A stretch of DNA of 64,000 nucleotides from Candidatus Cybelea sp. (GCA_036489315.1 DASXFZ010000044.1:1-64000); one strand, 5' to 3'; positions 1 through 64,000 are shown, numbered from the stretch's first letter. Translations and numbers: made by a program. Notes: generated by a model from the sequence alone, not told the origin.

Positions 1-2
1 CT

Positions 3-374
3 GCGCGGCCGACGCGCCGGCGTTTTACGGTCGAGGAGAAACTGAAGCTCCTGGCCGAGTACGAAGCAGCCCAAACGCCTGAAGCTCGCGGCGCCGTTCT
101 GCGGCGTCACGGCATCTACAGTTCGCACATTTCCCTGTGGCGCCAGAAGCGCGATAGCGGTGGGAAAGCGGCGCTCGATCGCAAGCGTGGTCCCAAGCCC
201 AATCCCGAAGCTCGTGAACTCGAGAAGCTGCGTCGTGAGAACGAGCGGCTGCTCAAGCGCAACGCGCAGCTCGAAAAGGTCGTCGAGATCCAGGGAAAAA
301 TGCAGGCGCTCTTGCAGCAGCTCGGGAGCAAGGAGACAGCGCCGCCGTCCGAGCCATCACGCAGCAAACGATGA
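3..374 (+). CDS. IS3-family transposase OrfA (5' partial)
   Basis: This frame is open from the window edge to TGA at 372-374, and the true start is outside. The product begins with a helix-turn-helix typical of OrfA proteins (basic residues, then VEEKLKLLAEYE) and ends in a charged leucine-rich coiled coil (ELEKLRRENERLLKRNAQLE) used for multimerisation. OrfA binds the element ends and regulates transposition. Its stop overlaps the orfB start as ATGA (371-374). This points to translational coupling by re-initiation, not the -1 frameshift used by many IS3 elements. Confidence 0.8.
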   Translation, partial: ARPTRRRFTVEEKLKLLAEYEAAQTPEARGAVLRRHGIYSSHISLWRQKRDSGGKAALDRKRGPKPNPEARELEKLRRENERLLKRNAQLEKVVEIQGKMQALLQQLGSKETAPPSEPSRSKR

Positions 375-1261
375 GCGCGCTGTTCGATGCCGGCCTTTCG
401 CAACGCGTAGCCTGCCGTAGCACCGGCACCTCACGAGCCAGCTGGCACCGGTGGCACAAAGCGACGGCGCCCGCGGCATTTCACATCGTTCGCAGCGGCA
501 CTCAACCGCATGCGCTGACGGTGCACGAGCGAGCGGCGGTGCTGGCGGCCTGCAACTCCGAGCGCTTTTGCAACAGCGCTCCCCGTGCGATCGTCGCCAC
601 GCTGCTTGACGAAGGGCAGTACCTCGCCTCAGCGTCGACGTTCTACCGCATCCTTCGCGCTCACGGCCAGGTGCACGAACGCCGCGCGATCGCGACGCAT
701 CCAGCGCGGATTAAGCCCGAACTGGCAACCACGGCGGCCAACCACCTGTGGAGTTGGGATGTGACCAAACTGCCTGGGCCGGCCAAGTGGACATGGTTCA
801 GTCTCTATCTCGTGCTTGACGTCTTCAGCCGGTACATCGTGGGTTGGGAGGTCGCGACGACTGAGTCGACGGCGATCGCTAAAGCGCTGTTTCGCGACGC
901 GGTTCGCGAACAAGGCGTCCCACCCGGGCAGCTCCACATCCATGCTGATGGTGGCGCGATGATGAAGGCCAAATCGCTCGCGCTGCTCTTCGCCGATCTG
1001 GGTATTTCCAAAAGCCATTCGCGACCGCACACGTCCAATGACAACCCTTATTCCGAGGCGCACTTCAAGACGCTCAAGTATCGCCCCGGGTTCCCCGAGT
1101 TCTTCTCATCGGTGCAAGCCGCGCGCCTGTTCATCGTTGATTTCGTGCGCTGGTACAACCATGAGCATCGTCACAGCGGACTGGCATTTCTCACGCCGGC
1201 CGATGTGCACTACGGCCGGGCGGCCGACGTGCTCGTCAAGAGGAACGCTGCCATGCAGTGA
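371..1261 (+). CDS. IS3-family transposase OrfB, DDE integrase core
   Basis: A 296-residue rve-type integrase. The three catalytic acidic residues are visible: Asp in WSWDVTKL, Asp in HIHADGGA, and Glu in YSEAHFKTLKY, followed by the conserved WYNHEHRHSGL segment. It catalyses strand cleavage and transfer during transposition. The ATG overlaps the orfA stop, so expression is probably coupled to it. Length and motif spacing are normal for IS3 OrfB, and nothing indicates inactivation. Confidence 0.92.
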   Translation: MSALFDAGLSQRVACRSTGTSRASWHRWHKATAPAAFHIVRSGTQPHALTVHERAAVLAACNSERFCNSAPRAIVATLLDEGQYLASASTFYRILRAHGQVHERRAIATHPARIKPELATTAANHLWSWDVTKLPGPAKWTWFSLYLVLDVFSRYIVGWEVATTESTAIAKALFRDAVREQGVPPGQLHIHADGGAMMKAKSLALLFADLGISKSHSRPHTSNDNPYSEAHFKTLKYRPGFPEFFSSVQAARLFIVDFVRWYNHEHRHSGLAFLTPADVHYGRAADVLVKRNAAMQ

Positions 1262-1451
1262 GCCAGGCTGCAGCACCCACGTCGCTTTCGTCGCAGCCGG
1301 TCGAGAGGAGCGATCCGGCGATGACGCAGGCCACTGCGCCAAAGCCGCGGGCGCGCATAAAGTTGCTCATGCTCAATTAAAGCAAGCGCTTGATGAAGCA
1401 AAGATTAGGAGGAGCTTCCCTTTCCTTAACGGCGCCTCCCGAAAGCCGTCA
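1262..1451. other. Intergenic stretch after the insertion sequence
   Basis: About 190 bases lie between the transposase stop and the multicopper oxidase stop, which face each other. No supported gene is visible. The right terminus of the IS should be in here, but the partner end is not available for comparison. Confidence 0.5.
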
Positions 1452-3014
1452 TCAGATAACGCGAATCGAGGCCATCATACCGCCGTCTTCGTGATCGAGG
1501 ATGTGGCAGTGGTAGACGAACGTCCCGCGGATCGCCGGGTTACGGAAATCCATCAAGACGATGGCCGCGCCGGGCGTACCGGCCGTATGCGTGTAGCGCA
1601 TCGGCGGGACGGTCACCGTATCGACCCAGTGAAGCGGACGAGTCGCGCGGCCGTCGATCGATTCGACCGCGAAGTGAACCTGGTGAATGTGAAAGTCGTG
1701 CACCTCATCGGTTTTGTTGATCAACACCCAGCGTTCGACCGTCCCCGCGTGGGCCACCACTGATGGCGGATCCCCCATATGAAACTTTCTGCCGTTAATG
1801 TAGAAGCCGTCGACGTCTTCGGTAAAGATAATGTGCCGGGTCGCGGCGATGGCCGGAAGCCTGGCCGCTCGCGGGCTGCGCGGCAACGGACGCGCGCGCC
1901 GAAGATCGGGCGAAGACATTGCGCCCGGCGGCGCGCCGCCATCGGTTCGTAAATCGGCAAGAACGACTTCGGGATCGCGATCGCCGGCCTCGCCGCTGAC
2001 GTAGCAGCGCGAACGCATGACCGTCGGATGCGAGAGGCCCCGTACGAGGAACTCGGCCCGGCCCGCCGGCGCTACGACGATATGACTGAGGAATTGCACC
2101 GGCGGCGAGCCGGCAAAAGCGTCCAGCGGAAAGCCGTCGAGCGCGACCAAAGTCAGCTGCTCGCCGTCTACCTGAAGGTCGAAATAGCGCCCAGCCGATG
2201 CGTTCACGACGCGGAAGAGCTGCCACTCGCCGGGATCGATTCCAATTGTCCGGCGGGGGGCGCCGTTCATCGTCACGCCCAGCCCCGGCGTGGAGGCGCA
2301 CGGCTGACCGACGGAATCGTCCGAGTCTACCAGGGTGAATCGTCCGGCGCGTTTGCGGGCGGCGATGATCTTCGACCGATTCGGTTCGGGACGGGCTGCA
2401 ATTGGGATGCCGTCGTAGTCTGGGGGAGTCTGCACGTTGCGCAGCATGATGATTCTTTCGCGCATCGCAGCGAGAGCCGGCAGGTGCTGTTGCAGTCCCT
2501 CGACGACGATCGCTCCCGACATGCCGCTGGTTATCTGCCAATAGGTCTGTCCGTGCGCGTGCGAATGATACCAGTAGAGCCCGGGCGGCTGCTCGCGCGA
2601 CACGTGGACGTCGTAGTCGAGCGACTCGCCGGGGGCCGCTAGACGCATCGCGTCGTCGGACGGCGGATACGGCGAGACTTCCAGCCCGTGGAAGTGCAAA
2701 TTAATAAGGTTCGGGGCGTCGGTGCCGGACGGTAAGTGATTCGTCAGCTTCACGCGGATTTCATCACCAGGCCGAAGACGGATCGTGGGAGCCGAGCCCA
2801 CCGTACCGGCATAAGCGAAAGCTGGGGCACCGGTAGACGGGTCGACCACGGCCGTCAGCTCGAACGAAACGACGCCGTGCTGCGCCCTCACGACTGGAAT
2901 TTCAAATGGCGCCGGCGGCGCCGCAGCCTGCCGGTTACAGCCGCTCGCTACGAGCAAGCCAAGAAAGAGCAACGACGGCGCAGCAAGCCGCACGAACCAA
3001 TCATTGACCAGCAA
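1452..3014 (-). CDS. Multicopper oxidase, exported lipoprotein
   Basis: A 520-residue three-cupredoxin-domain oxidase that couples one-electron oxidation of a substrate (metal ion, phenol or similar) to reduction of O2 to water. Copper ligands are visible in order: HFHG (about 107-110), YHSHAHG (about 149-155), HDFHIHQVHF, and the C-terminal HCH-x3-H-x4-M type-1/type-3 motif. The N-terminus is a hydrophobic segment ending in LVASGC, a lipobox, so the enzyme is probably membrane-anchored outside the cytoplasm. The listed start is TTG without a clear Shine-Dalgarno; an internal GTG seven codons on gives an equally good signal peptide. It lies 91 bp downstream of a sulfatase on the same strand. 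The substrate cannot be told from sequence. Confidence 0.9.
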   Translation of the reverse strand: MLVNDWFVRLAAPSLLFLGLLVASGCNRQAAAPPAPFEIPVVRAQHGVVSFELTAVVDPSTGAPAFAYAGTVGSAPTIRLRPGDEIRVKLTNHLPSGTDAPNLINLHFHGLEVSPYPPSDDAMRLAAPGESLDYDVHVSREQPPGLYWYHSHAHGQTYWQITSGMSGAIVVEGLQQHLPALAAMRERIIMLRNVQTPPDYDGIPIAARPEPNRSKIIAARKRAGRFTLVDSDDSVGQPCASTPGLGVTMNGAPRRTIGIDPGEWQLFRVVNASAGRYFDLQVDGEQLTLVALDGFPLDAFAGSPPVQFLSHIVVAPAGRAEFLVRGLSHPTVMRSRCYVSGEAGDRDPEVVLADLRTDGGAPPGAMSSPDLRRARPLPRSPRAARLPAIAATRHIIFTEDVDGFYINGRKFHMGDPPSVVAHAGTVERWVLINKTDEVHDFHIHQVHFAVESIDGRATRPLHWVDTVTVPPMRYTHTAGTPGAAIVLMDFRNPAIRGTFVYHCHILDHEDGGMMASIRVI

Positions 3015-3105
3015 CCGAAACGCTGGTTTAAGCGCAGCTTATGCCGACGTTAACCTTTACCACGCGGAGGCCGAAACGCGCGCAGCGCACGACGATCGAC
3101 ATCGG

Positions 3106-4812
3106 TTACTTCGGGCCGTTGGCTCCCATGGCTTTGCTCAGGAGTTCGCAAGCGTTTGCGCCGACCTCCTTCTCGATAAGTTCGTTGAGCAGCGCATTCA
3201 TACGCAGGATCGTCTCGCGGTTCTTCTCCGGTTCCAGAGCGAGGTTGCGCACTTCTGCCGGATCGTCTTTGAGGTCGTAGAGCACGACGTCGTTGTCTTT
3301 GAGGATCTCTTCCAGCGAATGCGGCGTGTTGCAGGCGGCCGGCGCATAGTAGCGGCCAAACTTGTAGCGGCCGTCAAACACCAGCGAGAGCAGCCCGCGT
3401 TTGCGAATGTTCGCCTCGGACAGCGGCGGGGACGGTTCGTTTGCGAACTGCGTGTCCATCGTCTTTTTGAGAAAGGCTCCGTCGACCGTCGATGGCCCGA
3501 CGTAGTTGAAAAGGATGGCCGGGCGGATCTCCCCTACGCCCGCTCTTTCGGGTTCGGCAAGTAATGAGGAGAAGTCGTGCCCGGGCAACGCCTTCACGGC
3601 GGCGGGCCGCTCCGAGCTGGGCAGGCCGGTCAGCCCAACGAAGGTCGGCAGCAGATCCAGGTGGCTCGTCAGCGCAGGGCAGGTCGCGCCGGCTTTCGCG
3701 CTAGGGTGCGCGACGATCAGCGGTACGTGGACGTTTTCCTCGTAAGCGAACGGCCCTTTACCCTTGAGCCCGCCGTGAGCTCCGCCCATCTCGCCGTGAT
3801 CCGCGGTGAAGACGACGACCGTATCCCGCCACAGGTCCATCTCGTTCATCACGTCGACGATTTGCTGTATGCCGCGGTCGACGTCCGCAATCGCGTTGAG
3901 ATAGTAGTTGTAAAAGATCGTCCACATGTCTTTGCGATCGGTTGGGATCACGCCGGACCAGCCGTCCCAGCCCGTTTTGTATTCCGAGAGCGCGTTGGGC
4001 ATGCCCGGCTTCGCGAGCGATTCGTCGAGGCTCGCCGGAAGCGTGAAGGCCCACTTCTTTTCGTAAATGGAGTTCTGCGGCGGAGGCGGTACGGCCGACG
4101 GCACCACCGGAATCTGAACGGGCGGCTGACCCGGAACGTTACCGTCTCCGTACATGATGTCGTGCGGATTGACGAAACTCGCGACCATGAAGAACGGCTG
4201 CCCGGTGCTGCGGGAATCGCCTGCGGTTTTGCGCAGGTAGCGTTCGCTTTCGCCGGCGATGAAGAGGTCGTTCTCGTAGCCGCTGTCGGGCGTGCTGCCG
4301 ATATCGCCGCCCGAACCGAAGGTGTCGAAGCCGTAGTGCTGCGCGGCATCGCTATAGTTGACCGTAGGCTTCGGATTGAGAATGTCCTTGTCCATTTCAA
4401 ACTTGCCGAAATAGGCAGTCTTATAACCGAGGCCCTTCAACACCGATCCCATATTGGGCATTTCGGGGCTGAGGCTGCGTACGAACGAGAACTGCATCTG
4501 ATCGATGACGCCGGTGACCTGCGGCGGCTGGCCGGTGAGGAAGGATGCCCTGGATGGCGAGCACTGCGCCGCGGAGATGTAGTGGTTTCCGAAGGTCACC
4601 CCGTGGTCCGCGAGCGCCTTCATCGCGGGCAGCGAGTACTCCGATCCCGCGAGGAGCTTCTCGACTCTCTGGTCGACGATGATAAACACGATGTTGTTGA
4701 GCGGCCGGCGATTGGCTAACGCCGCTTCTGGAAGCCGGATGAATCCTAAGGCTGCAAAGAACTGCGCGCATCGTTTAAGAAACCTGCGCCTCGTGCTACC
4801 TCCGCGAACCAT
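3106..4812 (-). CDS. Tat-exported sulfatase
   Basis: A 568-residue member of the sulfatase/alkaline phosphatase superfamily that hydrolyses sulfate (or phosphonate/phosphate) esters. The N-terminal RRRFLK is a twin-arginine signal followed by a hydrophobic run. The formylglycine motif is C-S-P-S-R with the cysteine at residue 84, so activation needs a formylglycine-generating enzyme, which is not encoded here. Metal-site segments NIVFIIVDQ and TADHGEMGG are present. ATG 4812 follows a GGAG-rich Shine-Dalgarno. VDQ in place of the more usual DD resembles choline-sulfatase and phosphonate monoester hydrolase branches, so the substrate is open. It lies upstream of the multicopper oxidase and may share its transcript. 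Confidence 0.9.
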   Translation of the reverse strand: MVRGGSTRRRFLKRCAQFFAALGFIRLPEAALANRRPLNNIVFIIVDQRVEKLLAGSEYSLPAMKALADHGVTFGNHYISAAQCSPSRASFLTGQPPQVTGVIDQMQFSFVRSLSPEMPNMGSVLKGLGYKTAYFGKFEMDKDILNPKPTVNYSDAAQHYGFDTFGSGGDIGSTPDSGYENDLFIAGESERYLRKTAGDSRSTGQPFFMVASFVNPHDIMYGDGNVPGQPPVQIPVVPSAVPPPPQNSIYEKKWAFTLPASLDESLAKPGMPNALSEYKTGWDGWSGVIPTDRKDMWTIFYNYYLNAIADVDRGIQQIVDVMNEMDLWRDTVVVFTADHGEMGGAHGGLKGKGPFAYEENVHVPLIVAHPSAKAGATCPALTSHLDLLPTFVGLTGLPSSERPAAVKALPGHDFSSLLAEPERAGVGEIRPAILFNYVGPSTVDGAFLKKTMDTQFANEPSPPLSEANIRKRGLLSLVFDGRYKFGRYYAPAACNTPHSLEEILKDNDVVLYDLKDDPAEVRNLALEPEKNRETILRMNALLNELIEKEVGANACELLSKAMGANGPK

Positions 4813-4889
4813 TTTTACTCTTCTCCTCTACGCAGCATACCGAGGTTGACGGGTGCCGCGGTTCGCGTTTCGGTATTGCGACCCCTTGC

Positions 4890-5315
4890 TTACCTCGCTT
4901 GCGGCCGATAGGTGCCGAAGCTCCAGATGTGGCCGTCGGGATCCCGCACGGCAAAATCGTGCGAGCCGTAATCGGTGTCGTTGAGTTCGCGCACGATCTC
5001 CGCGCCGGCGGCTTTCGCGCGGGCGTACCCTGCATCGATCGCGTCTGCGCTCTCGAGGCCGAAGTAGATGCCGCCGGTGACGCCGCCGAGGCTCTTGGGA
5101 CTCTTTCCGTACGGATCGTCCTTGACGGTGCCGAGCATAATCAGATTGCCGGCGAGCTTCAACTCGGCATGCGCGACGCTTCCGTCATCGGCGAGGCAGA
5201 CCTCGTGCTCTTCGAAGCCCAAAACCGACTTGAGCCACGCGATCGCGGCCACGGCGTCGATGTAGCGGACGCTCGGATAGATGCTCTGTGCGGTGCTAAC
5301 GTTCGTCGTATTCAT
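4890..5315 (-). CDS. VOC-family (glyoxalase/PhnB-like) protein
   Basis: A 141-residue single-domain vicinal oxygen chelate protein. The N-terminus has the paired SVRYIDAVAAIAWLKSVLGFEE module and the C-terminus the DFAVRDPDGHIWSFGTY signature. Family members act in glyoxalase chemistry, antibiotic resistance or other metal-dependent reactions; the substrate is unknown. ATG 5315 is preferred because the family domain starts there. A TATACT -10-like hexamer lies at 5322-5327, only 6 nt upstream, so the mRNA may be leaderless; its -35 is weak. Confidence 0.85.
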   Translation of the reverse strand: MNTTNVSTAQSIYPSVRYIDAVAAIAWLKSVLGFEEHEVCLADDGSVAHAELKLAGNLIMLGTVKDDPYGKSPKSLGGVTGGIYFGLESADAIDAGYARAKAAGAEIVRELNDTDYGSHDFAVRDPDGHIWSFGTYRPQAR

Positions 5316-5526
5316 GCGTCCAGTATACGGTCTGCCGCAAAGCCCGTCTTGGAAAAATGTTCGCGCGACTTCGCAGGGCAGCAAAGGTCGCGAACCCCTT
5401 CCGAAAGCTCGGCCCACGAACGACCTATGGCCTGGACGTGCCCGGGGTTTCAATGCGCTGCTTTTTTGCGAATTCTCAGGTCTCCTGAAGGCGACTCGCG
5501 CCGTGCGATGTAATCAAAGTCTGGCC

Positions 5527-5703
5527 ATGACGGACCACTCAGAAAACAAACGCTCTCCGGCAATCTGCGACGAGGTCCCCGGCCGCGGTTGGAAGAGCCT
5601 CAAGGATCAGCTCGCCCGCGCGAAGGCGCAGCGGACCGACCCTCTCATGCTCGTTGAGGTCGAAGACGCGCTTCGGGCCATCCGCGGAGCCGGCCGCAAC
5701 TAG
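5527..5703 (+). CDS. Small hypothetical protein (58 residues)
   Basis: A short hydrophilic frame starting MTDHSENKRSP and ending in a predicted amphipathic helix (LMLVEVEDALRAIRG). Similar short proteins occur near open-frame edges by chance, and there is no strong Shine-Dalgarno, so reality is uncertain. A TCAGG-tct-CCTGA hairpin lies about 40 bp upstream. No family is recognised. Codon composition resembles neighbouring genes. Confidence 0.35.
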   Translation: MTDHSENKRSPAICDEVPGRGWKSLKDQLARAKAQRTDPLMLVEVEDALRAIRGAGRN

Positions 5704-5809
5704 CTGTGGCGCCGCGCGACGTGCGCGGCTTGCGGCTCGCTCATCGCCGCTCCTTCGCGCCCCAAAGCCGCGATCGCGTCGTTGTCCAATTTTTCGCGCA
5801 GCGCTCGGG

Positions 5810-6253
5810 ATGCCGTCCGCCCAGCGCGGCCGGGTGCGCCGTGACGTGCTGCTCTACGCCAGACTAATGGTCGACCGCGAGTGGCCCGCGATGCGCGCCG
5901 CGACCTACGACAAAGATGCCGATCTCATCGTGATGGATGCGATAGGCGCCGCGGGCGGATTCAATCCGGCGAACCTCAAGGAGACTAATGCGCAAAGCGC
6001 CACCCTGCAGCAGCTGGGCGCACTGCACGACTACCGTTGGCGACGCCTCGCCGATAACACCTTCGCGCTCTCACCCTTCGAGTGGCTCGTCCTGCTGATC
6101 GGCGCGACTGCGATTGTCGGATTCTGCTGGCTCTTCGGGCTCGAGAACAAGAACGTGCATCTGCTGATGACGTCTGCTGTGACCATCGTCGTGACCGCTA
6201 CCCTCGTGCTGCTCTTCGAGCTGCAGTATCCGTTTCAGAGCGATCTGCTGTGA
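5810..6253 (+). pseudogene. C-terminal remnant of a DUF4239 (bestrophin-like) membrane protein
   Basis: From residue MPSAQRGR onward the frame matches the C-terminal half of DUF4239 proteins: the VDREWPAM helix, then two membrane helices (about FEWLVLLIGATAIVGFCWLFGLEN and LLMTSAVTIVVTATLVLLF) ending in YPFQSDLL. The N-terminal membrane helices are absent and the upstream in-frame residues look non-coding (arginine/proline-rich), so this is probably a truncated gene. A full-length relative is at 17865-18641. The listed start is the first methionine in the homologous region, not a supported initiation site. Confidence 0.6.
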
Positions 6254-6263
6254 CCGCGCTGGA

Positions 6264-7028
6264 TCACTGGCCCGCGGCCTGGAGGATGAGATTCGAGATC
6301 TCTTGCGGATGGCTGACGAGCGAGAGATGGCCCGCGTCGACTTCGATGGTCGTCGCTTTCATGCGCCCCGCCATATAGCGTTCCAAATCGGGATTGATCG
6401 TGCGATCCTGTTTTGAGACGGCGTACCAAGATGGTTTTGAGCGCCAGGCCGCAACCGTCGTCATCGCCGTCGTGGGGAGCGCCGCCGCGTTCGAGGCTTG
6501 AACGGCATATAGGAGGCGCGCCCGCGCAGGGTCGACGCCATTTGCGAAGTCGTTCAAAAACGCGTCCTCGTTCAATTGCGAGAATCCTTGAAACGTCACG
6601 AGCCCGGCGCCGGCGGGAGCCGCAGGAAATCGCTTTGCGAGTGCTGGATAGTTTTCGCCGGCGTCGGGTGCGCGGGCCGCCACGTAGACCAGCGCGGTAA
6701 CGTTCGGCGCGACGCCGGCCTCCGTCAAGACCATTCCGCCGTAGGAATGTGCCACGAGAACCGTCGGGCCGTCTTGCATCGCGAGTACCCGCTTCGCTGC
6801 ATCGACGTCATCGCCGAACGATACCAGACGATTCTGCACGGCGGTCGCCCGCAGGCCGGCGGATTGTAAACGCGAGATGACGTCGGTCCAGGAGGATCCG
6901 TCGGCATACAGCCCGTGAATCAGCACGACGTTGCGAACCCCGCCTGCAGCCCGGGCGACCCCGTGCAGACCGGTCAGCGTGCTCGCCGCTCCAGCGAGCA
7001 TCGTGGTCGTAAAAGTGCGCCTGTCCAT
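6264..7028 (-). CDS. Exported alpha/beta hydrolase
   Basis: A 254-residue alpha/beta hydrolase with an N-terminal RR-containing signal (MDRRTFTTTMLAGAAS), probably Tat. The oxyanion segment LIHGLYADGSSW, nucleophile Ser in VAHSYGGM, acidic residue region KQDRTI and catalytic His in DAGHLSLVSHP are all present. This subgroup includes esterases and salicylate-esterase-like hydrolases; the substrate is not predictable. ATG 7028 follows AAAGGAG at a good distance, which decides the start over an upstream in-frame ATG. It is divergent from the propeller lipoprotein gene at 7207. Confidence 0.88.
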   Translation of the reverse strand: MDRRTFTTTMLAGAASTLTGLHGVARAAGGVRNVVLIHGLYADGSSWTDVISRLQSAGLRATAVQNRLVSFGDDVDAAKRVLAMQDGPTVLVAHSYGGMVLTEAGVAPNVTALVYVAARAPDAGENYPALAKRFPAAPAGAGLVTFQGFSQLNEDAFLNDFANGVDPARARLLYAVQASNAAALPTTAMTTVAAWRSKPSWYAVSKQDRTINPDLERYMAGRMKATTIEVDAGHLSLVSHPQEISNLILQAAGQ

Positions 7029-7127
7029 TATGCTGTGCTCCTTTGCGGTGCGATTTCGGGGCAACGCGGCAGGATGACTGCCCGGCGCGGCGCCGTGTCC
7101 GAGAGCGCTCCGCAGCCTTGCCGCACC

Positions 7128-7141
7128 TAGGTCATTACCTA
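7128..7141 (+). promoter_or_regulatory. Palindromic operator TAGGT-N4-ACCTA
   Basis: The perfect-arm palindrome TAGGTCATTACCTA ends one base before the -35 TTGTCG. The same element, with the 4-nt core as its reverse complement, occurs at 10281-10294 in the same position relative to another propeller gene. Size and symmetry fit a NarL/LuxR-type dimer site centred near -43. Confidence 0.6.
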
Positions 7142-7171
7142 TTGTCGAGAGCGGCGCGTGCGGCATAGAAT
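7142..7171 (+). promoter_or_regulatory. Predicted sigma70-type promoter of the 7207 gene
   Basis: TTGTCG (7142-7147), an 18-bp spacer and TAGAAT (7166-7171) form a plausible promoter. Transcription would start about 30 nt before the ATG. The poor -35 fits activation from the adjacent palindrome. Confidence 0.55.
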
Positions 7172-7206
7172 CACAAGACTCAACACGTTAATCGGAGGCT
7201 ACCTGC

Positions 7207-8199
7207 ATGCCGCACCTCGGCCGGCGTTTTCCACTGTTCGTCGCACTCGTCTTGGTCGCGCTGACCGGTTGCTCCGGCGCCGGATCGATCGGTTCACAAA
7301 GCGCTCCCCCCGTTACGCCCTTGCGGTCGGGAGTCATCCGGCAACCCAAGCCGCCGCAGGCGCAGCCTGCGCGTACCGTACGCTCCGCCAAGATCGAGCG
7401 GGATCTCTTCGTCTCCGACGGGAGCGGGTCGGTGCAAGTGCTCGCGAATCGCAGCCACAAGAACGTCGGGCAGATCACCGGCGGTCTCAACGGCGCCGAC
7501 GGCGTCTGGGTCGACAAAGCCGGAAATCTCTACGTCGCGAACTACAAAAGCGCGCAGGTGACCGAGTACGCGCCGGGGAGTTCCTCACCCAAGTGCACGT
7601 ACTCGAGCGGTCTGGTCGATCCGATCACGGTCACGACAGACCACTCCGGTAACGTGTACGTCGCCGATTTCAACGATTTCTCCGATCCCGGCTACCTTTA
7701 TGAGTACGCGCAGTGCAGCAACACGGTGAAGAAGCGTTATACGGTGATACTCGGGCCGACGGGGGTCGCGGTCGACCGCCGTGGAGACATTTTTGTGATG
7801 GCGTGGGCGGAGGGGTATGGCTATCTCCTCGAGTTCAAACGCGGGAGATCGACTCCGACCGCGCTGGGCGCCACGGTGAATGTTCCCGGCGGTCTCGTCA
7901 TCGATGCGAAGGGCAACCTCATCGCCGACGACCAGGAGGTCGCGTCGTACGAGCCGGGCTCGATCGATGTGATCGCGCCGCCCTACTACCAGACTTCGGT
8001 ACCGCTGATCCAGGGTATCGGCGATCCATATCACGTCGCGCTGAACAAGCAGCAGAACCGGCTCTTCAGCGCCAACGTGAGCTCCGGCACCGTGACGATC
8101 TACAGTTATCCGGCCGGTACGTTGCTCAAGACGCTGGGGCCCAAGCAAGGGCTTACGTCGGTCTACGGGGTGAGCGATTCACCAAACGCCGTATATTAA
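7207..8199 (+). CDS. NHL-type beta-propeller lipoprotein
   Basis: A 330-residue exported protein. The signal peptide ends in the lipobox LTGC (about residues 18-22). The mature part is a run of about 40-45-residue NHL-like strands with the recurring pattern G(V/L)-x-VD-x-xGNLYVA-x-Y/F, as expected for a six-bladed propeller. Such proteins bind ligands or polymers, or act as lactonase-like enzymes; no catalytic set is obvious. A GGAGG Shine-Dalgarno precedes ATG 7207. The promoter carries the TAGGT-N4-ACCTA element shared with 10362. The role is unknown; an envelope surface location is inferred from the lipobox. Confidence 0.88.
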   Translation: MPHLGRRFPLFVALVLVALTGCSGAGSIGSQSAPPVTPLRSGVIRQPKPPQAQPARTVRSAKIERDLFVSDGSGSVQVLANRSHKNVGQITGGLNGADGVWVDKAGNLYVANYKSAQVTEYAPGSSSPKCTYSSGLVDPITVTTDHSGNVYVADFNDFSDPGYLYEYAQCSNTVKKRYTVILGPTGVAVDRRGDIFVMAWAEGYGYLLEFKRGRSTPTALGATVNVPGGLVIDAKGNLIADDQEVASYEPGSIDVIAPPYYQTSVPLIQGIGDPYHVALNKQQNRLFSANVSSGTVTIYSYPAGTLLKTLGPKQGLTSVYGVSDSPNAVY

Positions 8200-8212
8200 A
8201 TTTCAGGCGCTT

Positions 8213-8287
8213 GCCTACTCGGCGGCGGCCGATTCAGGGATGGGTCACAGCCTCATTTCAGGATTTGCCCATCCTTGCGGAGTAGGC
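8213..8287 (+). ncRNA. Candidate structured leader with nested helices
   Basis: Two nested inverted repeats: outer GCCTACTC (8213-8220) with GAGTAGGC (8280-8287), inner GGATGGG (8238-8244) with CCCATCC (8268-8274), both perfect. A further small hairpin (CCGCC/GGCGG) follows before the STAS gene's ribosome site. This could be a cis-regulatory leader of the STAS gene or a complex 3' end of the propeller mRNA. There is no U-tract, so a simple terminator is unlikely. No known riboswitch class is recognised. Confidence 0.35.
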
Positions 8288-8344
8288 TGGTTGAAGGGAC
8301 CTCACGACCCCGCCCGGTTTGGCGGCCCAAGAGGAGCGAACAGC

Positions 8345-8728
8345 ATGCAGTGTGTGAACCTTCAGCCCACCAAGCCTGAGACGCTCGACGTTTTCGTCGT
8401 CGATCTCGTGGGAGAGTTCGATCTCTCGGAACGCGACCGTCTAATGGATGCCTTTGGAACCGCAAAGAGCGCGCGGCTCGTCTTCGCGAACCTCGCAAAG
8501 ACGTCGTACATGGATTCGACCGCCCTCGAGTGCTTGGTACACCTTCACGCGATGACCCGCATGCGCGGCGCCGCCTTCATTCTGCTGGGCGTGCAGGGAA
8601 CCGTGCAGCGCCTCTTTGAGATCTGCGACTTGGATAAGGTCTTCGACATCCGCAGCACGCTCAGCGATCTGGGGATGGCCTCCATTACCGCGCGCCGGCT
8701 TACGGTCGAATCGCGCGCGAGAGCCTAA
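8345..8728 (+). CDS. STAS-domain protein (anti-anti-sigma factor-like)
   Basis: A 127-residue STAS domain. Members act in partner-switching: the unphosphorylated protein captures an anti-sigma kinase and frees a sigma factor or other target. The phosphorylatable serine in the conserved turn is present (SYMDSTALECL), followed by the ILLGVQGTVQRLFEICDLDKVF strand-helix pair. ATG 8345 follows GAGGAG. No kinase or phosphatase partner is adjacent, so the partner would have to be encoded elsewhere. The leader may be structured (8213-8287). Confidence 0.85.
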   Translation: MQCVNLQPTKPETLDVFVVDLVGEFDLSERDRLMDAFGTAKSARLVFANLAKTSYMDSTALECLVHLHAMTRMRGAAFILLGVQGTVQRLFEICDLDKVFDIRSTLSDLGMASITARRLTVESRARA

Positions 8729-8741
8729 CCCGAGCCGTACC

Positions 8742-10235
8742 TTACGCTCGACGATCGAGCAGATCGTCAGTCAGCTGCCAGCGCGCGCGTAGATCCAAGC
8801 ACTCAAAGATCCTCGCAACGTGGTTCGCCACGGTCTTTCGGCTGATGCCGAGCTCGCGCGCGATCGACGGATTGCTGCGCCCTGCCGCGACGAGCCGCGC
8901 CACCTGGCGTTCGCGCGCCGAGAGGCCGGGCCGCGTCTCGTTCGGCAGCGGCGACGGCGCGTTCGGCCAGAAGGTTACGGGCGAAGCTTTGCCGATTGCG
9001 AGCGCGAGCTCGTCGACCCGCTCGCGGTACGCGCGCCGCCCGGTCAGGCGATAGCCGCAACGGTACGCCGCGAGCAGATGATGCACGGGCGAATACGAGC
9101 ACAGCGCGTCGACCGCCTCGTCCACGGCGGCGATTGCGCCGCGCCGGTCGCCAAGGGCCTCGAGCGCTTCGGCGCGGATGCGCAGCGCCGCGCCTTCGCC
9201 GCGAAGGTGAGCGTGCTGCCAGTCGCGTAACGCCGCGCCCGCGCGTCGTTCGGATTCGGCAAACCGCCCCGCCTTGAAGAGCACTCTGGCTTGCAGCGTG
9301 GTGAACGCGGGGCTCCATTCGAAGGTTCCCTGGTGATACTCGCTTCGCGCGCGCTCGAACTGCGCGAGCGCATCGGGAAATTTACCCTGGGCCGCGGCGG
9401 CGGCCGCGCCGACCATCGCGTCGTCAGTCGCGAGCCCCAAGTGGTAGGCTGCGTCGGAGAGTTCCTCGTGCAGCCAGCCGCCGTTGGTCGTCGGGATCGG
9501 TTCGTCGCAGTACAGCGTGAAGAAGAGCGTGTTGTAGAGCGCGTCGCAGGCGTCGGAGAGCAGACCGTTGGCAATGGCGATCGAGTACGCGCGGGCGTTC
9601 TCCGAAATTGCCAAGTGCACGCGCTGCGGAGCGTGCAAGTCGATCACGGCCCGTGTCGCTAACAAACGGGTGCGGGTCAGTGGCTCGTCTCCCGCGCAAA
9701 GGTCCAGGGCCGCTTCGGCCTGATCGCAAAATGCGAGCGCTTCGCCGAAACTGCCGGTCGCATAGCCGTGAACTCCGGCGCGTAACCAAGCTCGGGAGGC
9801 CAGCGACCAGAGGTGGCGGTCGCCGCTCAATCTTGCCAGCGCGTGCAGTTCGTGCACGGCCGCTGTCATCTGCGCCTTCTCGCGAGCGGTAAACGCGCAG
9901 CGCGCTCGCGCGAGCAGAAGTTCGCCGTGCGCCCGGCTCGTTACCGCGGGGCCCGCCCGGCGTGCGTGTTCGGCGGCGCTCGCGTAGTACGCGCGCGCCG
10001 AGTCGATGCGAGCGGCATCGCTCTCGACTTCCACCAGGCGGCTCAGCGCGGTAATCTTCGCGTTTTCATCGGAGACGGTCAGCGCGATCTGCGTCAAACG
10101 GGCGGCGGCGGCGTTAAGCTCGCCGGTACGGTAGAGCAAGTCAGCCGCATCGAAACGCGCGGAGAGGAGAGCCGCTCCGACGGTAGCCGGCGAGCGGGGC
10201 GGGTCGAGACGCGCCGGCCCGAGGATCATCCTCAT
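8742..10235 (-). CDS. LuxR/NarL-type transcriptional regulator with TPR-like sensor region
   Basis: A 497-residue protein. The first 420 residues are alanine/arginine-rich helical repeats in TPR style (paired helices such as RAYYASAAEHARRAG and FPDALAQFERARSEY). The last 65 residues are a LuxR-type helix-turn-helix (LSARERQVARLVAAGRSNPSIARELGISRKTVANHVARIF, read with its flanks). It lacks the MalT/LAL ATPase domain and a receiver domain, so the input is unknown. It is divergent from the propeller gene at 10362. The palindrome between them, repeated upstream of 7207, is a natural candidate for its binding site (inference). Confidence 0.85.
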   Translation of the reverse strand: MRMILGPARLDPPRSPATVGAALLSARFDAADLLYRTGELNAAAARLTQIALTVSDENAKITALSRLVEVESDAARIDSARAYYASAAEHARRAGPAVTSRAHGELLLARARCAFTAREKAQMTAAVHELHALARLSGDRHLWSLASRAWLRAGVHGYATGSFGEALAFCDQAEAALDLCAGDEPLTRTRLLATRAVIDLHAPQRVHLAISENARAYSIAIANGLLSDACDALYNTLFFTLYCDEPIPTTNGGWLHEELSDAAYHLGLATDDAMVGAAAAAAQGKFPDALAQFERARSEYHQGTFEWSPAFTTLQARVLFKAGRFAESERRAGAALRDWQHAHLRGEGAALRIRAEALEALGDRRGAIAAVDEAVDALCSYSPVHHLLAAYRCGYRLTGRRAYRERVDELALAIGKASPVTFWPNAPSPLPNETRPGLSARERQVARLVAAGRSNPSIARELGISRKTVANHVARIFECLDLRARWQLTDDLLDRRA

Positions 10236-10280
10236 CCAGGTTCTCGAAGTGGGATATCGAGTCCGTCCCCATATGGCCGC

Positions 10281-10294
10281 TAGGTAATGACCTA
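10281..10294 (+). promoter_or_regulatory. Palindromic operator TAGGT-N4-ACCTA, second copy
   Basis: TAGGTAATGACCTA ends one base before the -35 TTGTTG of the 10362 gene and sits 46 bp from the start of the divergent LuxR-type regulator. See 7128-7141 for the first copy. One dimer bound here could affect both directions. Confidence 0.6.
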
Positions 10295-10323
10295 TTGTTG
10301 CCGGGCCGTGAATTCTTTAGACT
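10295..10323 (+). promoter_or_regulatory. Predicted promoter of the 10362 gene
   Basis: TTGTTG (10295-10300), a 17-bp spacer and TAGACT (10318-10323). Geometry relative to the palindrome matches the promoter at 7142-7171. Confidence 0.55.
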
Positions 10324-10361
10324 GATGCGACGCTACGATTTCTCGCTGGAGGTGTATCCCA

Positions 10362-11297
10362 ATGGTAACGCTTCGCCGCTCGCTCGCCGCAGGTGCCGCG
10401 CTCACGTCGGCGCTCCTAGTTGGGTGTTCCGAAAATAACGCATTGGTGCGGCCGTCCGTGCCCGAAACGATACCGGCCGTTCGAGCCGGCGAAGCAACAC
10501 ACCGTCCGATTGCCGACAAGTCAAAGCCGTACATCTACGTTGCCGACGACTACTCGAACACGGTGTTTATCTTCAGCGTCAAGGGCGGTTACGTCAGCCA
10601 GGTCGGGAGCATAACGCAAGGTCTCGCGGGCCCGCAGGGAATCGCCATCGATAAGGCCGGCACGCTCTACGTTCCGAACACCAACGCGGCGAACGTTACC
10701 GTTTATCCGGCGGGGCAGATGTCGCCCTCGCTTACCTTGAGCCAAGATCTCACCGTTCCGGATTTCGTTGCCGTCGATCGCAGCGGGAACGTCTGGGTCT
10801 CCAACGCCGAGGTGCCCGGCAGCGTCGTAGAGTTCCCGAAAGGCAGTACGACCCCGAGCACGGTCCTGACGACGGAAATCAACGGGCCTGAGGGCTTGGC
10901 CTTCGACGCGAAGGGAAATCTTCTGGTCGTCAACGCCGGGCTCGGCAGCGTCGCGGTCTTTCCGCCCGGTGCAACCTCGCCCTCGAGCACCTTCGGTTAC
11001 GGCCAGTTCTCGTACCCGCTGGGTATCGCGGTCGACAAGCGGGGTCTGGTCTACGTCTGCGACTTCGCGCAGGCCAACGTCGTCGTCTTCTCGAGCAAAC
11101 ACAAGTTCAAAAAGACGATCTTCACCAACCTCGATTCCGGTCCGATCGCCTTTCGCGACAAACTCTTCTACGTCGGCGGATCGGACTTGAGCACCGTGCT
11201 CGACTTCCACGCGAACGGGAAACCGGGCGTGATACGGATTCACAACAACTTGCTCTCCGCATTCGGTGTCGCCGCCGATCCTCCGACGCTTCCGTAG
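10362..11297 (+). CDS. NHL-type beta-propeller lipoprotein
   Basis: A 311-residue exported protein with a lipobox (LLVGC, cysteine about residue 22). It has six recognisable NHL-like repeats with the cores GPQGIAIDKAGTLYVPN, VPDFVAVDRSGNVWVSN, GPEGLAFDAKGNLLVVN and YPLGIAVDKRGLVYVCD, as in a six-bladed propeller. It is a paralogue of the 7207 and 26517 products. A GGAGG ribosome site precedes ATG 10362. It is divergent from the LuxR-type regulator and probably co-regulated with 7207. Enzymatic activity cannot be inferred. Confidence 0.9.
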   Translation: MVTLRRSLAAGAALTSALLVGCSENNALVRPSVPETIPAVRAGEATHRPIADKSKPYIYVADDYSNTVFIFSVKGGYVSQVGSITQGLAGPQGIAIDKAGTLYVPNTNAANVTVYPAGQMSPSLTLSQDLTVPDFVAVDRSGNVWVSNAEVPGSVVEFPKGSTTPSTVLTTEINGPEGLAFDAKGNLLVVNAGLGSVAVFPPGATSPSSTFGYGQFSYPLGIAVDKRGLVYVCDFAQANVVVFSSKHKFKKTIFTNLDSGPIAFRDKLFYVGGSDLSTVLDFHANGKPGVIRIHNNLLSAFGVAADPPTLP

Positions 11298-11302
11298 TAA
11301 CG

Positions 11303-12526
11303 CTAGCCCGAGGTCTCGCCCGCGATCCACTGATTGTTGTAACGATAGAGCTCGTGTACGCGCGTCTCATTGTCGAGATAGAAGACGTGCTGAGCCTGGC
11401 CGTCGTCGTAGTACGCGGCCGAGTTGCCGGATAAGGGGCTCGCCGTGCTCAACGGCGGCGTGGCTCCCGAGCCGGCGGAGAAGCTGAGGGTCGTGTTGCT
11501 CCAGCCTCCGCTGTTGTGGTAAAGCTCCTGGATGTCGTTGTTGACGTCGATGTAGATCACGTGGTGGCTCTGCTCGTTTTCGCACGCATAACCGACGAGC
11601 GCCGTGTTGACGGCCGGCCCTGAGGTCGAGATCGTGTGATCCGGCTGCCAGCCGCCGTTTCCCCACCACAGTTCGTGCACCTTATCGTCGTCGCCGAGAT
11701 AGACCACGTGCAGCGTGTCTTCGTAGGCGCAGGCGAACGTTGCCAGCGGCGCGTTTGCGGCCGGCGGCGCGGCGTTCGTCGCTTCGCTCAAGTTATTGCC
11801 GCCCCATCGGCCGTCGTAGAAGTACAGCTCGCGAATCGTGTTGTCGCCGGCGATGTAGATGACGTGCTCGGAGTTTTCGCGTTCGAACATCGTCGCCGCG
11901 AGCGAGATGTCCTTGAGATTCGGAGCCAGCACGCCCGTATAACCGGTGTCGGCGGAAAGGTTGTTCGATTTCCACAACGGACCGCCGCGAACGTTGTCGT
12001 ACTGGCCGGCAATCCAGTAGAGCTCCCAGACGTTGCCGTCGGCACCGACGTAGACGATGTGCTGCGACTGCTGCGATTCCCAAGCATAGCAGGCGATGCT
12101 GCTGCCGCTGGCCGCCGGCGGCGCGCCGGTGCGTTCGGTTATGTCGGGGAAGAGCGCGGCCGCTAACGACCCGCCCGGGAGCCAGCCCGGCGGCGAATAC
12201 GTGCTGTCGTCGAGCGGGTACGGCAGCGCCTGAATGTGATTGTTCTGGTCGATATAGCACAGAAAGAATCCGGCCATCGCTTCGAACGTGTTCATCGCGA
12301 TCGGACCGTCGCCGCGCGGACCGGCGCCGGCACGCGGAAACGGCAGCGTGAGATTCGCCTCGGACTGCCATTGCCCGATGAGGTCGATCGTCTGCCAGGG
12401 AGATCCGGGATTGCCGACTTCAATAAACTCATAGAGTAGCTGGTCGCTGCCGACATATCCGAACGCCTGCGTGCCGTTCGCTGCGACGTAGCAGCTGGCG
12501 ATCGTGGTGGTATTCGCGGGTTGCAT
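11303..12526 (-). CDS. Seven-repeat lectin-like beta-propeller (PLL/AAL-like)
   Basis: A 407-residue protein built of seven repeats. Each has the core HV(I/V/F)Y(I/V/L)-x-x-(D/N)-x-x-(I/V)-x-EL(Y/W) followed by a W-containing strand and a less regular 20-30-residue linker. The pattern resembles fucose-binding propeller lectins (fungal AAL; seven-bladed Photorhabdus PLL). Aromatic and acidic residues at blade edges could bind sugars. There is no signal peptide or lipobox, unlike the other propellers here, so it may stay in the cytoplasm or leave by another route. It is divergent from the XRE-ATPase regulator at 12690. Confidence 0.75.
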   Translation of the reverse strand: MQPANTTTIASCYVAANGTQAFGYVGSDQLLYEFIEVGNPGSPWQTIDLIGQWQSEANLTLPFPRAGAGPRGDGPIAMNTFEAMAGFFLCYIDQNNHIQALPYPLDDSTYSPPGWLPGGSLAAALFPDITERTGAPPAASGSSIACYAWESQQSQHIVYVGADGNVWELYWIAGQYDNVRGGPLWKSNNLSADTGYTGVLAPNLKDISLAATMFERENSEHVIYIAGDNTIRELYFYDGRWGGNNLSEATNAAPPAANAPLATFACAYEDTLHVVYLGDDDKVHELWWGNGGWQPDHTISTSGPAVNTALVGYACENEQSHHVIYIDVNNDIQELYHNSGGWSNTTLSFSAGSGATPPLSTASPLSGNSAAYYDDGQAQHVFYLDNETRVHELYRYNNQWIAGETSG

Positions 12527-12689
12527 TGGGCCTCCATCGTAGAAAGTGTGCGCGTGAGACTCGCTTGCGGCCTCTCAAACGATGATGCGCCGGATGCGCC
12601 GGCCGCAACAATCGACGCCTCCACAAAATACCTCTACAAGTCGGCGCCGCGCGTAAGGACCCCATTCCCGGCTGCGCGAAGCCCTTGCG

Positions 12690-15156
12690 ATGCGCGGTGA
12701 CCAGGCGCAGGCGCCCGCCTCTTCGAGTTTCGGAACGCTGCTGCGGCACCATCGGCTGGCGGTTGGGCTCTCCCAAGAGGCGCTCGCGGCGCGCGCTCAG
12801 ATGAGCACGCAGGGAATCGGGGCGCTGGAGCGGGGCGACCGTACGACGCCGCAGCGCGCAACGCTCACGCTCTTAATTTGAAGCGCTGGGGCTCGACCCC
12901 GCCGAGCGCCAGGCCTTCGAAGCGGCGGCAGAGCGCCCCAAGGCACTGCGCGCAGGCGACGGCCGCGCAGCAAAGACGCTGACTTCGGCCGGCCATGAAT
13001 CGGCCGCTTTCCACAACTTACCGCGCCAGCTGACGGCGCTCATCGGACGCGAGGAGATCCTGGCCGAGGTCGCGGCGCTGATCGAAGAGTCGCCGCTCGT
13101 GACGCTCGTCGGGCCCGGCGGCGTTGGCAAGACGCGCATCGCACTGCAGGTCGCTTCAAATGTACCGGATCGGTTCGACGACGGCGTCTGGCTCGTCGAA
13201 CTTGCGCCGGTTTCAAGCGGCGAGTACCTGCCGTCCACGGTCGCGCAGATTCTGGGCATCTCGCTGCACGGCGCCGGCGATCCGCTCGAATCGCTCGTCG
13301 AGAACCTTCGCTTGAAAAATACGCTGCTGATCTTCGACAACTGCGAGCACTTCGTGCGCGAGACGAGCCGTGTCGTCGCGGCCATCCTGCGCGGCGCCGC
13401 GCGCGTGCGCATCGTCGCGACGAGCCGTCAGAGCCTCGGCATCACCGGCGAAGCGACGTTTCGAATTCCTTCGCTCCCGGTTCCGGATGCAATCGCGCTC
13501 TTTGCGCAACGCGCCGCCGCCGCCGACGATCGCTTCGAGCTCAACGACGATAACGCCGCGGCCGTCGGCGAGGTTTGCCGGCGCCTCGACGGCATTCCGT
13601 TAGCGATCGAACTGGCCGCCGCCCGCACGACGATCCTCACGCCGCGCCAACTGCGCGATCGGCTGGACGAACGGTTTCGGCTGCTTACCGGCGGCGGTCG
13701 CGATGTGCTGCCGCGCCAACAGACGCTTCGCGCTGCGCTCGACTGGAGCTACGACTTGCTCGATGAAGGCGAACGCGTTCTCGCTCGACGCCTCGCCGCG
13801 TTCGCGAACGGCTTTGCGCTCGAAGGCGCGGTTGCGGTCGGCGGCGGCGACGACGTAGATTATGCAGGCGTGTTCGACGCGCTCGCGTCGTTGGTCGATA
13901 AATCGCTCGTCGCGGCTGACGACGACGGCGGCGCGCGACGCTATCGAATGCTCGAATCGACCAAAGCGTACTTGCGCGAGAAACTTGAAGCCGCCGGCGA
14001 GCTTGCGACCTCTTCGCAGAAGCATCTACAGTACTTGCGCGATCTCTTTGCGGCTGCACGCGCGTGGGCCGAGCGCAGCGGCAGCGCGGCGGAACTTAAC
14101 GCACTCGTGGTAGCGGAGCTTGAAGACGTGCGCACGGCCCTCGCCTATGCCGCCGGCGCCGAGGTGCTGATCGGTGCCCAGCTGCTCGTCGCGATCGGCG
14201 ACCGAACGGATCGAATCGGCCTGACGGCCGAAGGTTTGGCGCTCCTCGAGCGCTTCGCTCGGCTCGTGCCCGCTGACGAACGGGTGCGCAAGTCGCAGCT
14301 CTGGACGGCCATTGCGCGTACGTCTCGTACGGACCGCGTACGGGCGTTCGAGGCGATCTCGACCGCACTTGCCTTCGCCCGAGCTGCGGGCGATGACGCG
14401 ACGCTCGCCGACGCGCTCCTCGTATACGCCGGCTCACTCATTCACCTAGCGAGGTTCGAGGAGGCGGCCGCGGCGATCGAGGAGGCGGCGACGCTCGCAT
14501 CGGCCGACGACGTCTGGCCGCAGCTGCGGATTCTTTTTACGAAAGCGAACGTTAGCGTCGCGATGGGCGACCTCGATGCCTCGGCCGAGGCCTACGAACA
14601 GCTCTGGGGGGCCAATCGGCGGCTCGGGAACACAATGCAGGCCAACGGCATCGCGGTTTCACTCGCCGATATCCAGCATCAGCGTGGTAAAACCGCGGCC
14701 GCCGTGACGCTCGCCTACGACGTGCTCGGCGCGTTGCGCGCGGACCGCGATCGTCAAGCGCTGGTGGGCGCGCTTGCGAACCTCTGCGGCTATCTCGTCG
14801 CGCTCGATCGATTGCCGGAGGCGCGCGCCGCAGCACTCGAAGCGTTCGACAGCAGTTCCGAGCGCGAACGCAGCGGCATCTTCGTAACCGACGCCGTAGA
14901 GCACGCCGCGCTGGCCGTCGCCCTCAACCACGACCTCGAATCCGCCGCTCGGCTAGCCGGCTACTCGGAAGCCGCGTTCCAACGCGTCGGCTACGAACAC
15001 GAGTACACCGAACGCGCAACGCGAACCCGCCTCGAATCCCTCCTGCGCGAAAAGCTCACCCCTACCGAATGCGATTCGCTCCTATCGGCCGGCGCCGCGC
15101 TCTCAACCGAAGCCGCCATACGCTTAGCGATCGAGAGTGTGTCACGCGTGTCCTGA
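12690..15156 (+). pseudogene. XRE-type regulator with NB-ARC-like ATPase and TPR-like region, frameshifted
   Basis: Two frames together make one COG3903-type regulator of about 820 residues. Residues 1-63 are an XRE helix-turn-helix (LLRHHRLAVGLSQEALAARA). The first frame stops at TGA 12879-12881. Removing one T from TTT at 12877-12879 restores reading straight into LLIEALGLDPAERQAFEAA and on to the ATPase, whose frame is open from 12880. Walker A is GPGGVGKTRIAL, Walker B NTLLIFDNCEHF, then the LRAALDWSYDLLDEGERVLARRLAAF segment and C-terminal helical repeats. The event is a sequencing error, a mutation or a slippage site. If real, the ATPase part could start at GTG 13099 without its DNA-binding domain. 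The stop codon lies inside a dispersed repeat. Confidence 0.8.
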
Positions 15157-15176
15157 GCTTGTCGAAGGATTGTCGA
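15151..15176 (+). repeat. Dispersed repeat, CCTGAGCTTGTCGAAGG type
   Basis: This copy supplies the stop codon of the preceding regulator (TCC-TGA). Other copies are at 21751-21786, 22733-22756 (reverse) and 29691-29727, all at gene 3' ends. Confidence 0.7.
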
Positions 15177-15251
15177 ATATAGGGCGTTCGTCTCCTGGCC
15201 ATTAGGCTGGCGGCGCTGCGAGCCGCTCTTGGCGCGCGGTCTTGTGCGCGG

Positions 15252-15701
15252 TCAAAGAGCCGTGCCGAGTTTATCGAGGATCGCGGCCCAGCCTTTTTCG
15301 TGGCCGTCGCGCGATTCGTCGGTGGCGAACTGTTCGTGGGTGAGCACGAGCTCCGTCCCGCCGTCTCGTTCGTTGAACTCCAGCGTCAGCAACGACTCGT
15401 GTTCGTCTTCGGGCTTGTCTTCTTCCCAGCGCCAGGTCATTACGATCCGCTCGGGCGGCCGAACCTCGCGGTACGTGCCTCCAACGTACCAGCGCTCGCC
15501 GTCGCTCATCTGCATCCCGATCTTGTACGAACCGCCGGTGCGGACGTCCATCTGAACCTCGGGTACGGTAACCTCATCCGGGCCGAGAAACTTCACCGCA
15601 AGTTCGGGTTTGGTCCAGGCGTCGAAAACGCGCTGCCGAGGAACCGCGTAGATGCGGCGCAATACGAGTGCCGGGGCGATCGGCGTGCGTGTGTTGTTCA
15701 T
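15252..15701 (-). CDS. SRPBCC/AHSA1-domain protein
   Basis: A 149-residue START-like (AHSA1) domain: LRRIYAVPRQRVFDAWTKPELAVKFLGP at the N-terminus and the amphipathic C-terminal helix GHEKGWAAILDKLG. These small proteins form a hydrophobic ligand cavity and are commonly the second gene of ArsR-SRPBCC pairs. The start overlaps the ArsR stop as ATGA (15698-15701), so the two are translationally coupled and probably form one detoxification or ligand-sensing unit. The ligand is unknown. Confidence 0.9.
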   Translation of the reverse strand: MNNTRTPIAPALVLRRIYAVPRQRVFDAWTKPELAVKFLGPDEVTVPEVQMDVRTGGSYKIGMQMSDGERWYVGGTYREVRPPERIVMTWRWEEDKPEDEHESLLTLEFNERDGGTELVLTHEQFATDESRDGHEKGWAAILDKLGTAL

Positions 15702-16042
15702 CGGTTCTTCTTTCGTTTGGGAGTTTCGGTAAGGAGGGTATCGAGGCGATCGAGTGCCGCGTTCCAGAAGGTGCGCTGCTTGTCGATCCAGCTCGAAGCG
15801 GTTTTCATGACGGCCGGCGATAGCGTGCAGCGGTGGACGCGCCCCAGCACCTGCCGCTGCAGCAGCCCCGACTCTTCGAGGACGCGGACGTGCCGCGAGA
15901 TCGCTGGCTGCGAAATCGAAAAACCCGTTGCGATCTCGCCGACGGTTAAGGGCCCGCGCGCCAGCCGCTCGACGATCCGCCGTCGAATCGGATCGCCCAG
16001 CGCGGAGAAGACCGCGTCGAGGTTTTCGGAACTATTAACCAT
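15698..16042 (-). CDS. ArsR-family transcriptional repressor
   Basis: A 114-residue winged-helix protein (ALGDPIRRRIVERLARGPLTVGEIATGFSISQPAISRHVRVLEESGLL). It belongs to the branch lacking metal-binding cysteines that is paired with SRPBCC proteins. It should repress its own operon until a small-molecule signal arrives. ATG 16042 lies 11 nt after a TATCGT -10 with consensus TTGACA at 17-bp spacing, leaving almost no leader. The palindrome GTTATATAAC sits between -10 and ATG. The same promoter, operator and first codons recur at 55067-55110. Confidence 0.92.
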   Translation of the reverse strand: MVNSSENLDAVFSALGDPIRRRIVERLARGPLTVGEIATGFSISQPAISRHVRVLEESGLLQRQVLGRVHRCTLSPAVMKTASSWIDKQRTFWNAALDRLDTLLTETPKRKKNR

Positions 16043-16045
16043 AAT

Positions 16046-16055
16046 GTTATATAAC
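16046..16055 (-). promoter_or_regulatory. Palindrome GTTATATAAC at the ArsR transcription start
   Basis: A perfect 10-bp palindrome just upstream of the arsR-type start codon and just after the -10, so a bound repressor would block initiation. A longer perfect version (20 bp) is at 55068-55087. Confidence 0.6.
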
Positions 16056-16084
16056 GATAGCGTTAATCGTACCGCTTGTCAAGC

Positions 16085-16105
16085 GCGTCGGCCGTGGGCC
16101 GACGC
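16085..16105. terminator. Strong hairpin between sulfatase end and ArsR promoter
   Basis: GCGTCGGCC-GTG-GGCCGACGC is a perfect 9-bp stem with a 3-nt loop. A second stem, CGACGGC (16108-16114) with GCCGTCG (16129-16135), is adjacent. It lies downstream of the minus-strand sulfatase at 16175 and upstream of the ArsR promoter, where a transcription stop is expected. There is no clear U-tract, so efficiency is uncertain. Confidence 0.5.
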
Positions 16106-16174
16106 AGCGACGGCCTCGCCGATGCGAAGCCGTCGTCGATGCTGCTCGTGGTTTTAGGTTAGGGACACAGGGAA

Positions 16175-17742
16175 CTAGTTGCCGGTCGGCATGGGTATTT
16201 TGACGCCGTCCTTGGCGAGCGCTTCCCGGACGTGCGAGAAGCGTTCATACGCGGAAAGCGTGATCGGGCCGGTGTAGCTCTCGCTCTGCTGCGGACGCGG
16301 CGGGTATTTCACGTACGTCTGTGCGATTTTCTTCATTTCGTCGCCCATCGTGACGAGGACCCAGGTGCGCTCGGTGAAGTTATTCATAAAGAGATCGTAG
16401 CGTTCTTGTGGATCCTGCCAGAGGTCGAATATCTGCGGTACGGTAGCGACGTACTTCGACGCTCCCTTCCAGCCGAGGTTGCTGTCCACCGCCAGCCCGC
16501 CAGTGGATTGACCGTCGTCACCGCGAAGATTGAATACTGCCTTGTAGTTGCCGGCGCGCAGCCCCCAGGCAGCAACTCGTCCTCGGTGAAGTAATGCCAG
16601 ACACTGCGCGGACACGGCCCCGTTCCAAAAAGAACCGGCGAGAGGTCGTAGCTGTCGAAGATGATTGGCTTGCCCTCCCGGTCGTTCTCGGGCAGTTTCA
16701 CGCCGGCGATCGACGCATAGGTGGCCATTAGGTCCAGGCCGCCGCAGATGTCGTGATTCTTCGAGCGCGCCTTGATCTTTCCAGGCCACCAAGCGATTGC
16801 GGGGACCCGCGCGCCCCCTTCGCGGACCGTACCCTTCGTGCCGCGGAACGGCGTGTAGCCGGCATCCGGATAGACGTCTTGCCAGGCGCCATTGTCGGTC
16901 GTCCAAAACACGTACGTGTTTCCGTCCTTATCGTGTTCGCGCACCTTGTCCATGATGCGTCCGACTCGAGCATCGAGCTCCATGAGCGAGTCGGCATACT
17001 TGCTCTTCGAGAGCGACTTGTGAATGTAGTCCGGGTGCGGCATGTTCGGCTGGTGCACTTTCATGAAGTTCACATGCGCGAAGAACGGCTTGCCGGACTC
17101 GTACGCGCGATCGAGGTAGTCGGTCGCCGACTTCTCGACGTAACCGTCAAAGAAGGGAATCCCGACGACGCCCTTCTCCGGCGTATCGACATATTGGCCG
17201 TTGATCTTGAAGTCTTCGTGTGCCTTTTCGCCGGCCTTGCCCGAAAGCGAACCTTTGGTTACCTTCGCGAACATCGCGCGCAGCTCGTCGGGCATATCGG
17301 GGAACCAGGTCGGATCCGCGTAGGTGTACGCGTTGAGGTGATAGAGGCCCACGTGTTCCATCTCGTCGTATCCCTGGGCATTCGGAAGCGCGTAATCCGA
17401 CTCGCCGAGATGCCATTTGCCCGTGTAGAAGGTCTGGTAACCCGCGGTTTTCAGGACCGAGCCGAGCGTCCATTCAGCCGCCGGCAAACCGCCGCCCTGG
17501 CCCTGAAAGGCAACGGTCGTCATGCCGCTGCGGTTCGGAATGCGCCCGGTCAAGATTGCGGCTCGGCCGGGCGTACAGCTCGGCTGCCCGTAGTTGTGAA
17601 AGAACGTCATGCCTTCGTCCGCGAGCCGGTCGAAATTCGGTGTGGGTATGCCGCGGCCCAGGCCGCCTCCGTAGGCTCCCAAATCGCCATACCCGGTGTC
17701 ATCCGAAACGATGAGGATTATGTTTGGCTTTGATGCTGCCAT
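16175..17742 (-). pseudogene. Arylsulfatase, frameshifted near three-quarters
   Basis: Two overlapping minus frames join into one 522-codon sulfatase. The first runs from ATG 17742 through metal residues SDDTGYGD (D14, D15) and the formylglycine motif C-T-P-G-R (C56) to FTEDELLPGG. The family sequence then continues in the other frame (LRAGNYKAVFNLRGDDGQ) to PMPTGN at 16175. The switch is at a run of five C on the plus strand (16562-16566); six would restore the frame. Sequencing error is a real possibility. If real, the protein loses its C-terminal subdomain. It has no signal peptide, unlike the sulfatase at 3106. Confidence 0.8.
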
Positions 17743-17864
17743 GACTCACTTTCCGCTTTAAATCTGTGTGGGGGCGGTGGCATTTAGCCTAGGGCTTGCC
17801 GGCACCCTCCTCGGACGCAGCATAATGTGCGTGTACCGTCAGCGCAGCTTAGAAAGGAAATGCG

Positions 17865-18641
17865 ATGAACTACCTGCTCTTCGGGTCTAGTCCGTGGCTG
17901 CTTCCGATCGTCATGATCGTCGTGCTGGGGGCCGCCATCGAGCTACCGGCTCTTTGGGGTAAACGGCTGGTATCGGGTGCCAAGGTTCCCGATTCTGCAT
18001 GGAACATAATTCAAGGTGGGGTGCTAACGCTCGTGGCCTTCATGCTCGGGATTTCGTTTTCGCAGTCACAGGCGCGGTTTGACGCACGCCGGCAGCTTGT
18101 GGTCACGGAAGCAAACTCCATTGGGACCACGTGGCTGCGCGCGGATCAACTTCCTGAAAGGGAGACGAGGCAGTTTCGTGCTCTTTTAACCGATTACACC
18201 GCAACGCGATTGCAGATGTATCGAGGGCTGCTGACCTCAGAGGAGGTCGACCGCGCCCAAGCCAGGAGCGATGCTTATCAGGGCCGGCTCTGGGCACTGG
18301 CGTCGAGCATGCTGCGCCGGCAACCGCAAGATCTTGGCCGTTCGTTGCTCATGACGGAACTCAACAGTACGATCGATGTATCTGCGGAACAGCGCAACGC
18401 GCTTACTCATCACGTACCGGCCGCCATCGACGAGCTGACGCTCTTGCTCGTTCTGCTCGGCGCCATTTTTATTGGCTTCGGGTTCGCGCGCCTCGGCGTG
18501 AATCCGCGAATGCTGGGGGCCGCATACGTGATTGCATCGGTTCTCGTGATAACGGCGATGATTGACCTCGATCGCCCGCAGAAAGGATTCGTTCGGGTTA
18601 ATCTCGATCCGCTCGTCGTTCAGCTGCAATCGATGCGGTAA
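17865..18641 (+). CDS. DUF4239/bestrophin-like membrane protein
   Basis: A 258-residue integral membrane protein. There are two N-terminal helices (WLLPIVMIVVLGAAIELPALW; IIQGGVLTLVAFMLGISFS), a cytoplasmic helical domain with the conserved QARFDARRQLVVTEANSIGTTWLRAD segment, and two C-terminal helices (ELTLLLVLLGAIFIGFGF; MLGAAYVIASVLVITAMI). The fold resembles bestrophin-type channels, but transport has not been shown for this family. AAAGGAAA precedes ATG 17865. A truncated relative is at 5810-6253. Confidence 0.85.
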   Translation: MNYLLFGSSPWLLPIVMIVVLGAAIELPALWGKRLVSGAKVPDSAWNIIQGGVLTLVAFMLGISFSQSQARFDARRQLVVTEANSIGTTWLRADQLPERETRQFRALLTDYTATRLQMYRGLLTSEEVDRAQARSDAYQGRLWALASSMLRRQPQDLGRSLLMTELNSTIDVSAEQRNALTHHVPAAIDELTLLLVLLGAIFIGFGFARLGVNPRMLGAAYVIASVLVITAMIDLDRPQKGFVRVNLDPLVVQLQSMR

Positions 18642-18740
18642 CGTGCCCGAAGCTTTTCTAGGTCGTCATCAAGACGCAGGGTGACTTGCGGGGCCTCTGG
18701 GCTAGTCCGTTGAACTTCCTGAGCCGTCGGAGGGATAACC

Positions 18741-20117
18741 GTGCGGCTAACGCTCGATCGCGACGCCATCGACCGCGACGATAGCGCGCTCTTTAGCGCG
18801 TTCACGATCTCGGCGACGTTTTGGCTGCTGCTCACGACCGCGGTCGGCCTCCTCCTGAGCTTCAAGTTTCCCTATCCCGATCTCGCAACGAGCCCGTTTC
18901 TCTCGTTCGGCCGGCTTCGCGCGATTCACACGAACGGAACGTTTTTCGGCTGGGCATCGGTCGCGCTGACCGGTGCGGCGATCTACGTCGCGGCCCGCAC
19001 CTCGGGCGTTCCGGTCGTCGGAAAGCGGCTCGCCTGGGCGTCGCTTTGGTGCTTCAACCTTGCCGCCCTCGCCGGCACGATCACGCTCGATCTCGGAATG
19101 AACTACGGCGATCAGGAGTATCGCGAGTGGATATGGCCCGTGCGACTGCTCTTTCTCGCTGCGGTTGCGCTGGGCGGCCTTACGGTCGTGCAGACGGTCG
19201 CGCACCGCGTCGAGGAGACGATCTACATCTCGAACTGGTACACGATCGGCGGATTTGTCTTCACCACAATTCTCGGCGTCGTCGCCATCCTGCCGTGGTA
19301 TCAGAACGGGCTCGGACAAGTGGCGGTGCAGGGTTTCTACATGCACAACGCCGTCGGCATGTGGTTCACGTTTCTCGCACTGGGCCTGATTTACTACGCG
19401 CTGCCCAAACTCCTGAATCGCCCGATCTATTCGTACGCGCTCGGGATCTTGGGATTCTGGACGAACCTGCTGTTCTACCCGGTGATCGGCGCGCACCACT
19501 TCGAGTTTACGCCGTTGCCGTGGTGGTTTCAGACCCTCGCCATCGTCTTCTCGGTCGGGATGCTGGTGCCGGTCTTTGCCGGTACGGCGAACTTCACGCT
19601 TACGATGCGCGGCGGGGCCGAAGCCATTCGCCGCTCGTACGCGCTGCCGTTTATCGTCGTCGGCATTTTCTATTACTTTGCCGGTTCGAGCCAAGGGACG
19701 ATCGAGGCATTTCGCAGCCTGCAGAACATCTGGCACTTCACCAACTTCACCATCGGGCACTCACACGCCACGATGTACGGGTTCATCACCTTTATCGCCT
19801 GGGGTGCGATCTACGCGCTGCTTCCGCGCGCGACCGGCAAGGAAGCCAATGGGACGCTAGCGCGGATCCACTTCTTGTTCGCGACGGTGGGCGTAACGGC
19901 GTACGTGGTGATGCTTTCGATCGGCGGGACGCTGCAGGGACTCGATTGGGCAACCGGCGGCCCGTTCATCGCCTCAGTTGAAAGCGCGGCGCCCTACTGG
20001 CTCGCGCGCGCCGTCGCGGGCGCGATGATGTTCGTTGCGCACCTCGTCTTCGCGTACAACGTCTACCTCATGACGCGAACGCGCGGGCGCCCGGCACCCG
20101 AGGCGGCCGCCACATGA
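18741..20117 (+). CDS. ccoN: cbb3-type cytochrome c oxidase subunit I
   Basis: A 458-residue heme-copper oxidase catalytic subunit with about twelve membrane helices. It reduces O2 to water with high affinity and contributes to proton motive force. Heme- and copper-ligand histidines are visible in AIHTNGTFFGW, FYMHNAVGMWF, VIGAHHFEF (paired CuB histidines) and FTIGHSHATMYGF. A tyrosine in RPIYSYALG is at the position expected for the cross-linked residue. The GTG start at 18741 has GGAGGG upstream. HTNGTFFGW departs from the common HAHG-x-LFG form. It overlaps the next gene by 4 bp (ATGA). Confidence 0.93.
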   Translation: MRLTLDRDAIDRDDSALFSAFTISATFWLLLTTAVGLLLSFKFPYPDLATSPFLSFGRLRAIHTNGTFFGWASVALTGAAIYVAARTSGVPVVGKRLAWASLWCFNLAALAGTITLDLGMNYGDQEYREWIWPVRLLFLAAVALGGLTVVQTVAHRVEETIYISNWYTIGGFVFTTILGVVAILPWYQNGLGQVAVQGFYMHNAVGMWFTFLALGLIYYALPKLLNRPIYSYALGILGFWTNLLFYPVIGAHHFEFTPLPWWFQTLAIVFSVGMLVPVFAGTANFTLTMRGGAEAIRRSYALPFIVVGIFYYFAGSSQGTIEAFRSLQNIWHFTNFTIGHSHATMYGFITFIAWGAIYALLPRATGKEANGTLARIHFLFATVGVTAYVVMLSIGGTLQGLDWATGGPFIASVESAAPYWLARAVAGAMMFVAHLVFAYNVYLMTRTRGRPAPEAAAT

Positions 20118-20692
20118 ATCGTGGAATGAACAACCCGTGGTCGATCGTCGCGGTGAGCGCACTTGTCTACGGCACGCTCGCGGTCGCGACCGGGATAATT
20201 CCCGGCATCACGCTTTCCGCTTCGAAACCAACGCCGGGCCTCCGGCCGCTGAACGCGCAAGAGGCGCGCGGCCGAAACGTTTACGTCAGCGAGGGCTGCG
20301 CGTACTGCCACAGCCAGGTCGTGCGTCCGCTGCAACAGGATCTGGTCTTCGGCCGGCCGTCGGTCGCCGGGGACTACGCGTACTCAACGCCCGAACTGCT
20401 CTCGGACCACCGTAACGGACCCGACCTCACGAACATCGGGAACCGTCAGCCCAGTGCGGCCTGGCAGTACATCCACCTGTGGGATCCGCGCGCGCTCGTC
20501 AGCCAATCGATCATGCCCAGATACACGTGGCTTTTCAAGGTGCAGCCGCACGCCGCACCGGCCGACGTCGTCATCGCAGTGCCCCCTGGATTTGGGCCTC
20601 CGGGCGGCGTCGTGATTGCAACGCGGCAAGCCCAAGATCTGGTCGCCTATCTCGAAGCGCTCAAGCAGGTCCCGCTTAAGGCGCAACGATGA
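20114..20692 (+). CDS. ccoO: cbb3 oxidase monoheme cytochrome c subunit
   Basis: A 192-residue protein with an N-terminal membrane anchor (WSIVAVSALVYGTLAVATGIIPG) and a periplasmic c-type cytochrome domain. The heme motif is CAYCH in GCAYCHSQVVRPLQQD, with a candidate axial Met in SIMPRY. It passes electrons towards the catalytic subunit. Start and stop overlap neighbours (ATGA at both ends), typical of a tightly coupled complex operon. Confidence 0.92.
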   Translation: MNRGMNNPWSIVAVSALVYGTLAVATGIIPGITLSASKPTPGLRPLNAQEARGRNVYVSEGCAYCHSQVVRPLQQDLVFGRPSVAGDYAYSTPELLSDHRNGPDLTNIGNRQPSAAWQYIHLWDPRALVSQSIMPRYTWLFKVQPHAAPADVVIAVPPGFGPPGGVVIATRQAQDLVAYLEALKQVPLKAQR

Positions 20693-20844
20693 CGATGTCG
20701 GGCGATCCGTCGGCCTGGGCGATCATCGCGATCGGCGCGGCCTTCACGGCATGGACTTTCGTTGCGGCGATCTACTGGATCGCGCGTCCGGGCGAAACGA
20801 ATCCGGATCATCCCAAAAACCTGATTCTCAAGGACGAGCGCTGA
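20689..20844 (+). CDS. Small cbb3 oxidase subunit, CcoQ-like (51 residues)
   Basis: A 51-residue single-span membrane protein: MTMSGDPSAW, then the helix AIIAIGAAFTAWTFVAAIYWIA, then a charged tail ending ILKDER. Size, single helix and position between the CcoO and CcoP-like genes fit CcoQ, which stabilises the complex. The ATG overlaps the ccoO stop (ATGA) and its TGA overlaps the next ATG (TGATG). Sequence identity to CcoQ is too weak to assign a symbol firmly. Confidence 0.75.
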   Translation: MTMSGDPSAWAIIAIGAAFTAWTFVAAIYWIARPGETNPDHPKNLILKDER

Positions 20845-21716
20845 TGGGCGAGTCGCCGCCGCGGGCGCCGCTCGACCCCGTCTCGATCGCGCTCTATCTC
20901 GACGATGATGCCGATCCGATCGGCACGTACCGGCCGCCGGCCAACGTCACGATCGACACGACTAAACTCAGTGACGGCAATCACGTGCTCCACATTCACG
21001 CCGTCGATGCGACGGGGATCAGCGGCGTGCGCGACGTCCCATTCGTCGTCGCCAACGGTCCCGGCATCACGGTGACCGGCCTGCGCGAGGGCTCGCGCGT
21101 TCGCGGCGCCATTCACTTCGACGTCAACGCATTCGGAGCGAACGAGCCGTTCGATCCGGTTCGGGCCGAATCCGTCGGGCCGATTCCCGCCTGGACGTGG
21201 GTGCTCGTGGCGATCGTTCTCGGGTGGGCGGCGTGGTACGGCCTCGAGTATTTTCAAACACCGGCCGCCTTCGCGCAAACGCCCACGTACGCGCCCAATC
21301 CGGCGCTTGCGGCGGCGAACGCTCCCGCGACGACGGCGTCGGCGCCCGCGCAGCAGCCGCGCGGTACGCGCGCAAAAAACGTCGCGGGCTTCGATTACGG
21401 GGCGCTCGGTGCGTCGACTTACGCGCAGAGTTGTCAGGCGTGTCACGGCGAAACCGGAATGGGCGTTCCCGCGACATTCCCGGCGCTGGCGGGCGACCCG
21501 GTCGTGACCAGCAGCGAAGCCCAAACGCAGATTCGCATCGTTCTGCATGGGCTCTCAAACAAGGTGATCAAAGGTACGAAGTACGGCGCTCAAATGCCGG
21601 CGTTCGCGTCGCAGCTCTCCGACGCGCAGATCGCCGCCGTTATCGATCACGAGCGGACCTCATGGTCGAACAACGCCCCGCTCGTCACCCCCGACCAAGT
21701 AAAACGCCTCCGTTAG
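20844..21716 (+). CDS. CcoP-like cytochrome c subunit with N-terminal Ig-like domain
   Basis: A 290-residue protein in three parts. Residues 1-115 are a beta-rich Ig-like domain (DGNHVLHIHAVDATG, GITVTGLREGSRVRG). One membrane helix follows (AWTWVLVAIVLGWAAWYGLEYF), then an alanine/proline-rich linker and a C-terminal cytochrome c with CQACH and axial Met in AQMPAF. CcoP normally carries two hemes and no Ig-like domain. With one helix and a periplasmic heme domain, the N-terminal domain should face the cytoplasm, which is odd for an Ig fold. ATG 20844 overlaps the preceding stop. Confidence 0.85.
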   Translation: MGESPPRAPLDPVSIALYLDDDADPIGTYRPPANVTIDTTKLSDGNHVLHIHAVDATGISGVRDVPFVVANGPGITVTGLREGSRVRGAIHFDVNAFGANEPFDPVRAESVGPIPAWTWVLVAIVLGWAAWYGLEYFQTPAAFAQTPTYAPNPALAAANAPATTASAPAQQPRGTRAKNVAGFDYGALGASTYAQSCQACHGETGMGVPATFPALAGDPVVTSSEAQTQIRIVLHGLSNKVIKGTKYGAQMPAFASQLSDAQIAAVIDHERTSWSNNAPLVTPDQVKRLR

Positions 21717-21750
21717 CCAACCTCGCGCTTTCATCGCGAGCCCCATGCGG

Positions 21751-21786
21751 TGTCATCCTGAGCTTGTCGAAGGATGTCGAAGGGCG
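21751..21786 (+). repeat. Dispersed repeat, CCTGAGCTTGTCGAAGG type
   Basis: The fullest copy, TGTCATCCTGAGCTTGTCGA followed by AGGATGTCGAAGGGCGA, 35 bp after the oxidase operon stop. Related copies are at 15151, 22733 (reverse) and 29691. Confidence 0.75.
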
Positions 21787-21829
21787 AGCGAGCAGGCGTG
21801 GGGCCTAAAAGCCCGCGAAGCAACGCGCT

Positions 21830-22657
21830 ATGGAGATCGTAATCGCCGAGAAGGGCGCTTTCTATTTCGAGCCCGCGATTACGGCGGAGGAAGCGCGAGG
21901 GCGGGCCGGCGCGCACAAGGCCTCGGCCTTAGGAACGCTCTCCCGGCTCTTCGCACGCCCCAAAAACGAAGATATCGCGATGACCGATGAAGGGCTATGG
22001 TACCTTCCGGTGTGGCATGCCAAAGCCCATCTCCATTCGATCTTCGATCGCCGAGAATCGCACAAGCTCCCGATCAAGACCAAGCACGCCGTCTCCGTGA
22101 CGGTAAACGGGAGTGAGTACCCCGTTGCCGCTGCCGCGATCGAGCTGGAAGTGGTGGAGCACTGCGCGCGCGACGAGCAAAAGGAACTGTGGCTCGATGC
22201 GCTGACGAGCCAGCCGATCAACGTGCAGGCGTATCTAAAAACGCCCGCAGCCCCCGTCGATCTCGACGACTTCGCGCCCGAGAACGCGAAGATCGTGACT
22301 CCGGTGATCCGCGCGTCGGCGGCCATTCAAACACTCGTCGGCGAGGATTTTCGTCCGACCGACGCCGACGACGTGAAGGAAGAGAAAGTAACCGTCGAGT
22401 GCATCGATCTGTACCTCCGGCCGACGTTCAACTTCAAGTTCGTCTGGACGGCAAAGAACAAAACGGCGAACGTCGCCGTCGATGCGATCACCGGAGAGCT
22501 CCAAACCCAGCCCGATGCCGCGATGGCGGCCGTCGCCAAGCTGCTCAAGCCCGAGACGCTCTTTGATTTGGGAGCGGAAACGCTCAATCTCGTCGTGCCA
22601 GGCGGTGCGATCGCGCTGAAAGTCGCCAAGGCGCTCGCCGAGAAACGGAAAAGCTAA
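21830..22657 (+). CDS. Hypothetical cytoplasmic protein (275 residues)
   Basis: No family is recognised. There is no signal peptide or membrane helix. The N-terminal third has alternating hydrophobic residues (LWYLPVWHAKAHLHSIFDRRESHKLP). The C-terminal third contains LYLRPTFNFKFVWTAKNKTANVAVDAITGELQ, which resembles the beta-hairpin and VDA-x-TGE ending of PepSY-type domains, but only weakly. Codon use matches neighbours. It stands alone between a dispersed repeat and the convergent PP-loop gene. ATG 21830 has no strong ribosome site. Confidence 0.65.
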   Translation: MEIVIAEKGAFYFEPAITAEEARGRAGAHKASALGTLSRLFARPKNEDIAMTDEGLWYLPVWHAKAHLHSIFDRRESHKLPIKTKHAVSVTVNGSEYPVAAAAIELEVVEHCARDEQKELWLDALTSQPINVQAYLKTPAAPVDLDDFAPENAKIVTPVIRASAAIQTLVGEDFRPTDADDVKEEKVTVECIDLYLRPTFNFKFVWTAKNKTANVAVDAITGELQTQPDAAMAAVAKLLKPETLFDLGAETLNLVVPGGAIALKVAKALAEKRKS

Positions 22658-23394
22658 CCGCCGGGGCGCGGCACGAGATCGCAAAACCAAAATCCTTTGG
22701 CGCTGCGCGTGCTCGACGTCGGCGCGCTTCCGTCCTTCGACGGGCTCAGGATGACGGCGGGTTGGTAGACGATCTCTCCAACGTCCACCGCAATACGGTT
22801 TTTGAAGATCGGGCCCGCGCAGGCGAAGGTGTGGAACTCCCCGTTTTCACCGCAGGGATCCACGTCGGCCGGAAGCGAGTCGATAAAGCCCCAATCGACG
22901 GTGCGGCCGAGCGTCGTTTCATCCAGATACGCATCGCTCACGCAACAGACGATCGACGCAAAACCCAAATCGATGAACTCTCCAATAACTTTGCGCGTGT
23001 CGAGTTTCCAGAGCGGGAAGAGCCCGCTCATCCCGATTTGCGCGAGCCGCTCTTCGCGCCAGCGCCGCAGATCCTCGAGAAAGATATCGCCAAAAGCGAC
23101 GATCGACACACCCTGCTTTCGGTACGCGAGCAGATGCGCCGCCATCGTTTGCTCGTACTCCTCATTCGTGCCGCTGCTGACCGGAACGATATCCAACGGC
23201 AGGCCGATCTCGCGCGCCTGCGCTTGCGCTAGTTCGAGCCGAACCCCATGCATGGAGACCCGCGCGAAGCGTTCGTTCACCGTGGTGAGGAGCGAGACGA
23301 CCCGATACCGCTCGTCCGCTAATAGCCGATGCAGCGCAAGCGCCGAGTCTTTCCCGCCGCTCCAGCAAAAGACGATCGGCTCACGCTTATCCAA
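22654..23394 (-). CDS. PP-loop ATPase, diphthine--ammonia ligase family
   Basis: A 246-residue adenine-nucleotide alpha-hydrolase with the PP-loop SGGKDS (residues 12-17) in FCWSGGKDSALALH, plus the family segments SIVAFGDIFLEDLRRWREERL and EFIDLGFASIVCCVS. In eukaryotes and archaea the family amidates diphthine; bacterial members lack that substrate, so the true reaction is unknown. The start is TTG. The last 35 residues (from VILSPSKDG) are encoded by a dispersed repeat and following sequence, an extension acquired by repeat insertion. The frame overlaps the 21830 gene by 4 bp, convergent. Confidence 0.85.
   Translation of the reverse strand: MDKREPIVFCWSGGKDSALALHRLLADERYRVVSLLTTVNERFARVSMHGVRLELAQAQAREIGLPLDIVPVSSGTNEEYEQTMAAHLLAYRKQGVSIVAFGDIFLEDLRRWREERLAQIGMSGLFPLWKLDTRKVIGEFIDLGFASIVCCVSDAYLDETTLGRTVDWGFIDSLPADVDPCGENGEFHTFACAGPIFKNRIAVDVGEIVYQPAVILSPSKDGSAPTSSTRSAKGFWFCDLVPRPGG
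22733..22756 (-). repeat. Dispersed repeat inside the 3' end of the PP-loop gene
   Basis: Read on the minus strand it is GTCATCCTGAGCCCGTCGAA followed by GG. It is translated as VILSPSKDG, so the coding frame continues through it. Confidence 0.7.
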
Positions 23395-23483
23395 AAGGAG
23401 TCAGCCGCCGCTTATCGTTTGCCGGTTGGGAGGAAGGCTGCGTCTTGAGGAGCGTACACATGCATGAGATCGGAGGTGCTTTC

Positions 23484-24029
23484 GTGAGAATAGCCGCTTG
23501 GGCGTTGGCGCTCGTGCTCGTTCCTTCCCTCGCGGCGGCATCCGCGCCGTTGACGCCCGCGCAAGTCATCGCGCTCGTCAAGGCGACGCCGCAGCTCAAG
23601 ATCGATAAGAGCGTGCCGCCGTCGCTAGGATTCGATCCCAAAACGCATCCGTTCGTCGACGTCGTCGGCACGCGCGAAGGGCAGACGATCGGCGGATATC
23701 TGGCGAGCGAGGACGCCCGCCAGGGAACGCTGACCAGCGGCTTCGTCGTGCTCGCTGTTCCGCTCGACAGCGGCGGAAGCGGCGGCGTCTTTACCCAACT
23801 CGTCTTTGCCCGCCGCGGCAGCGTTCCGTTCTTCTATGCGGGGCACATCGATTCGGGCGGCCATCTCGACGTACGGTTCAAAAACGGCGCGATCGTCGCG
23901 ACGCTGCCCTACTATCGGGCCAACGATCCCAACTGCTGCCCGTCGAAGATGATCGTGCAGACCTACACGATCCGCGACAACAAGCTGCACCGAATCTCGC
24001 AGCGCATGATGCCGACGCCGAAGCCCTAG
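23484..24029 (+). CDS. Exported protein, possibly LppP/LprE-like
   Basis: A 181-residue protein with a signal peptide (RIAAWALALVLVPSLAAASA). The mature part has the segment ANDPNCCPSKMIVQTYTI, close to the D-x-x-CCPS signature of LppP/LprE-type domains; assignment is tentative. GTG 23484 is chosen because GGAGG lies 7 nt upstream and it starts the signal peptide; an earlier in-frame ATG adds 13 residues without a ribosome site. It is divergent from the PP-loop gene. Function unknown. Confidence 0.7.
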   Translation: MRIAAWALALVLVPSLAAASAPLTPAQVIALVKATPQLKIDKSVPPSLGFDPKTHPFVDVVGTREGQTIGGYLASEDARQGTLTSGFVVLAVPLDSGGSGGVFTQLVFARRGSVPFFYAGHIDSGGHLDVRFKNGAIVATLPYYRANDPNCCPSKMIVQTYTIRDNKLHRISQRMMPTPKP

Positions 24030-24041
24030 CGGCCCCGGCGC

Positions 24042-24665
24042 TCATTCGCCTTTTTTAGAGATCTCGGCCGCGGCGTTTTCGAGAATGAGGGCAACTCGGC
24101 GCAGTTCCTCGGGGCCGGAGCCGCGCTTACGCATCAACGCATGTTTGAGCGCATGCCGAGCTTTCGATAGTTCGTCGGAGGCATCCGGATCGACGTCGCC
24201 GAGTCCGGCATACGCCTCGCGCACCGCCGCCATTCGCCCGCCGAAGCGCTTGAGCGTTTCGAGAATCGCCGTTACGCGCTCCCCATTGGCTTCCAAGTGT
24301 GCCCGGCCGGCATCGGTAATCGAGTAGAGCTTGCGATTCGCGTCTTGGGTGACGGCCGCGTGGCCGATCTCCTCGAGGTACGTCAAGGCCGGGTAGACGA
24401 CGCCGGGGCTCGGCGAGTAGAATCCGCCGGAGCGCTCTTCTAAGGTACGCATCAGCTCGTAGCCGTGCGCGGGCTGCTCGGCGAGCAAGGAGAGGATGAC
24501 CAGCTGCAGATCGTCGGATCCGAGGCGGCGTCCTCGCGGGATGCCGTGGCCGCCCATGAAGGCCTCGCCGAAGCCTCGCCGGCCTCGGCCGAATCCGCCG
24601 TGACGGCGATGGTGTCCGCCGGCGTGGAGTAGGGCTCGAAAGAAATCTGATTTATCGTATGACAT
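24042..24665 (-). CDS. PadR-family transcriptional regulator
   Basis: A 207-residue PadR protein: a glycine/histidine/arginine-rich N-terminal tail, then the winged helix (LVILSLLAEQPAHGYELMRTLEERSGGFYSPSPGVVYPALTYLEEIG) and a C-terminal dimerisation helix. It probably represses its own gene and others in response to a small molecule. The start codon lies inside a 32-bp inverted repeat (24655-24686). TTGACG with a -10 17-18 bp on puts transcription start within a few bases of ATG. The downstream target gene is not obvious; a membrane protein gene (24725) is upstream in the opposite sense of the operator. Confidence 0.9.
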   Translation of the reverse strand: MSYDKSDFFRALLHAGGHHRRHGGFGRGRRGFGEAFMGGHGIPRGRRLGSDDLQLVILSLLAEQPAHGYELMRTLEERSGGFYSPSPGVVYPALTYLEEIGHAAVTQDANRKLYSITDAGRAHLEANGERVTAILETLKRFGGRMAAVREAYAGLGDVDPDASDELSKARHALKHALMRKRGSGPEELRRVALILENAAAEISKKGE

Positions 24666-24686
24666 GTCTTACGATATATCATACGA
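24655..24686. promoter_or_regulatory. 32-bp inverted repeat, PadR operator overlapping its start codon
   Basis: Outer arms TCGTATGA and TCATACGA are perfect, and inner bases extend the symmetry with two mismatches per 13-bp arm. It covers both the predicted -10 and the ATG, which suits autorepression. Confidence 0.65.
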
Positions 24687-24724
24687 CCTCAGCCTGCGTC
24701 AAGGCCCCTGCCCGCGCCCAGGCT

Positions 24725-25267
24725 TCACTCGGTGCGGACGACGGTCTCCATGGAAGCGATGAAGGCGAGAACCTGCCCTTCACGCGCTGACTGGCGACGG
24801 TAGTGCACGAGCGCGTCGAGGGGATACCACAGCCCGACCCACGCGATCACGAGAAAGAAGCCGTCGCCCAGCAGCAGCTTGGTGAGCATCGCCAAGCTCG
24901 ACGCGCTGAAATAGTACGACACCAAAATCCCGAGGGCGAAGATGATGCCGCCAACTCGAAACGCCGCCATCACGTCTTGCCACTGGGCGCTGCGGGCAAG
25001 GTTGATCTGTCGTAAGCGCAGCCGGCAGTAGCGCTCGATCGCCTGACGCAGCCGTTCTTCCGTGTCCGGCTGCATTTGCTCGGCGGGCAGCACGATGACC
25101 GCGCGCAGATCCGAGCGCAGGGTGCGCGGCGTCAGCTCGGCGACGAGCTCATCCATTCCGCACACGAACCGGCCGTTTGGCGAGAGCACGTCGGTTGGCG
25201 AGACTTCGAAAAGCTCTTGCGGGGTATTGAGGTGCAGGATCGTGTCGGCGTTTGCTGGCGGCTTCAA
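24725..25267 (-). CDS. Hypothetical protein with two C-terminal membrane helices
   Basis: A 180-residue protein. The N-terminal 100 residues are soluble (LHLNTPQELFEVSPTDVLSPNGRF; arginine-rich helix YCRLRLRQINLARSAQW). Two membrane helices follow (VGGIIFALGILVSYYFSA and LLLGDGFFLVIAWVGLWYPL), then a short tail. No family recognised. The open frame starts with TTG and no clear ribosome site, so the start may be later. It lies between the PadR gene and a propeller gene on the same strand. Confidence 0.6.
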   Translation of the reverse strand: MKPPANADTILHLNTPQELFEVSPTDVLSPNGRFVCGMDELVAELTPRTLRSDLRAVIVLPAEQMQPDTEERLRQAIERYCRLRLRQINLARSAQWQDVMAAFRVGGIIFALGILVSYYFSASSLAMLTKLLLGDGFFLVIAWVGLWYPLDALVHYRRQSAREGQVLAFIASMETVVRTE

Positions 25268-25344
25268 CGCCGTGCAGTTCCCGCCGAAACCCTCAATCCC
25301 CGCGTCGCTTCCGCGGCCGGAGCCCCCGCGATTGAATGCGTTGA

Positions 25345-26340
25345 CTACTCTTTGGAACGGGGGTTGTAGGCGGCTCCCTTTACCGAGGCGCTGGGCGTGA
25401 GGCCTTTGCTGAAGCTGTAGAGAAACGTGAGCGCGGTCGGGCTGTACTTGTAGACGTCGACCTCGCCGGCGACGTAGTTGGCCGTCGCAAAGTTCGTCGA
25501 ATCCTGATTCAAATGGCCCCAGAACGTTTCGCCGTGCAGCGCGAACGGGCCGCCGACGAGCGTGCAGGCCGGCTTGCAGCCGGAATAGACGTAGAGCGCG
25601 CCGATGTTGTTGGCCGAAGTATCGATCGCGACCAGATTACCGGCGTTATCGATGTCGAGTCCGCCGGGGCTCGAGTTCTGATAGCCGGTAGCGCTCACGC
25701 CGGCTCCCTTGCACTTGGCGAAATAGACCAGAACCGGGAAGAACTGCGTGTTATAGGCCGAGGCCCAGCAGTTGCCTTTGGTGTCCATCGCGACGCCGAC
25801 CATTTCGAAAATGCCGGAGTTCGTAAGGTTGGTCTTGCAGCCGCCCTTCATCGTGCAGACCGAGACGCTGCCGGGCTTGCTGCCGTTGTCCATCATGTTG
25901 GCGACGGCGATTTTGTCCTTGAGCGCGTCGTTGCTGGCGGCATCGATCGGCTGCCCGTACGGGTCGCTGGTCGACGCGGCGTTGGCTCCGCACATGCCGG
26001 GGCCTTTGAAGATGATGATCGTGCGGCTGCCGCCGTCGGGATCGATCACGTTACCCTTACCGTCGACGGCGACGCCGTTGAGATACTGCACGCCCGGGAT
26101 GTTACACGTCGGCGGCTTATTTTTCTTGTTGTTGCTCCGGTACGCCAGAATATCTGGGCTGTTAAACTGGCTCACATAAAGGCCGCCCTTGGCGGCGTCG
26201 GGCGACTCGAGAGCATCGATGATGCCGGCCCTCGAGTACTGCGGCGCAGACGCCGGGATGCTTGGCGAAATGCCGTTGCCCGCACAGCCTGCGAGGATTC
26301 CGATAGCAATGGCACCGAGAGAAGTTGCCGAGAAACGCAT
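25345..26340 (-). CDS. Beta-propeller lipoprotein
   Basis: A 331-residue exported protein with lipobox ILAGC (cysteine about residue 19). The mature part has propeller repeats such as GLYVSQFNSPDILAY, LNGVAVDGKGNVIDPD, MVGVAMDTKGNCWASA and PGGLDIDNAGNLVAID, plus paired cysteines (CTMKGGC, CKPAC) that probably form disulfides outside the cell. ATG 26340 has AGGAGG upstream, which settles the start. It is divergent from the propeller gene at 26517; the shared 176-bp intergenic region holds the direct-repeat element at 26408-26426. A TAAAAT -10-like hexamer lies about 25 bp upstream of its start. Confidence 0.87.
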   Translation of the reverse strand: MRFSATSLGAIAIGILAGCAGNGISPSIPASAPQYSRAGIIDALESPDAAKGGLYVSQFNSPDILAYRSNNKKNKPPTCNIPGVQYLNGVAVDGKGNVIDPDGGSRTIIIFKGPGMCGANAASTSDPYGQPIDAASNDALKDKIAVANMMDNGSKPGSVSVCTMKGGCKTNLTNSGIFEMVGVAMDTKGNCWASAYNTQFFPVLVYFAKCKGAGVSATGYQNSSPGGLDIDNAGNLVAIDTSANNIGALYVYSGCKPACTLVGGPFALHGETFWGHLNQDSTNFATANYVAGEVDVYKYSPTALTFLYSFSKGLTPSASVKGAAYNPRSKE

Positions 26341-26407
26341 ACGAAGAGAGCCTCCTATTTTAGTTCCAGTCGAGTTTCGCTGACGGCAGCCGGGTCCTTG
26401 CTCACCA

Positions 26408-26426
26408 AGTCCCACATTAGTCCCAA
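26408..26426. promoter_or_regulatory. Direct-repeat element AGTCCCA-CATT-AGTCCCA
   Basis: Two 7-bp repeats with 11-bp periodicity (one helical turn) between divergent propeller genes. An identical 19-bp copy is at 27553-27571. The arrangement is like that bound by OmpR/PhoB- or SARP-type winged-helix regulators. Confidence 0.55.
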
Positions 26427-26516
26427 ACCGCCCGACGATTCCGCAGCGAAAGAATCAGTTTGCGCAACTATTGAAGAAGTGAGCTGCAGATCGAGTGACA
26501 CGAGAGGAATGGAATC

Positions 26517-27527
26517 ATGCGTTATTGGCGAGCAAACCTGCTGGCGATCGGCGGCACAGTTATATTGGCAAGCTGCTCGGGCACGGGCCCGGCTTCTGCG
26601 CCTAGCAGCGCTCAAACGGGAGCGCCGGCTCCAAGTGCGATGCTTTCGCGCGATCGTTTGCCCAAGGGGCATCCATACGTTCTGCATCCCGAGCGCGATG
26701 CGAGCCCCGGGCACATCTATAGCTCGTCGTTCGGTGCCAACACCGTGACATACTACAACAAAGGCGCGGGACCGAATAATCCGGTTGCCGGAAGCCTCAC
26801 GGGGTCGTTTGAGAATCCGGAGGGGATGGCCGTCGATAAGGCCGGCAATCTCTACGTCACAAATAGCAACGCCAAGAACGTTCTGGTTTATCCGCCGGGA
26901 GCTACTAGTGCGAGCCTGACTTTAACGGATCCCAATGGCTTCCCCGATGACATCGCGTTCGGCTCGGACGGAACCGCGTACGTCGCCAATCTCTGGGCGC
27001 CGATGGGCAACCCCGGCAGCATTTCGGTCTACCCGCCGGGCGCGACGACTCCCAGCACCACGTTGAACGACCAGGCTTTCGTGCAAGTCGTCGGCGTCGC
27101 GCTGGATAAGCACAACAACGTCTTCGTTTCGTACGATCAAACCAATGGGGCGCATGGGACGGTCGTCGAGTTCCGGGCCGGCTCCTCAACGCCGACGGCA
27201 ACCAATATCGTTCTCGGCTCGGCCGGCGGCATCGGCTTCGATAAGGCCGGCCGCATGCTGGTGATCGATCAGGCGGCGCCGACTCTCAACGTCTACCATC
27301 CCGGCAGCTCCACGCCGGCCACACAGCTCCCGCTGCCGGGCGCGTCGCTCTATTTCTCGTGGGCAAAGAGCCTGAAGCGCATCTACGTGGCTGACTACGC
27401 GTTAGGCGAAATCGACGTCTTTGACTATACTCCGGCCAAGCTCACGCTCATCAACACAATCACCAATGGAATCGTGGCGTCGGATAATAATCTCGGCATA
27501 GCAACGACGACGGCGATGAAGCAGTAG
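26517..27527 (+). CDS. NHL-type beta-propeller lipoprotein
   Basis: A 336-residue exported protein with a lipobox (ILASC, cysteine about residue 20). Repeats include NPEGMAVDKAGNLYVTN, FPDDIAFGSDGTAYVAN, VVGVALDKHNNVFVSY and GGIGFDKAGRMLVID, six blades in all. It is closely related to 10362. GAGGAAT precedes ATG 26517. Divergent from 25345 and next to two more propeller genes; the AGTCCCA direct repeat lies 91 bp upstream. Ligand unknown. Confidence 0.88.
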   Translation: MRYWRANLLAIGGTVILASCSGTGPASAPSSAQTGAPAPSAMLSRDRLPKGHPYVLHPERDASPGHIYSSSFGANTVTYYNKGAGPNNPVAGSLTGSFENPEGMAVDKAGNLYVTNSNAKNVLVYPPGATSASLTLTDPNGFPDDIAFGSDGTAYVANLWAPMGNPGSISVYPPGATTPSTTLNDQAFVQVVGVALDKHNNVFVSYDQTNGAHGTVVEFRAGSSTPTATNIVLGSAGGIGFDKAGRMLVIDQAAPTLNVYHPGSSTPATQLPLPGASLYFSWAKSLKRIYVADYALGEIDVFDYTPAKLTLINTITNGIVASDNNLGIATTTAMKQ

Positions 27528-27552
27528 GAAAACCGCGCTTGCTTGCGCAGTG

Positions 27553-27571
27553 AGTCCCACATTAGTCCCAA
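27553..27571 (+). promoter_or_regulatory. Direct-repeat element AGTCCCA-CATT-AGTCCCA, second copy
   Basis: Identical over 19 bp to 26408-26426 and 51 bp upstream of the next propeller gene's ATG. It lies just after the stop of the 26517 gene, so it is unlikely to be coding homology. Confidence 0.55.
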
Positions 27572-27621
27572 CCGTCGCCGGCCGGGCCGGGTCCTCGGGC
27601 TGCAAAGGCGAAGCGTTGCGC

Positions 27622-28605
27622 ATGAAAACTTTTAGTTTCGTCATGTCTGCCGCCGCAATCTCGACGGCAGCGATCCTATCGGCCTGCAGCAGCGGCACTT
27701 CCCCAGCCGTTTCCGGCTCGCAGGTTTCCCCATCCACGGCACGAGGAGTGCACCACGTAACGCTGCGGCCCAACCACGGCCGCTCGTGGATGGATCCCGC
27801 GGCTAAGGCGGGGAGCCTCCTGTACATCACCGACTCCGGCAGCAACACCGTCCTTGTTTATTCTTATCCGGCTCTCAAACTCGTCGGCACGCTCACCGGT
27901 TTTACGAACCCGCAAGGCGACTGCGTCGACAAAGCCCGCAACGTTTGGATCGTCAACACCGAAGCCTCGCAGCTCCTTGAGTACGCGCATGGCGGTACGA
28001 CCCCGATCGCGACGCTGGACGACCCCAATCAGTACCCCGTCGGCTGCGCGTTTGACTCGACCACCGGCGAGCTCGCCGTTTCGAACTTCTATAGCACGAA
28101 CGGGCCGCCCGGCAGCATTTCCATCTACAAGAACGCTTCGGGAAGCCCGACCCTGTATACGCCGCCGAACTTCGCCGTCGTCTATTACTTAGGCTTCGAT
28201 CCGAAGGGCACACTGTATCTCGACGGCATCGATAGCGGCAGCTCGTTCCTCTTCGATTCGTTCAACGGAACAACGTTTAAGAGCATCGTCCTCGGGCACC
28301 CGATCGGCGGTCCGGGCGCGGTTCAGTCCGTCGGCAAAGACATCGTGGTCGGCGATCAGACCAACAGCGCGAATGTCGCCTACACGTTTAGGATCCGCGG
28401 AGCAAAAGGAAGACTGGTGAAGACGACGCCGCTTACCGGGGCCTTCGACGTCGTCCAGTTTTACATTTTCAAGAACGCGCTTGTCGGCGGCGACATCAAT
28501 CCCAGCGGGTCGACCGCGGACCGGTTCAAGTATCCCGCGGGCGGACCGCCCAAAAAGACGGCCCCGGGCCTCGAGCAACCCATTGGGGCCGTCATCAGTA
28601 AGTAG
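27622..28605 (+). CDS. Beta-propeller lipoprotein
   Basis: A 327-residue exported protein with lipobox ILSAC (cysteine about residue 22). Sequence blocks RSWMDPAAKAGSLLYITDSGSNTVLVYSYPALKLVGTL, QLLEYAHGGTTPIATLDDPNQYPVGCAFDSTTGELAVSN and AGGPPKKTAPGLEQPIGAVI place it in the same subfamily as the products at 34958 and 36026 and the N-terminal part of 61115. ATG 27622 begins the signal peptide. It is convergent with 28626, with a hairpin at their junction. Function unknown. Confidence 0.86.
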   Translation: MKTFSFVMSAAAISTAAILSACSSGTSPAVSGSQVSPSTARGVHHVTLRPNHGRSWMDPAAKAGSLLYITDSGSNTVLVYSYPALKLVGTLTGFTNPQGDCVDKARNVWIVNTEASQLLEYAHGGTTPIATLDDPNQYPVGCAFDSTTGELAVSNFYSTNGPPGSISIYKNASGSPTLYTPPNFAVVYYLGFDPKGTLYLDGIDSGSSFLFDSFNGTTFKSIVLGHPIGGPGAVQSVGKDIVVGDQTNSANVAYTFRIRGAKGRLVKTTPLTGAFDVVQFYIFKNALVGGDINPSGSTADRFKYPAGGPPKKTAPGLEQPIGAVISK

Positions 28606-28617
28606 AGCCTGACGTAA

Positions 28618-28642
28618 CCGCGCCGTTACGGCTTCGGCGCGG
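28618..28642. terminator. Hairpin between convergent propeller genes
   Basis: CCGCGCC (28618-28624) pairs with GGCGCGG (28636-28642) around an 11-nt loop. It spans the last codons of the minus-strand gene and could end transcription in both directions. No long T-tract. Confidence 0.45.
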
Positions 28643-29606
28643 GGCTGAGCGCGGTGCCCGAGATGAAGTTGCCGGAGCCCGAGATAGAAACGCTTTGGAC
28701 AAATTTCCCGCTGGGATATTTGTAAACGTTGACCAGAGAATAATCGGCCTCCGGCACGTAGATCAAGTTCTGCTTGTGATCGAGGGCGCTGCGGTCGGTT
28801 GCGTCGGAGGCCGCAATCGTTGCAAACGGCGCCGTGTGGCCCGGCTTATACAGATTGATGCCGGGCAGCGCGAAGTCGGAGACGGCGATATTCCCGTGTT
28901 TGTCGACCAGCACGCCGGTTGGTGAAAGCAGGCCGGTCAGGCCAAGATTCTTGCCCGAACCGCCGAGATCCGTAAACTCCACGACAGCGGGTTGGCTCGA
29001 AGCGTTGAAACCGACGGCGTACACGTTGTTATGCGCATCGACCCCGACTCCGTCCACGCTGCTGATGGTGGAGTTGGTCAAGTGGGAGCTCGCGGTGGTT
29101 GCACCCGGCTTAAAGACGTCGACGCCGCTCGCATCGCACGCGAGAACGTCGCCGTTGTCGGCCACGGCGACATCGTCCGGACCGTACGGCTCAGTCAACG
29201 TGAGCGACGGGCTGGTCTTTCCCTTGTGATAGATGGTTACGGTATCGCCCGACAGATTCGAGACGTAGAGGCTGCCGTTCTTATCGGTCGCGATACCCTC
29301 GGGCTGGTTGAGACCGTCGGTGATCTGCCCGACGAGATCGTACTGGGGGACGGAGAAGATGTCGATCACGTTGTCGGCTTCGTTCGAAGCGTACAGCAGC
29401 TTGCTCTTCGAATGCTTCGGCGACAGCCAACCGTGAATCGAGGCGAGATGGCGCGGCGTAACGCCGTTGGGTCCGACCCCGTTGTGTGCGGCTCCCGCTT
29501 GCGCAGGGAGTCCGGGATTAACGTTGCTCGTGGTCGTTCCTTGCGAGCACGCCGTTAAAAGCAGTGCGGCCGCGCCGACACCCCAAAGGGCTGATAAAGT
29601 CTTCAT
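28626..29606 (-). CDS. NHL-type beta-propeller lipoprotein
   Basis: A 326-residue exported protein; signal peptide with lipobox LLTAC (cysteine about residue 20). Repeats: QPEGIATDKNGSLYVSN, GPDDVAVADNGDVLACD, SVDGVGVDAHNNVYAVG, SPTGVLVDKHGNIAVSD. ATG 29606 is chosen over the adjoining TTG because GAGGAA lies 8 nt before it. It is convergent with 27622. The upstream region has CACTTTTAGCACTTT, an imperfect tandem repeat of about 10 bp, close to the ribosome site. Confidence 0.88.
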   Translation of the reverse strand: MKTLSALWGVGAAALLLTACSQGTTTSNVNPGLPAQAGAAHNGVGPNGVTPRHLASIHGWLSPKHSKSKLLYASNEADNVIDIFSVPQYDLVGQITDGLNQPEGIATDKNGSLYVSNLSGDTVTIYHKGKTSPSLTLTEPYGPDDVAVADNGDVLACDASGVDVFKPGATTASSHLTNSTISSVDGVGVDAHNNVYAVGFNASSQPAVVEFTDLGGSGKNLGLTGLLSPTGVLVDKHGNIAVSDFALPGINLYKPGHTAPFATIAASDATDRSALDHKQNLIYVPEADYSLVNVYKYPSGKFVQSVSISGSGNFISGTALSPAPKP

Positions 29607-29690
29607 CAATGTTTCCTCAAAGTGCTAAAAGTGGCAAAGGGAAGAATACAGCCGTTTGCGTTAGTTAGCGAAAAGGAAGACGCCTGCCGG

Positions 29691-29727
29691 TGTCACCCTG
29701 AGCCTGTCGAAGGGCGTCGAAGGGCGA
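29691..29727 (+). repeat. Dispersed repeat, CCTGAGCCTGTCGAAGG type
   Basis: TGTCACCCTGAGCCTGTCGA followed by AGGGCGTCGAAGGGCGA, ending 2 bp before the stop codon of the aldo/keto reductase gene. Fourth copy in the window. Confidence 0.72.
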
Positions 29728-29728
29728 C

Positions 29729-30604
29729 CTACTCGCCGGCGATACCGTCGAGCTCGGCGATGTCGTCTGCCGACAGCTTGATTTCCCCAGCGTCGAGGTT
29801 TTCGCGCAGGTGCGCGAGCGACGACGTTCCCGGAATCAGCAGAATGTTCGGCGATCGCTGCAGCAGCCACGCCAGGGCGACCTGCATCGGCGTCGCACCG
29901 ATTCGCTCCGCTACATCGGAGAGCGTCGACGACTGCAGCGGCGTGAATCCACCCAGCGGAAAGAACGGCACGTAGGCGATGCCGTCTTCAGCAAGCGCAT
30001 CGATTATCGCATCGTCCTCGCGATGGGCGAGATTGTAATTGTTCTGCACGCAGACGATCTCCGCCATCCTGCGCCCCTGCTCGATTTGCGCGGCGGTGAC
30101 GTTGCTCAAGCCGATATGCCGGATCAGCCCCGCCGCCTGAAGTTCGAGCAGCGCCGTCAGCGGCTCTTCGATCGAGGCTTCGCTCGGGCCATGGCCTCTG
30201 CCCATGATTCGCAGGTTGACGACTTCCAGCACGTCGAGTTCGAGATTGCGCAGGTTGTCGTGCACGGCGCTGGTGAGTCCGGCGGGCGTCATCGCCGGGA
30301 GCCACGACCCGTCCTCGCCGCGACGGCCGCCGATCTTGGTGACGATCGTCAGATCCTCAGGGTACGGATGCAGCGCTTCGCGGATCAGCTGATTGGTGAC
30401 GTGCGGGCCGTAGTAGTCGCTGGTGTCGATATGGTTGACGCCGCTCGCGACGGCTTCGCGCAGCACGGCCAGTGCGTCGTCGGAATCGCTCGGCGACCCG
30501 AACACGCCCGGCCCGGCAAGCTGCATCGCGCCGTAACCCAGCCGCTTCACGGAGCGGCCGCCGAGTCGGAACGAACCAACGGCGCCGTGTCTTCTCATAT
30601 CCAC
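29729..30604 (-). CDS. Aldo/keto reductase
   Basis: A 291-residue (beta/alpha)8 NADPH-dependent oxidoreductase. Catalytic Asp and Tyr are in NHIDTSDYYGPHV and Lys in TIVTKIGGR. The usual histidine position reads VVNLR, with Asn, as in some subfamilies of this fold. The C-terminal NADPH-binding helices (LLIPGTSSLAHLRENLDAG) are intact. Substrates of such enzymes are aldehydes, ketones or sugars; none can be assigned. The start may be the second ATG (30598). It ends beside a dispersed repeat. Confidence 0.9.
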   Translation of the reverse strand: MDMRRHGAVGSFRLGGRSVKRLGYGAMQLAGPGVFGSPSDSDDALAVLREAVASGVNHIDTSDYYGPHVTNQLIREALHPYPEDLTIVTKIGGRRGEDGSWLPAMTPAGLTSAVHDNLRNLELDVLEVVNLRIMGRGHGPSEASIEEPLTALLELQAAGLIRHIGLSNVTAAQIEQGRRMAEIVCVQNNYNLAHREDDAIIDALAEDGIAYVPFFPLGGFTPLQSSTLSDVAERIGATPMQVALAWLLQRSPNILLIPGTSSLAHLRENLDAGEIKLSADDIAELDGIAGE

Positions 30605-31296
30605 CGAGTACCTTGCGGCGCGCCTTCGCTCCTAGCCGGCGTGCGCCTGATAGTAGAGGCTTAAGGCGCGTATGGAAAACGCGCTCGGATACGATGAACG
30701 CATATGGGCGGCCGCGCTCGCCGGTACGTTGCCGTGGTGTCTTTTGGCGCCGGGAATAAGCCCTGCCGGCACCCCCTGAGGCGTCACCCGAACCCTCGAG
30801 AGCGCCGAGGGCGCTGCGTTGGCCGAGGTCTCGGCATAGGAGCGGCTGGCGATCGAGGCGCTAGCTAAGGCGAAAAGCTGAAGAGAACCAGGCAGCAGAG
30901 TCAATAGCAGTGGGTGCACGAGGCAGCAGCGCTCTCTTCACGACACGGCCCTTGGGGTTGTTCGCTAAAGGCATGGAGCCATCGGCCGCACGACTTTGCA
31001 GAGGCTCTTGGGCGCCGCGTGAAGCACGGCCTGTGGGGGCGCCGAAACGATAGCCCTAGGGCATCGAAGCCAGGGGCGGGTTCGTTGCTGAAGATGATCC
31101 GCGCCTTCGCTGGCCGGCGCGTGGTTGAGCAGCTAGAACGGATCAGGCGGCGTTACGGCGAGGGCGATAAGGAGCGCCAAGAACATAGTAAGCATTCTCA
31201 TTCCCTTTCAAATCGGTAGAGGCCCTTAAGATTTTGCCAGAGCGCCGCCGAGCCCCTCGCCAGCCCCACGAGTACCGTCCCCGGCCTCGAACCTCT
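30605..31296. other. About 690 bp with no convincing gene
   Basis: No long frame has coding character. On the minus strand a ribosome-site-like GAAAGGGA precedes a 22-codon frame (MRMLTMFLALLIALAVTPPD) at about 31200-31135 that looks like a signal peptide followed at once by a stop. A second hydrophobic leader-like frame (LLLTLLPGSLQLFALASAS) lies at 30919-30632. Both could be remnants of decayed exported-protein genes. Confidence 0.4.
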
Positions 31297-31509
31297 CTAT
31301 GACGAGAGCACATCCCGAAAGCAGCCTCGGCACAACTCGATGGACATCGGCATGTCTGCGCCCCTATTCCTTATGCGGCGCAGGTAGTTTGCTTCTGAAG
31401 CCGGCGCGGTGAGTCGCCTCTCACAAGAGGCGCATTCCACCGCTTCGCCCCTCCGGGTAAGTCTTCGCCGCAGAAAGGAGTAGTTGTCCGCAATCTGACT
31501 TGGTGTCAT
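31297..31509 (-). CDS. Small protein with CxxC pair (possible zinc ribbon)
   Basis: A 70-residue frame starting MTPSQIADNYSFLRRRLTRRG with two CxxC motifs (ECASCERR and LCRGCFRD) 31 residues apart, as in small treble-clef or zinc-ribbon proteins. No family is recognised. The frame stays open upstream to 31701, but that part contains a strong hairpin (31646-31662) and looks non-coding, so 31509 is preferred. It lies at the edge of the low-GC island. Confidence 0.45.
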   Translation of the reverse strand: MTPSQIADNYSFLRRRLTRRGEAVECASCERRLTAPASEANYLRRIRNRGADMPMSIELCRGCFRDVLSS

Positions 31510-31772
31510 AGCCCTAAATGGAGCATAGCACCCCGTGGTCGTCAAGGAAGCAGCCAATGCGTGATCCGCACGATGGAATTTTGCCTGCGATAATACAGAT
31601 GCGGCCAAAACGTCCGGGTCGCCATCGATCTGCGTCTTCCCGGTCCCCGACCAAGGGTCGGGAACGTCCGGGGATACCCGTCCTCGCAAACCTCTGTCCA
31701 CCCGGAGGAGAGTCTGCGGTTATATCCGGATAAGCGCTTGCCTACTGCTGGACCATCCTGAGGAGCCGCTTG
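31510..31772. other. Intergenic stretch with small palindromes
   Basis: The hairpin CCCGACC-aag-GGTCGGG (31646-31662) and the 10-bp palindrome TATCCGGATA (31723-31732) are the only structures seen. The latter is 40 bp before the next start codon and could be a control site. Confidence 0.35.
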
Positions 31773-32039
31773 ATGCTGAAATTATTAAACTTAGAGCCCA
31801 TTCTTGTTAGCGTTAAAGAATCCGTGGGAGTCGCACCGACGCTGAATGAACACGATCACCATACGGTGGAAGCACTTGGGCGATCCGTTCTGATCGCGAA
31901 TGCGCAGAATGGCGATTGGCTTTGTAAGGACGTAACAAAGCCTCACTGGCATCAGGACGATAACAAACTTTACATAGAGTTTGTGAGAAAGGTAGCGGCA
32001 TTGCTCAAAGGCGAGAAAGCCTGCAATGAGTGCCCATAG
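31773..32039 (+). CDS. Hypothetical protein (88 residues), low-GC island
   Basis: An 88-residue frame, MLKLLNLEPILVSVKESVGVAPTLNEHDHHTVEALGRSV onward (read from the sequence), rich in His and charged residues, ending KACNECP. GAGGAG precedes ATG 31773. Base composition is clearly poorer in GC than the surrounding chromosome, which supports acquisition. No family recognised; no membrane helix or signal peptide. Confidence 0.5.
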   Translation: MLKLLNLEPILVSVKESVGVAPTLNEHDHHTVEALGRSVLIANAQNGDWLCKDVTKPHWHQDDNKLYIEFVRKVAALLKGEKACNECP

Positions 32040-32087
32040 TATGGCTGTCACCTAATACCCTTTGCCGAGTTTAGGATCTTAAAAAAC

Positions 32088-32747
32088 TTACGACTCTTTA
32101 GGAATCGTAACCTCGAACCCCGGAAAAAATACGGTGATTGGATTACTATTGACTGCTGGATCACTTAGAACGGCGCGCACCTGCGCTGCGATCTCCGATC
32201 TATAGGTTTCGATTCTAGGTATTAGCGTATAGATATCGGTCGTATCAATAACTACCGTTCGCACCTGATTCACATCGAAAGGAAGCTTGTCGACTTTTCT
32301 GCATATCTGTATAACCGGCAGCTTACAGGCATGTCTAATAGCCATTTCATAAAAGGCGTTGGGATTCTGCCAAGATAGATCAACTATCGCTAGTCTTGAG
32401 CGCATTACATGCTCAAGGATTTGTGAGGTAATCATTCCAGCTTGGCCAATCATGTCAGCCCTCACAACCTCAAGGCCAGATTCGCTAAGAGCCGGCTCGA
32501 CGATGGAGTTTAAAAATAAATCCGAATGTTTGCGAGTCTCTGAGTTCTCCTCGCCAATTGGAGCTATATAAAAGCACGTCTTGCTCCATTTGGTTTTCGC
32601 AGGAGTTTCGGTCGTTGCCGTACCCTTGTTGATCGTGGCGACGGTCGCCGCCTGACTAACTGGAACTACCGAGGCTGAGTCCGCGCCGCCTTCTTCCAGC
32701 ACCTGATCAATAGGCACTAGCATTTCTGAACCGGCAATAGTCTGCAT
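32088..32747 (-). CDS. Nucleoside-deoxyribosyltransferase/TIR-like protein
   Basis: A 219-residue protein in an AT-rich stretch. After a disordered N-terminus comes a Rossmann-like domain: CFYIAPIGEENSETRKHSDLF (about 58-78), VVRADMIGQAGMITSQI, the acidic/Asn-Pro motif IVDLSWQNPNAFYEMAIRHA (D123, N128-P129-N130, E134) and LPVIQI. This matches the NDT/TIR-like fold, in which the Glu is catalytic in enzymes cleaving N-glycosidic bonds of nucleosides or NAD. Such domains are frequent in anti-phage systems; defence is inference. ATG 32747 lies exactly at the edge of a duplicated RES-gene segment; ATG 32723 is an alternative. Confidence 0.65.
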   Translation of the reverse strand: MQTIAGSEMLVPIDQVLEEGGADSASVVPVSQAATVATINKGTATTETPAKTKWSKTCFYIAPIGEENSETRKHSDLFLNSIVEPALSESGLEVVRADMIGQAGMITSQILEHVMRSRLAIVDLSWQNPNAFYEMAIRHACKLPVIQICRKVDKLPFDVNQVRTVVIDTTDIYTLIPRIETYRSEIAAQVRAVLSDPAVNSNPITVFFPGFEVTIPKES

Positions 32748-33045
32748 CGATCGTTCCGACGCCCCTGCCGACTACGCATTTGCGGGCGCGCTGCTCGAAG
32801 AGGCCGACGCCGCGCGGCTTCCCTCGCTGCCTTCAGGTTGGCGCAGCGCGGTGCGCTCGGAAGCGACGGTAGAGATTGGGCAACGATTCATCGCGGAGGG
32901 AGCGGCACTGGCGGTCGCCGTGCCGTCGGCAATCCTGCTTGCGGGGTTTAACTACCTCATCAACCCACTGCACAGTCGTTTCGCCGCCCTCAAAATCGCC
33001 AAGACCTTCGAGCCGTTTGCCTTCGACGAACGCATCTTTACGTAA
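32744..33045 (+). pseudogene. Truncated second copy of the RES toxin gene
   Basis: These 302 bases match 38837-39138 (the last two-thirds of the intact RES gene) from end to end without an indel and with few substitutions, including the stop. The translated tail (SEATVEIGQRFIAEG, FNYLINPLHSRFAALKIAKTFEPFAFDERIFT) is a RES domain C-terminus. The 5' third is missing and replaced by the NDT/TIR-like gene on the other strand. It is a remnant of a duplicated toxin locus or the site of an insertion or deletion. Confidence 0.85.
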
Positions 33046-33231
33046 CGACTACTTCCTACACTCGCGAAGAGTAGAGCGCGTGCTAGCGGGCTGCGCGTCG
33101 TCGGCAGGAGCGACGAAGAGACTGCTCGGCAACGTTGCCGTGCCGGTACTCCGCAAGATGAGCTGCTTGCATCCGAGGCCAACTGGCTTCTGGGGCCGAA
33201 GAGCGCGCTCTCCAGCGCAGGAGTAAGTGCC

Positions 33232-34833
33232 GTGGAAAAAGGTGTGACGCTCAAGGGTGACCGGCCGGCGACGGAGGCGCTGCGCGAGTGCCGAGAGTTG
33301 CTGCGCCATCTCGCACATCCGCACCGTCTTCGCGCGAATCCGCTTGCGAAACGCATCTGGTCTGCATGCGGTCTCGAGCTGAACCGGAACGCTGAGGCCG
33401 ACCTTCTAAAGTGTTTGGAAGCATCAGTGCGCGTGGCGCTCAGTTGCGTTTCGCTGCGCCGGCGCATCATCGTCGAACGATGCGACTTGGCCGGCGAAGC
33501 GAACGCTCAGGTCGCGGCCGATCTGCACATCTCTCTGCGGCACCTCTATCGCGAGCGTAGCGCCGCCATCGCCCAAATAAGCTCGCACTTCGCCGAGGAA
33601 CGAACGCAAGGCCGGGTGACCGCGCAGATTGCACCTGATACCCTTGCGCTTCAGCTCTCCCTCGCGGTGCGGCTGGAGCAGAATGGGCAGTGGGTAGCGG
33701 CGGCCGAAATGCTGGAGAGCCTGTCAGCTGAGTTGGACGACGTCTCAAGGCGTTGCCTGGTCGAGGCTCGGCTGACCGATCTCTACGCTACGGTCGATCG
33801 ATATAGCCTTGCCGAAGAGCACATGCGCCGCGCCTTGGAACTATGCCATAGAGATGTTGGCCCCGCATGGTTGAGCGCGGAGACGGCCGTTTCAGCCGGG
33901 CGCCTCGCCATCGCAACCGGTGATTTTGCCACCGCGCAAGAGCTTGCCCGGCGGTGCTGCCTGGAGCTGCGATCGTGGACCCCGTCAAGCCGCGACCCAC
34001 GCGTTGGTGATGCACTGCTCGGTGCTCTCAATCTCGCGAGCCTAATCTCCATTGGTCGTGGCGACGCCCGTACCACGGCAGCGCTCACCTCTGAGGCCTT
34101 AGCGCTCGCGCGACGGCTGCAATCTCCCAGCCCCGGGGCGTTAACCGACGTGCGCCTGTATGCGGTTGAAGCGGAGATACTTGCCGGAAACACGCACCGG
34201 GCCGAGGGTGGACTTTGGGCCTGCTACCAGTTTGCAATCGAGAGCGGGCAGACCCGTGACGCACTGAGCGTCGCGATTTTTATCGCCGGCTATCTGCGGT
34301 TGACGGCACGGTCCGATCAGTCGATCGGGTTGCTGCAACCATTAGCACACGCAGCCCGCAAGGTTGGAACCGGTGATGTGCTTGGCGGCTTCCTCATCGA
34401 GCTTGGGAGCGCCGCCGCCGATGTTCGAGACACGTCGCTCGCGCGCAAATGCCTAGCGGAGCTCAATAGCTTCGCTCACGTTAGCCCATGGATAAGCGCG
34501 CATGCCTATCTGCTGGAGGCGCGAACTGAGTTCGCCGACCGCCGCTTCGATCGTTCGCTGGCGGCCTCGGAGGCGGCGGAAAGTTCCTTCATCAGGATCG
34601 GAAGAGAGCGCCTCGTAGCCCCTGCCTTGCAGCTCCAGGCCGAGTCGCTGGCAGCGCTCGATGAAACCGCACGCGCGGCTCGAACGATGCGACTGGCGAT
34701 CGAGAGATTCGAGATGATCGGCCAGCATTATCCGCGCCGCCTGGTCTCAGCGTATCTTACGATGGGCTCGTTGACGACTGACCCAGCGTTCAACGTGAAG
34801 GCTCGCAGGCTGCGCGCGGAGTTGGGAAGCTAA
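33232..34833 (+). CDS. Large regulator-like protein with N-terminal HTH-like region and TPR repeats
   Basis: A 533-residue protein. Residues about 60-115 (SLRRRIIVERCDLAGEANAQVAADLHISLRHLYRERSAAI) look like a helix-turn-helix of the sigma-4/LuxR kind. The rest is helical TPR-like repeats (MLESLSAELDDVSRRCLVEARLTDLYATVDRYSLAEEHMRRALEL and later). GTG 33232 follows AGGAG. It is probably a transcriptional regulator, but the DNA-binding part is not a textbook match. It lies directly upstream of the propeller pair 34958/36026, as the LuxR-TPR protein lies beside 10362. Confidence 0.65.
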   Translation: MEKGVTLKGDRPATEALRECRELLRHLAHPHRLRANPLAKRIWSACGLELNRNAEADLLKCLEASVRVALSCVSLRRRIIVERCDLAGEANAQVAADLHISLRHLYRERSAAIAQISSHFAEERTQGRVTAQIAPDTLALQLSLAVRLEQNGQWVAAAEMLESLSAELDDVSRRCLVEARLTDLYATVDRYSLAEEHMRRALELCHRDVGPAWLSAETAVSAGRLAIATGDFATAQELARRCCLELRSWTPSSRDPRVGDALLGALNLASLISIGRGDARTTAALTSEALALARRLQSPSPGALTDVRLYAVEAEILAGNTHRAEGGLWACYQFAIESGQTRDALSVAIFIAGYLRLTARSDQSIGLLQPLAHAARKVGTGDVLGGFLIELGSAAADVRDTSLARKCLAELNSFAHVSPWISAHAYLLEARTEFADRRFDRSLAASEAAESSFIRIGRERLVAPALQLQAESLAALDETARAARTMRLAIERFEMIGQHYPRRLVSAYLTMGSLTTDPAFNVKARRLRAELGS

Positions 34834-34890
34834 AGCACACGGTTCAAGCAGCCCGTCGTTGCGCTTGAACTGCTCACCGAGATGGCAGAT

Positions 34891-34910
34891 TCTTTGGTCA
34901 TCTTTGGTGA
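34891..34910 (+). promoter_or_regulatory. Tandem repeat TCTTTGGTSA x2 upstream of propeller pair
   Basis: TCTTTGGTCA (34891-34900) is immediately followed by TCTTTGGTGA (34901-34910), a 10-bp direct repeat 48 bp before the ATG. It could be a site for the neighbouring regulator. Confidence 0.4.
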
Positions 34911-34957
34911 CATCTCGCCGAGAAGAGCCGGCTCCAATACGGCCAATGCGGTTGCCC

Positions 34958-35989
34958 ATGAATATCTCGAGTACGTTGAGGCGCGCCCTGGGTCTTGCCG
35001 CGACGATCGCGCTGCTCGTCGGCTGTAACGGCGGGCCGCTCTCGGTCCCCAGCTCGGGGGTAGCCAGTCCGGCGCACTCGACTCCGCAAGGGATTAGCTT
35101 CTCGACGCTAACGTCTCGCGACGCGTTCCCGAAGGCGGCGCATCTTGGTTATCGGCGGTCTTGGATTTCACCCGACGCCAAAAAGAAGCGGCTTCTCTAT
35201 GTCTCAGACTGGTACATGAACGTCGTCGCCATCTTCGAGTTGCCGTCGGGCAAGCCGTTGGGACTATTGGCCAACGATCTCCATCAGCCCCAGGGCCTGT
35301 GCGCCGACGGCTCGCACGTGTTTGTCACCAGTACCGCCGCGAGTCAGATCTTGGAATACGACGCCGCTAGCGAGAAGCCGATAGCGACCCTCGCCGATCC
35401 GGGGCAGTTTCCCGTCGGCTGTTCGTACGACAAGACGACGGGCAATCTCGCGGTCGGCAACGTCGATAGTACGAGCGACGGCAAAGGCAACGTTGCCGTC
35501 TATGCCAAGGCGAAGGGCTCGCCGGCGACTGACACCTGCTCGAGCATATTCAGGTACTACTTCCCCGGATACGACGCCGAGGGCAACCTGTACATCGATG
35601 GTCAGACCAGCCTCTCGAGTGGCAGCTTCGCATTCTGCGGACTTCGCAAGGGGAGCCGTTCGATGCAGAACATCTCGCTCGATCAGAGCATCGACTACCC
35701 CGGGCAAGTCCAGTGGGATGGTACCTACGTAACCGTCTCCGACCAGAATAATTCCACCGTATACCGGTTCACGATCAAAGAAAAAAGGGGAGCCTTAAAG
35801 GGCAGTACGTCGCTTGAAGACGCGGATGACTGCACCCAAAATTGGATCGAAAAGAACACCGTGTACTGCCCAGCCTCCGGGAGTGCGGCAGCGCTCATCT
35901 ACGGATATCCAGCCGGCGGCCCGCCGCTCAAGATCCTCCGGGGTATCTCGTGGCCGATCGGAGCGACCGTCGTACGATACAAAAAATAA
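34958..35989 (+). CDS. Beta-propeller lipoprotein, cysteine-containing subfamily
   Basis: A 343-residue exported protein with lipobox LLVGC (cysteine about residue 22). Signature blocks: RRSWISPDAKKKRLLYVSD, SGKPLGLLANDLHQPQGLCADG, FPVGCSYDKTTGNLAVGNVD, YFPGYDAEGNLYIDG, PGQVQWDGTYVTVSDQ and a C-terminal PAGGPPLKILRGISWPIGATV. Cysteine pairs suggest disulfides. The product at 36026 is a close paralogue only 36 bp downstream, probably on the same transcript. ATG 34958 begins the signal peptide. Function unknown. Confidence 0.88.
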   Translation: MNISSTLRRALGLAATIALLVGCNGGPLSVPSSGVASPAHSTPQGISFSTLTSRDAFPKAAHLGYRRSWISPDAKKKRLLYVSDWYMNVVAIFELPSGKPLGLLANDLHQPQGLCADGSHVFVTSTAASQILEYDAASEKPIATLADPGQFPVGCSYDKTTGNLAVGNVDSTSDGKGNVAVYAKAKGSPATDTCSSIFRYYFPGYDAEGNLYIDGQTSLSSGSFAFCGLRKGSRSMQNISLDQSIDYPGQVQWDGTYVTVSDQNNSTVYRFTIKEKRGALKGSTSLEDADDCTQNWIEKNTVYCPASGSAAALIYGYPAGGPPLKILRGISWPIGATVVRYKK

Positions 35990-36025
35990 GCTTTTCCAGC
36001 TAAACGAAGTGAGGGAAACCTTTCG

Positions 36026-36995
36026 ATGAACGTCTCTAACATGCGCCTGTATGGCTTGGGCATTCTCGCGGCCGGCATGCTCGGCGGCTGTAGCGGGTTT
36101 CAGTCGGCGCCCACCACGGTGGGAGCCAGCCCTGCACAGGTGACTCGGGCGCTGCACCCGGATCACCGCGCGTCTTGGATCTCGCCCGACGCCAAGAACA
36201 AGAAGCTTCTTTATATCTCCGACGCAGGCTCGAATGACGTCGATATCTTCGCCCTGCCCTCGGGAAAGCCGGTAGGAACGCTGTCGGGCTTCAACGAGTC
36301 GTACGGCATGTGCAGCGAAGGCTCGCATATCTGGGTCGCGAATTTGCTCGCGTCGGAGATCGTCGAGTACAAGGCCGGCACCTCGACGCCGGTAGCGACG
36401 CTGCAAGACTCAGGCCAATACCCAGCGGGTTGTTCGTATGACAAGACCACCGGCAATCTCGCGGTGAGCAACGTCGAAAATACCCTCTACGGCGAAGGCA
36501 GCGTCGCGGTGTATGCAAAGGCCGCCGGCAAGCCGAAGACCTACACCTGCTCGGGCCTCTTCAACTACTGGTTCGTCGGCTACGATGACGCGGGCAATCT
36601 CTACGCCGACGGCAGCAGCGGCTCCGGCGGCAGCTTCGCATTCTGCGGTCTGCGCAAGGGAAGCAAGTCGATGCAGAACATCTCGCTCAACCGGAGTATC
36701 GAGTACCCCGGCCAAGTTCAGTGGGATGGTAAGTACGTAACCGTCTCCGACCAGAATACCAACACTATCTATCGCTTTACGATCGCGGGAGCGACGGGCT
36801 CTGAAAAGGGAAGCACCGCGCTCAAGGACGCGACCGACTGCGTGCAAAATTGGATTGAAAAGAACAAAGTGTACTGCCCGGCCGACGGTGGCGCCAAACC
36901 CCGGAGCGTTCTTCTATGCATATCCGGCGGGTGGCGCGCCGGCGAAGATCATCACCGGTCTCGACTCGCCGATCGGCGCAACCGTAGCCAAGTAA
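36026..36995 (+). pseudogene. Beta-propeller lipoprotein paralogue, frameshifted near the C-terminus
   Basis: Closely similar to the 34958 product throughout (ASWISPDAKNKKLLYISDAGSNDVDIF, YPAGCSYDKTTGNLAVSNVE, FVGYDDAGNLYADG, PGQVQWDGKYVTVSDQN). Lipobox LGGC. After VYCPADGGAKP the frame departs. Removing one C from the CCCC at 36899-36902 restores FFYAYPAGGAPAKIITGLDSPIGATVAK and stop at 36995. As written, the frame runs on to 37093 with unrelated residues. Only the last blade strand is affected, so some function might survive. GAGGGAAA precedes ATG 36026. Confidence 0.8.
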
Positions 36996-37193
36996 AAAAT
37001 CGAACGAATTTCTTAGGCGGTGGGTCGCTACGCCGGAACGGGCAACGACAACGCAAGGTCGCGATGGCTGCCGCGGAGCACGTCGCGGCGTAAGATTAGC
37101 TAACTACGGGAGCTTGCACCCGAGCGCGGCGGAGCTTCTGCCGGCAGTGCGACTGGAGGGCGTTTTCCCAGCGGTACTGAAGGCGCGACGCAT

Positions 37194-38159
37194 ATGCCGA
37201 AAGCCGTGCAGCTTTCCGCCTACGGCGGACTCGAACGACTCAAAATCGTGGATGTCACGAAGCCCGAACCGAAGGCGGGGGAGATCGTCGTACGCGTCGT
37301 CGCCGCGGGCACAAATCCGGGCGAGATCGCGATTCGCGAAGGTCATCTCAAGGATGTCTTTCCGAGCGACTTTCCGTCTGGTCAGGGGACGGATTTCGCG
37401 GGACGCATCGACTCGATCGGCGCGGGCGTCACCGGCTTTGCCGTAGGGGACGAGGTGCTCGGCTGGTCTGACGAACGTTCGGCGCAGGCCGAGTACGTCG
37501 CGAGCACGCCGTTGCGGCTCATCCCGAAGCCGCCGTCGCTCGACTGGTATCGCGCCGGAAGTCTGTTTGTCGCCGCGACGACCGCGGTGGCCGCTGTGCG
37601 CGCCGTCGCGTTGCGACCGGGCGACGTCGTGGCGGTGGGCGGCGCGGCCGGCGGCGTCGGCTCCTTGGCGGTCCAGCTCGCGCGGCGCGCGGGCGCGCGC
37701 GTCACCGGCATCGCAAGCAACGACAACGCGGACTTCCTGCATTCAGTCGGAGTCGAACCGGTCGCGTACGGCGATGGCCTCGCAGAACGCTTGCACGCCC
37801 TTTCGCCGAGGGGTTTCGATGCATTCATCGATCTCTTCGGCAGCGGCTATGTCGACCTGGCCGTCGCCCTAGGGGTCGCGCCCGAGCGCATCGAGACGGT
37901 CATCGACTTCACGGCGGCGGAAAAATACGGCACTAAGGCCGACGGTTCGTCGACGGCCGCCAGCCGCGAGACGCTCGCGTCGATTGCCAACCTCATCGCG
38001 TGGGGCGAGCTGGTCATGCCGCTCGCAGCGATCTATCCGTTCGCAGCCGTCAAGGACGCCTACACCGAACTCGCTCGTCGAAAAGCCCGCGGCAAAATTG
38101 TCCTTGCGCTCGATGCAAGCGTGTCTGAGCCGCTCCACCCGCCGCGTGCTGAAGAGTAA
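37194..38159 (+). CDS. Zinc-independent MDR-family NADP-dependent oxidoreductase
   Basis: A 321-residue quinone-oxidoreductase-like protein. The N-terminal GroES-like domain has PKAVQLSAYGGLERLKIVD and AAGTNPGEIAIREG; the Rossmann domain has the nucleotide motif VGGAAGGVGSLAVQLARRAGARVTG. Zinc-ligand cysteines are absent, as in the quinone oxidoreductase branch. It probably reduces quinones or enones with NADPH. GAAGG precedes ATG 37194. It stands alone. Confidence 0.9.
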   Translation: MPKAVQLSAYGGLERLKIVDVTKPEPKAGEIVVRVVAAGTNPGEIAIREGHLKDVFPSDFPSGQGTDFAGRIDSIGAGVTGFAVGDEVLGWSDERSAQAEYVASTPLRLIPKPPSLDWYRAGSLFVAATTAVAAVRAVALRPGDVVAVGGAAGGVGSLAVQLARRAGARVTGIASNDNADFLHSVGVEPVAYGDGLAERLHALSPRGFDAFIDLFGSGYVDLAVALGVAPERIETVIDFTAAEKYGTKADGSSTAASRETLASIANLIAWGELVMPLAAIYPFAAVKDAYTELARRKARGKIVLALDASVSEPLHPPRAEE

Positions 38160-38188
38160 GCCGCTTAACTCGGTCTGCCTGCGGCGTT

Positions 38189-38218
38189 TTGACAAGGTGA
38201 GACCGCCTCTGATAGTCT
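38189..38218 (+). promoter_or_regulatory. Promoter of the Xre-RES operon, leaderless
   Basis: Consensus TTGACA (38189-38194), an 18-bp spacer, TAGTCT (38213-38218), then 6 nt to ATG 38225. Transcription should begin at or next to the start codon, and no Shine-Dalgarno is present. Confidence 0.65.
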
Positions 38219-38224
38219 AGACAA

Positions 38225-38674
38225 ATGGCATACCCTGACGTGTCATCTGTCAAGCGCGGGGGCGCGCGAACGCTCATTCGTGACCTTCTGCGCCAAGGGA
38301 AACCCAGTGATGATGCGATCATCGACGCGGTTGGCCGAGGTCTGCCCCCGTCGGCGCTCGACGACCTTCTCGATGCCGGGCTCTCCGAAGACGAGGTCGC
38401 CGGCGTAATCGGATTCTCCGTGCGCACGCTGCACCGCAAGCGCGATCGCGGCGTGCGGCTCGACGTCGCCGAAGGTGATCGCGCGGTCCGGCTGGCCAGG
38501 ATTCTCGCCGAGGCCGACCTCTATATCGGTGCGCGAGGCCGCGCGCTGCACTGGCTGCGAGCAGGGAACTGGAGCCTCGGCGGCCGCACGCCGTTAGAAT
38601 TGCTCGCCACCGAGCCGGGCGTGGAAATGGTACGCCAGGTCCTCGCCACGATCGCGTACGGCGGCGTTGCGTGA
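38225..38674 (+). CDS. Antitoxin, Xre/MbcA/ParS family
   Basis: A 149-residue antitoxin of the RES-Xre type: N-terminal HTH (SALDDLLDAGLSEDEVAGVIGFSVRTLHRKR) and C-terminal MbcA/ParS toxin-binding domain (LARILAEADLYIGARGRALHWLRAGNWSLGGRTPLELLATEPGVEMV). It neutralises the adjacent toxin and probably represses the operon. The start lies 6 nt after the -10. Its TGA overlaps the toxin GTG (GTGA, 38671-38674). Confidence 0.93.
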   Translation: MAYPDVSSVKRGGARTLIRDLLRQGKPSDDAIIDAVGRGLPPSALDDLLDAGLSEDEVAGVIGFSVRTLHRKRDRGVRLDVAEGDRAVRLARILAEADLYIGARGRALHWLRAGNWSLGGRTPLELLATEPGVEMVRQVLATIAYGGVA

Positions 38675-39138
38675 TCGAGGTGTGGCGATTGGTGCGCACG
38701 CACTTTTGCCCGACGCCGGCGTCGGCCTTTAGTGGAGACGGCGCGGCAATCGCCGGCGGCCGTTGGAATCGCAAAGGAACGCGCGCCGTCTATGCGTCAT
38801 CCTCGAGATCGCTTGCGATCTTGGAGATTCTCGCGAGCATCGATCGTTCCGACGCACCTGCCGACTACGCATTTGCGGGCGCGCTGCTCGAAGAGGCCAA
38901 CGCCGTGCGCCTTCCCTCGCTGCCCTCGGGCTGGCGCAGCGCTGTGCGCTCGGAAGCGACGGTAGAGATCGGGCAACGATTCATCGCGGAGGGATCCGCA
39001 CTGGCGCTCGCCGTGCCGTCCGCAATCGTGCCTGCGGAATTTAACTACCTCATCAACCCCCTGCACAGCCGTTTCGCCGCCATCAAAATCGCCAAGGCCT
39101 TCGAACCGTTTGCCTTCGACGAGCGCATCTTCACGTGA
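38671..39138 (+). CDS. RES-domain toxin (NAD-degrading)
   Basis: A 155-residue RES toxin; family members deplete NAD by phosphorolysis or hydrolysis. The conserved Arg, Tyr and Ser are in GGRWNRKGTRAVYASSSRSLAILEIL with a downstream Glu, and the RES fold C-terminus is complete. The GTG start overlaps the antitoxin stop, and its own stop overlaps the recQ-type gene start (GTGA). A truncated near-identical copy is at 32744-33045. Confidence 0.93.
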   Translation: MIEVWRLVRTHFCPTPASAFSGDGAAIAGGRWNRKGTRAVYASSSRSLAILEILASIDRSDAPADYAFAGALLEEANAVRLPSLPSGWRSAVRSEATVEIGQRFIAEGSALALAVPSAIVPAEFNYLINPLHSRFAAIKIAKAFEPFAFDERIFT

Positions 39139-40997
39139 CGACGGCCGGCGGCATGACACTTGACGACGCGCTGAACCATCACTTCGGGTACCAAACGTTT
39201 CTGCCGCTGCAGCGCGAAATTGCCGAGGCAACCCTTGCCGGCCGCGACGCGCTCGCGCTGCTGCCGACCGGCGGCGGGAAATCGTTGTGCTATCAGTTAC
39301 CCGCGCTTCTGGAAGACGGCTTGACGTTAGTCGTCTCGCCGTTGATCGCGCTGATGAAGGACCAGGTCGACGCCCTCGAGGCCAACGGGATCCCCGCGAC
39401 GTTCCTTAACAGCTCGATCGACTCCGTCACGGCTGCGCAACGGCTGGAGGGGCTCGATCGCGGCGAGTACCGGCTGCTCTACGTCGCACCCGAGCGCATC
39501 GTTCTCTCCGGCTTTCTGGCCGGTTTGCAGCGCTGGAACCTCCGCCGCATTGCCGTCGACGAAGCGCACTGTATTAGCGAGTGGGGTCACGACTTTCGTC
39601 CGGAGTACCGCCGCATCTCCTCTTTACGCGCACTGCATCCGGAGGTTCCGATCCTCGCGCTCACCGCGACGGCCACCCAGCGCGTGCGCGACGACATCGA
39701 GCGTTTTCTCGAGCTGCGCAGCCCGGAGCGCTTCGTCGCGAGCTTCAACCGGCCCAACCTCCGCTACAGCGTCTTCGAGAAGCGCGAGGCCGTGGGTCAG
39801 CTGGTCGCCTGGGCGCAAGCGCGCTCGACCGAGAGTGGGATCGTCTACGCGCAGAGTCGCGACTCCGTCGAGCAGCTCGCGCGCAAGCTTTCGGCGAGCG
39901 GCATCTCGGCCTTGCCATACCACGCGGGCCTGTCGTCCCGAGAGCGATCGCGCAACCAAGAGCTCTTCATTCGCGACGAGGTCCGGGTGATCTGCGCGAC
40001 CATCGCCTTCGGCATGGGCATCAATAAGCCCAACGTGCGCTATGTCGTCCACTTCGACGTTCCCAAGAACTTGGAGGGCTACTATCAGGAGACCGGGCGC
40101 GCCGGTCGCGACGGGCTGCCCAGCGAGTGCGCCTTGTTCTTGAGCGGTGGCGACGCTGCCAAGCAGCGATTCTTCATCCGCCAAATCGCCGACGACAAGG
40201 AGCGCGCTCAGGCAGAGCGTCTGCTGCGCCAAATGCTGGACTTCGCCGCAACCCCGCTCTGCCGCCGAGCGCATCTGCTGCAGTACTTCGGTGAAGAGCA
40301 GGTCGCGCAGAACTGCGGCAGCTGTGACAACTGCCTGCAGCCGGTCGAGCAGATCGATGGCACGCTGCTCGCCGCTAAGATGCTCTCCTGCGTCTACCGG
40401 GTACGCGAGCACCGGGGATTCTCGACCGGAGGGCATCACGTGATCGACGTCCTACGCGGTGAGCGCAGCGAAAAGGTACTCTCGTGGGGGCACGAGCGCT
40501 TGTCGACGTTCGGCATCGGAAAGGATCAGAGCAAAGAGCAGTGGATGGCCGTGCTCTCCGAGCTTCTGCGGACCGGCTGCATTGAGGAGGGCGAATACCG
40601 CACAGTCGTGCTAACAGAGGAGGGGCGACGTGCACTCAAAGAGCAGCGTGAGTTTTTCTTCGCGATGCCGCGGGCGGTCCTTAAGGGGAAGAAGCGCCGC
40701 GGCCGCAAAGCCGCTGGCGAAACCGTCACCGCGACCGGCGACGAAGCGCTATTCGAAAGGTTGCGCGCGCTGCGCAAGCGGTTGGCCGACGAACAGGGCG
40801 TTCCGCCCTATGTGATCTTCTCCGATGCCACGTTGCGCGAGATGGCGGCGAGCCAGCCATCGACGCTCACGGCCTTCCGGCAGATCGGCGGCGTCGGCGA
40901 CGTCAAACTCGAACGCTACGGCGACATCTTCCTAGAGGCAATCCAAAGGCAGGGCGAACGCACGATTCCCCAGGACGAAGCCGTACGGGGGCAGTAA
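39135..40997 (+). CDS. recQ: RecQ-family ATP-dependent DNA helicase
   Basis: A 620-residue 3'-5' DNA helicase used in recombination and fork repair. Walker A LLPTGGGKSLCYQ (about 43-55), motif II VDEAHCISEWGHDFRPEY, motif VI YYQETGRAGRDG, zinc-binding CGSCDNC in the RQC region, and a C-terminal HRDC domain (LRALRKRLADEQGVPPYVIFSDATLREMA). GTG 39135 overlaps the RES toxin stop by 4 bp, so it is translated in the toxin operon and may share its leaderless promoter. All motifs are intact. Confidence 0.95.
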   Translation: MTTAGGMTLDDALNHHFGYQTFLPLQREIAEATLAGRDALALLPTGGGKSLCYQLPALLEDGLTLVVSPLIALMKDQVDALEANGIPATFLNSSIDSVTAAQRLEGLDRGEYRLLYVAPERIVLSGFLAGLQRWNLRRIAVDEAHCISEWGHDFRPEYRRISSLRALHPEVPILALTATATQRVRDDIERFLELRSPERFVASFNRPNLRYSVFEKREAVGQLVAWAQARSTESGIVYAQSRDSVEQLARKLSASGISALPYHAGLSSRERSRNQELFIRDEVRVICATIAFGMGINKPNVRYVVHFDVPKNLEGYYQETGRAGRDGLPSECALFLSGGDAAKQRFFIRQIADDKERAQAERLLRQMLDFAATPLCRRAHLLQYFGEEQVAQNCGSCDNCLQPVEQIDGTLLAAKMLSCVYRVREHRGFSTGGHHVIDVLRGERSEKVLSWGHERLSTFGIGKDQSKEQWMAVLSELLRTGCIEEGEYRTVVLTEEGRRALKEQREFFFAMPRAVLKGKKRRGRKAAGETVTATGDEALFERLRALRKRLADEQGVPPYVIFSDATLREMAASQPSTLTAFRQIGGVGDVKLERYGDIFLEAIQRQGERTIPQDEAVRGQ

Positions 40998-41076
40998 CCT
41001 CTGCGTACGATTCTTCACGGATGTGGGGCGAGTTGGGGATCGATCCAAAACCCCGGCAAATTGAACTGGGGCTTGA

Positions 41077-41505
41077 CTATATGGCCTTTCGCGGGCGACC
41101 GCCTTTCACTCCGTTGATTCTGGCGGCCGTGGCCTTCGCCGCAGATTTGCTTTCGCCGGCGTGTCGCGCAAGTTCGGACATCCAACGCTTTCCTCCGTAG
41201 ACCCCGTGCAGCAGCGACACTATCGTGAAGTCGGCGTCCAGTTCGGGCCAGCTCACGACGGTTCCCTTCGCGTCAATGCGTGCACGCCGAAGCTGTGCGG
41301 GTGACGCAGCGCGCAGTCCCTGAAGAAGCCGCCGGGGTATGATCAGCGCCGCGCCGTTGTTCATCTCGATGAGCACTGCACCTCGGGAGGGCAGGAAACG
41401 CACCGATGTCGCAAGCGGCTCCGCGCGTAGGCGCTTTTCGCGGCGTCGATAGGCGGCATCAATCTGCACATTCGTGAGCGGCCGGCGAGCCTTTGTCGAG
41501 TTCAT
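41077..41505 (-). CDS. DUF2442-domain protein
   Basis: A 142-residue protein with a central DUF2442 domain (TSVRFLPSRGAVLIEMNNGAALIIPRRLLQGL and VVSWPELDADFTIVSLLHGVYG) and a basic C-terminal tail (AKATAARINGVKGGRPRK) like small DNA-binding tails. DUF2442 genes commonly follow DUF4160 genes, and the pair has been proposed as toxin-antitoxin-like. ATG 41505 overlaps the DUF4160 stop (TGATG). It is convergent with the recQ operon. Confidence 0.85.
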   Translation of the reverse strand: MNSTKARRPLTNVQIDAAYRRREKRLRAEPLATSVRFLPSRGAVLIEMNNGAALIIPRRLLQGLRAASPAQLRRARIDAKGTVVSWPELDADFTIVSLLHGVYGGKRWMSELARHAGESKSAAKATAARINGVKGGRPRKAI

Positions 41506-41712
41506 CAGCAATACCGTTCCCAAAGTTCCTCGAGCTCAGCGAAGTGGTCGATTACGAGCATTTCCGCTTCCCGCACCTGCCTCCGCGTAAGCGCTCGGTC
41601 GAAACACCGCCTCATCAGCGCCAGCGCTGCCGTGCCTGGCGTGCACGTGTCGAGGCTCGTGATCGCCCGGAATTACCGTTAGGCGCCACGCGCCGACTCT
41701 GATCGATGGCAC
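41505..41712 (-). pseudogene. DUF4160-domain protein, frameshifted
   Basis: From GTG 41712 the frame reads VPSIRVGAWRLTVIPGDHEPRHVHARHGS, the start of DUF4160 (DHEP-x-HVH signature). The family C-terminus is found in the next frame: ALALMRRCFDRALTRRQVREAEMLVIDHFAELEELWERYC, ending at TGA 41507-41505. The total span of 208 nt is one base too long, so a +1 change lies near 41620. The stop overlaps the DUF2442 ATG. A 21-bp palindrome sits just upstream. Too short and broken to be called by frame length alone. Confidence 0.7.
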
Positions 41713-41720
41713 CTAGTACA

Positions 41721-41741
41721 ATAACCCAACGGTTAGGTTAT
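41721..41741. promoter_or_regulatory. 21-bp palindromic operator, ATAACC-N9-GGTTAT
   Basis: Imperfect palindrome with an odd centre, three mismatched base pairs in the interior, 9 bp upstream of the DUF4160 start. The position fits autoregulation of the DUF4160-DUF2442 pair. Confidence 0.5.
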
Positions 41742-42131
41742 GTCTAGGTGTTCACCTTCTGCGCGGCCTTTTAAGCTCAAGCGCCACGTCGAAGCCTTTC
41801 TCGGCGCGACGCGAGCTGCCCCGATAGGGCGGTAGCCTCGTGGCCGTCGGGCAATGCTTCGCACGCCGCTGCAAATCGCGATCCGACGGATTCCGCTGGG
41901 CGCGCGCTCGTCGATTTTCCGTTACGCAACGAAGCTTGTGCTCTGCAACGCCGAGAACCGCGAAAAAGCCGATGGCATCTGGGTAATTTGCCTCATAGGC
42001 ATGGGTCGTAAGGCCCGTATACGCTTGATTGACAAAGCCGAGAGAAAGGCGCAGGATTGCTCGGAGGGCGTTTAAGCTTCGTGCGCTATGCACGGGCGTT
42101 AAACGGTTTCCGCCTCTGAAAAGGAGCTGTT
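41742..42131. other. 390-bp region without a supported gene
   Basis: Short frames on both strands have no recognisable homology. Near its end CGTTTAA (42069-42075) and TTAAACG (42099-42105) form an inverted repeat, and GGGCGTT occurs twice 28 bp apart, upstream of the GloVer lipoprotein; these may be promoter elements. Confidence 0.35.
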
Positions 42132-43517
42132 GTGAAGCATCGTTCTTCTATTCTGCTTTCTCTTTTCGCGATTGCACTGGTCTCGTGCAAGGGCGGCAAC
42201 TCGCTGCCTTCCGCGATTTCTAGTCAAGCCGACGCTTCGAACGCGCGTTCCGTATTCGGACCTTCCGGGAACGAAAAGATTCTGCACGCGTTCAAAGGCT
42301 CGCCAGATGGTCAAGCGCCGTACGCTGGATTATCGGCCGGCAGCCCAGGCGAGTTTTTCGGCACGACCAACGGCGGCGGCGCGACGGGTCCGAGTGGCTA
42401 TCAGGAAGGCACCGTCTTCGAAATATCGTCGGCCGGAAAAGAACGCGTGCTCTACAGCTTCAAGGGCGGCAGCGACGGAGCCGGCAACGAAGCCGGCGTT
42501 ATCGTTGGCAAAAACGGTGTGCTCTATGGCGCGACTGACTACGGCGGCGACGGAACGGGGTGCAGTTCCAACGGCTGCGGTACGGTTTACCAACTCACGC
42601 CGAACGGGAAAAAATACACTGAAAAGATCTTGTACGCTTTCAAGGGCGGAAAAGACGGCGCGCTGCCCTTGGGCGATGTGATGCTCGGAGCGAACGGCGT
42701 GCTCTACGGCATGACGACGGCCGGCGGTGGGTCGAAGACCTGTGCGCCGCCTTCCGGAGTAGCAGGCTGCGGCACGGTATTCTCTCTGACGCTTTCGGGC
42801 TCGAAATGGACCGAAAAGATCCTCCATGCGTTCAAAGGCGGAAAAGATGGCGCTTCGCCTCGCGATTCGCTGATCGCCGATAGCAGCGGCACCTTGTACG
42901 GTACGACGGAGTTTGGCGGAGGCTCTAGCGGCTGCCCAACATCGCCCTACGGCACGGCGACCTGCGGAACCGTTTTCTCGATCACGCCGAGCGGAAAAGA
43001 GACGATTTTGTACCACTTCAAGGCAGGCGCCAATGGCGACCAACCGCGCGCGGGACTCCTAGCCGGTAAGAACGGCGCGTTCTTCGGCGTCACCCTTAAC
43101 GGCGGCAGCTCGAGCGTCTGCGGAGCCAGGGGTTGCGGCACCGCTTACGAGCTGACTCGCAAAGGTAAAGGCTACACCGAGCACGTTCTCCACTCGTTCG
43201 GCAACGGCTCGCAGGACGGCATCTTTCCGGTGGATCCGGAAGGTCTCGCAGCCGACAGCAGTGGCAATATCTACGGCGCGACATCCCAAAGCCTAAGCTC
43301 GCAGGGCATCGGGACCGTCTTTGAGCTTTCGCCTTCGGGCTCGGGCTACAACGAGTCGATCCTGCACACTTTCCAGGTTGGGACCTCCGATGGAGAACTG
43401 CCCTACGGCAGCGTCGTCGTCGAGAACTCAAAGGTGTACGGCACCACGTTCGTAGGCGGCGGCACGTGCGGCACTTCGACGGAGTCCTGCGGAACGGTCT
43501 ACGAGGTTACGCCGTAA
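42132..43517 (+). CDS. GloVer-repeat lipoprotein
   Basis: A 461-residue exported protein with lipobox LVSC (cysteine about residue 19). About seven tandem repeats follow of the form G-x-LYG(T/M/A)T-x-x-GG ... GCGTV(Y/F)-x-LTPSG-x-x-x-TEKILYAFKGGKDG, the choice-of-anchor GloVer repeat, thought to form a propeller. Paired cysteines recur in several repeats. AAAGGAG precedes GTG 42132. It is followed on the same strand by the aspartyl protease gene. Function unknown. Confidence 0.88.
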   Translation: MKHRSSILLSLFAIALVSCKGGNSLPSAISSQADASNARSVFGPSGNEKILHAFKGSPDGQAPYAGLSAGSPGEFFGTTNGGGATGPSGYQEGTVFEISSAGKERVLYSFKGGSDGAGNEAGVIVGKNGVLYGATDYGGDGTGCSSNGCGTVYQLTPNGKKYTEKILYAFKGGKDGALPLGDVMLGANGVLYGMTTAGGGSKTCAPPSGVAGCGTVFSLTLSGSKWTEKILHAFKGGKDGASPRDSLIADSSGTLYGTTEFGGGSSGCPTSPYGTATCGTVFSITPSGKETILYHFKAGANGDQPRAGLLAGKNGAFFGVTLNGGSSSVCGARGCGTAYELTRKGKGYTEHVLHSFGNGSQDGIFPVDPEGLAADSSGNIYGATSQSLSSQGIGTVFELSPSGSGYNESILHTFQVGTSDGELPYGSVVVENSKVYGTTFVGGGTCGTSTESCGTVYEVTP

Positions 43518-43549
43518 ACCAGCCAAGGTAAGGCGTCTCGGAGCGAGAA

Positions 43550-45430
43550 TTGCGCGGCATGATACGCGCAACCGCTCTTCTTTCCGCACTCATCCTTGGT
43601 ACGACCGTCTCGACGGGAGCGGTAAACGCCGCTCCCGACACCCCGGCGCTTGACGCCGCGAAGATCGACCAGATCCTCGTCTCGGCGCACACGGCCGCGG
43701 GCGGAGCGGTGCTCGACGGGTTCGCAACGATGAAACAGTCGGGCAGCTTCGTCCAAAACGGCGGGCCTCCAAGCGCGTTTGAGGGCGTGACGGATCTGCG
43801 CAGCGGGTATTCCCGAAACCAAGTCGTGATCGGCCCGGCGACCTTCGTGCAAGGCTACGACGGCACGCAGTGGACGGTAGCGAACGGCTCGCTCTCGATC
43901 GTGAGCCTGCCGTCGTTCGTCGCCGACGCCGTGACGCAAGCCTACCTTAGCAGCAATGCTTTCTTTCGTCCCAACCAGCGCTCGACGATAACCTCCGGAA
44001 AAGAAGAGACCGCCGATGGACAGCACGCCTACGTGCTGCACGTCGAGCCCGCAGGCGGATCGCCGGCCGATCTGTATTTTGACGCCGCGTCCTATCGGCT
44101 CGTGAAAGTCGTGGCGCAGACGGCGCAGGGCCTCGACACCACGACCAACGCCAACTTCCAAACGGTGCAGGGCGTGCCGGTAGCGATGCGCAGCGTCGAC
44201 GTCAACAGCAGCAACACGACGACGACCACCACGGTTACTTCGGTGACGTTCGCTGCGACGGCCGATCCTGCAGCGCTGGCGCGCCCTCCCTACGTCTCGC
44301 ACGGCGAGCTCGCCGCGCCCATCTCGATTCCGTTTGTCAGCGACGCGGTCGATACGTTCGGCCACATCGTCGTCCCCGTGACGCTCGACGGAAAACGGGC
44401 CACGCTGGTTTTTGATTCCGGCGGCGGCAACTTCTTGCTGCCCGGCGCAGCGCAGCGCCTTGGCCTTCACGCCTCGGGCGGCATCGCGAGCGGCGGCGTC
44501 GGCGCGACGCAGCAGATGACCGCCTTCGCTCCCGTATCGACCGTCGATTACGGCGGCGCGCGCCTTCTCCATCAGAACTTCGTCGTCACGCCGCTCTCGT
44601 ATCCGTTCTCGCACCCGCGTAAAGGCGTCTCGCCGGAAGGCTTGATCGGCGCAGAGTACCTCGCGAACTTTCGCATCGGCGTGCGCTACGCCGACCACGT
44701 AATGGACGTCGCGCCGTTCGGCGCGCCCGCGCCTTCCGGCGGCGTGACGCTGCCGTTTAAATCCGACGGCCAGCATTCGTACGTGCTCGCGACGGTCGAC
44801 GGCGTCTCGGGATACTACCTGCTCGATACCGGAAACGCCGGCGGCGTCGTGCTCAACCTGCCGTTCGTGCAGGAACAGCATCTCTTTCCCAAGGCCGGGC
44901 TCACGTACGCGTCGCCCGGCGGGGTGGGCGGAGGTTTTCTGGACACGGTGACGGCCGCGAAATCGTTTGCGTTCGCCGGCCAAACGTTCCAAAACGTTCC
45001 GATCGCGATTCCGCAGGTGAAGTCCGGCTTCTTCGCAACGCGCGGCGTAGCGGGAAACCTTGGCTCGGCATTCCTCCAGCGCTTCACGGTTGTCTTCGAT
45101 TACAAGGCGCAGACGGCGACGTTCATTCCGAATCGCAACCTGCACATGCCGTTTCGCAGCGACCGCGTCGGGCTCAGCCTCAATCAAACCGAGGCCGCCG
45201 CCTTTGAAGTGCGGCGGGTCGTGCCGGGCAGCCCGGCGGCCCAAGCCGGCATCGCCGCCGGCGATCGCATCACCGCCTTTGCCGGCAATCGGGTCTCGGC
45301 GGGATTCGGCTCCGGCGACTTCTTTCCGTACAGCCAGGGCAGCAAACCGTTTACCGTCACCGTCGCGCGCGGCAGTGCAAGCAGAACCGTAACGCTCAAA
45401 CCGCGCCTGCTCTTACCGCCGCCGCAGTAG
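43550..45430 (+). CDS. Exported two-lobed aspartyl protease with PDZ domain
   Basis: A 626-residue protein with a signal peptide. Residues about 35-240 are a LolA-like beta domain (FVQGYDGTQWTVANG, LYFDAASYRLVKV). Two retropepsin-like lobes follow, each with an active-site triad: LVFDSGGGNFLLP and YLLDTGNAGGVVLN. A C-terminal PDZ domain (FEVRRVVPGSPAAQAGIAAGDRITAFAG) ends the protein. Both aspartates on one chain suggest a pepsin-like intramolecular pair, not a dimer. GGAG lies 6 nt before TTG 43550; ATG 43559 is an alternative. Substrate unknown; periplasmic or surface action is inferred. Confidence 0.85.
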   Translation: MRGMIRATALLSALILGTTVSTGAVNAAPDTPALDAAKIDQILVSAHTAAGGAVLDGFATMKQSGSFVQNGGPPSAFEGVTDLRSGYSRNQVVIGPATFVQGYDGTQWTVANGSLSIVSLPSFVADAVTQAYLSSNAFFRPNQRSTITSGKEETADGQHAYVLHVEPAGGSPADLYFDAASYRLVKVVAQTAQGLDTTTNANFQTVQGVPVAMRSVDVNSSNTTTTTTVTSVTFAATADPAALARPPYVSHGELAAPISIPFVSDAVDTFGHIVVPVTLDGKRATLVFDSGGGNFLLPGAAQRLGLHASGGIASGGVGATQQMTAFAPVSTVDYGGARLLHQNFVVTPLSYPFSHPRKGVSPEGLIGAEYLANFRIGVRYADHVMDVAPFGAPAPSGGVTLPFKSDGQHSYVLATVDGVSGYYLLDTGNAGGVVLNLPFVQEQHLFPKAGLTYASPGGVGGGFLDTVTAAKSFAFAGQTFQNVPIAIPQVKSGFFATRGVAGNLGSAFLQRFTVVFDYKAQTATFIPNRNLHMPFRSDRVGLSLNQTEAAAFEVRRVVPGSPAAQAGIAAGDRITAFAGNRVSAGFGSGDFFPYSQGSKPFTVTVARGSASRTVTLKPRLLLPPPQ

Positions 45431-45566
45431 CGGCGCAAGGAGTCTGCCGGGAGAAATCCAAGTCCCTCGGAGCTACCTCGGCGGGAGGTTCTCATAGAGA
45501 ATCTCCTGGCACCAATTCGCGCCGTACGGATCGTAGTGATTCTTCAAATGAAGAGCGTGCATCTCA

Positions 45567-45586
45567 CCGATCGGCTTGACGATCGG
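45567..45586. promoter_or_regulatory. Inverted repeat CCGATCG-N6-CGATCGG
   Basis: Perfect 7-bp arms 28 bp before the YVTN lipoprotein start; could be an operator or an mRNA hairpin in its leader. Confidence 0.4.
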
Positions 45587-45613
45587 CCAATAGCCTAAAA
45601 AGGAGCCAGTCCC

Positions 45614-46810
45614 ATGCGAAACTCGTTTGCCGCATTTCCCATCTCGGCGCTCGCCGCCGTCGCGCTGCTCTCCGCCTGCTCGAACGGCGGATCGCAAGGT
45701 TCGAACTCGGCGCTTCCGAATACCGGCGTGAGCCAGAGCCGCGCCCTCGCGCGGTCCGACGCCTTCCCCGACGCCGGCGCCGAGTTCGCCTACGAGGCCA
45801 ACGAAGGTTCGACCAATGTCTCCGCCTATAAAATCGCCGGCGACGGTGCACTGACGCCGGTGAAAGGCTCGCCGTTTAATGCCGGCTCCAATCCTTCGGG
45901 CGTGGCCGTCGATCCCAGCGGTAAGTTCGCGTACGCCTCCAACGCCGGCTCGGCGAATGTCTCGGCCTTCACGATCGACGCGTCGTCGGGCGCCCTCAAA
46001 CAACTCAAAGGTTCGCCGTTTGCGGGCGGCACCTCGCCCTCCGGCATCGCCGTCGATTCCAGCGGCAAGTTCGCGTTCGTCGCGAACGTCGGCCAAAGCA
46101 GCAACAGCAACGTTTCGGCGTTTTCCATCGGGAGCAGCGGCGCGCTCACGGCGGTGAAAGGATCGCCGTTCGCGGCCGGGACCAGCGCGCAGTACATCGC
46201 GACCGATCCGTCGGGTAAGTTCGTCTACGTGCCTAACGCCGGTTCGGATAACGTCTCGGCGTATAAGATCGGGAGCAACGGTGCGCTCGCGCCGGTGAAG
46301 GGGTCGCCGTTTGCCGCCGGCAGCGCGGCGTTTGGCATCGGGATCGATCCGAAAGGGAAGTTCGCGTACGTCAGCAACAACGGCGCCGGTAACGTCTCTG
46401 CCTACGCGATCAATGCGAGCAGCGGCGCGCTCACGGCGGTCAAAGGCTCGCCGTTTGCCTCGGGTGCCGGCCCGTGCAGCATCGTCGTCGATCCCAACGG
46501 CAAGTTCGTCTTCGTCCCGAATCTTAGTTCGGGAAACGTGTACGCGTATAAGATTGCGAGCAGCGGCGCGCTGACGCTGATAAAAGGCTCGCCATTCGCC
46601 GCGGGCTCCGGCGCCTGCTACGGCGCGGTCGACCCGTCGGACAAGTTCCTATACGTCGGCAACAGTAACGTTGGTACGATCTCTGCGTACCAGATCGGCA
46701 GCAGCGGCGCGCTGACGCCGATCAAGGGATCGCCGTTTACTGCCGGCTCGACACCGGCCGTTATTGCGACCTGCCGCGTCACCAACGGGAAATGCGTTCC
46801 GTCTACGTAG
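45614..46810 (+). CDS. YVTN/lactonase-type seven-bladed propeller lipoprotein
   Basis: A 398-residue exported protein with lipobox LLSAC (cysteine about residue 22). About eight highly regular repeats follow of 40-45 residues, each with VDPSGKFAYV-x-NAGS-x-NVSAY-x-I-x-SSGALTPVKGSPF(A/T)AG. The repeats resemble the 3-carboxymuconate cyclase/6-phosphogluconolactonase propeller, but the near-identical blades point to a binding or structural role. AAGGAG precedes ATG 45614. Confidence 0.9.
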   Translation: MRNSFAAFPISALAAVALLSACSNGGSQGSNSALPNTGVSQSRALARSDAFPDAGAEFAYEANEGSTNVSAYKIAGDGALTPVKGSPFNAGSNPSGVAVDPSGKFAYASNAGSANVSAFTIDASSGALKQLKGSPFAGGTSPSGIAVDSSGKFAFVANVGQSSNSNVSAFSIGSSGALTAVKGSPFAAGTSAQYIATDPSGKFVYVPNAGSDNVSAYKIGSNGALAPVKGSPFAAGSAAFGIGIDPKGKFAYVSNNGAGNVSAYAINASSGALTAVKGSPFASGAGPCSIVVDPNGKFVFVPNLSSGNVYAYKIASSGALTLIKGSPFAAGSGACYGAVDPSDKFLYVGNSNVGTISAYQIGSSGALTPIKGSPFTAGSTPAVIATCRVTNGKCVPST

Positions 46811-46814
46811 ACGA

Positions 46815-47414
46815 TTGAAACCGATCGAACCGGCTCTGCTGGAGGGGTACGGCGTGCACCTCGAGCCGTTAAACGAAGGCCACGCCGAGGGTTTGCGTGC
46901 CGCCGTCGCCGACGGGAATCTTTGGGAATTGTGGTTTACGGCCGTTCCGCGCCCCGAAGAGGTCGACGCGTATGTTGCGAGCGCACTCGCGGGCGAGCGC
47001 GCGCGGCACATGCTGCCGTGGGTCGTTCGCGATCTGCAGACCGGGCGGATCGCCGGCAGCACGCGCTACCACGACATCATCGCAGATGCCGACCGCGTCG
47101 AGATCGGGTACACCTGGTACGCACGCTCGCTGCAGGGAACCAAACTCAACCCGGCCTGCAAGCTGCTGCTGATGCGGCACGCCTTCGAAACGCTGGGCGC
47201 CGGGGTGGTCGGCTTCCGGACCGATCCGTTCAATTTCCGCTCGCAGCGCGCGATCGAGCGGCTCGGAGCCAAAAAAGACGGCGTCATTCGCCACCATTCG
47301 CGGCGCCGCAACGGAACGGTGCGCGATACCGTGATGTACAGCATCTTGAGCCACGAGTGGCCCGATGTGAAGCGTAATCTCCTCTATCGACTCGAAGTGC
47401 GCGGGAGCCTCTAG
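46815..47414 (+). CDS. GNAT-family N-acetyltransferase
   Basis: A 199-residue RimJ/RimL-like acetyltransferase: GYGVHLEPLNEGHAEGL, IGYTWYARSLQGTKLNPACKLLLMRHAFETLG (acetyl-CoA region) and NFRSQRAIERLGAKKDGVIRHHSRRRNG. It transfers acetyl from acetyl-CoA to an amine of a protein terminus or small molecule. TTG 46815 is taken as start because it follows the preceding stop and begins the conserved part. Convergent with the DUF4386 gene, overlapping by 4 bp. Confidence 0.87.
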   Translation: MKPIEPALLEGYGVHLEPLNEGHAEGLRAAVADGNLWELWFTAVPRPEEVDAYVASALAGERARHMLPWVVRDLQTGRIAGSTRYHDIIADADRVEIGYTWYARSLQGTKLNPACKLLLMRHAFETLGAGVVGFRTDPFNFRSQRAIERLGAKKDGVIRHHSRRRNGTVRDTVMYSILSHEWPDVKRNLLYRLEVRGSL

Positions 47415-48109
47415 CCGGATACGCTCCCCAAGCGTTTCACGTTCACCCCCATGATCAGCAGCCACAGCGTGATCGCAATCTCTCCGAACTGCACCGGCGT
47501 CGCGACGTTCGCGACCACCTCCGCATACTGCGGCAGAAGAATGCCGGCCGCGCTCTGCGCCAGATAAGCAAAGCAGTTCAAAATCAGCCAGACGCCGAGA
47601 AAGCGCGGAAGAAAGCCCGATTTGTAGACGAGCAGGCCGAACGGCAGCAGCCAGAGTCCCCAAAAGACCTCGTTCACCACTTCACCATCGTGGTGCAGCC
47701 TGAGGAACAGCCTGACCATCGCTTGCCGCTGCGGCTCCGAGAACGCCGACAAGAAATCGGTGCCGCCGGCAAAGAGCAGCGCGCCGAAGCTGTTGAGCGC
47801 GTTTACGAAGAAGATCGGCACATCCATCAATCCCAGAATGACCGTAAGGATCGCTAGGCTGCGATCGACGCCGCCGAGCAGAGCGTAGAGCGCGAGCACG
47901 AGGAAGATCTCCAGCGTCGCGCCGCAGAGCTCGAGGAAGATGCCCGCGCGGAAAAGCGTCTCGTGCGCGACGAGGTTGTGCGCGGTGGCGGCGGCGTTTC
48001 CCGAAACGTAGATAACGTTGGGTACGTACAGCAAGCCGACGACGCCGATCGCGATGATCGCGAGGTAGAGAACCCCGGCGACCCTCGCCCTCCGGCTCAT
48101 CGAACCCAT
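47411..48109 (-). CDS. DUF4386 membrane protein
   Basis: A 232-residue integral membrane protein with six predicted helices (AGVLYLAIIAIGVVGLLYV, GIFLELCGATLEIFLVLALYAL, LAILTVILGLMDVPIFFV, EVFWGLWLLPFGLLVYKSG, LGVWLILNCFAYLAQSA, IAITLWLLIMGV) and the family's FLPRFLG motif. Function of DUF4386 is unknown. ATG 48109 starts the conserved region; longer in-frame upstream sequence is arginine-rich and unlikely to be coding. Confidence 0.85.
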   Translation of the reverse strand: MGSMSRRARVAGVLYLAIIAIGVVGLLYVPNVIYVSGNAAATAHNLVAHETLFRAGIFLELCGATLEIFLVLALYALLGGVDRSLAILTVILGLMDVPIFFVNALNSFGALLFAGGTDFLSAFSEPQRQAMVRLFLRLHHDGEVVNEVFWGLWLLPFGLLVYKSGFLPRFLGVWLILNCFAYLAQSAAGILLPQYAEVVANVATPVQFGEIAITLWLLIMGVNVKRLGSVSG

Positions 48110-48266
48110 CGGCCGCTTCTTCGACGCCCGCGTCGAAGAAGCACCTGCCGCTTGAACGGTTATGCGGTATGGCCGGAGCTTGAGGCGCGCCCGCACCGGC
48201 ACGCGTGGGTAAGACCTCTGCATGAACGCGCGGCACGTCCGCGGGACTTGAACTAGAGGAGAGACT

Positions 48267-49190
48267 ATGCGAGTGATGGTGATCGGCGCTACCGGTGCGA
48301 TCGGTACTCCACTCGTGCGGCAGCTTCACGAGCGAGGCCACGAGGTGATCGGCACTTCCCGTTCACCGAGCAAGTTCGAGCAGCTGCGCGCGCTCGGCGC
48401 GCAGCCGATGGCGCTCGACGCGCTCGATGCCGCCGCCGTTCGCGCTGCGCTCGCCGACACGCGGCCCGACGCGGTGATCTACGAACCGACGGCGCTGTCA
48501 ACACTTTCGGACTTCAAGAATTTCGACCGAAGCTTCGCCATGACCAATCGCCTGCGGACCGAAGGGATCGATATTCTGCTGGCGGCGGCTCGTGAGGCCG
48601 GCGTGCGCCGGATTATCGCGCAGAGCTACGGCGCCTCTCGCTACGAGCGAAAGGGCGGCTCGGTGAAGACCGAAGACGATCCGCTCGACACGCCGCCGGC
48701 GGCAATGCGCGAGACCTTCGCCGCGCTGGCTTACCTCGATAAGGCGGTGACCGGCGCGGGCGGAATTGCACTACGGTACGGCGGCTTCTACGGCGCGCCG
48801 AACGACGCGCTCGTCGCCGCCGTGCGCGCCGGCAAGTTTCCGGTCGTCGGCGGCGGCGCGGGCATTCTCTCGCAGATTCAGGTGGAAGACGCCGCGGGCG
48901 CGACCGTCCTTGCGCTCGGGCACGAGGGTCCGGCGATCTACAACGTCGTTGACGACGACCCCGCGCCAAACCGCGTGTGGCTGCCGGAGCTGGCCAAGAT
49001 CCTCGGCGCGAAACCGCCGCCGCACTATCCCGTCTTGCTCGCAAGGGTCTTCGCCGGTGAAGCGTTGGTCGTCATGGCGACGCAGTCGCGCGGCGCCTCG
49101 AACGCGAAGGCAAAACGAGAACTGGGCTGGACGCTGAGGTATCCGAGCTGGCGTCAGGGCTTCGCCGCTTCGTACGCACGGAGCGCATGA
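48267..49190 (+). CDS. NAD(P)-dependent epimerase/dehydratase-like oxidoreductase
   Basis: A 307-residue extended SDR protein. The Rossmann motif is VIGATGAIGTPLVRQL; the fold continues through RRIIAQSYGASRYER and IALRYGGFYG. The usual catalytic YxxxK is represented around ALAYLDKAV, so activity is uncertain. Such genes accompany redox or sugar modification; no pathway neighbours are evident. AGGAGAG precedes ATG 48267. Confidence 0.87.
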   Translation: MRVMVIGATGAIGTPLVRQLHERGHEVIGTSRSPSKFEQLRALGAQPMALDALDAAAVRAALADTRPDAVIYEPTALSTLSDFKNFDRSFAMTNRLRTEGIDILLAAAREAGVRRIIAQSYGASRYERKGGSVKTEDDPLDTPPAAMRETFAALAYLDKAVTGAGGIALRYGGFYGAPNDALVAAVRAGKFPVVGGGAGILSQIQVEDAAGATVLALGHEGPAIYNVVDDDPAPNRVWLPELAKILGAKPPPHYPVLLARVFAGEALVVMATQSRGASNAKAKRELGWTLRYPSWRQGFAASYARSA

Positions 49191-49207
49191 CGCGCCCGGG
49201 CCACGCA

Positions 49208-49612
49208 CTATTCGTACGCTTGCAGCTCGAGCAGATTGCCGTCCGGATCGAAGACGTGAAACGAATGAACGGTATCGCCCTGCGCGCCGAAGTTGCCGGT
49301 CATCTCGCGTACGATCGGTATGCTGCGTTGCGTGAGAAACTCGGCGATCTCGGCGGGCGCGTTTTTGAGCGCGAGCGCGATGTGATTGAGGTTTCGATTC
49401 GGAGGCGTTGCCTCGCGGTGCGCGGGATCTAAAAAGGCCATGATCGTACGGGCGTCGATCCGCACCGAGGGAAAGGGGACGCGCCCGGAGCGAAACTCGC
49501 CGGTGCGTTCGGGGCGCATGCCGAGAACGCCGGCGTAGAACGCGAGGCTGCGCTGGGCGTCGCTCACGTTGAGGACGACGTGGTCCAAAGAATCAACCTT
49601 TATGCTAATCAT
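49208..49612 (-). CDS. VOC-family (glyoxalase/dioxygenase-like) protein
   Basis: A 134-residue VOC protein: DHVVLNVSDAQRSLAFYAGVLGM at the start and FHVFDPDGNLLELQAY at the end, with metal-ligand positions His (LDHV), His (LNHIAL) and Glu (LLELQ) in place. It is divergent from a MarR gene, whose operator-like sites cover both start codons. TTGACG, 17 bp, TATCTT and 9 nt to ATG 49612 give a 2-3-nt leader. Confidence 0.88.
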   Translation of the reverse strand: MISIKVDSLDHVVLNVSDAQRSLAFYAGVLGMRPERTGEFRSGRVPFPSVRIDARTIMAFLDPAHREATPPNRNLNHIALALKNAPAEIAEFLTQRSIPIVREMTGNFGAQGDTVHSFHVFDPDGNLLELQAYE

Positions 49613-49626
49613 CTTAACATGAAGAT
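49611..49626. promoter_or_regulatory. Operator-like ATCTT-N6-AAGAT at the VOC start codon
   Basis: Perfect 5-bp arms around AACATG. A related site, TCTTAACATCGAGA, is at 49654-49667 beside the MarR start. CTTAACAT is common to both. Confidence 0.5.
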
Positions 49627-49668
49627 ATCAAACAGGAACGCGTCCGTCAAGTGTCTTAACATCGAGAT

Positions 49669-50166
49669 ATGCAGGACCGGATCGACCAAATACTTGCACA
49701 GTGGAAACGCGAACGACCCGATCTCGATACGAAAGCGATGGGCTTGGTCGGGCGAATCCAGCGGACCGCAGCGGCGCTGCGGCCGCGTCTCGACGAGACG
49801 CACTCGCTCTCCGGGCTGCAGGGGGAGTCGTTCGACGTCCTGGCTTCCCTGCGGCGCTCGGGCCCACCGTACCAACTCTCTCCCACGGAGCTGTTTCGCG
49901 AGATGATGCTCACCTCGGGCGCGATGACCAATCGCATCGATCGCCTGGAAGAAGCCGGCCTGGTGTCGCGACGACCCGATCCGACCGATCGTCGCGGAAC
50001 GCTGGTCCGGCTGACACAAAAGGGGAAGGCGCTGATCGACGCCGCCACCCCCAAACACGTTGCCAACGAAGAACGGCTGCTCTCCGGCTTGAGCGCGCGC
50101 GAGCAGTTACAGCTGGGCGACCTGTTGCGCAGGCTCTTGCTGTCGTTGGGAGATGCCGGCGACTGA
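49669..50166 (+). CDS. MarR-family transcriptional regulator
   Basis: A 165-residue winged-helix regulator (LSPTELFREMMLTSGAMTNRIDRLEEAGLVSRRPDPTDRRGTLVRLTQKGKALID). Probably represses itself and the divergent VOC gene through the sites at 49611-49667, releasing when a phenolic or similar ligand binds. ATG 49669 directly follows the second site with no Shine-Dalgarno. Its last 60 bp overlap the 3' end of the convergent metallo-beta-lactamase gene. Confidence 0.92.
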   Translation: MQDRIDQILAQWKRERPDLDTKAMGLVGRIQRTAAALRPRLDETHSLSGLQGESFDVLASLRRSGPPYQLSPTELFREMMLTSGAMTNRIDRLEEAGLVSRRPDPTDRRGTLVRLTQKGKALIDAATPKHVANEERLLSGLSAREQLQLGDLLRRLLLSLGDAGD

Positions 50167-51993
50167 CCACGCCGGCGAACGGCTTTCTGAAGCCATCGCC
50201 GGAGTTCGTTCGCCGATCGCTGCCGAGTACAGGATGTATTTGAATGGGTCTGTGTTCTGATACTTCTCCATCAGCTTGAGATAGACGCTGCGCCGCGCTC
50301 GCGCGAGCGCATCGCTGCGCTCCAAACGGGCGATCGACCATCGCAGCAGCGCTGCGGCCAGTTCGTATCGGCCGTCGGCCGCCATTCGCTCGATCGCACC
50401 GAGCAGCCGTTTTTCAGAGAGATCGAGATAGTCGACGAGAAGATCGCCGCGATCGGCATCGCTTAAATGGTCGAGGCCGTCGAGATTCGCCTGCCAGTAG
50501 CCGGTGTTTTGATGAAAGAGCCGGTCGATCACGTGTTCTCGCATCGTCAGGTACGCCAGCGGCACGTCAGGGCGCCCGCCCAGAAGGCCGGGCGGAATCA
50601 GATTTGCCTCATGGATTGCGGCTCGGCTCTCGCCGCGCGCGATTGCGGCCCGCACCTGGTCGCTTAGCCAAGCGAGATCCGTCTTGACCTGCGCCAACAT
50701 CTCCGGCGACGAGAAGTTTTGCGTGAGCGGTTCGTGCCCATGCAGCAAGTGGCGCGGGCGTTTTTGCACCACGATGTCGATCGCATCGAACAGGCCTTGC
50801 AGGTTTCCCTCGGCGGCGAACGGCGCACCGATGTACGGCATGATGAAATCGCCGGCAAAAAGCACCGCGAGCTCCGGCAGATGCACGAACATCGCGTCGT
50901 GCGTCTCGCCGCCGTCGATCGGGATCAACTCGATGCGCGTTCCGCCGATCGTCAGCTCGGTCGCGCGATCGATCGTCGCGTCGGGCTTGAACGCCGTTAC
51001 GTCGTCCAAGCGAAACCGGTCGCCGAAGAAGTACTTCCCGAACGAGTTCGGGGCGCCGAGCTCTCGCGCGATCTCCTCGTGGTAGTTGCTTCTGGCAAAG
51101 AAGCGCGGCGGCGGCTCGAGTCCACGAAAATAGCGCTGGCCGCCGACGTGGTCCCAATGGGCGTGGGTAACGAAGATCGTCGTCAGGGCGGGTAACGTGG
51201 GCGCGTAGCTGCGCAACGCTTCGTACGCAGCCTTTGCCGAATCGGCTCTGGTGCCGGCATCGATTCCGATCAGCTGCGCGCCGTCGTCGGAGACGACGAA
51301 ATAGAACTCGGTGAACTCAAAGCCCGAAAGCGCATAGACCCGGCCGGGAACGACCTCCCGAATGCGGCGGTCGGCGAAGGCGTGCCCGGCCGCGGGGTCG
51401 TTTGAAAACGGCGTGATGAGCATCACGCTCTTGCTGAAGCTCTCGTAGCCGCTTCGCCGAAGGTATTCCTGTGCGCTCGCGCGTTTGGCGTCTCCCAGCG
51501 CGAGTTTTCCCAAACCAAAGTACACTTCTCGCAGCCACCCGGAGTGCGGCGCCTTGATGGCGTTCGTCTCGCACCACGCTAAGTCGAGCCGCGCCGCCTT
51601 CCTCTGGCCGAAGAAGCCGGGAAGCTGCGAGCGAACCACCCCCGAAATCCAGTTCACCACAAAGATCTCTCCGCCCGAAAGCGCCTTCGCCTGGTCGAGC
51701 ATCGCGATCGCACCTTTGACCACGGCGATGCGGGTAAACACGGAAACGCTCGGAGCGTGCTGCGCGCGCAGCAAAGCGATCGCGCTCAAATAGAGCGCCT
51801 TCTGGGGGTCGGTAAGGCGCGGCTGGAACTCGTTGAGCCGGGCCGAAAGGAATGCCGCCCCCTCGCCCGCCCGATTGGCATTGGCGAACGCCCCCATCAG
51901 CAGAAACAGCAGCTGCGGATCTTTGGGGGGCGCTGCGCTATTGACGGCTCGTAAATACTCGAGCTCTGGATTGGACAGTGGTTGCATATGCAT
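50107..51993 (-). CDS. Alkylsulfatase-like metallo-beta-lactamase-fold hydrolase with helical N-terminal region
   Basis: A 628-residue protein. The first 210 residues are helical repeats. The lactamase-fold domain has VTHAHWDHVGG, the His of GGETHDAMF, the Asp of FAGDF and the His of LLHGHEPL, so both metal sites are complete. The C-terminal 200 residues resemble the dimerisation part of SdsA/Alkyl-sulfatase proteins. The reaction may be sulfate- or other ester hydrolysis. GAGGAG lies just before ATG 51993. The start codon sits in ATATGCATGTAT, shared with the MarR gene at 52441. The last 20 residues are encoded opposite the end of the other MarR gene. Confidence 0.85.
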   Translation of the reverse strand: MHMQPLSNPELEYLRAVNSAAPPKDPQLLFLLMGAFANANRAGEGAAFLSARLNEFQPRLTDPQKALYLSAIALLRAQHAPSVSVFTRIAVVKGAIAMLDQAKALSGGEIFVVNWISGVVRSQLPGFFGQRKAARLDLAWCETNAIKAPHSGWLREVYFGLGKLALGDAKRASAQEYLRRSGYESFSKSVMLITPFSNDPAAGHAFADRRIREVVPGRVYALSGFEFTEFYFVVSDDGAQLIGIDAGTRADSAKAAYEALRSYAPTLPALTTIFVTHAHWDHVGGQRYFRGLEPPPRFFARSNYHEEIARELGAPNSFGKYFFGDRFRLDDVTAFKPDATIDRATELTIGGTRIELIPIDGGETHDAMFVHLPELAVLFAGDFIMPYIGAPFAAEGNLQGLFDAIDIVVQKRPRHLLHGHEPLTQNFSSPEMLAQVKTDLAWLSDQVRAAIARGESRAAIHEANLIPPGLLGGRPDVPLAYLTMREHVIDRLFHQNTGYWQANLDGLDHLSDADRGDLLVDYLDLSEKRLLGAIERMAADGRYELAAALLRWSIARLERSDALARARRSVYLKLMEKYQNTDPFKYILYSAAIGERTPAMASESRSPAWSVAGISQRQQEPAQQVAQL

Positions 51994-51997
51994 GTAT
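51986..51997. promoter_or_regulatory. Shared element ATATGCATGTAT at the lactamase start
   Basis: Differs by one base from ATATGCAAGTAT (minus strand, 52442-52453) at the adjacent MarR start. The 10-bp palindrome TGCATATGCA (51984-51993) overlaps it. Confidence 0.5.
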
Positions 51998-52012
51998 CTC
52001 CTCAAAAAAAAG

Positions 52013-52441
52013 TCAAGCGATCGAGCCGGCGACCCGGCGCAGGTCGCGTTCGAGCCGCTCCCAGTCGTGGCCGACGATCTTCTTTAACTGGTTCTGTGCG
52101 CGCCGCCAGCCCGGGAGGGCCTCCTGATATTTGCGTTGGCCCGAATGCGTAAGGCGTAAATGCCGTTCGCGCCGGTCCTCGCCGCGTTCGTCTTTTACCC
52201 AACCGGCGTCGATCAGCGGCGCAAGGGTGCGCGTAAGCGTCGTGCTATCGGCGGACAGCAGCGAACCGAGTCGGCGTTGCGTCAACGTGCCGGCGAGATC
52301 GAGCGCCTGGAGCAAGGCGAACTGCGTCGAACGCAGGCCTCCTTTTCGCAGCTCCCGGTCGTACCGCCGCGTGACGGCACGCGCGGCTCGCCGGATCGAC
52401 GCACAGACGCACGGCAGTTCGCGGAGGGATTCGCTGGCCAT
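52013..52441 (-). CDS. MarR-family transcriptional regulator
   Basis: A 142-residue winged-helix protein (LRSTQFALLQALDLAGTLTQRRLGSLLSADSTTLTRTLAPLIDAGWVKDERGEDRRERHLRLT). It lies 19 bp upstream of the metallo-beta-lactamase gene on the same strand, so it probably controls it and itself. ATG 52441 is supported by a consensus promoter that places transcription start on or beside the ATG. A cysteine pair near the N-terminus (PCVCASI) could sense oxidants. Confidence 0.92.
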   Translation of the reverse strand: MASESLRELPCVCASIRRAARAVTRRYDRELRKGGLRSTQFALLQALDLAGTLTQRRLGSLLSADSTTLTRTLAPLIDAGWVKDERGEDRRERHLRLTHSGQRKYQEALPGWRRAQNQLKKIVGHDWERLERDLRRVAGSIA

Positions 52442-52453
52442 ATACTTGCATAT
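52442..52453 (-). promoter_or_regulatory. Shared element ATATGCAAGTAT at the MarR start
   Basis: Covers the -10 to ATG interval, so a bound regulator would block initiation. On the plus strand CATATAC repeats with 10-bp spacing. Confidence 0.5.
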
Positions 52454-52477
52454 ACACCTAACTCCTGGAGTTGTCAA
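52449..52477 (-). promoter_or_regulatory. Consensus promoter of the MarR gene, leaderless
   Basis: Minus strand: TTGACA (52477-52472), 17-bp spacer, TATATG (52454-52449), then 7 nt to ATG 52441. The expected start point is the A of ATG. Confidence 0.7.
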
Positions 52478-52536
52478 GGCTCGAACGGCTCTCGGCGCCG
52501 TTTTGGCCGCCGGGCCGCGCGGGGATAACCTTTCGC

Positions 52537-53547
52537 ATGGATGCCTCGCAGATTTTCCGGGGGAAGCCCTTCGGTCTCGGGGGCGTGCCCTTCGGCAACG
52601 AGTTTGCCTACCTCACCGACGAGGTCGCGTATGCGACGATCGCCGCCGCCTGGAGCGCGGGAGTGCGCTACTACGACACCTCACCGTGGTACGGTCTGGG
52701 GCTCGCGGAGCGGCGTCTCGGTGCGTTTTTGCACCAACAGCCGCGTGCCGGCTACATCCTCTCCTCGAAGGTCGGTAAGCTGCTGACGGCGTCGCGCGAC
52801 AACCATGCCAAACGATATTTTCCGTTCACTCCCTCGCCCAACGACCTTCGCTACGATTACAGCGCCGACGGCGTCAAGCGCTCGATCGAAGACAGCCTGC
52901 AGCGCTTGGGCGTCGACGCGCTCGACGTCGTCTTCGTTCACGACCTCTCGCCGGATAATCCGTGGCTGCCGGGGCCGTGGGAAGAGCAATTCGAAATTGC
53001 GCGCAAGGGCGCGTTCCCGGCGCTCAGCCGGATGCGCGACGAAGGCGTGATCAAAGGCTGGGGGCTCGGCGTCAACTCACCCGAACCGATTCTCAAGCTG
53101 ATGGACGTGGCCGATGCCAACGTATGCCTGCTCGCGCGTCAGTACTCGTTGATCGATCACGAGAGAGCGCTGCACGAAGTTTTTCCGAAGGCTCGCGAGC
53201 GCGGGATGGCCTTCGTCGTCGGTTCGTCGCTCAACGCCGGCTTTATCAGCGGCAGCGCCCGCTTCAACTACGGTAAGGACAACTATAAGATCCCGCCCGA
53301 GGCGATCGAGAAGCGAAACCGCCTGCGCGCGGTCGCCGCGCGCTACGGCGTCGATCTGCGCACGGCCGCCCTGCAGTTCTCGCTTGCGCCCGACGTCGCC
53401 GCCGCACTTGTCGTCGGCTGCTCGAATCCGCAGCAGGTGCTCGCGGACTACACGTCGCTCGAGACGAGCATTCCGCAAGTGTTCTGGTCCGATCTGCGCT
53501 CGGAGAAGCTGATCGAGGCCGGGGCCGCGCTGCCGTCAGAAAATTAA
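52537..53547 (+). CDS. Aldo/keto reductase (L-fucose/D-threo-aldose dehydrogenase-like)
   Basis: A 336-residue (beta/alpha)8 oxidoreductase. Catalytic residues: Asp in YYDTSPWYGLGLAERRLG, Tyr in the same WYG, Lys in SSKVGKLL and His in VFVHDLSP. The LGVDALDVVFVHDL and IKGWGLGVNSPEP segments match sugar dehydrogenases of this family. ATG 52537 starts the conserved part. Divergent from the MarR gene at 52441 across 95 bp. Confidence 0.9.
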   Translation: MDASQIFRGKPFGLGGVPFGNEFAYLTDEVAYATIAAAWSAGVRYYDTSPWYGLGLAERRLGAFLHQQPRAGYILSSKVGKLLTASRDNHAKRYFPFTPSPNDLRYDYSADGVKRSIEDSLQRLGVDALDVVFVHDLSPDNPWLPGPWEEQFEIARKGAFPALSRMRDEGVIKGWGLGVNSPEPILKLMDVADANVCLLARQYSLIDHERALHEVFPKARERGMAFVVGSSLNAGFISGSARFNYGKDNYKIPPEAIEKRNRLRAVAARYGVDLRTAALQFSLAPDVAAALVVGCSNPQQVLADYTSLETSIPQVFWSDLRSEKLIEAGAALPSEN

Positions 53548-53601
53548 CGCTTCGGTTCGAGTGGGTTAAGCGCGAACCCCGCGCGAAACGTCCTGGTCCG
53601 T

Positions 53602-54159
53602 ATGGCGAAGCTGATTTACGCTATCAATACGTCGCTCGACGGTTACATAGAGGACGCAGCCGGCAACTTCGACTGGGTGAATCCCAATGAAGTGTTCAAG
53701 TTCGTTACCGAGCTGTTGCGGCCGATCGGAACCCACCTTTATGGGCGGCGACTCTGTGAGACGATGGCCTACTGGGATGCCGCGGCGATCGAAGCCTATC
53801 CGCCCGAGCAGCGCGACTTCGCACGGGTATGGCAAAAGGCCCAAAAGATCGTTTTTTCACGAACGCTGACGAAGGCTCCGACACGCAACACGCGTCTTGA
53901 GCGGGACTTCGACCCCGAGGCGATTCGGAAGTTCAAGCGCGAATCGGAGCATGACATCCACATTGGCGGCGCCGAGCTTGCGGGGCTTGCGCTCGAAGCC
54001 GATCTCGTCGACGAGTGTCACCTGTTTCTCAACCCGGTGATCGTCGGCGGTGGAAAACCGGCATTCCGAGCCGGCCAACAGCGGAGTCTCGAACTCCTCG
54101 AGACGCGTCGCTTCGGCACCGGCGTAATCCACGCGCACTATCGCCTACGAGGCCGTTAG
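53602..54159 (+). CDS. Dihydrofolate reductase/RibD C-terminal-fold protein
   Basis: A 185-residue RibD_C-type reductase: KLIYAINTSLDGYIEDAAGNFDWVNP at the start, IHIGGAELAGLALEADLVDECHLFLNPVIVGGGKP in the second half. It uses NADPH; the substrate is unknown, since many such proteins are not true dihydrofolate reductases. It follows the aldo/keto reductase gene by 54 bp. Its stop overlaps the small minus-strand gene by 4 bp. Confidence 0.87.
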   Translation: MAKLIYAINTSLDGYIEDAAGNFDWVNPNEVFKFVTELLRPIGTHLYGRRLCETMAYWDAAAIEAYPPEQRDFARVWQKAQKIVFSRTLTKAPTRNTRLERDFDPEAIRKFKRESEHDIHIGGAELAGLALEADLVDECHLFLNPVIVGGGKPAFRAGQQRSLELLETRRFGTGVIHAHYRLRGR

Positions 54160-54296
54160 CGGCGGCGGCGGATTTTGAGCAGGGCGCACTGCACGCCGAG
54201 CAGCGCCATCATCCCCGCCCCGATGGCGCTGCTCCCCAACGGCCCGAGCAGCTCTTCGACCGGCACGCCGGAGATGTGCGCGAGCAGAATCGTCAC
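54156..54296 (-). CDS. Small membrane protein (46 residues)
   Basis: Starts with GTG overlapping the DUF899 stop (GTGA, 54296-54293), so it is translationally coupled. The product has one hydrophobic helix (LLGPLGSSAIGAGMMALLGVQCALL) and a basic tail KIRRRR, which suggests an inner-membrane single-span protein. No family recognised. Confidence 0.5.
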   Translation of the reverse strand: MTILLAHISGVPVEELLGPLGSSAIGAGMMALLGVQCALLKIRRRR

Positions 54297-55069
54297 GACG
54301 TTTTCGCGTTCTCGACGACCGCGCTCCATTTGGGATCCGGCGAAGCCTCGGCGGCGTAGTTGTCGTGCCAGTTCCACCACGTGTACGGCTCGCTCTGCGG
54401 GTAGCCCGCTGGCGAGTCTTCCCACTTTTCCTGGCGCCCGAGCGGCGTCACGTCGAGGTAGTTCCAGGTGCCGCCCATCTGCTCGTCGCCGCGGTTGTTG
54501 ATGAAGTAGGTGCGGAACACGCGCTCGCCGTCGCGGAAGAAGACGTTGGTGCCGTGCCACTCGTCCACGCCGAAGTCGGCGTCGAAACTATCGGTGATCG
54601 TGTACCACGGCATCTTCCAGCCCATCCGCGCCTTCACGCGCTCGATGTCGGCCTGCGGCGCACGCGAGATGAACGCCAGGGTGGTATCGCGGGCGTTGAG
54701 GTGCGCGACGTGTGCGACTTGATCGGCCACCATCGAGCAGCCGCGGCACGCATGCTCGGGCCACCCGAAGACTCCGGGCTCGTGGAACGCGCGGTAAACG
54801 ATCAGCTGACGGCGCCCTTCAAATAAATCGATCAGACTCGCTTTGCCCTTGGGCCCATCAAACGTATACGTTTTCTCGACGGCTAGCCACGGCATCCGGC
54901 GCCGCCGTGCGGCCATGGCGTCGCGCGCCCGCGTTAACTCCTTTTCCTTTACGACCAGCTGTTCGAGCTCGGCCTGCCACTCCTGAGCCGATACGATCGG
55001 CGGCCGCTGCGGTGCTTGCGGATTGGTCATGTTGTTCGCTTCTTTCCCGAGTTTCGGACTATTAACCAT
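54293..55069 (-). CDS. DUF899 thioredoxin-like protein under an ArsR-type promoter
   Basis: A DUF899 protein of 245 residues from MTNPQAP (ATG 55030) or 258 from ATG 55069. The thioredoxin-like core has FEGRRQLIVYRAFHEPG and HACRGCSMVADQVAHVAHL (redox-type CRGC), then FFRDGERVFRTYFINNRGDEQMGGTWNYLDVTPLGRQ. DUF899 genes are often linked to ArsR-SRPBCC genes. Here the upstream 50 bp and codons MVNSPK copy the arsR-type start at 16042 (MVNSSE), so the longer form is likely if the mRNA is leaderless. It is coupled to the small gene at 54156. Confidence 0.87.
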   Translation of the reverse strand: MVNSPKLGKEANNMTNPQAPQRPPIVSAQEWQAELEQLVVKEKELTRARDAMAARRRRMPWLAVEKTYTFDGPKGKASLIDLFEGRRQLIVYRAFHEPGVFGWPEHACRGCSMVADQVAHVAHLNARDTTLAFISRAPQADIERVKARMGWKMPWYTITDSFDADFGVDEWHGTNVFFRDGERVFRTYFINNRGDEQMGGTWNYLDVTPLGRQEKWEDSPAGYPQSEPYTWWNWHDNYAAEASPDPKWSAVVENAKTS

Positions 55070-55087
55070 ACTGTTATATAACAGTAT
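55068..55087. promoter_or_regulatory. 20-bp perfect palindrome, ArsR-type operator
   Basis: ATACTGTTATATAACAGTAT, perfectly symmetrical, contains the GTTATATAAC core found at the ArsR gene (16046-16055). On the minus strand TTGACG lies 17 bp before TACTGT, and ATG 55069 is 11 nt after that, the same geometry as the ArsR promoter. Confidence 0.7.
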
Positions 55088-55224
55088 CATTATATATTGA
55101 ATCCGTCAACGCCCCATGGCGAAAATTGCCCGCAAGCGACCGTGGCCTTTTTGCCCTCGGGGCGACTCGGCTTAAGCGCGGGCGACGGCCGAGCGGTTAG
55201 GTGGTCCGCCCGAGCGGAGCGCTC

Positions 55225-55614
55225 TTAGGGTCCGCTAGGGTGATTGACGAAGGCTGGGTTCAGGCACTGCGTTCCGCCATTATCGCGCGTAACGAAACCG
55301 CTCAGCTGCGCGGCGACGGCGCTGGGCGCCGCCTCGGGAACCGCGTATCCGCTGAAGCGCCATCTGCCGCAATCCTTCACGTAGTACTCGGTGAGACGCC
55401 CCTTCGATTGGATGTCGACGCGGGCGTAGTTTTGCGCCACGACGATGTCCATGATCCTCGAAGCATCGGACGCGCCGTGTGAGAGCGCCAAACTCGCCAC
55501 CGCGTTCGTGTCGGCATCGGAGCCGCAGTACGCCGCGCTCGCGGGCGCCGGCAGGATTGCTACGATTGCGAACGAGGCCGAGAGTGCGATCGAAAAGAGT
55601 CGCGGTAACCTCAT
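55225..55614 (-). CDS. Hypothetical exported protein (129 residues)
   Basis: Signal peptide RLPRLFSIALSASFAIVAILPAPASA, then a small domain with three cysteines (AYCGSDAD, VKDCGRW, GTQCLNP). GGAGGG lies a few bases before ATG 55614, which decides the start. No family recognised. It is divergent from 55860 across 245 bp in which no other gene is supported. Confidence 0.65.
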   Translation of the reverse strand: MRLPRLFSIALSASFAIVAILPAPASAAYCGSDADTNAVASLALSHGASDASRIMDIVVAQNYARVDIQSKGRLTEYYVKDCGRWRFSGYAVPEAAPSAVAAQLSGFVTRDNGGTQCLNPAFVNHPSGP

Positions 55615-55859
55615 GCTGAAGTCCCTCCGTGATCGAACCCATCCGCCTTCGCTGCCGCCACCGGCCGTCCTACCGCAAAGAGTTCGTACGGCCGCTGCAA
55701 AATTGCGATTCCAATTTTCGATTGGGCAAACGGACATCGGCGCCTGCTCGCCTGTATTCCAATTCACCGGCGTCGCGCCGAGGTCGATCCGGTCGAATCG
55801 ACACAGGAGGGCGCTCGCTCGTAACGAACGGCGCACGCCGGGAGCGTTTGAGAGACGGC

Positions 55860-56825
55860 ATGTTTAGTATTGGGGCTCGGCCCCTAAAACTTTTGCGACG
55901 GGCGGCGCCGGCAATCGTAACGGCGGCGTTGATTCTCGTTTGCCGTTCACCGGCGCATGCCCGGCAGAGCGCCCCGCCGGCAGCCTCCGAACAACCGCCG
56001 GCTGCAGAGCCGCCCGCCGCGCGGCCGGGATTGCCGGTGCTCCCCGTGCTCGGCGGCAAGCGTGTGCTGTACGTGATTGCGATTGGCGCCGACTATTCCG
56101 CTCGCAGCAAAGTGGTCGCGAGCCTGGCCGAGCGCTTAGAAAAATATCGCCTGCGCGATAATCCGTGGCTCTTCGCCGAGCCGGATTGGACGGTCGGCGA
56201 TTACATCAGCCAGTGTGTTGCCTATCCGCAGACGACCGACGGCGCCATTCTGCTGAGCATTGCGGCGACGGCCAACGGGAACTACAACCGGTTCTTTTAC
56301 ACTAAGAACTGGCTTGAAATCGACTCCGATGCGGCGTTTATCACCTGCGGCGCGCCGGCCGGCGGCAAACCGGCCCCCGGCATCGCCTGGGCCTCCGGCG
56401 TGCAGCTCGGGTACGCTTCACGAAACACCTACGCGCAGCTCTTCAGCGCGGCCGCGCTCTTATTTGCCGCCGCGTCCACGGCGTCGACCTTCATTCCATC
56501 GCACACGTTGACGACGGCAACGACCACCGTCTTCCCGCATCCGAGTCCGATTCCGCCGCAGGGAAGCACGGCCGAGCAAACGACCACGACCTCGAAGGTC
56601 AGCAATCCCGGAGCACTCGCAAACTCATCGGCGGCATTGCTCACGCCGGCGTTGGCCTTTGCGCCGGCGCCCGCGCAGGTGCCGATCCTCGATGGTATGA
56701 CCTGGAATGCCGCCGAAGAAGTCGTCACTTCGCTCATCGAGCGGATGGACTGCGCAGCCCTGCAGCCGCAGGCGAACTCAAAAACCGTTTTATATACGCC
56801 CGCGCCGTTCTGCGCGGCACCTTGA
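55860..56825 (+). CDS. Hypothetical exported protein (321 residues)
   Basis: N-terminal signal (LLRRAAPAIVTAALILVCRSPAHA), a proline-rich linker, then a domain starting GGKRVLYVIAIGADYSARSKVVASLAERLEKYRL and DGAILLSIAATANGNYNRFFYTKNWLEID, and a low-complexity Ser/Thr/Ala-rich stretch before a short C-terminal helix. No family recognised. It is followed directly by the tandem TAP-like hydrolases, possibly in one operon. Confidence 0.65.
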   Translation: MFSIGARPLKLLRRAAPAIVTAALILVCRSPAHARQSAPPAASEQPPAAEPPAARPGLPVLPVLGGKRVLYVIAIGADYSARSKVVASLAERLEKYRLRDNPWLFAEPDWTVGDYISQCVAYPQTTDGAILLSIAATANGNYNRFFYTKNWLEIDSDAAFITCGAPAGGKPAPGIAWASGVQLGYASRNTYAQLFSAAALLFAAASTASTFIPSHTLTTATTTVFPHPSPIPPQGSTAEQTTTTSKVSNPGALANSSAALLTPALAFAPAPAQVPILDGMTWNAAEEVVTSLIERMDCAALQPQANSKTVLYTPAPFCAAP

Positions 56826-56826
56826 A

Positions 56827-58371
56827 ATGTTAGAACGCGAAGGTAAGGCTCGAACCGTGGCACTGCGATTCGTCTCTCTGTTGCTGCTCGCCGCATCGGC
56901 GTCGTTGTTTGTTTTGGCGCCGCAGCTTGCCGCCGGGCAATCGGCAGGGCCGGTGCCGCGTTTCGAACCGGCGTCGTGCCCGAAGACGCCCGAGCCGATC
57001 GCGGCGCTAAAAAGCGCGCGCTGCGGGTTCTTGATCGTGCCGGAAAACCGCTCGCGGAACGGCGGGCGGCTGATTCGTCTCGCCGTCGCGATCGTCCGCT
57101 CGCGTTCGAAGCCGCCCCAGCCGGATCCAATCGTGTTCATGGCCGGCGGCCCCGGTGAGGCGGCGACTCACGATATACCATTCTTAGTGGACGCGGGCAT
57201 CAACCGCAATCGCGATGTGATCGTCATGAATCAGCGCGGAACGCTCTACGACAAGCCCGATCTCAACTGTCCTGAGCTCGACCGCTACTACGCGCAGCAA
57301 GTCGGCCTCGTCTACGACGCGCCGTCGACGGGCAAGGTGCAAGCCGCGGCGGCGGCAGCCTGCCGTCGGCGTCTCGTCGCGCAAGGCATCGATCTCAGCG
57401 CCTACAACACGACCGAAAACGAGGCCGATTTCGCCGATCTTCGCCGCGTGCTCGGCGTTGCGCAATGGAACGTCTACGGGTACTCGTACGGTACCGACCT
57501 CGCGCTCTCACTGATGCGCGATCACCCCGACGGTATCCGCAGCGTCGTCATCGATTCGGTCGTTCCGCCGGATATCGTCAGCCTGCCGTGGACCTGGAGC
57601 AGTACTCGCGAGGGAATCGCGGCGGTCTTCGGCGACTGTCAGGCGGAGCCGGCCTGTAATCGCAAGTATCCCAATCTGATGGCGACCTTTACGCAGCTCG
57701 TGAAGCGCTTGGAGGCGCACCCGCTCGTTAAGTACGTCGTTCCGCCGCAGGGCGGCCGCGCCGTCAAAGTCGTGCTCGACGGCGGCGCTCTGCTCAACAT
57801 GCTCGTGGCGAACCGTCCGAAAGCGCCGGACGTTCCCAAGGCGATCGGCGAGCTCGCGCGCGGCAATCCAACGATGTTGTTACAGGTGCGCGCGGCTGGA
57901 GCCGAGGTCTCCGCCGTTCCCGACCAGGCGCAGGGCATGACCCAGAGTTTCGTCTGCCGCGAGTGGGAACCGTACGGATCGCCGGCGGAAATTTTGCGCG
58001 CCGGAAAACAGGTCTTTCCCACACTGCCCGACTCGGTGCTGATCAACGCTGCGCAGCTGCCGTTCGAAGACGAACTCTGCCAGGCTTGGAACGTTCCGCC
58101 GGGGCCGGCCAAACAGCGCGTGCGGGTGCGCAGCAACATTCCCACCTTGGTCGTCTCGGGCGCGATCGATGCGAAGACGGGCGCGCAGTGGGGGCGCTAT
58201 GCCGCCAGCACCCTGCCGAACTCGACCTACGTGCGCATCAAGGCCGTCGGACATTGGGTGATCGTGCAGTCGCCGTGCGCGCAGCAGATCTTCCAGTCGT
58301 TTCTCCAAAGCCCGCGTTCGCCCAAGACTTCGTGTGCCGCTACGCTGCAAGGAATAGGATTCAAACTGTAA
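56827..58371 (+). CDS. Exported TAP-like alpha/beta hydrolase, copy 1
   Basis: A 514-residue exported hydrolase related to tripeptidyl aminopeptidases. Signal peptide LRFVSLLLLAASASLFVLAPQLAAG. Oxyanion segment VFMAGGPGEAA, QRGT, nucleophile Ser in YGYSYGTDLAL, Asp near VVSGAIDAKT, His in KAVGHWVI, and the C-terminal TAP-like domain with conserved cysteines. GTG 56857 is an alternative start with AAGGTAAGG upstream and a cleaner signal peptide. It probably hydrolyses peptides or esters outside the cell. The next gene, a paralogue, starts at the base after its stop. Confidence 0.88.
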   Translation: MLEREGKARTVALRFVSLLLLAASASLFVLAPQLAAGQSAGPVPRFEPASCPKTPEPIAALKSARCGFLIVPENRSRNGGRLIRLAVAIVRSRSKPPQPDPIVFMAGGPGEAATHDIPFLVDAGINRNRDVIVMNQRGTLYDKPDLNCPELDRYYAQQVGLVYDAPSTGKVQAAAAAACRRRLVAQGIDLSAYNTTENEADFADLRRVLGVAQWNVYGYSYGTDLALSLMRDHPDGIRSVVIDSVVPPDIVSLPWTWSSTREGIAAVFGDCQAEPACNRKYPNLMATFTQLVKRLEAHPLVKYVVPPQGGRAVKVVLDGGALLNMLVANRPKAPDVPKAIGELARGNPTMLLQVRAAGAEVSAVPDQAQGMTQSFVCREWEPYGSPAEILRAGKQVFPTLPDSVLINAAQLPFEDELCQAWNVPPGPAKQRVRVRSNIPTLVVSGAIDAKTGAQWGRYAASTLPNSTYVRIKAVGHWVIVQSPCAQQIFQSFLQSPRSPKTSCAATLQGIGFKL

Positions 58372-59904
58372 ATGAAACGCCTCGTCTGGCTCGTTACGAT
58401 CGCAGGTGCGCTCTCGGCAGGGAGTTTCGCCGCGCTGGTTGCGGCAAAAACACCGTCCGGCAACGCCTCGTTCGTCTCCGCCCCGTGCCCCGCGATGCCG
58501 CAGCCGATCGCCGAGCTGAAAAAGGCGCGTTGCGGGCGGCTCGTCGTTCCGGAGGACCGCCGCAGCGGGAGCAAACAAACGATAACCCTGTCGGTGGCGA
58601 TTGTCCCGGCGAGCTCGCCGAAGGCGAAAAGCGATCCGATCGTGTGGCTTGCCGGCGGCCCGGGCGATGACGCAATCACCGAGATTCCGATGGCATTGGC
58701 CGGAAAGCTCAACGCCGACCGCGACGTCATCTTCATGTCGCAGCGCGGCACCTACAGCGCGCAGCCGAGGCTGACGTGCGCGGCGGTCGATCGCTGGGCC
58801 GGCAAGACGCTCGATATGCCGTACGATGCTGCGGCGACCGGTGACGCGTTCTCCGCGGCAACGCTCGAATGCCGGCGCGAGCTGGCCGCGAAGACGCGCG
58901 ACCTCGCGGCCTACAACACGTTGGAGAGCGCGGACGACGTCGACGATCTGCGCGCCGCCCTGCACATTGCGAAATGGAACGTCTACGGAATCTCTTATGG
59001 AACCGATCTCGCGCTGACGTACCAGCGCGAACATCCCGGCGGCATTCGTTCGGTCGCGATCGACGGCATCTTTCCGCCGTCGCTGGCCGGCGGAGCCGCG
59101 GCCTGGAAGAGCGCGGCCGAAGGAATCAACGCCGTTTTCAACGCGTGCGGGCAACAAGCCGCGTGCCGTAAACGCTACGGCGATATCGGCGCGACGTTCC
59201 GGCGGCTGGTGCTGCGCTACGAAGCATCGCCGCAGACCGTCAAGGTGCAAGTGCCCGGGCACTCCGGAAAAGTAAGCGTCAAGATCAGCGGCGGCATGCT
59301 CGTGCAATGGGCGGTATCGCCGGGGACGCACCTCGCGGCAAAACTGCCCGCCGGAATTGACGCGCTCGCGCACGGCGATCCGGGGCCGGTCGCATCGACC
59401 TGGGCGGCACCGAAGCTCGATCCCGCCGGCGAGGGCGTGCTCGCCAACGGCTTGTTCTACGGCGTCTCGTGCGGTGAGTGGGTACCCTATGAAACCGAGC
59501 AGAGCGTTGTCGCTGCCGGACGCCGCGCCTTTCCCACCTTTCCGCTTTCGATTCTCAAAAACGCTCCCAACCTGCCGTTTATGCGCCAGAACTGCAGCGA
59601 CTGGAACGTGCCGGCGGTCTCTTCGCAAGTCCGAGCGGTGACCACCGGCAGCATCCCGACGCTGGTGATATCCGCGCAGTACGACGGTCAGACCGCGGCC
59701 TCGTTCGGAGCCTACGTGGCGCGAACGCTGCGCAACTCCACCGTCGTGACGATTCCCAACGTCGCGCACGTTGCCTTCGGAAGCCCCTCCACCGAGGCGA
59801 ACAACTGCGCCTACGCAATCGCCGCCTCGTTCTTCAACAATTTGAACCGCGCCGATACGAGCTGCGTCAAGCGGGTACCGGCGACGAACTTCGTGCTCAA
59901 GTAA
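58372..59904 (+). CDS. Exported TAP-like alpha/beta hydrolase, copy 2
   Basis: A 510-residue paralogue of the preceding product. Signal peptide LVWLVTIAGALSAGSFAALVAA; WLAGGPGDDA, SQRGTYSAQP, nucleophile Ser in YGISYGTDLALTY, VVIPNVAHVAFG-like His segment near the end and paired cysteines. ATG 58372 immediately follows the stop of copy 1, so translation is coupled. The pair arose by tandem duplication and has since diverged. Confidence 0.88.
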   Translation: MKRLVWLVTIAGALSAGSFAALVAAKTPSGNASFVSAPCPAMPQPIAELKKARCGRLVVPEDRRSGSKQTITLSVAIVPASSPKAKSDPIVWLAGGPGDDAITEIPMALAGKLNADRDVIFMSQRGTYSAQPRLTCAAVDRWAGKTLDMPYDAAATGDAFSAATLECRRELAAKTRDLAAYNTLESADDVDDLRAALHIAKWNVYGISYGTDLALTYQREHPGGIRSVAIDGIFPPSLAGGAAAWKSAAEGINAVFNACGQQAACRKRYGDIGATFRRLVLRYEASPQTVKVQVPGHSGKVSVKISGGMLVQWAVSPGTHLAAKLPAGIDALAHGDPGPVASTWAAPKLDPAGEGVLANGLFYGVSCGEWVPYETEQSVVAAGRRAFPTFPLSILKNAPNLPFMRQNCSDWNVPAVSSQVRAVTTGSIPTLVISAQYDGQTAASFGAYVARTLRNSTVVTIPNVAHVAFGSPSTEANNCAYAIAASFFNNLNRADTSCVKRVPATNFVLK

Positions 59905-59919
59905 AAGGAGTATTTGCGA

Positions 59920-60507
59920 ATGCGCTTTTCCTGGGGAACTTCACTGAGCGTTCTGATTCTGGTCGCGACACTGGGCGCCGCCGGAGCCGGGCACGATCTC
60001 AGCGATTGGTTTTTTGGAGCGACCGCGGCGCACCAATCGAACACGGCGGTCGCGACGATCAAGCCGGATTATCTGCCGGGCAGCAGCCTGCGTGCGATGC
60101 ACTGCGGCGCGAGCGGCGTCGCGATCGGGGGCGGTATCTGGGAACTCGTGAAGTACGATCGTAAGCACGGTATCGGCCTCGCCGCGGCGAGCACCGATCA
60201 GTGCAGCGTCGCGGTCTTTAAAGCGCCCCCGCCAGGGGTAACCGTTCCCGACGCCGATCTCTCGCAGCTCAGCACCGGGCGCGGCGTGCGGATCGGCAGC
60301 CCGTTCAAGGACCTGGTCGCGGCGTACGGCGGCAAGCCCGTAGAAAAAAGCGGACGCTTCATCGTGACCTATGCGGCGACGGTCCCCGGTACCAGCGCAG
60401 CGAGTCCACCCAAAAAGGTCGACGATGCCGAATCGCTGATATTCGTGATCGAGAACGGCAAGGTCATGGCGATGACGGTCTCGATCGATTTGGGCAATGA
60501 GTACTAA
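59920..60507 (+). CDS. Hypothetical exported protein (195 residues)
   Basis: AAAGGAG 9 nt before ATG 59920. An N-terminal hydrophobic segment (SLSVLILVATLGAAGAG) may be a signal peptide or anchor. The mature part has VRIGSPFKDLVAAYGGKPVEKSGRFIVTYAA and LIFVIENGKVMAMTVSIDLG, a beta-rich fold resembling small periplasmic domains, but no family is recognised. It follows the hydrolase pair by 15 bp and is probably in the same operon. Confidence 0.65.
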   Translation: MRFSWGTSLSVLILVATLGAAGAGHDLSDWFFGATAAHQSNTAVATIKPDYLPGSSLRAMHCGASGVAIGGGIWELVKYDRKHGIGLAAASTDQCSVAVFKAPPPGVTVPDADLSQLSTGRGVRIGSPFKDLVAAYGGKPVEKSGRFIVTYAATVPGTSAASPPKKVDDAESLIFVIENGKVMAMTVSIDLGNEY

Positions 60508-60531
60508 TCCCTTACCTTCGGAGGATCAATC

Positions 60532-61035
60532 ATGCCGGCAACGATTAGTCTGGGCTCGACGGGCGACGACGTCAAACGCCTGCAGCGCGTTCTCGCGCGC
60601 CATCTGCTCTGGAATCCCTTCGGGCCGATCACCGGTTCGTTCGACGCGAGCCTGGAAACGGCGGTGAAGAGCTTTCAACAGTCCAACGGCTTGACCGTCG
60701 ACGGAATTGTCGGGCCGCAAACCTGGGCGGCGCTCCCGAGCTATCGCGAAGCCTCACCAAAGCTCGCGCAAGGCTCGGAAGGGCCGGTCGTCGCGTGGCT
60801 GCAGAAGGCGCTCTCGGGCGCGGACGTCGCGGTGCAATTCACGCCCTACGCCGGCGCGATCGACGGCCTCTTCGGCCCGGCGACGGAGACTTCGGTTCGT
60901 GCTCTGCAAACGTGGGCGGGTGTCGCTGTTGACGGCGTCGCCGGCGACGACACCTGGTTCGTCTGGATGACGCCGGGTTCGGCGCAGCAACTGACGTTAG
61001 AAGGAGCCTGCGGACTCACCAACGGTCTTTTATAA
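60532..61035 (+). CDS. Protein with two peptidoglycan-binding (PGBD) domains
   Basis: A 167-residue protein made only of two PG_binding_1-type domains: LGSTGDDVKRLQRVL ... GSFDASLETAVKSFQQSNGLTVDGIVGPQTWAAL and GSEGPVVAWLQKAL ... DGLFGPATETSVRALQTWAGVAVDGVAGDDTW. There is no signal peptide or enzymatic domain, so how it reaches the wall is unclear. GGAGG precedes ATG 60532. Confidence 0.88.
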   Translation: MPATISLGSTGDDVKRLQRVLARHLLWNPFGPITGSFDASLETAVKSFQQSNGLTVDGIVGPQTWAALPSYREASPKLAQGSEGPVVAWLQKALSGADVAVQFTPYAGAIDGLFGPATETSVRALQTWAGVAVDGVAGDDTWFVWMTPGSAQQLTLEGACGLTNGLL

Positions 61036-61114
61036 TCCGGGCGAGCACTGCTTCAAGCTAGGCCGGCGGCGACCGCTTGCCGAATCTGTCCGGTGCTAAA
61101 AGGAGGCGTTGGAG

Positions 61115-63880
61115 ATGACGGCTTTTTCCGGGTTGTTGCGCGGTAGCTTTTGCGCGTGCGCGATTCTTACAGTCGCAGCCGGCTGTTCGGGATCGCAAAC
61201 CCAGACCGGCGCGCTGGTTCCGGCAGAATCGGGCGCGGCCGCGACGCAGTTGAGCCGGCTGGGCGTCGGCTCATCGATGGCGCCCGACGTTGCGTCCAGC
61301 GATCTCCTCTACGTCGCCGACTCGAAGGACGACAGCGTGCGCGTCTACTCGTTTCCCGCGGGCAAGCCGCAGGGGAGGCTTGCCGGCGTTCGGGCCGACG
61401 CGCTCTGTTCGGGCCGCGATGGCGACGTCGTCGCGCCGGCGCGCAGCGAGGTTCTCAGGTACGCGCACGGCGGCACCCGGCCGATCGGGGAGCTGCATAG
61501 TCCGTTCTCAAGCGCGCAGCAGTTCTGCGCGATAGATCCCGCCACGGGCGACGTAGCCGTTTCGGGAAGCTCCGCCACTCAATCCGGCGTAGCGATCTTC
61601 GCCCGGGCGAAGGGCCCGGCGACGATCTACGCCGCGCCGCGCAACGGCGGCTATGTCTCCCTCGCCTACGATAACGACGGCGATCTCTTCGCGCAAACGA
61701 ACGCCGGCATTCTCGTCGAGCTCGCGCGGAACGCCAAGCGATTCAGAGCCGTCGACTGGGGCGGTGCGCAGCCGCCGCACGCCGGCGCGATCCAGTGGGA
61801 CGGCAAGTATCTTGCGATCGCGAGCGATGCAACGATCCTTCGCTACGCCGTCTCGGGCTACCGAGCTTCGCCGGCCGGCAGGGTCGCGCTCGAAAGCGTC
61901 GTCGGCAGGCCGTTTGAAATTTATAACGGGAAGATCGCCGTCCCCGATGCCCGGGGCGTAGCGCTCTTCGGCTACCCGTCCGGCGGAAGCCCGGTCAGCC
62001 TCATTAAGGATGTCGGCAACGTCGGAGCCGTCACGCTCAGCCGCGGCTCGCGATCCAAGTTTGCGATCACGACCTACCATTACGACAATCTGCGAACCGG
62101 ATGGAACGACCACGAGACGACGCTGAAATACAGCAACGTCAACAGCAGTTCGTTCGGCCTGCTTCATACCGTGACGCTCGACGACCAAGTCGATGCCCAG
62201 CCGCTGCTGGTTCCGAACGTAAAGACGAAGCGTGGATCGAAATCGGGCAGCGCGCACGAGGTGGTCTACGTCGCGACCGAGAGCAACTCCATCTATGCGA
62301 TCGACGCCTCGAGCGCGGCGGTCTTGTTTCAAACGAATTTGGGCGCCCCAGTCCCGACGCCGCTGGGATGCAATAACAACGGGCCGAACGTCGGCATCGA
62401 CGGAACGCCGGTCATCGATCGCGCCGCGGGCGTCATGTACGTCATCGCCTATACGCTGGAAAACAAAGTGCCGACCTATCGCATCCACGAGCTCAGCCTC
62501 GCCGATCTCTCCGAAGTAACGCCGCCGGTCGTCGCCTCGGCGTCGCACGAGCTGACCGACGGCACGACGTATACCTTCAACGCAACCTACCAGCGGCAAC
62601 GCCCGGGCCTGCTCGAAGCCGGCGGAAACGTATACGCTGCGTTCGGCAGTTTCTGCGACTTTTCCGCATCGCAGTCGCGCGGCTGGGTGCTCGGCTGGCA
62701 GGCTGGATCGCTGACGCCGTTCGCCGCGAACCGCTTGAACGATATGCTCGCTACGTCCCCCGACAGTTTCTTCTTATCGTCGGTGTGGATGTCGGGATTC
62801 GGCGTCGCGGCCGATCCGACGGGCAACGTCTACTTCGTGACCGGAAACTCGGACTATTCGGGAAATACCTATACGGGCACCACCAACGTTCAAGAGAGCG
62901 TCGTCAAGGTTAGTTCGGACCTCACCCAGATGCTCAGCATCTTTACGCCCTCGAACGTCGGGATGCTCGACGCATACGATGCCGATTTGGGCGCGGGCGG
63001 CGTAATGCTGCTGCCGATCGGCGCATCGACTCCGCTTGCGGCGGCCGCCGGTAAGACGGGAACGATGTTTCTGCTCGATCAGAACAGCCTGGGCGGCTAC
63101 GTTCAAAGCGGTCCGAACAACGATCTCGCTGAGGTCTCCGTCGGCGGCTGCTGGTGCGGTCCATCCTATTACGCCGTAAAGAAAACGCAGCAGCGCATCG
63201 TCGCCAGCGGCGGCAACAGCGTGACCCTCTGGCAGGTTAAGAGTAAGCCCACGGTACGGCTGACGTTAATGGGATCGGCCGCAGTGCCAACCGGCCAAGA
63301 TCCGGGGTTCTTTACGACCGTTTCGTCCAACAAGCGGGGGCGCAACGCGATTATCTGGGCGCTGGCGCGGCCACAGTCGCCCCCCGGGCCGATGACGCTC
63401 GTCGCGCTGGCCGCTGAGTCCGCGCACGGACGTTCGAAACTCGCAACGCTCTATCAAGCTTCTGCCGGCTACTGGGCGTCGCAGAACGGAAACGCGAACG
63501 TCGTTCCCGTCGTCGCAAACGGCAAGGTGTACATCGCGAGCTACCAGCAGCTCGAGATTTTCGGGCTCGGGGGTACGGCCGCGACCGCTCCGACGGGGCA
63601 CGCGATCCCCGCTACGGCATACCGCGGCGCCGTGAAGACTCGCAACGAAGTCACGGGGACGCTGGTCAAGGTCGCCGGCTCCGAGATCGTCCTGCGCACG
63701 CGCACGGGTAAACTCGTTCGCGTCGACGTCGCGGCTGCGCGCAAAAACCAACGCGTCCAGGATCTCATCGCCGGCAGACCGTTCGACGTGCGTGGAACCT
63801 ACGACGCCGCGGGCGTGATGCACGCCGCGACCGTCATACGCGCCAAGCCGTCGCCGTCGACGTGGCCGCTCGATCGTTAA
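61115..63880 (+). CDS. Chimeric propeller lipoprotein: NHL-type plus PQQ-like plus C-terminal OB-like domain
   Basis: A 921-residue lipoprotein (lipobox VAAGC). Residues about 55-300 are the same propeller subfamily as 27622/34958 (LLYVADSKDDSVRVYSFPAGKPQGRLAG, FCAIDPATGDVAVSG, AIQWDGKYLAIASD, FGYPSGGSPVSLIKDV). Residues about 315-840 form a PQQ-dehydrogenase-like propeller (ITTYHYDNLRTGWNDHETTL, VVYVATESNSIYAIDASSAAVLFQTNLG). The last 75 residues resemble DUF5666/OB-type domains (VTGTLVKVAGSEIVLRTRTGKLVRVDV). GGAGG precedes ATG 61115. It appears to be a fusion of two normally separate exported proteins. No PQQ or metal ligand set was verified. Confidence 0.85.
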   Translation: MTAFSGLLRGSFCACAILTVAAGCSGSQTQTGALVPAESGAAATQLSRLGVGSSMAPDVASSDLLYVADSKDDSVRVYSFPAGKPQGRLAGVRADALCSGRDGDVVAPARSEVLRYAHGGTRPIGELHSPFSSAQQFCAIDPATGDVAVSGSSATQSGVAIFARAKGPATIYAAPRNGGYVSLAYDNDGDLFAQTNAGILVELARNAKRFRAVDWGGAQPPHAGAIQWDGKYLAIASDATILRYAVSGYRASPAGRVALESVVGRPFEIYNGKIAVPDARGVALFGYPSGGSPVSLIKDVGNVGAVTLSRGSRSKFAITTYHYDNLRTGWNDHETTLKYSNVNSSSFGLLHTVTLDDQVDAQPLLVPNVKTKRGSKSGSAHEVVYVATESNSIYAIDASSAAVLFQTNLGAPVPTPLGCNNNGPNVGIDGTPVIDRAAGVMYVIAYTLENKVPTYRIHELSLADLSEVTPPVVASASHELTDGTTYTFNATYQRQRPGLLEAGGNVYAAFGSFCDFSASQSRGWVLGWQAGSLTPFAANRLNDMLATSPDSFFLSSVWMSGFGVAADPTGNVYFVTGNSDYSGNTYTGTTNVQESVVKVSSDLTQMLSIFTPSNVGMLDAYDADLGAGGVMLLPIGASTPLAAAAGKTGTMFLLDQNSLGGYVQSGPNNDLAEVSVGGCWCGPSYYAVKKTQQRIVASGGNSVTLWQVKSKPTVRLTLMGSAAVPTGQDPGFFTTVSSNKRGRNAIIWALARPQSPPGPMTLVALAAESAHGRSKLATLYQASAGYWASQNGNANVVPVVANGKVYIASYQQLEIFGLGGTAATAPTGHAIPATAYRGAVKTRNEVTGTLVKVAGSEIVLRTRTGKLVRVDVAAARKNQRVQDLIAGRPFDVRGTYDAAGVMHAATVIRAKPSPSTWPLDR

Positions 63881-63886
63881 CGGCGC

Positions 63887-64000
63887 TTAGGGCAGCGGCG
63901 GGAAAATCGGTATCTTCTTCGAGTTCGTGTTGGCGACGTACAGCGAGCCGTGGGCATCGAAGCCCATGGCGACCGGGATCGTGATGCCGGGGCAGAGCGT
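63887..64000 (-). CDS. C-terminal end of another NHL-type propeller protein (partial)
   Basis: Minus-strand frame ending at TAA 63889-63887 reads CPGITIPVAMGFDAHGSLYVAN and ends TNSKKIPIFPPLP. This is a typical last NHL blade (GFDAHGSLYVAN). The start lies beyond the window. It is convergent with 61115, and the stops are 6 bp apart. Confidence 0.75.
   Translation of the reverse strand, partial: TLCPGITIPVAMGFDAHGSLYVANTNSKKIPIFPPLP

Follow-up and report, generated by a model that had tools for sequence, protein, structure and literature searches.

A 14-bp palindrome as the predicted operator of a GerE/LuxR-type regulator group beside exported beta-propeller genes in Eremiobacterota

The stretch of DNA analysed here, 64,000 nucleotides from a Candidatus Cybelea genome (the window), carries two copies of a 14-bp palindrome, each immediately in front of a promoter-like sequence that precedes a gene for an NHL-repeat propeller lipoprotein. 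A LuxR-type regulator is encoded between them, which raises the question of whether the palindrome is the operator through which regulators of this kind control exported propellers, and in which direction such control would act. An earlier note on this DNA had proposed a dedicated module of one regulator and two propeller promoters. The features concerned are as follows, with coordinates counted from the first letter of the window.

7128..7141, no strand: palindrome 1, TAGGTCATTACCTA, predicted operator upstream of NHL1
7142..7147, + strand: -35-like hexamer TTGTCG, abutting palindrome 1
7166..7171, + strand: -10-like hexamer TAGAAT, 24 nt past the end of palindrome 1
7207..8199, + strand: NHL1, 330-aa propeller lipoprotein with NHL repeats (PF01436) and a lipobox
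8240..8728 (start maybe ATG at 8345), + strand: protein with a STAS domain (anti-sigma-factor-antagonist type), encoded after NHL1
8742..10235, - strand: regulator, 497 aa, predicted TPR superhelix (residues 16-415) and GerE/LuxR-type HTH (438-489)
10281..10294, no strand: palindrome 2, TAGGTAATGACCTA, predicted operator in the gap between the divergent regulator and NHL2 genes
10295..10300, + strand: -35-like hexamer TTGTTG, abutting palindrome 2
10318..10323, + strand: -10-like hexamer TAGACT, 23 nt past the end of palindrome 2
10362..11297, + strand: NHL2, 311-aa NHL propeller lipoprotein (PF01436) with a lipobox

The description of the two sites in the earlier note, as palindromes with shared arms and an inverted core, is accurate in position and in sequence, since a check of the window shows TAGGTCATTACCTA to be the exact reverse complement of TAGGTAATGACCTA. 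The predicted -35 hexamers start at the very next base after each palindrome and are separated from their -10 hexamers by 18 bp (TTGTCG/TAGAAT) and 17 bp (TTGTTG/TAGACT), likewise as proposed. With the -10 hexamer taken as -12 to -7, the palindromes are centred at approximately -43.5 (palindrome 1) and -42.5 (palindrome 2), in agreement with the suggested position near -43. The downstream genes do encode NHL lipoproteins: PF01436 was matched above cut-off in both in a Pfam scan, and the lipoboxes LTGC and LVGC are present in the translations. NHL1 and NHL2 share only 32% identity, so the common site does not stem from a recent promoter duplication; NHL2 is 45% identical to the propeller of the orthologous pair in a congener. 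Palindrome 1 lies 3 kb away from the window regulator and is flanked on its other side by an alpha/beta-hydrolase gene and no regulator. The STAS gene 3' of NHL1 is possibly not part of the module, and a near-site in front of it (CAGGCGCTTGCCTA, 8204-8217) was rejected as its operator because its motif-scan score falls inside the background. Further along, a gene convergent with NHL2 (11303-12526, - strand) matched PF07938, the family of fungal fucose-specific lectins (E 2.5e-9), and 13099-15156 (+ strand) encodes a 685-aa NB-ARC/AAA-type ATPase protein, probably another large regulator.

Pattern and profile searches were carried out across the whole genome (G000; 3.09 Mb in 64 contigs). Matches to TAGGTN4ACCTA with at most one mismatch numbered 3 within the window against 0.20 expected, and the exact pattern occurs three times in the entire genome. 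The anticipated occurrence of further copies at propeller genes was borne out by this search: the third exact copy (C55:72246-72259) sits where a LuxR-type regulator gene and a propeller lipoprotein operon diverge from each other with about 80 bp between them, and the next-best variant, TAGGCAATTGCCTA at C48:47306, likewise separates a divergent LuxR-type regulator from a two-gene propeller lipoprotein operon, both sites being 22-24 nt upstream of the -10 hexamer of the operon. A 12-base form, TAGGTNATNACCTA, was found three times in G000 and not once in the other 98 genomes of the family. As a control, the reversed pattern gave 2 matches across all 99, a rate at which three copies in one genome have a probability of about 1e-6.

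The widened pattern TAGGYNATNRCCTA is absent from 17 congeners and has five copies in G000, of which four lie at propeller promoters; TAGGYN4RCCTA occurs 2-6 times per genome. When the two window sites were excluded, four TAGGYN4RCCTA copies remained in G000, and two of these fell within the 200 nt counted upstream of its approximately 27 propeller genes (P ~2e-5). The annotations around the copy on C18 show no propeller match, and the copy on C59 was discarded as a propeller promoter site, its neighbour being an integrase-like remnant. Those one-mismatch relatives in G000 that were inspected lie mostly within coding sequence. No TAGG-type palindrome was found at the other propeller promoters of this genome, and a regulon of 4 promoters against approximately 27 propeller genes is too small for a general propeller regulator.

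The spacing between palindrome and promoter is nearly constant. In all eight promoters examined, the best -10 hexamer among 35 scanned offsets lay 22-24 nt after the palindrome, which for the six promoters beyond the discovery pair has a chance probability of approximately 4e-7. The operator thus runs from approximately -50 to -36, where a class II activator would sit. TTGTYG abuts the site in the window-type promoters and follows it in four promoters overall; two other species have a TTGTCG-like hexamer after the site. Promoters facing regulators of an ATPase type (see below) have no recognisable -35, as activator dependence would predict. In two of these, the C55 and C48 propeller operons (L016:6150-6310 and L024:9300-9370), the start codon comes 5 nt after the predicted -10, and so the transcripts are probably leaderless. 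When a palindrome of at least 6/7 and a -10 hexamer at 22-24 nt were required together, 9 of 11 module promoters passed, compared with 1.3% of shuffled 200-nt stretches; the two failures, from G015 and G074, are explained by degenerate palindromes. Among the other propeller genes of G000, 3 of 21 passed, none with TAGG, and none of seven other related regulators did. When 545 kb surrounding 43 LuxR-type loci were scanned with the motif, scores above 13 bits were obtained only at six module sites, a result that speaks to specificity and not to discovery because the same six sites were used to build the motif.

In the Pfam scan, the window regulator matched PF00196 (GerE/LuxR HTH; E 3e-14, residues 438-489) and gave weak TPR matches; no receiver domain, autoinducer-binding domain or ATPase module with Walker A motif was detected in that scan. 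Used as query in a protein search, it retrieved at E<=1e-10 only two other matches in G000, the DNA-binding domains encoded at the C48 (58%) and C55 (52%) sites. The C48 and C55 regulators are proteins of about 895 aa with an AAA_16 ATPase and are 53% identical to each other over almost their full length, and by BLAST only the DNA-binding domain is common to them and the window protein. Two architectures therefore occur in this genome, TPR-GerE in the window and the MalT/LAL-like AAA_16-TPR-GerE on C55 and C48. In a profile comparison, the window type aligned to the ATPase type over the TPR and HTH regions of the latter with a probability of 99.9, much of the signal coming from the HTH; because the alignment spans both parts, the window type looks like the ATPase type minus its ATPase. 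The regulator had earlier been described as lacking a known input domain, a description that needs revision in the light of structure prediction. An AlphaFold2 model (pLDDT 81.6) shows helical hairpins at residues 16-415, an all-helical TPR N-terminus, followed by the HTH at 440-496. By target-normalised TM-score, the best Foldseek match among those listed for the TPR part was domain III of MalT (1hz4; 0.68, rmsd 5.3), the Rap pheromone receptors being next among them (~0.6); many TPR proteins had better E-values yet gave poor global fits.

Searches of 149 genomes of the phylum returned six DNA-binding domains at E<=2e-32, the next best standing at 8e-25. Three of these are in G000, and the others are found in a species of the same genus (G015:C7) and in two other genera (G076:C6 and G074:C21). 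Each of the six regulator genes diverges from a gene for an exported propeller, an NHL lipoprotein in five cases and a Vgb-like propeller in G074. The intervening gap contains the palindrome TAGGCACATGCCTA in G076 (L061), a related palindrome, TAGGTCATTACCCT, also given as CTAGGTCATTACCCTTGTCG, in G074 (L062), and a degenerate one, TAAGTAATTACGC, also given as CTAAGTAATTACGCTTGTCG, in G015 (L025); the sites in G015 and G074 are both degenerate, were placed in register by eye and fail the automatic palindrome test. The ATPase-type regulators, in which AAA_16 with a Walker A motif was found (C55, C48 and G076), all face a conserved two-propeller operon whose first genes are 49-55% and second genes 44-52% identical. 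In a tree of the DNA-binding domain (60 columns), the six are not resolved as a single clade.

A sister group comprises four tandem pairs of a regulator gene followed by a propeller gene, with 15-bp palindromes before the propeller gene and 22-23 nt from the -10 hexamer (TAGGCAAATTGCCCA in G015:C3 and G075, TGGGTAATTTACGCA in G076:C5 and TGAGTAGTTTACTCA in G016). Six related regulators (L064, L068, L069, L071, L073 and L090) have neither an adjacent NHL propeller gene nor a palindrome, and no such palindrome was found at L087 (G016:C30:16700-28700), where a sister-clade regulator lies between two propeller lipoprotein genes. A separate TPR-LuxR group with the helix TVERHVSSILSRLGLRSRWQI (L088-L100, e.g. 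L090:6013-7299) is widespread in genomes of the genus, and its loci contain no palindrome of the module type. The L090 regulator and its relative L069 are followed by a protein of approximately 1060 aa with an SGTVTD carboxypeptidase-regulatory-like start.

The reading that we favour, and consider probable, is that the 14-bp TAGGY-N4-RCCTA element is the operator of a small GerE/LuxR-type regulator group dedicated to exported beta-propellers and acting by class II activation. The computed support consists of the sites themselves, their genome-wide rarity, their strong tie to propeller promoters beside this regulator group and their fixed distance from the -10 hexamer. We infer that the adjacent regulator binds the site, that its effect is activating and that its TPR domain senses a ligand, a role for which the predicted fold makes that domain a plausible candidate. 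A regulator dimer would occupy both TAGGY half-sites around a centre at about -42.5 to -43.5, with input entering through the TPR superhelix, and the bound protein would recruit RNA polymerase to the propeller promoter. Where the two genes diverge, the regulator may also control its own promoter. In G000, three paralogous regulators would serve four propeller promoters, those of NHL1, NHL2 and two two-gene operons elsewhere. The dedicated regulator-propeller module of the earlier note thus stands as a pairing, which recurs in G000 and in three other species, but one regulator for two promoters is too simple, given three paralogs in G000 with near-identical operators.

The same operator could serve the adjacent regulator for repression, with the propeller gene and the regulator's own promoter blocked until an inducer releases them. 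A single operator common to a divergent regulator-target pair is typical of local repressors, and the window promoters, with a fair -35 (TTGTCG, TTGTTG) at the site, might work without an activator. The sites, however, lie entirely before the -35 and keep a set distance of 22-24 nt to the -10, as expected of a class II activator, the AAA-type promoters have no recognisable -35, and regulators of the MalT-like and LAL kinds usually activate transcription. The position near -43 suits an activator best, and repression is, in our judgement, unlikely. A smaller chance still is left to binding by an unrelated global factor, or to the palindrome being part of an alternative-sigma promoter, the LuxR-type genes nearby then being coincidental. 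The lack of a regulator adjoining the NHL1 site and the TTGTYG after the site in four promoters would fit such a view, but the motif accompanies this group of DNA-binding domains and its strict form is absent from family genomes without the group. A global factor would also be expected to have more sites than the 2-6 per genome counted for TAGGYN4RCCTA, and the AAA-type promoters retain the palindrome and not TTGTYG.

Exact inverted repeats on both sides of the regulator gene could also be recombination sites of an invertible 3.1-kb segment. This idea was rejected: the likeness that extends past the 14 bp is direct and not inverted (TTGTYG after both copies), the other copies are single and occupy the same promoter position, and the genes immediately next to the two sites include no recognised recombinase gene, so that the probability left to it is negligible. 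Nor is there appreciable room for two promoters that are alike by chance. By our own estimate from composition alone, a 10-base pattern of this kind is expected on the order of once per 3 Mb, but coincidence is contradicted by the further copies at propeller promoters, by conservation across genera and by the constant spacing.

Speculatively, and with little confidence on our part, the module may be a closed sensing circuit in which the exported propeller acts on a compound outside the cell, by binding or processing it, and the resulting product is what the cytoplasmic TPR regulator detects. The operator and DNA-binding domain would then have been re-used with TPR-only and ATPase-TPR inputs, giving parallel, partly cross-talking circuits in Eremiobacterota. 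Propeller lipoproteins are abundant in these uncultured soil bacteria, as the approximately 27 of G000 illustrate, and the operator with its regulator group would open a first way into asking when some of them are produced. The regulon could be predicted from the sequence by itself, in a phylum where experimental data on regulation are almost lacking, and a pair of DNA-binding domain and operator kept over two regulator architectures would be a clean natural case for the evolution of LuxR-type specificity.

Palindromic sites near -42 are already known for LuxR-type activators. A literature search found no description of a LuxR-type regulator/exported propeller module or of TAGGYNATNRCCTA; by the literature searched, the dedicated pairing with propellers, the use of one operator by two regulator architectures and the occurrence in Eremiobacterota appear to be new. 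The targets resemble known families in having NHL repeats, or a Vgb-like propeller in one species, and NHL2 is also barely above the Pfam cut-off for the SdiA-regulated family (21.8 versus 21 bits), whose name reflects the possible control of its members by SdiA, a protein of the LuxR type; they differ in being Eremiobacterota lipoproteins with low identity to named members of the NHL, SdiA-regulated and Vgb families.

As in MalT and the LAL regulators, the window regulator combines a C-terminal GerE/LuxR HTH with a predicted TPR superhelix near MalT domain III, and the C55, C48 and G076 regulators also carry the N-terminal AAA_16 ATPase with its Walker A motif. The window regulator is unlike them in having no ATPase module, the targets here are exported propellers and not sugar genes, and the site is a short inverted repeat, whereas MalT sites are direct boxes. 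The lux box is a palindrome centred near -42.5 that abuts or replaces the -35 element. The present palindromes resemble it in their position at the -35 edge, whereas they are 14 bp long and not 20 bp, and the regulator has no autoinducer-binding domain. The GerE consensus is TRGGY, which the TAGGY half-site fits. Like the sites of GerE, NarL and ComA, the operator is an inverted repeat of the kind read by a tetrahelical HTH dimer, and ComA, of the same HTH family, recognises an inverted repeat of hexamers with a 4-nt spacer (PMC4797271). The window regulator differs from NarL and ComA in having no receiver domain and from GerE in having a large TPR input domain.
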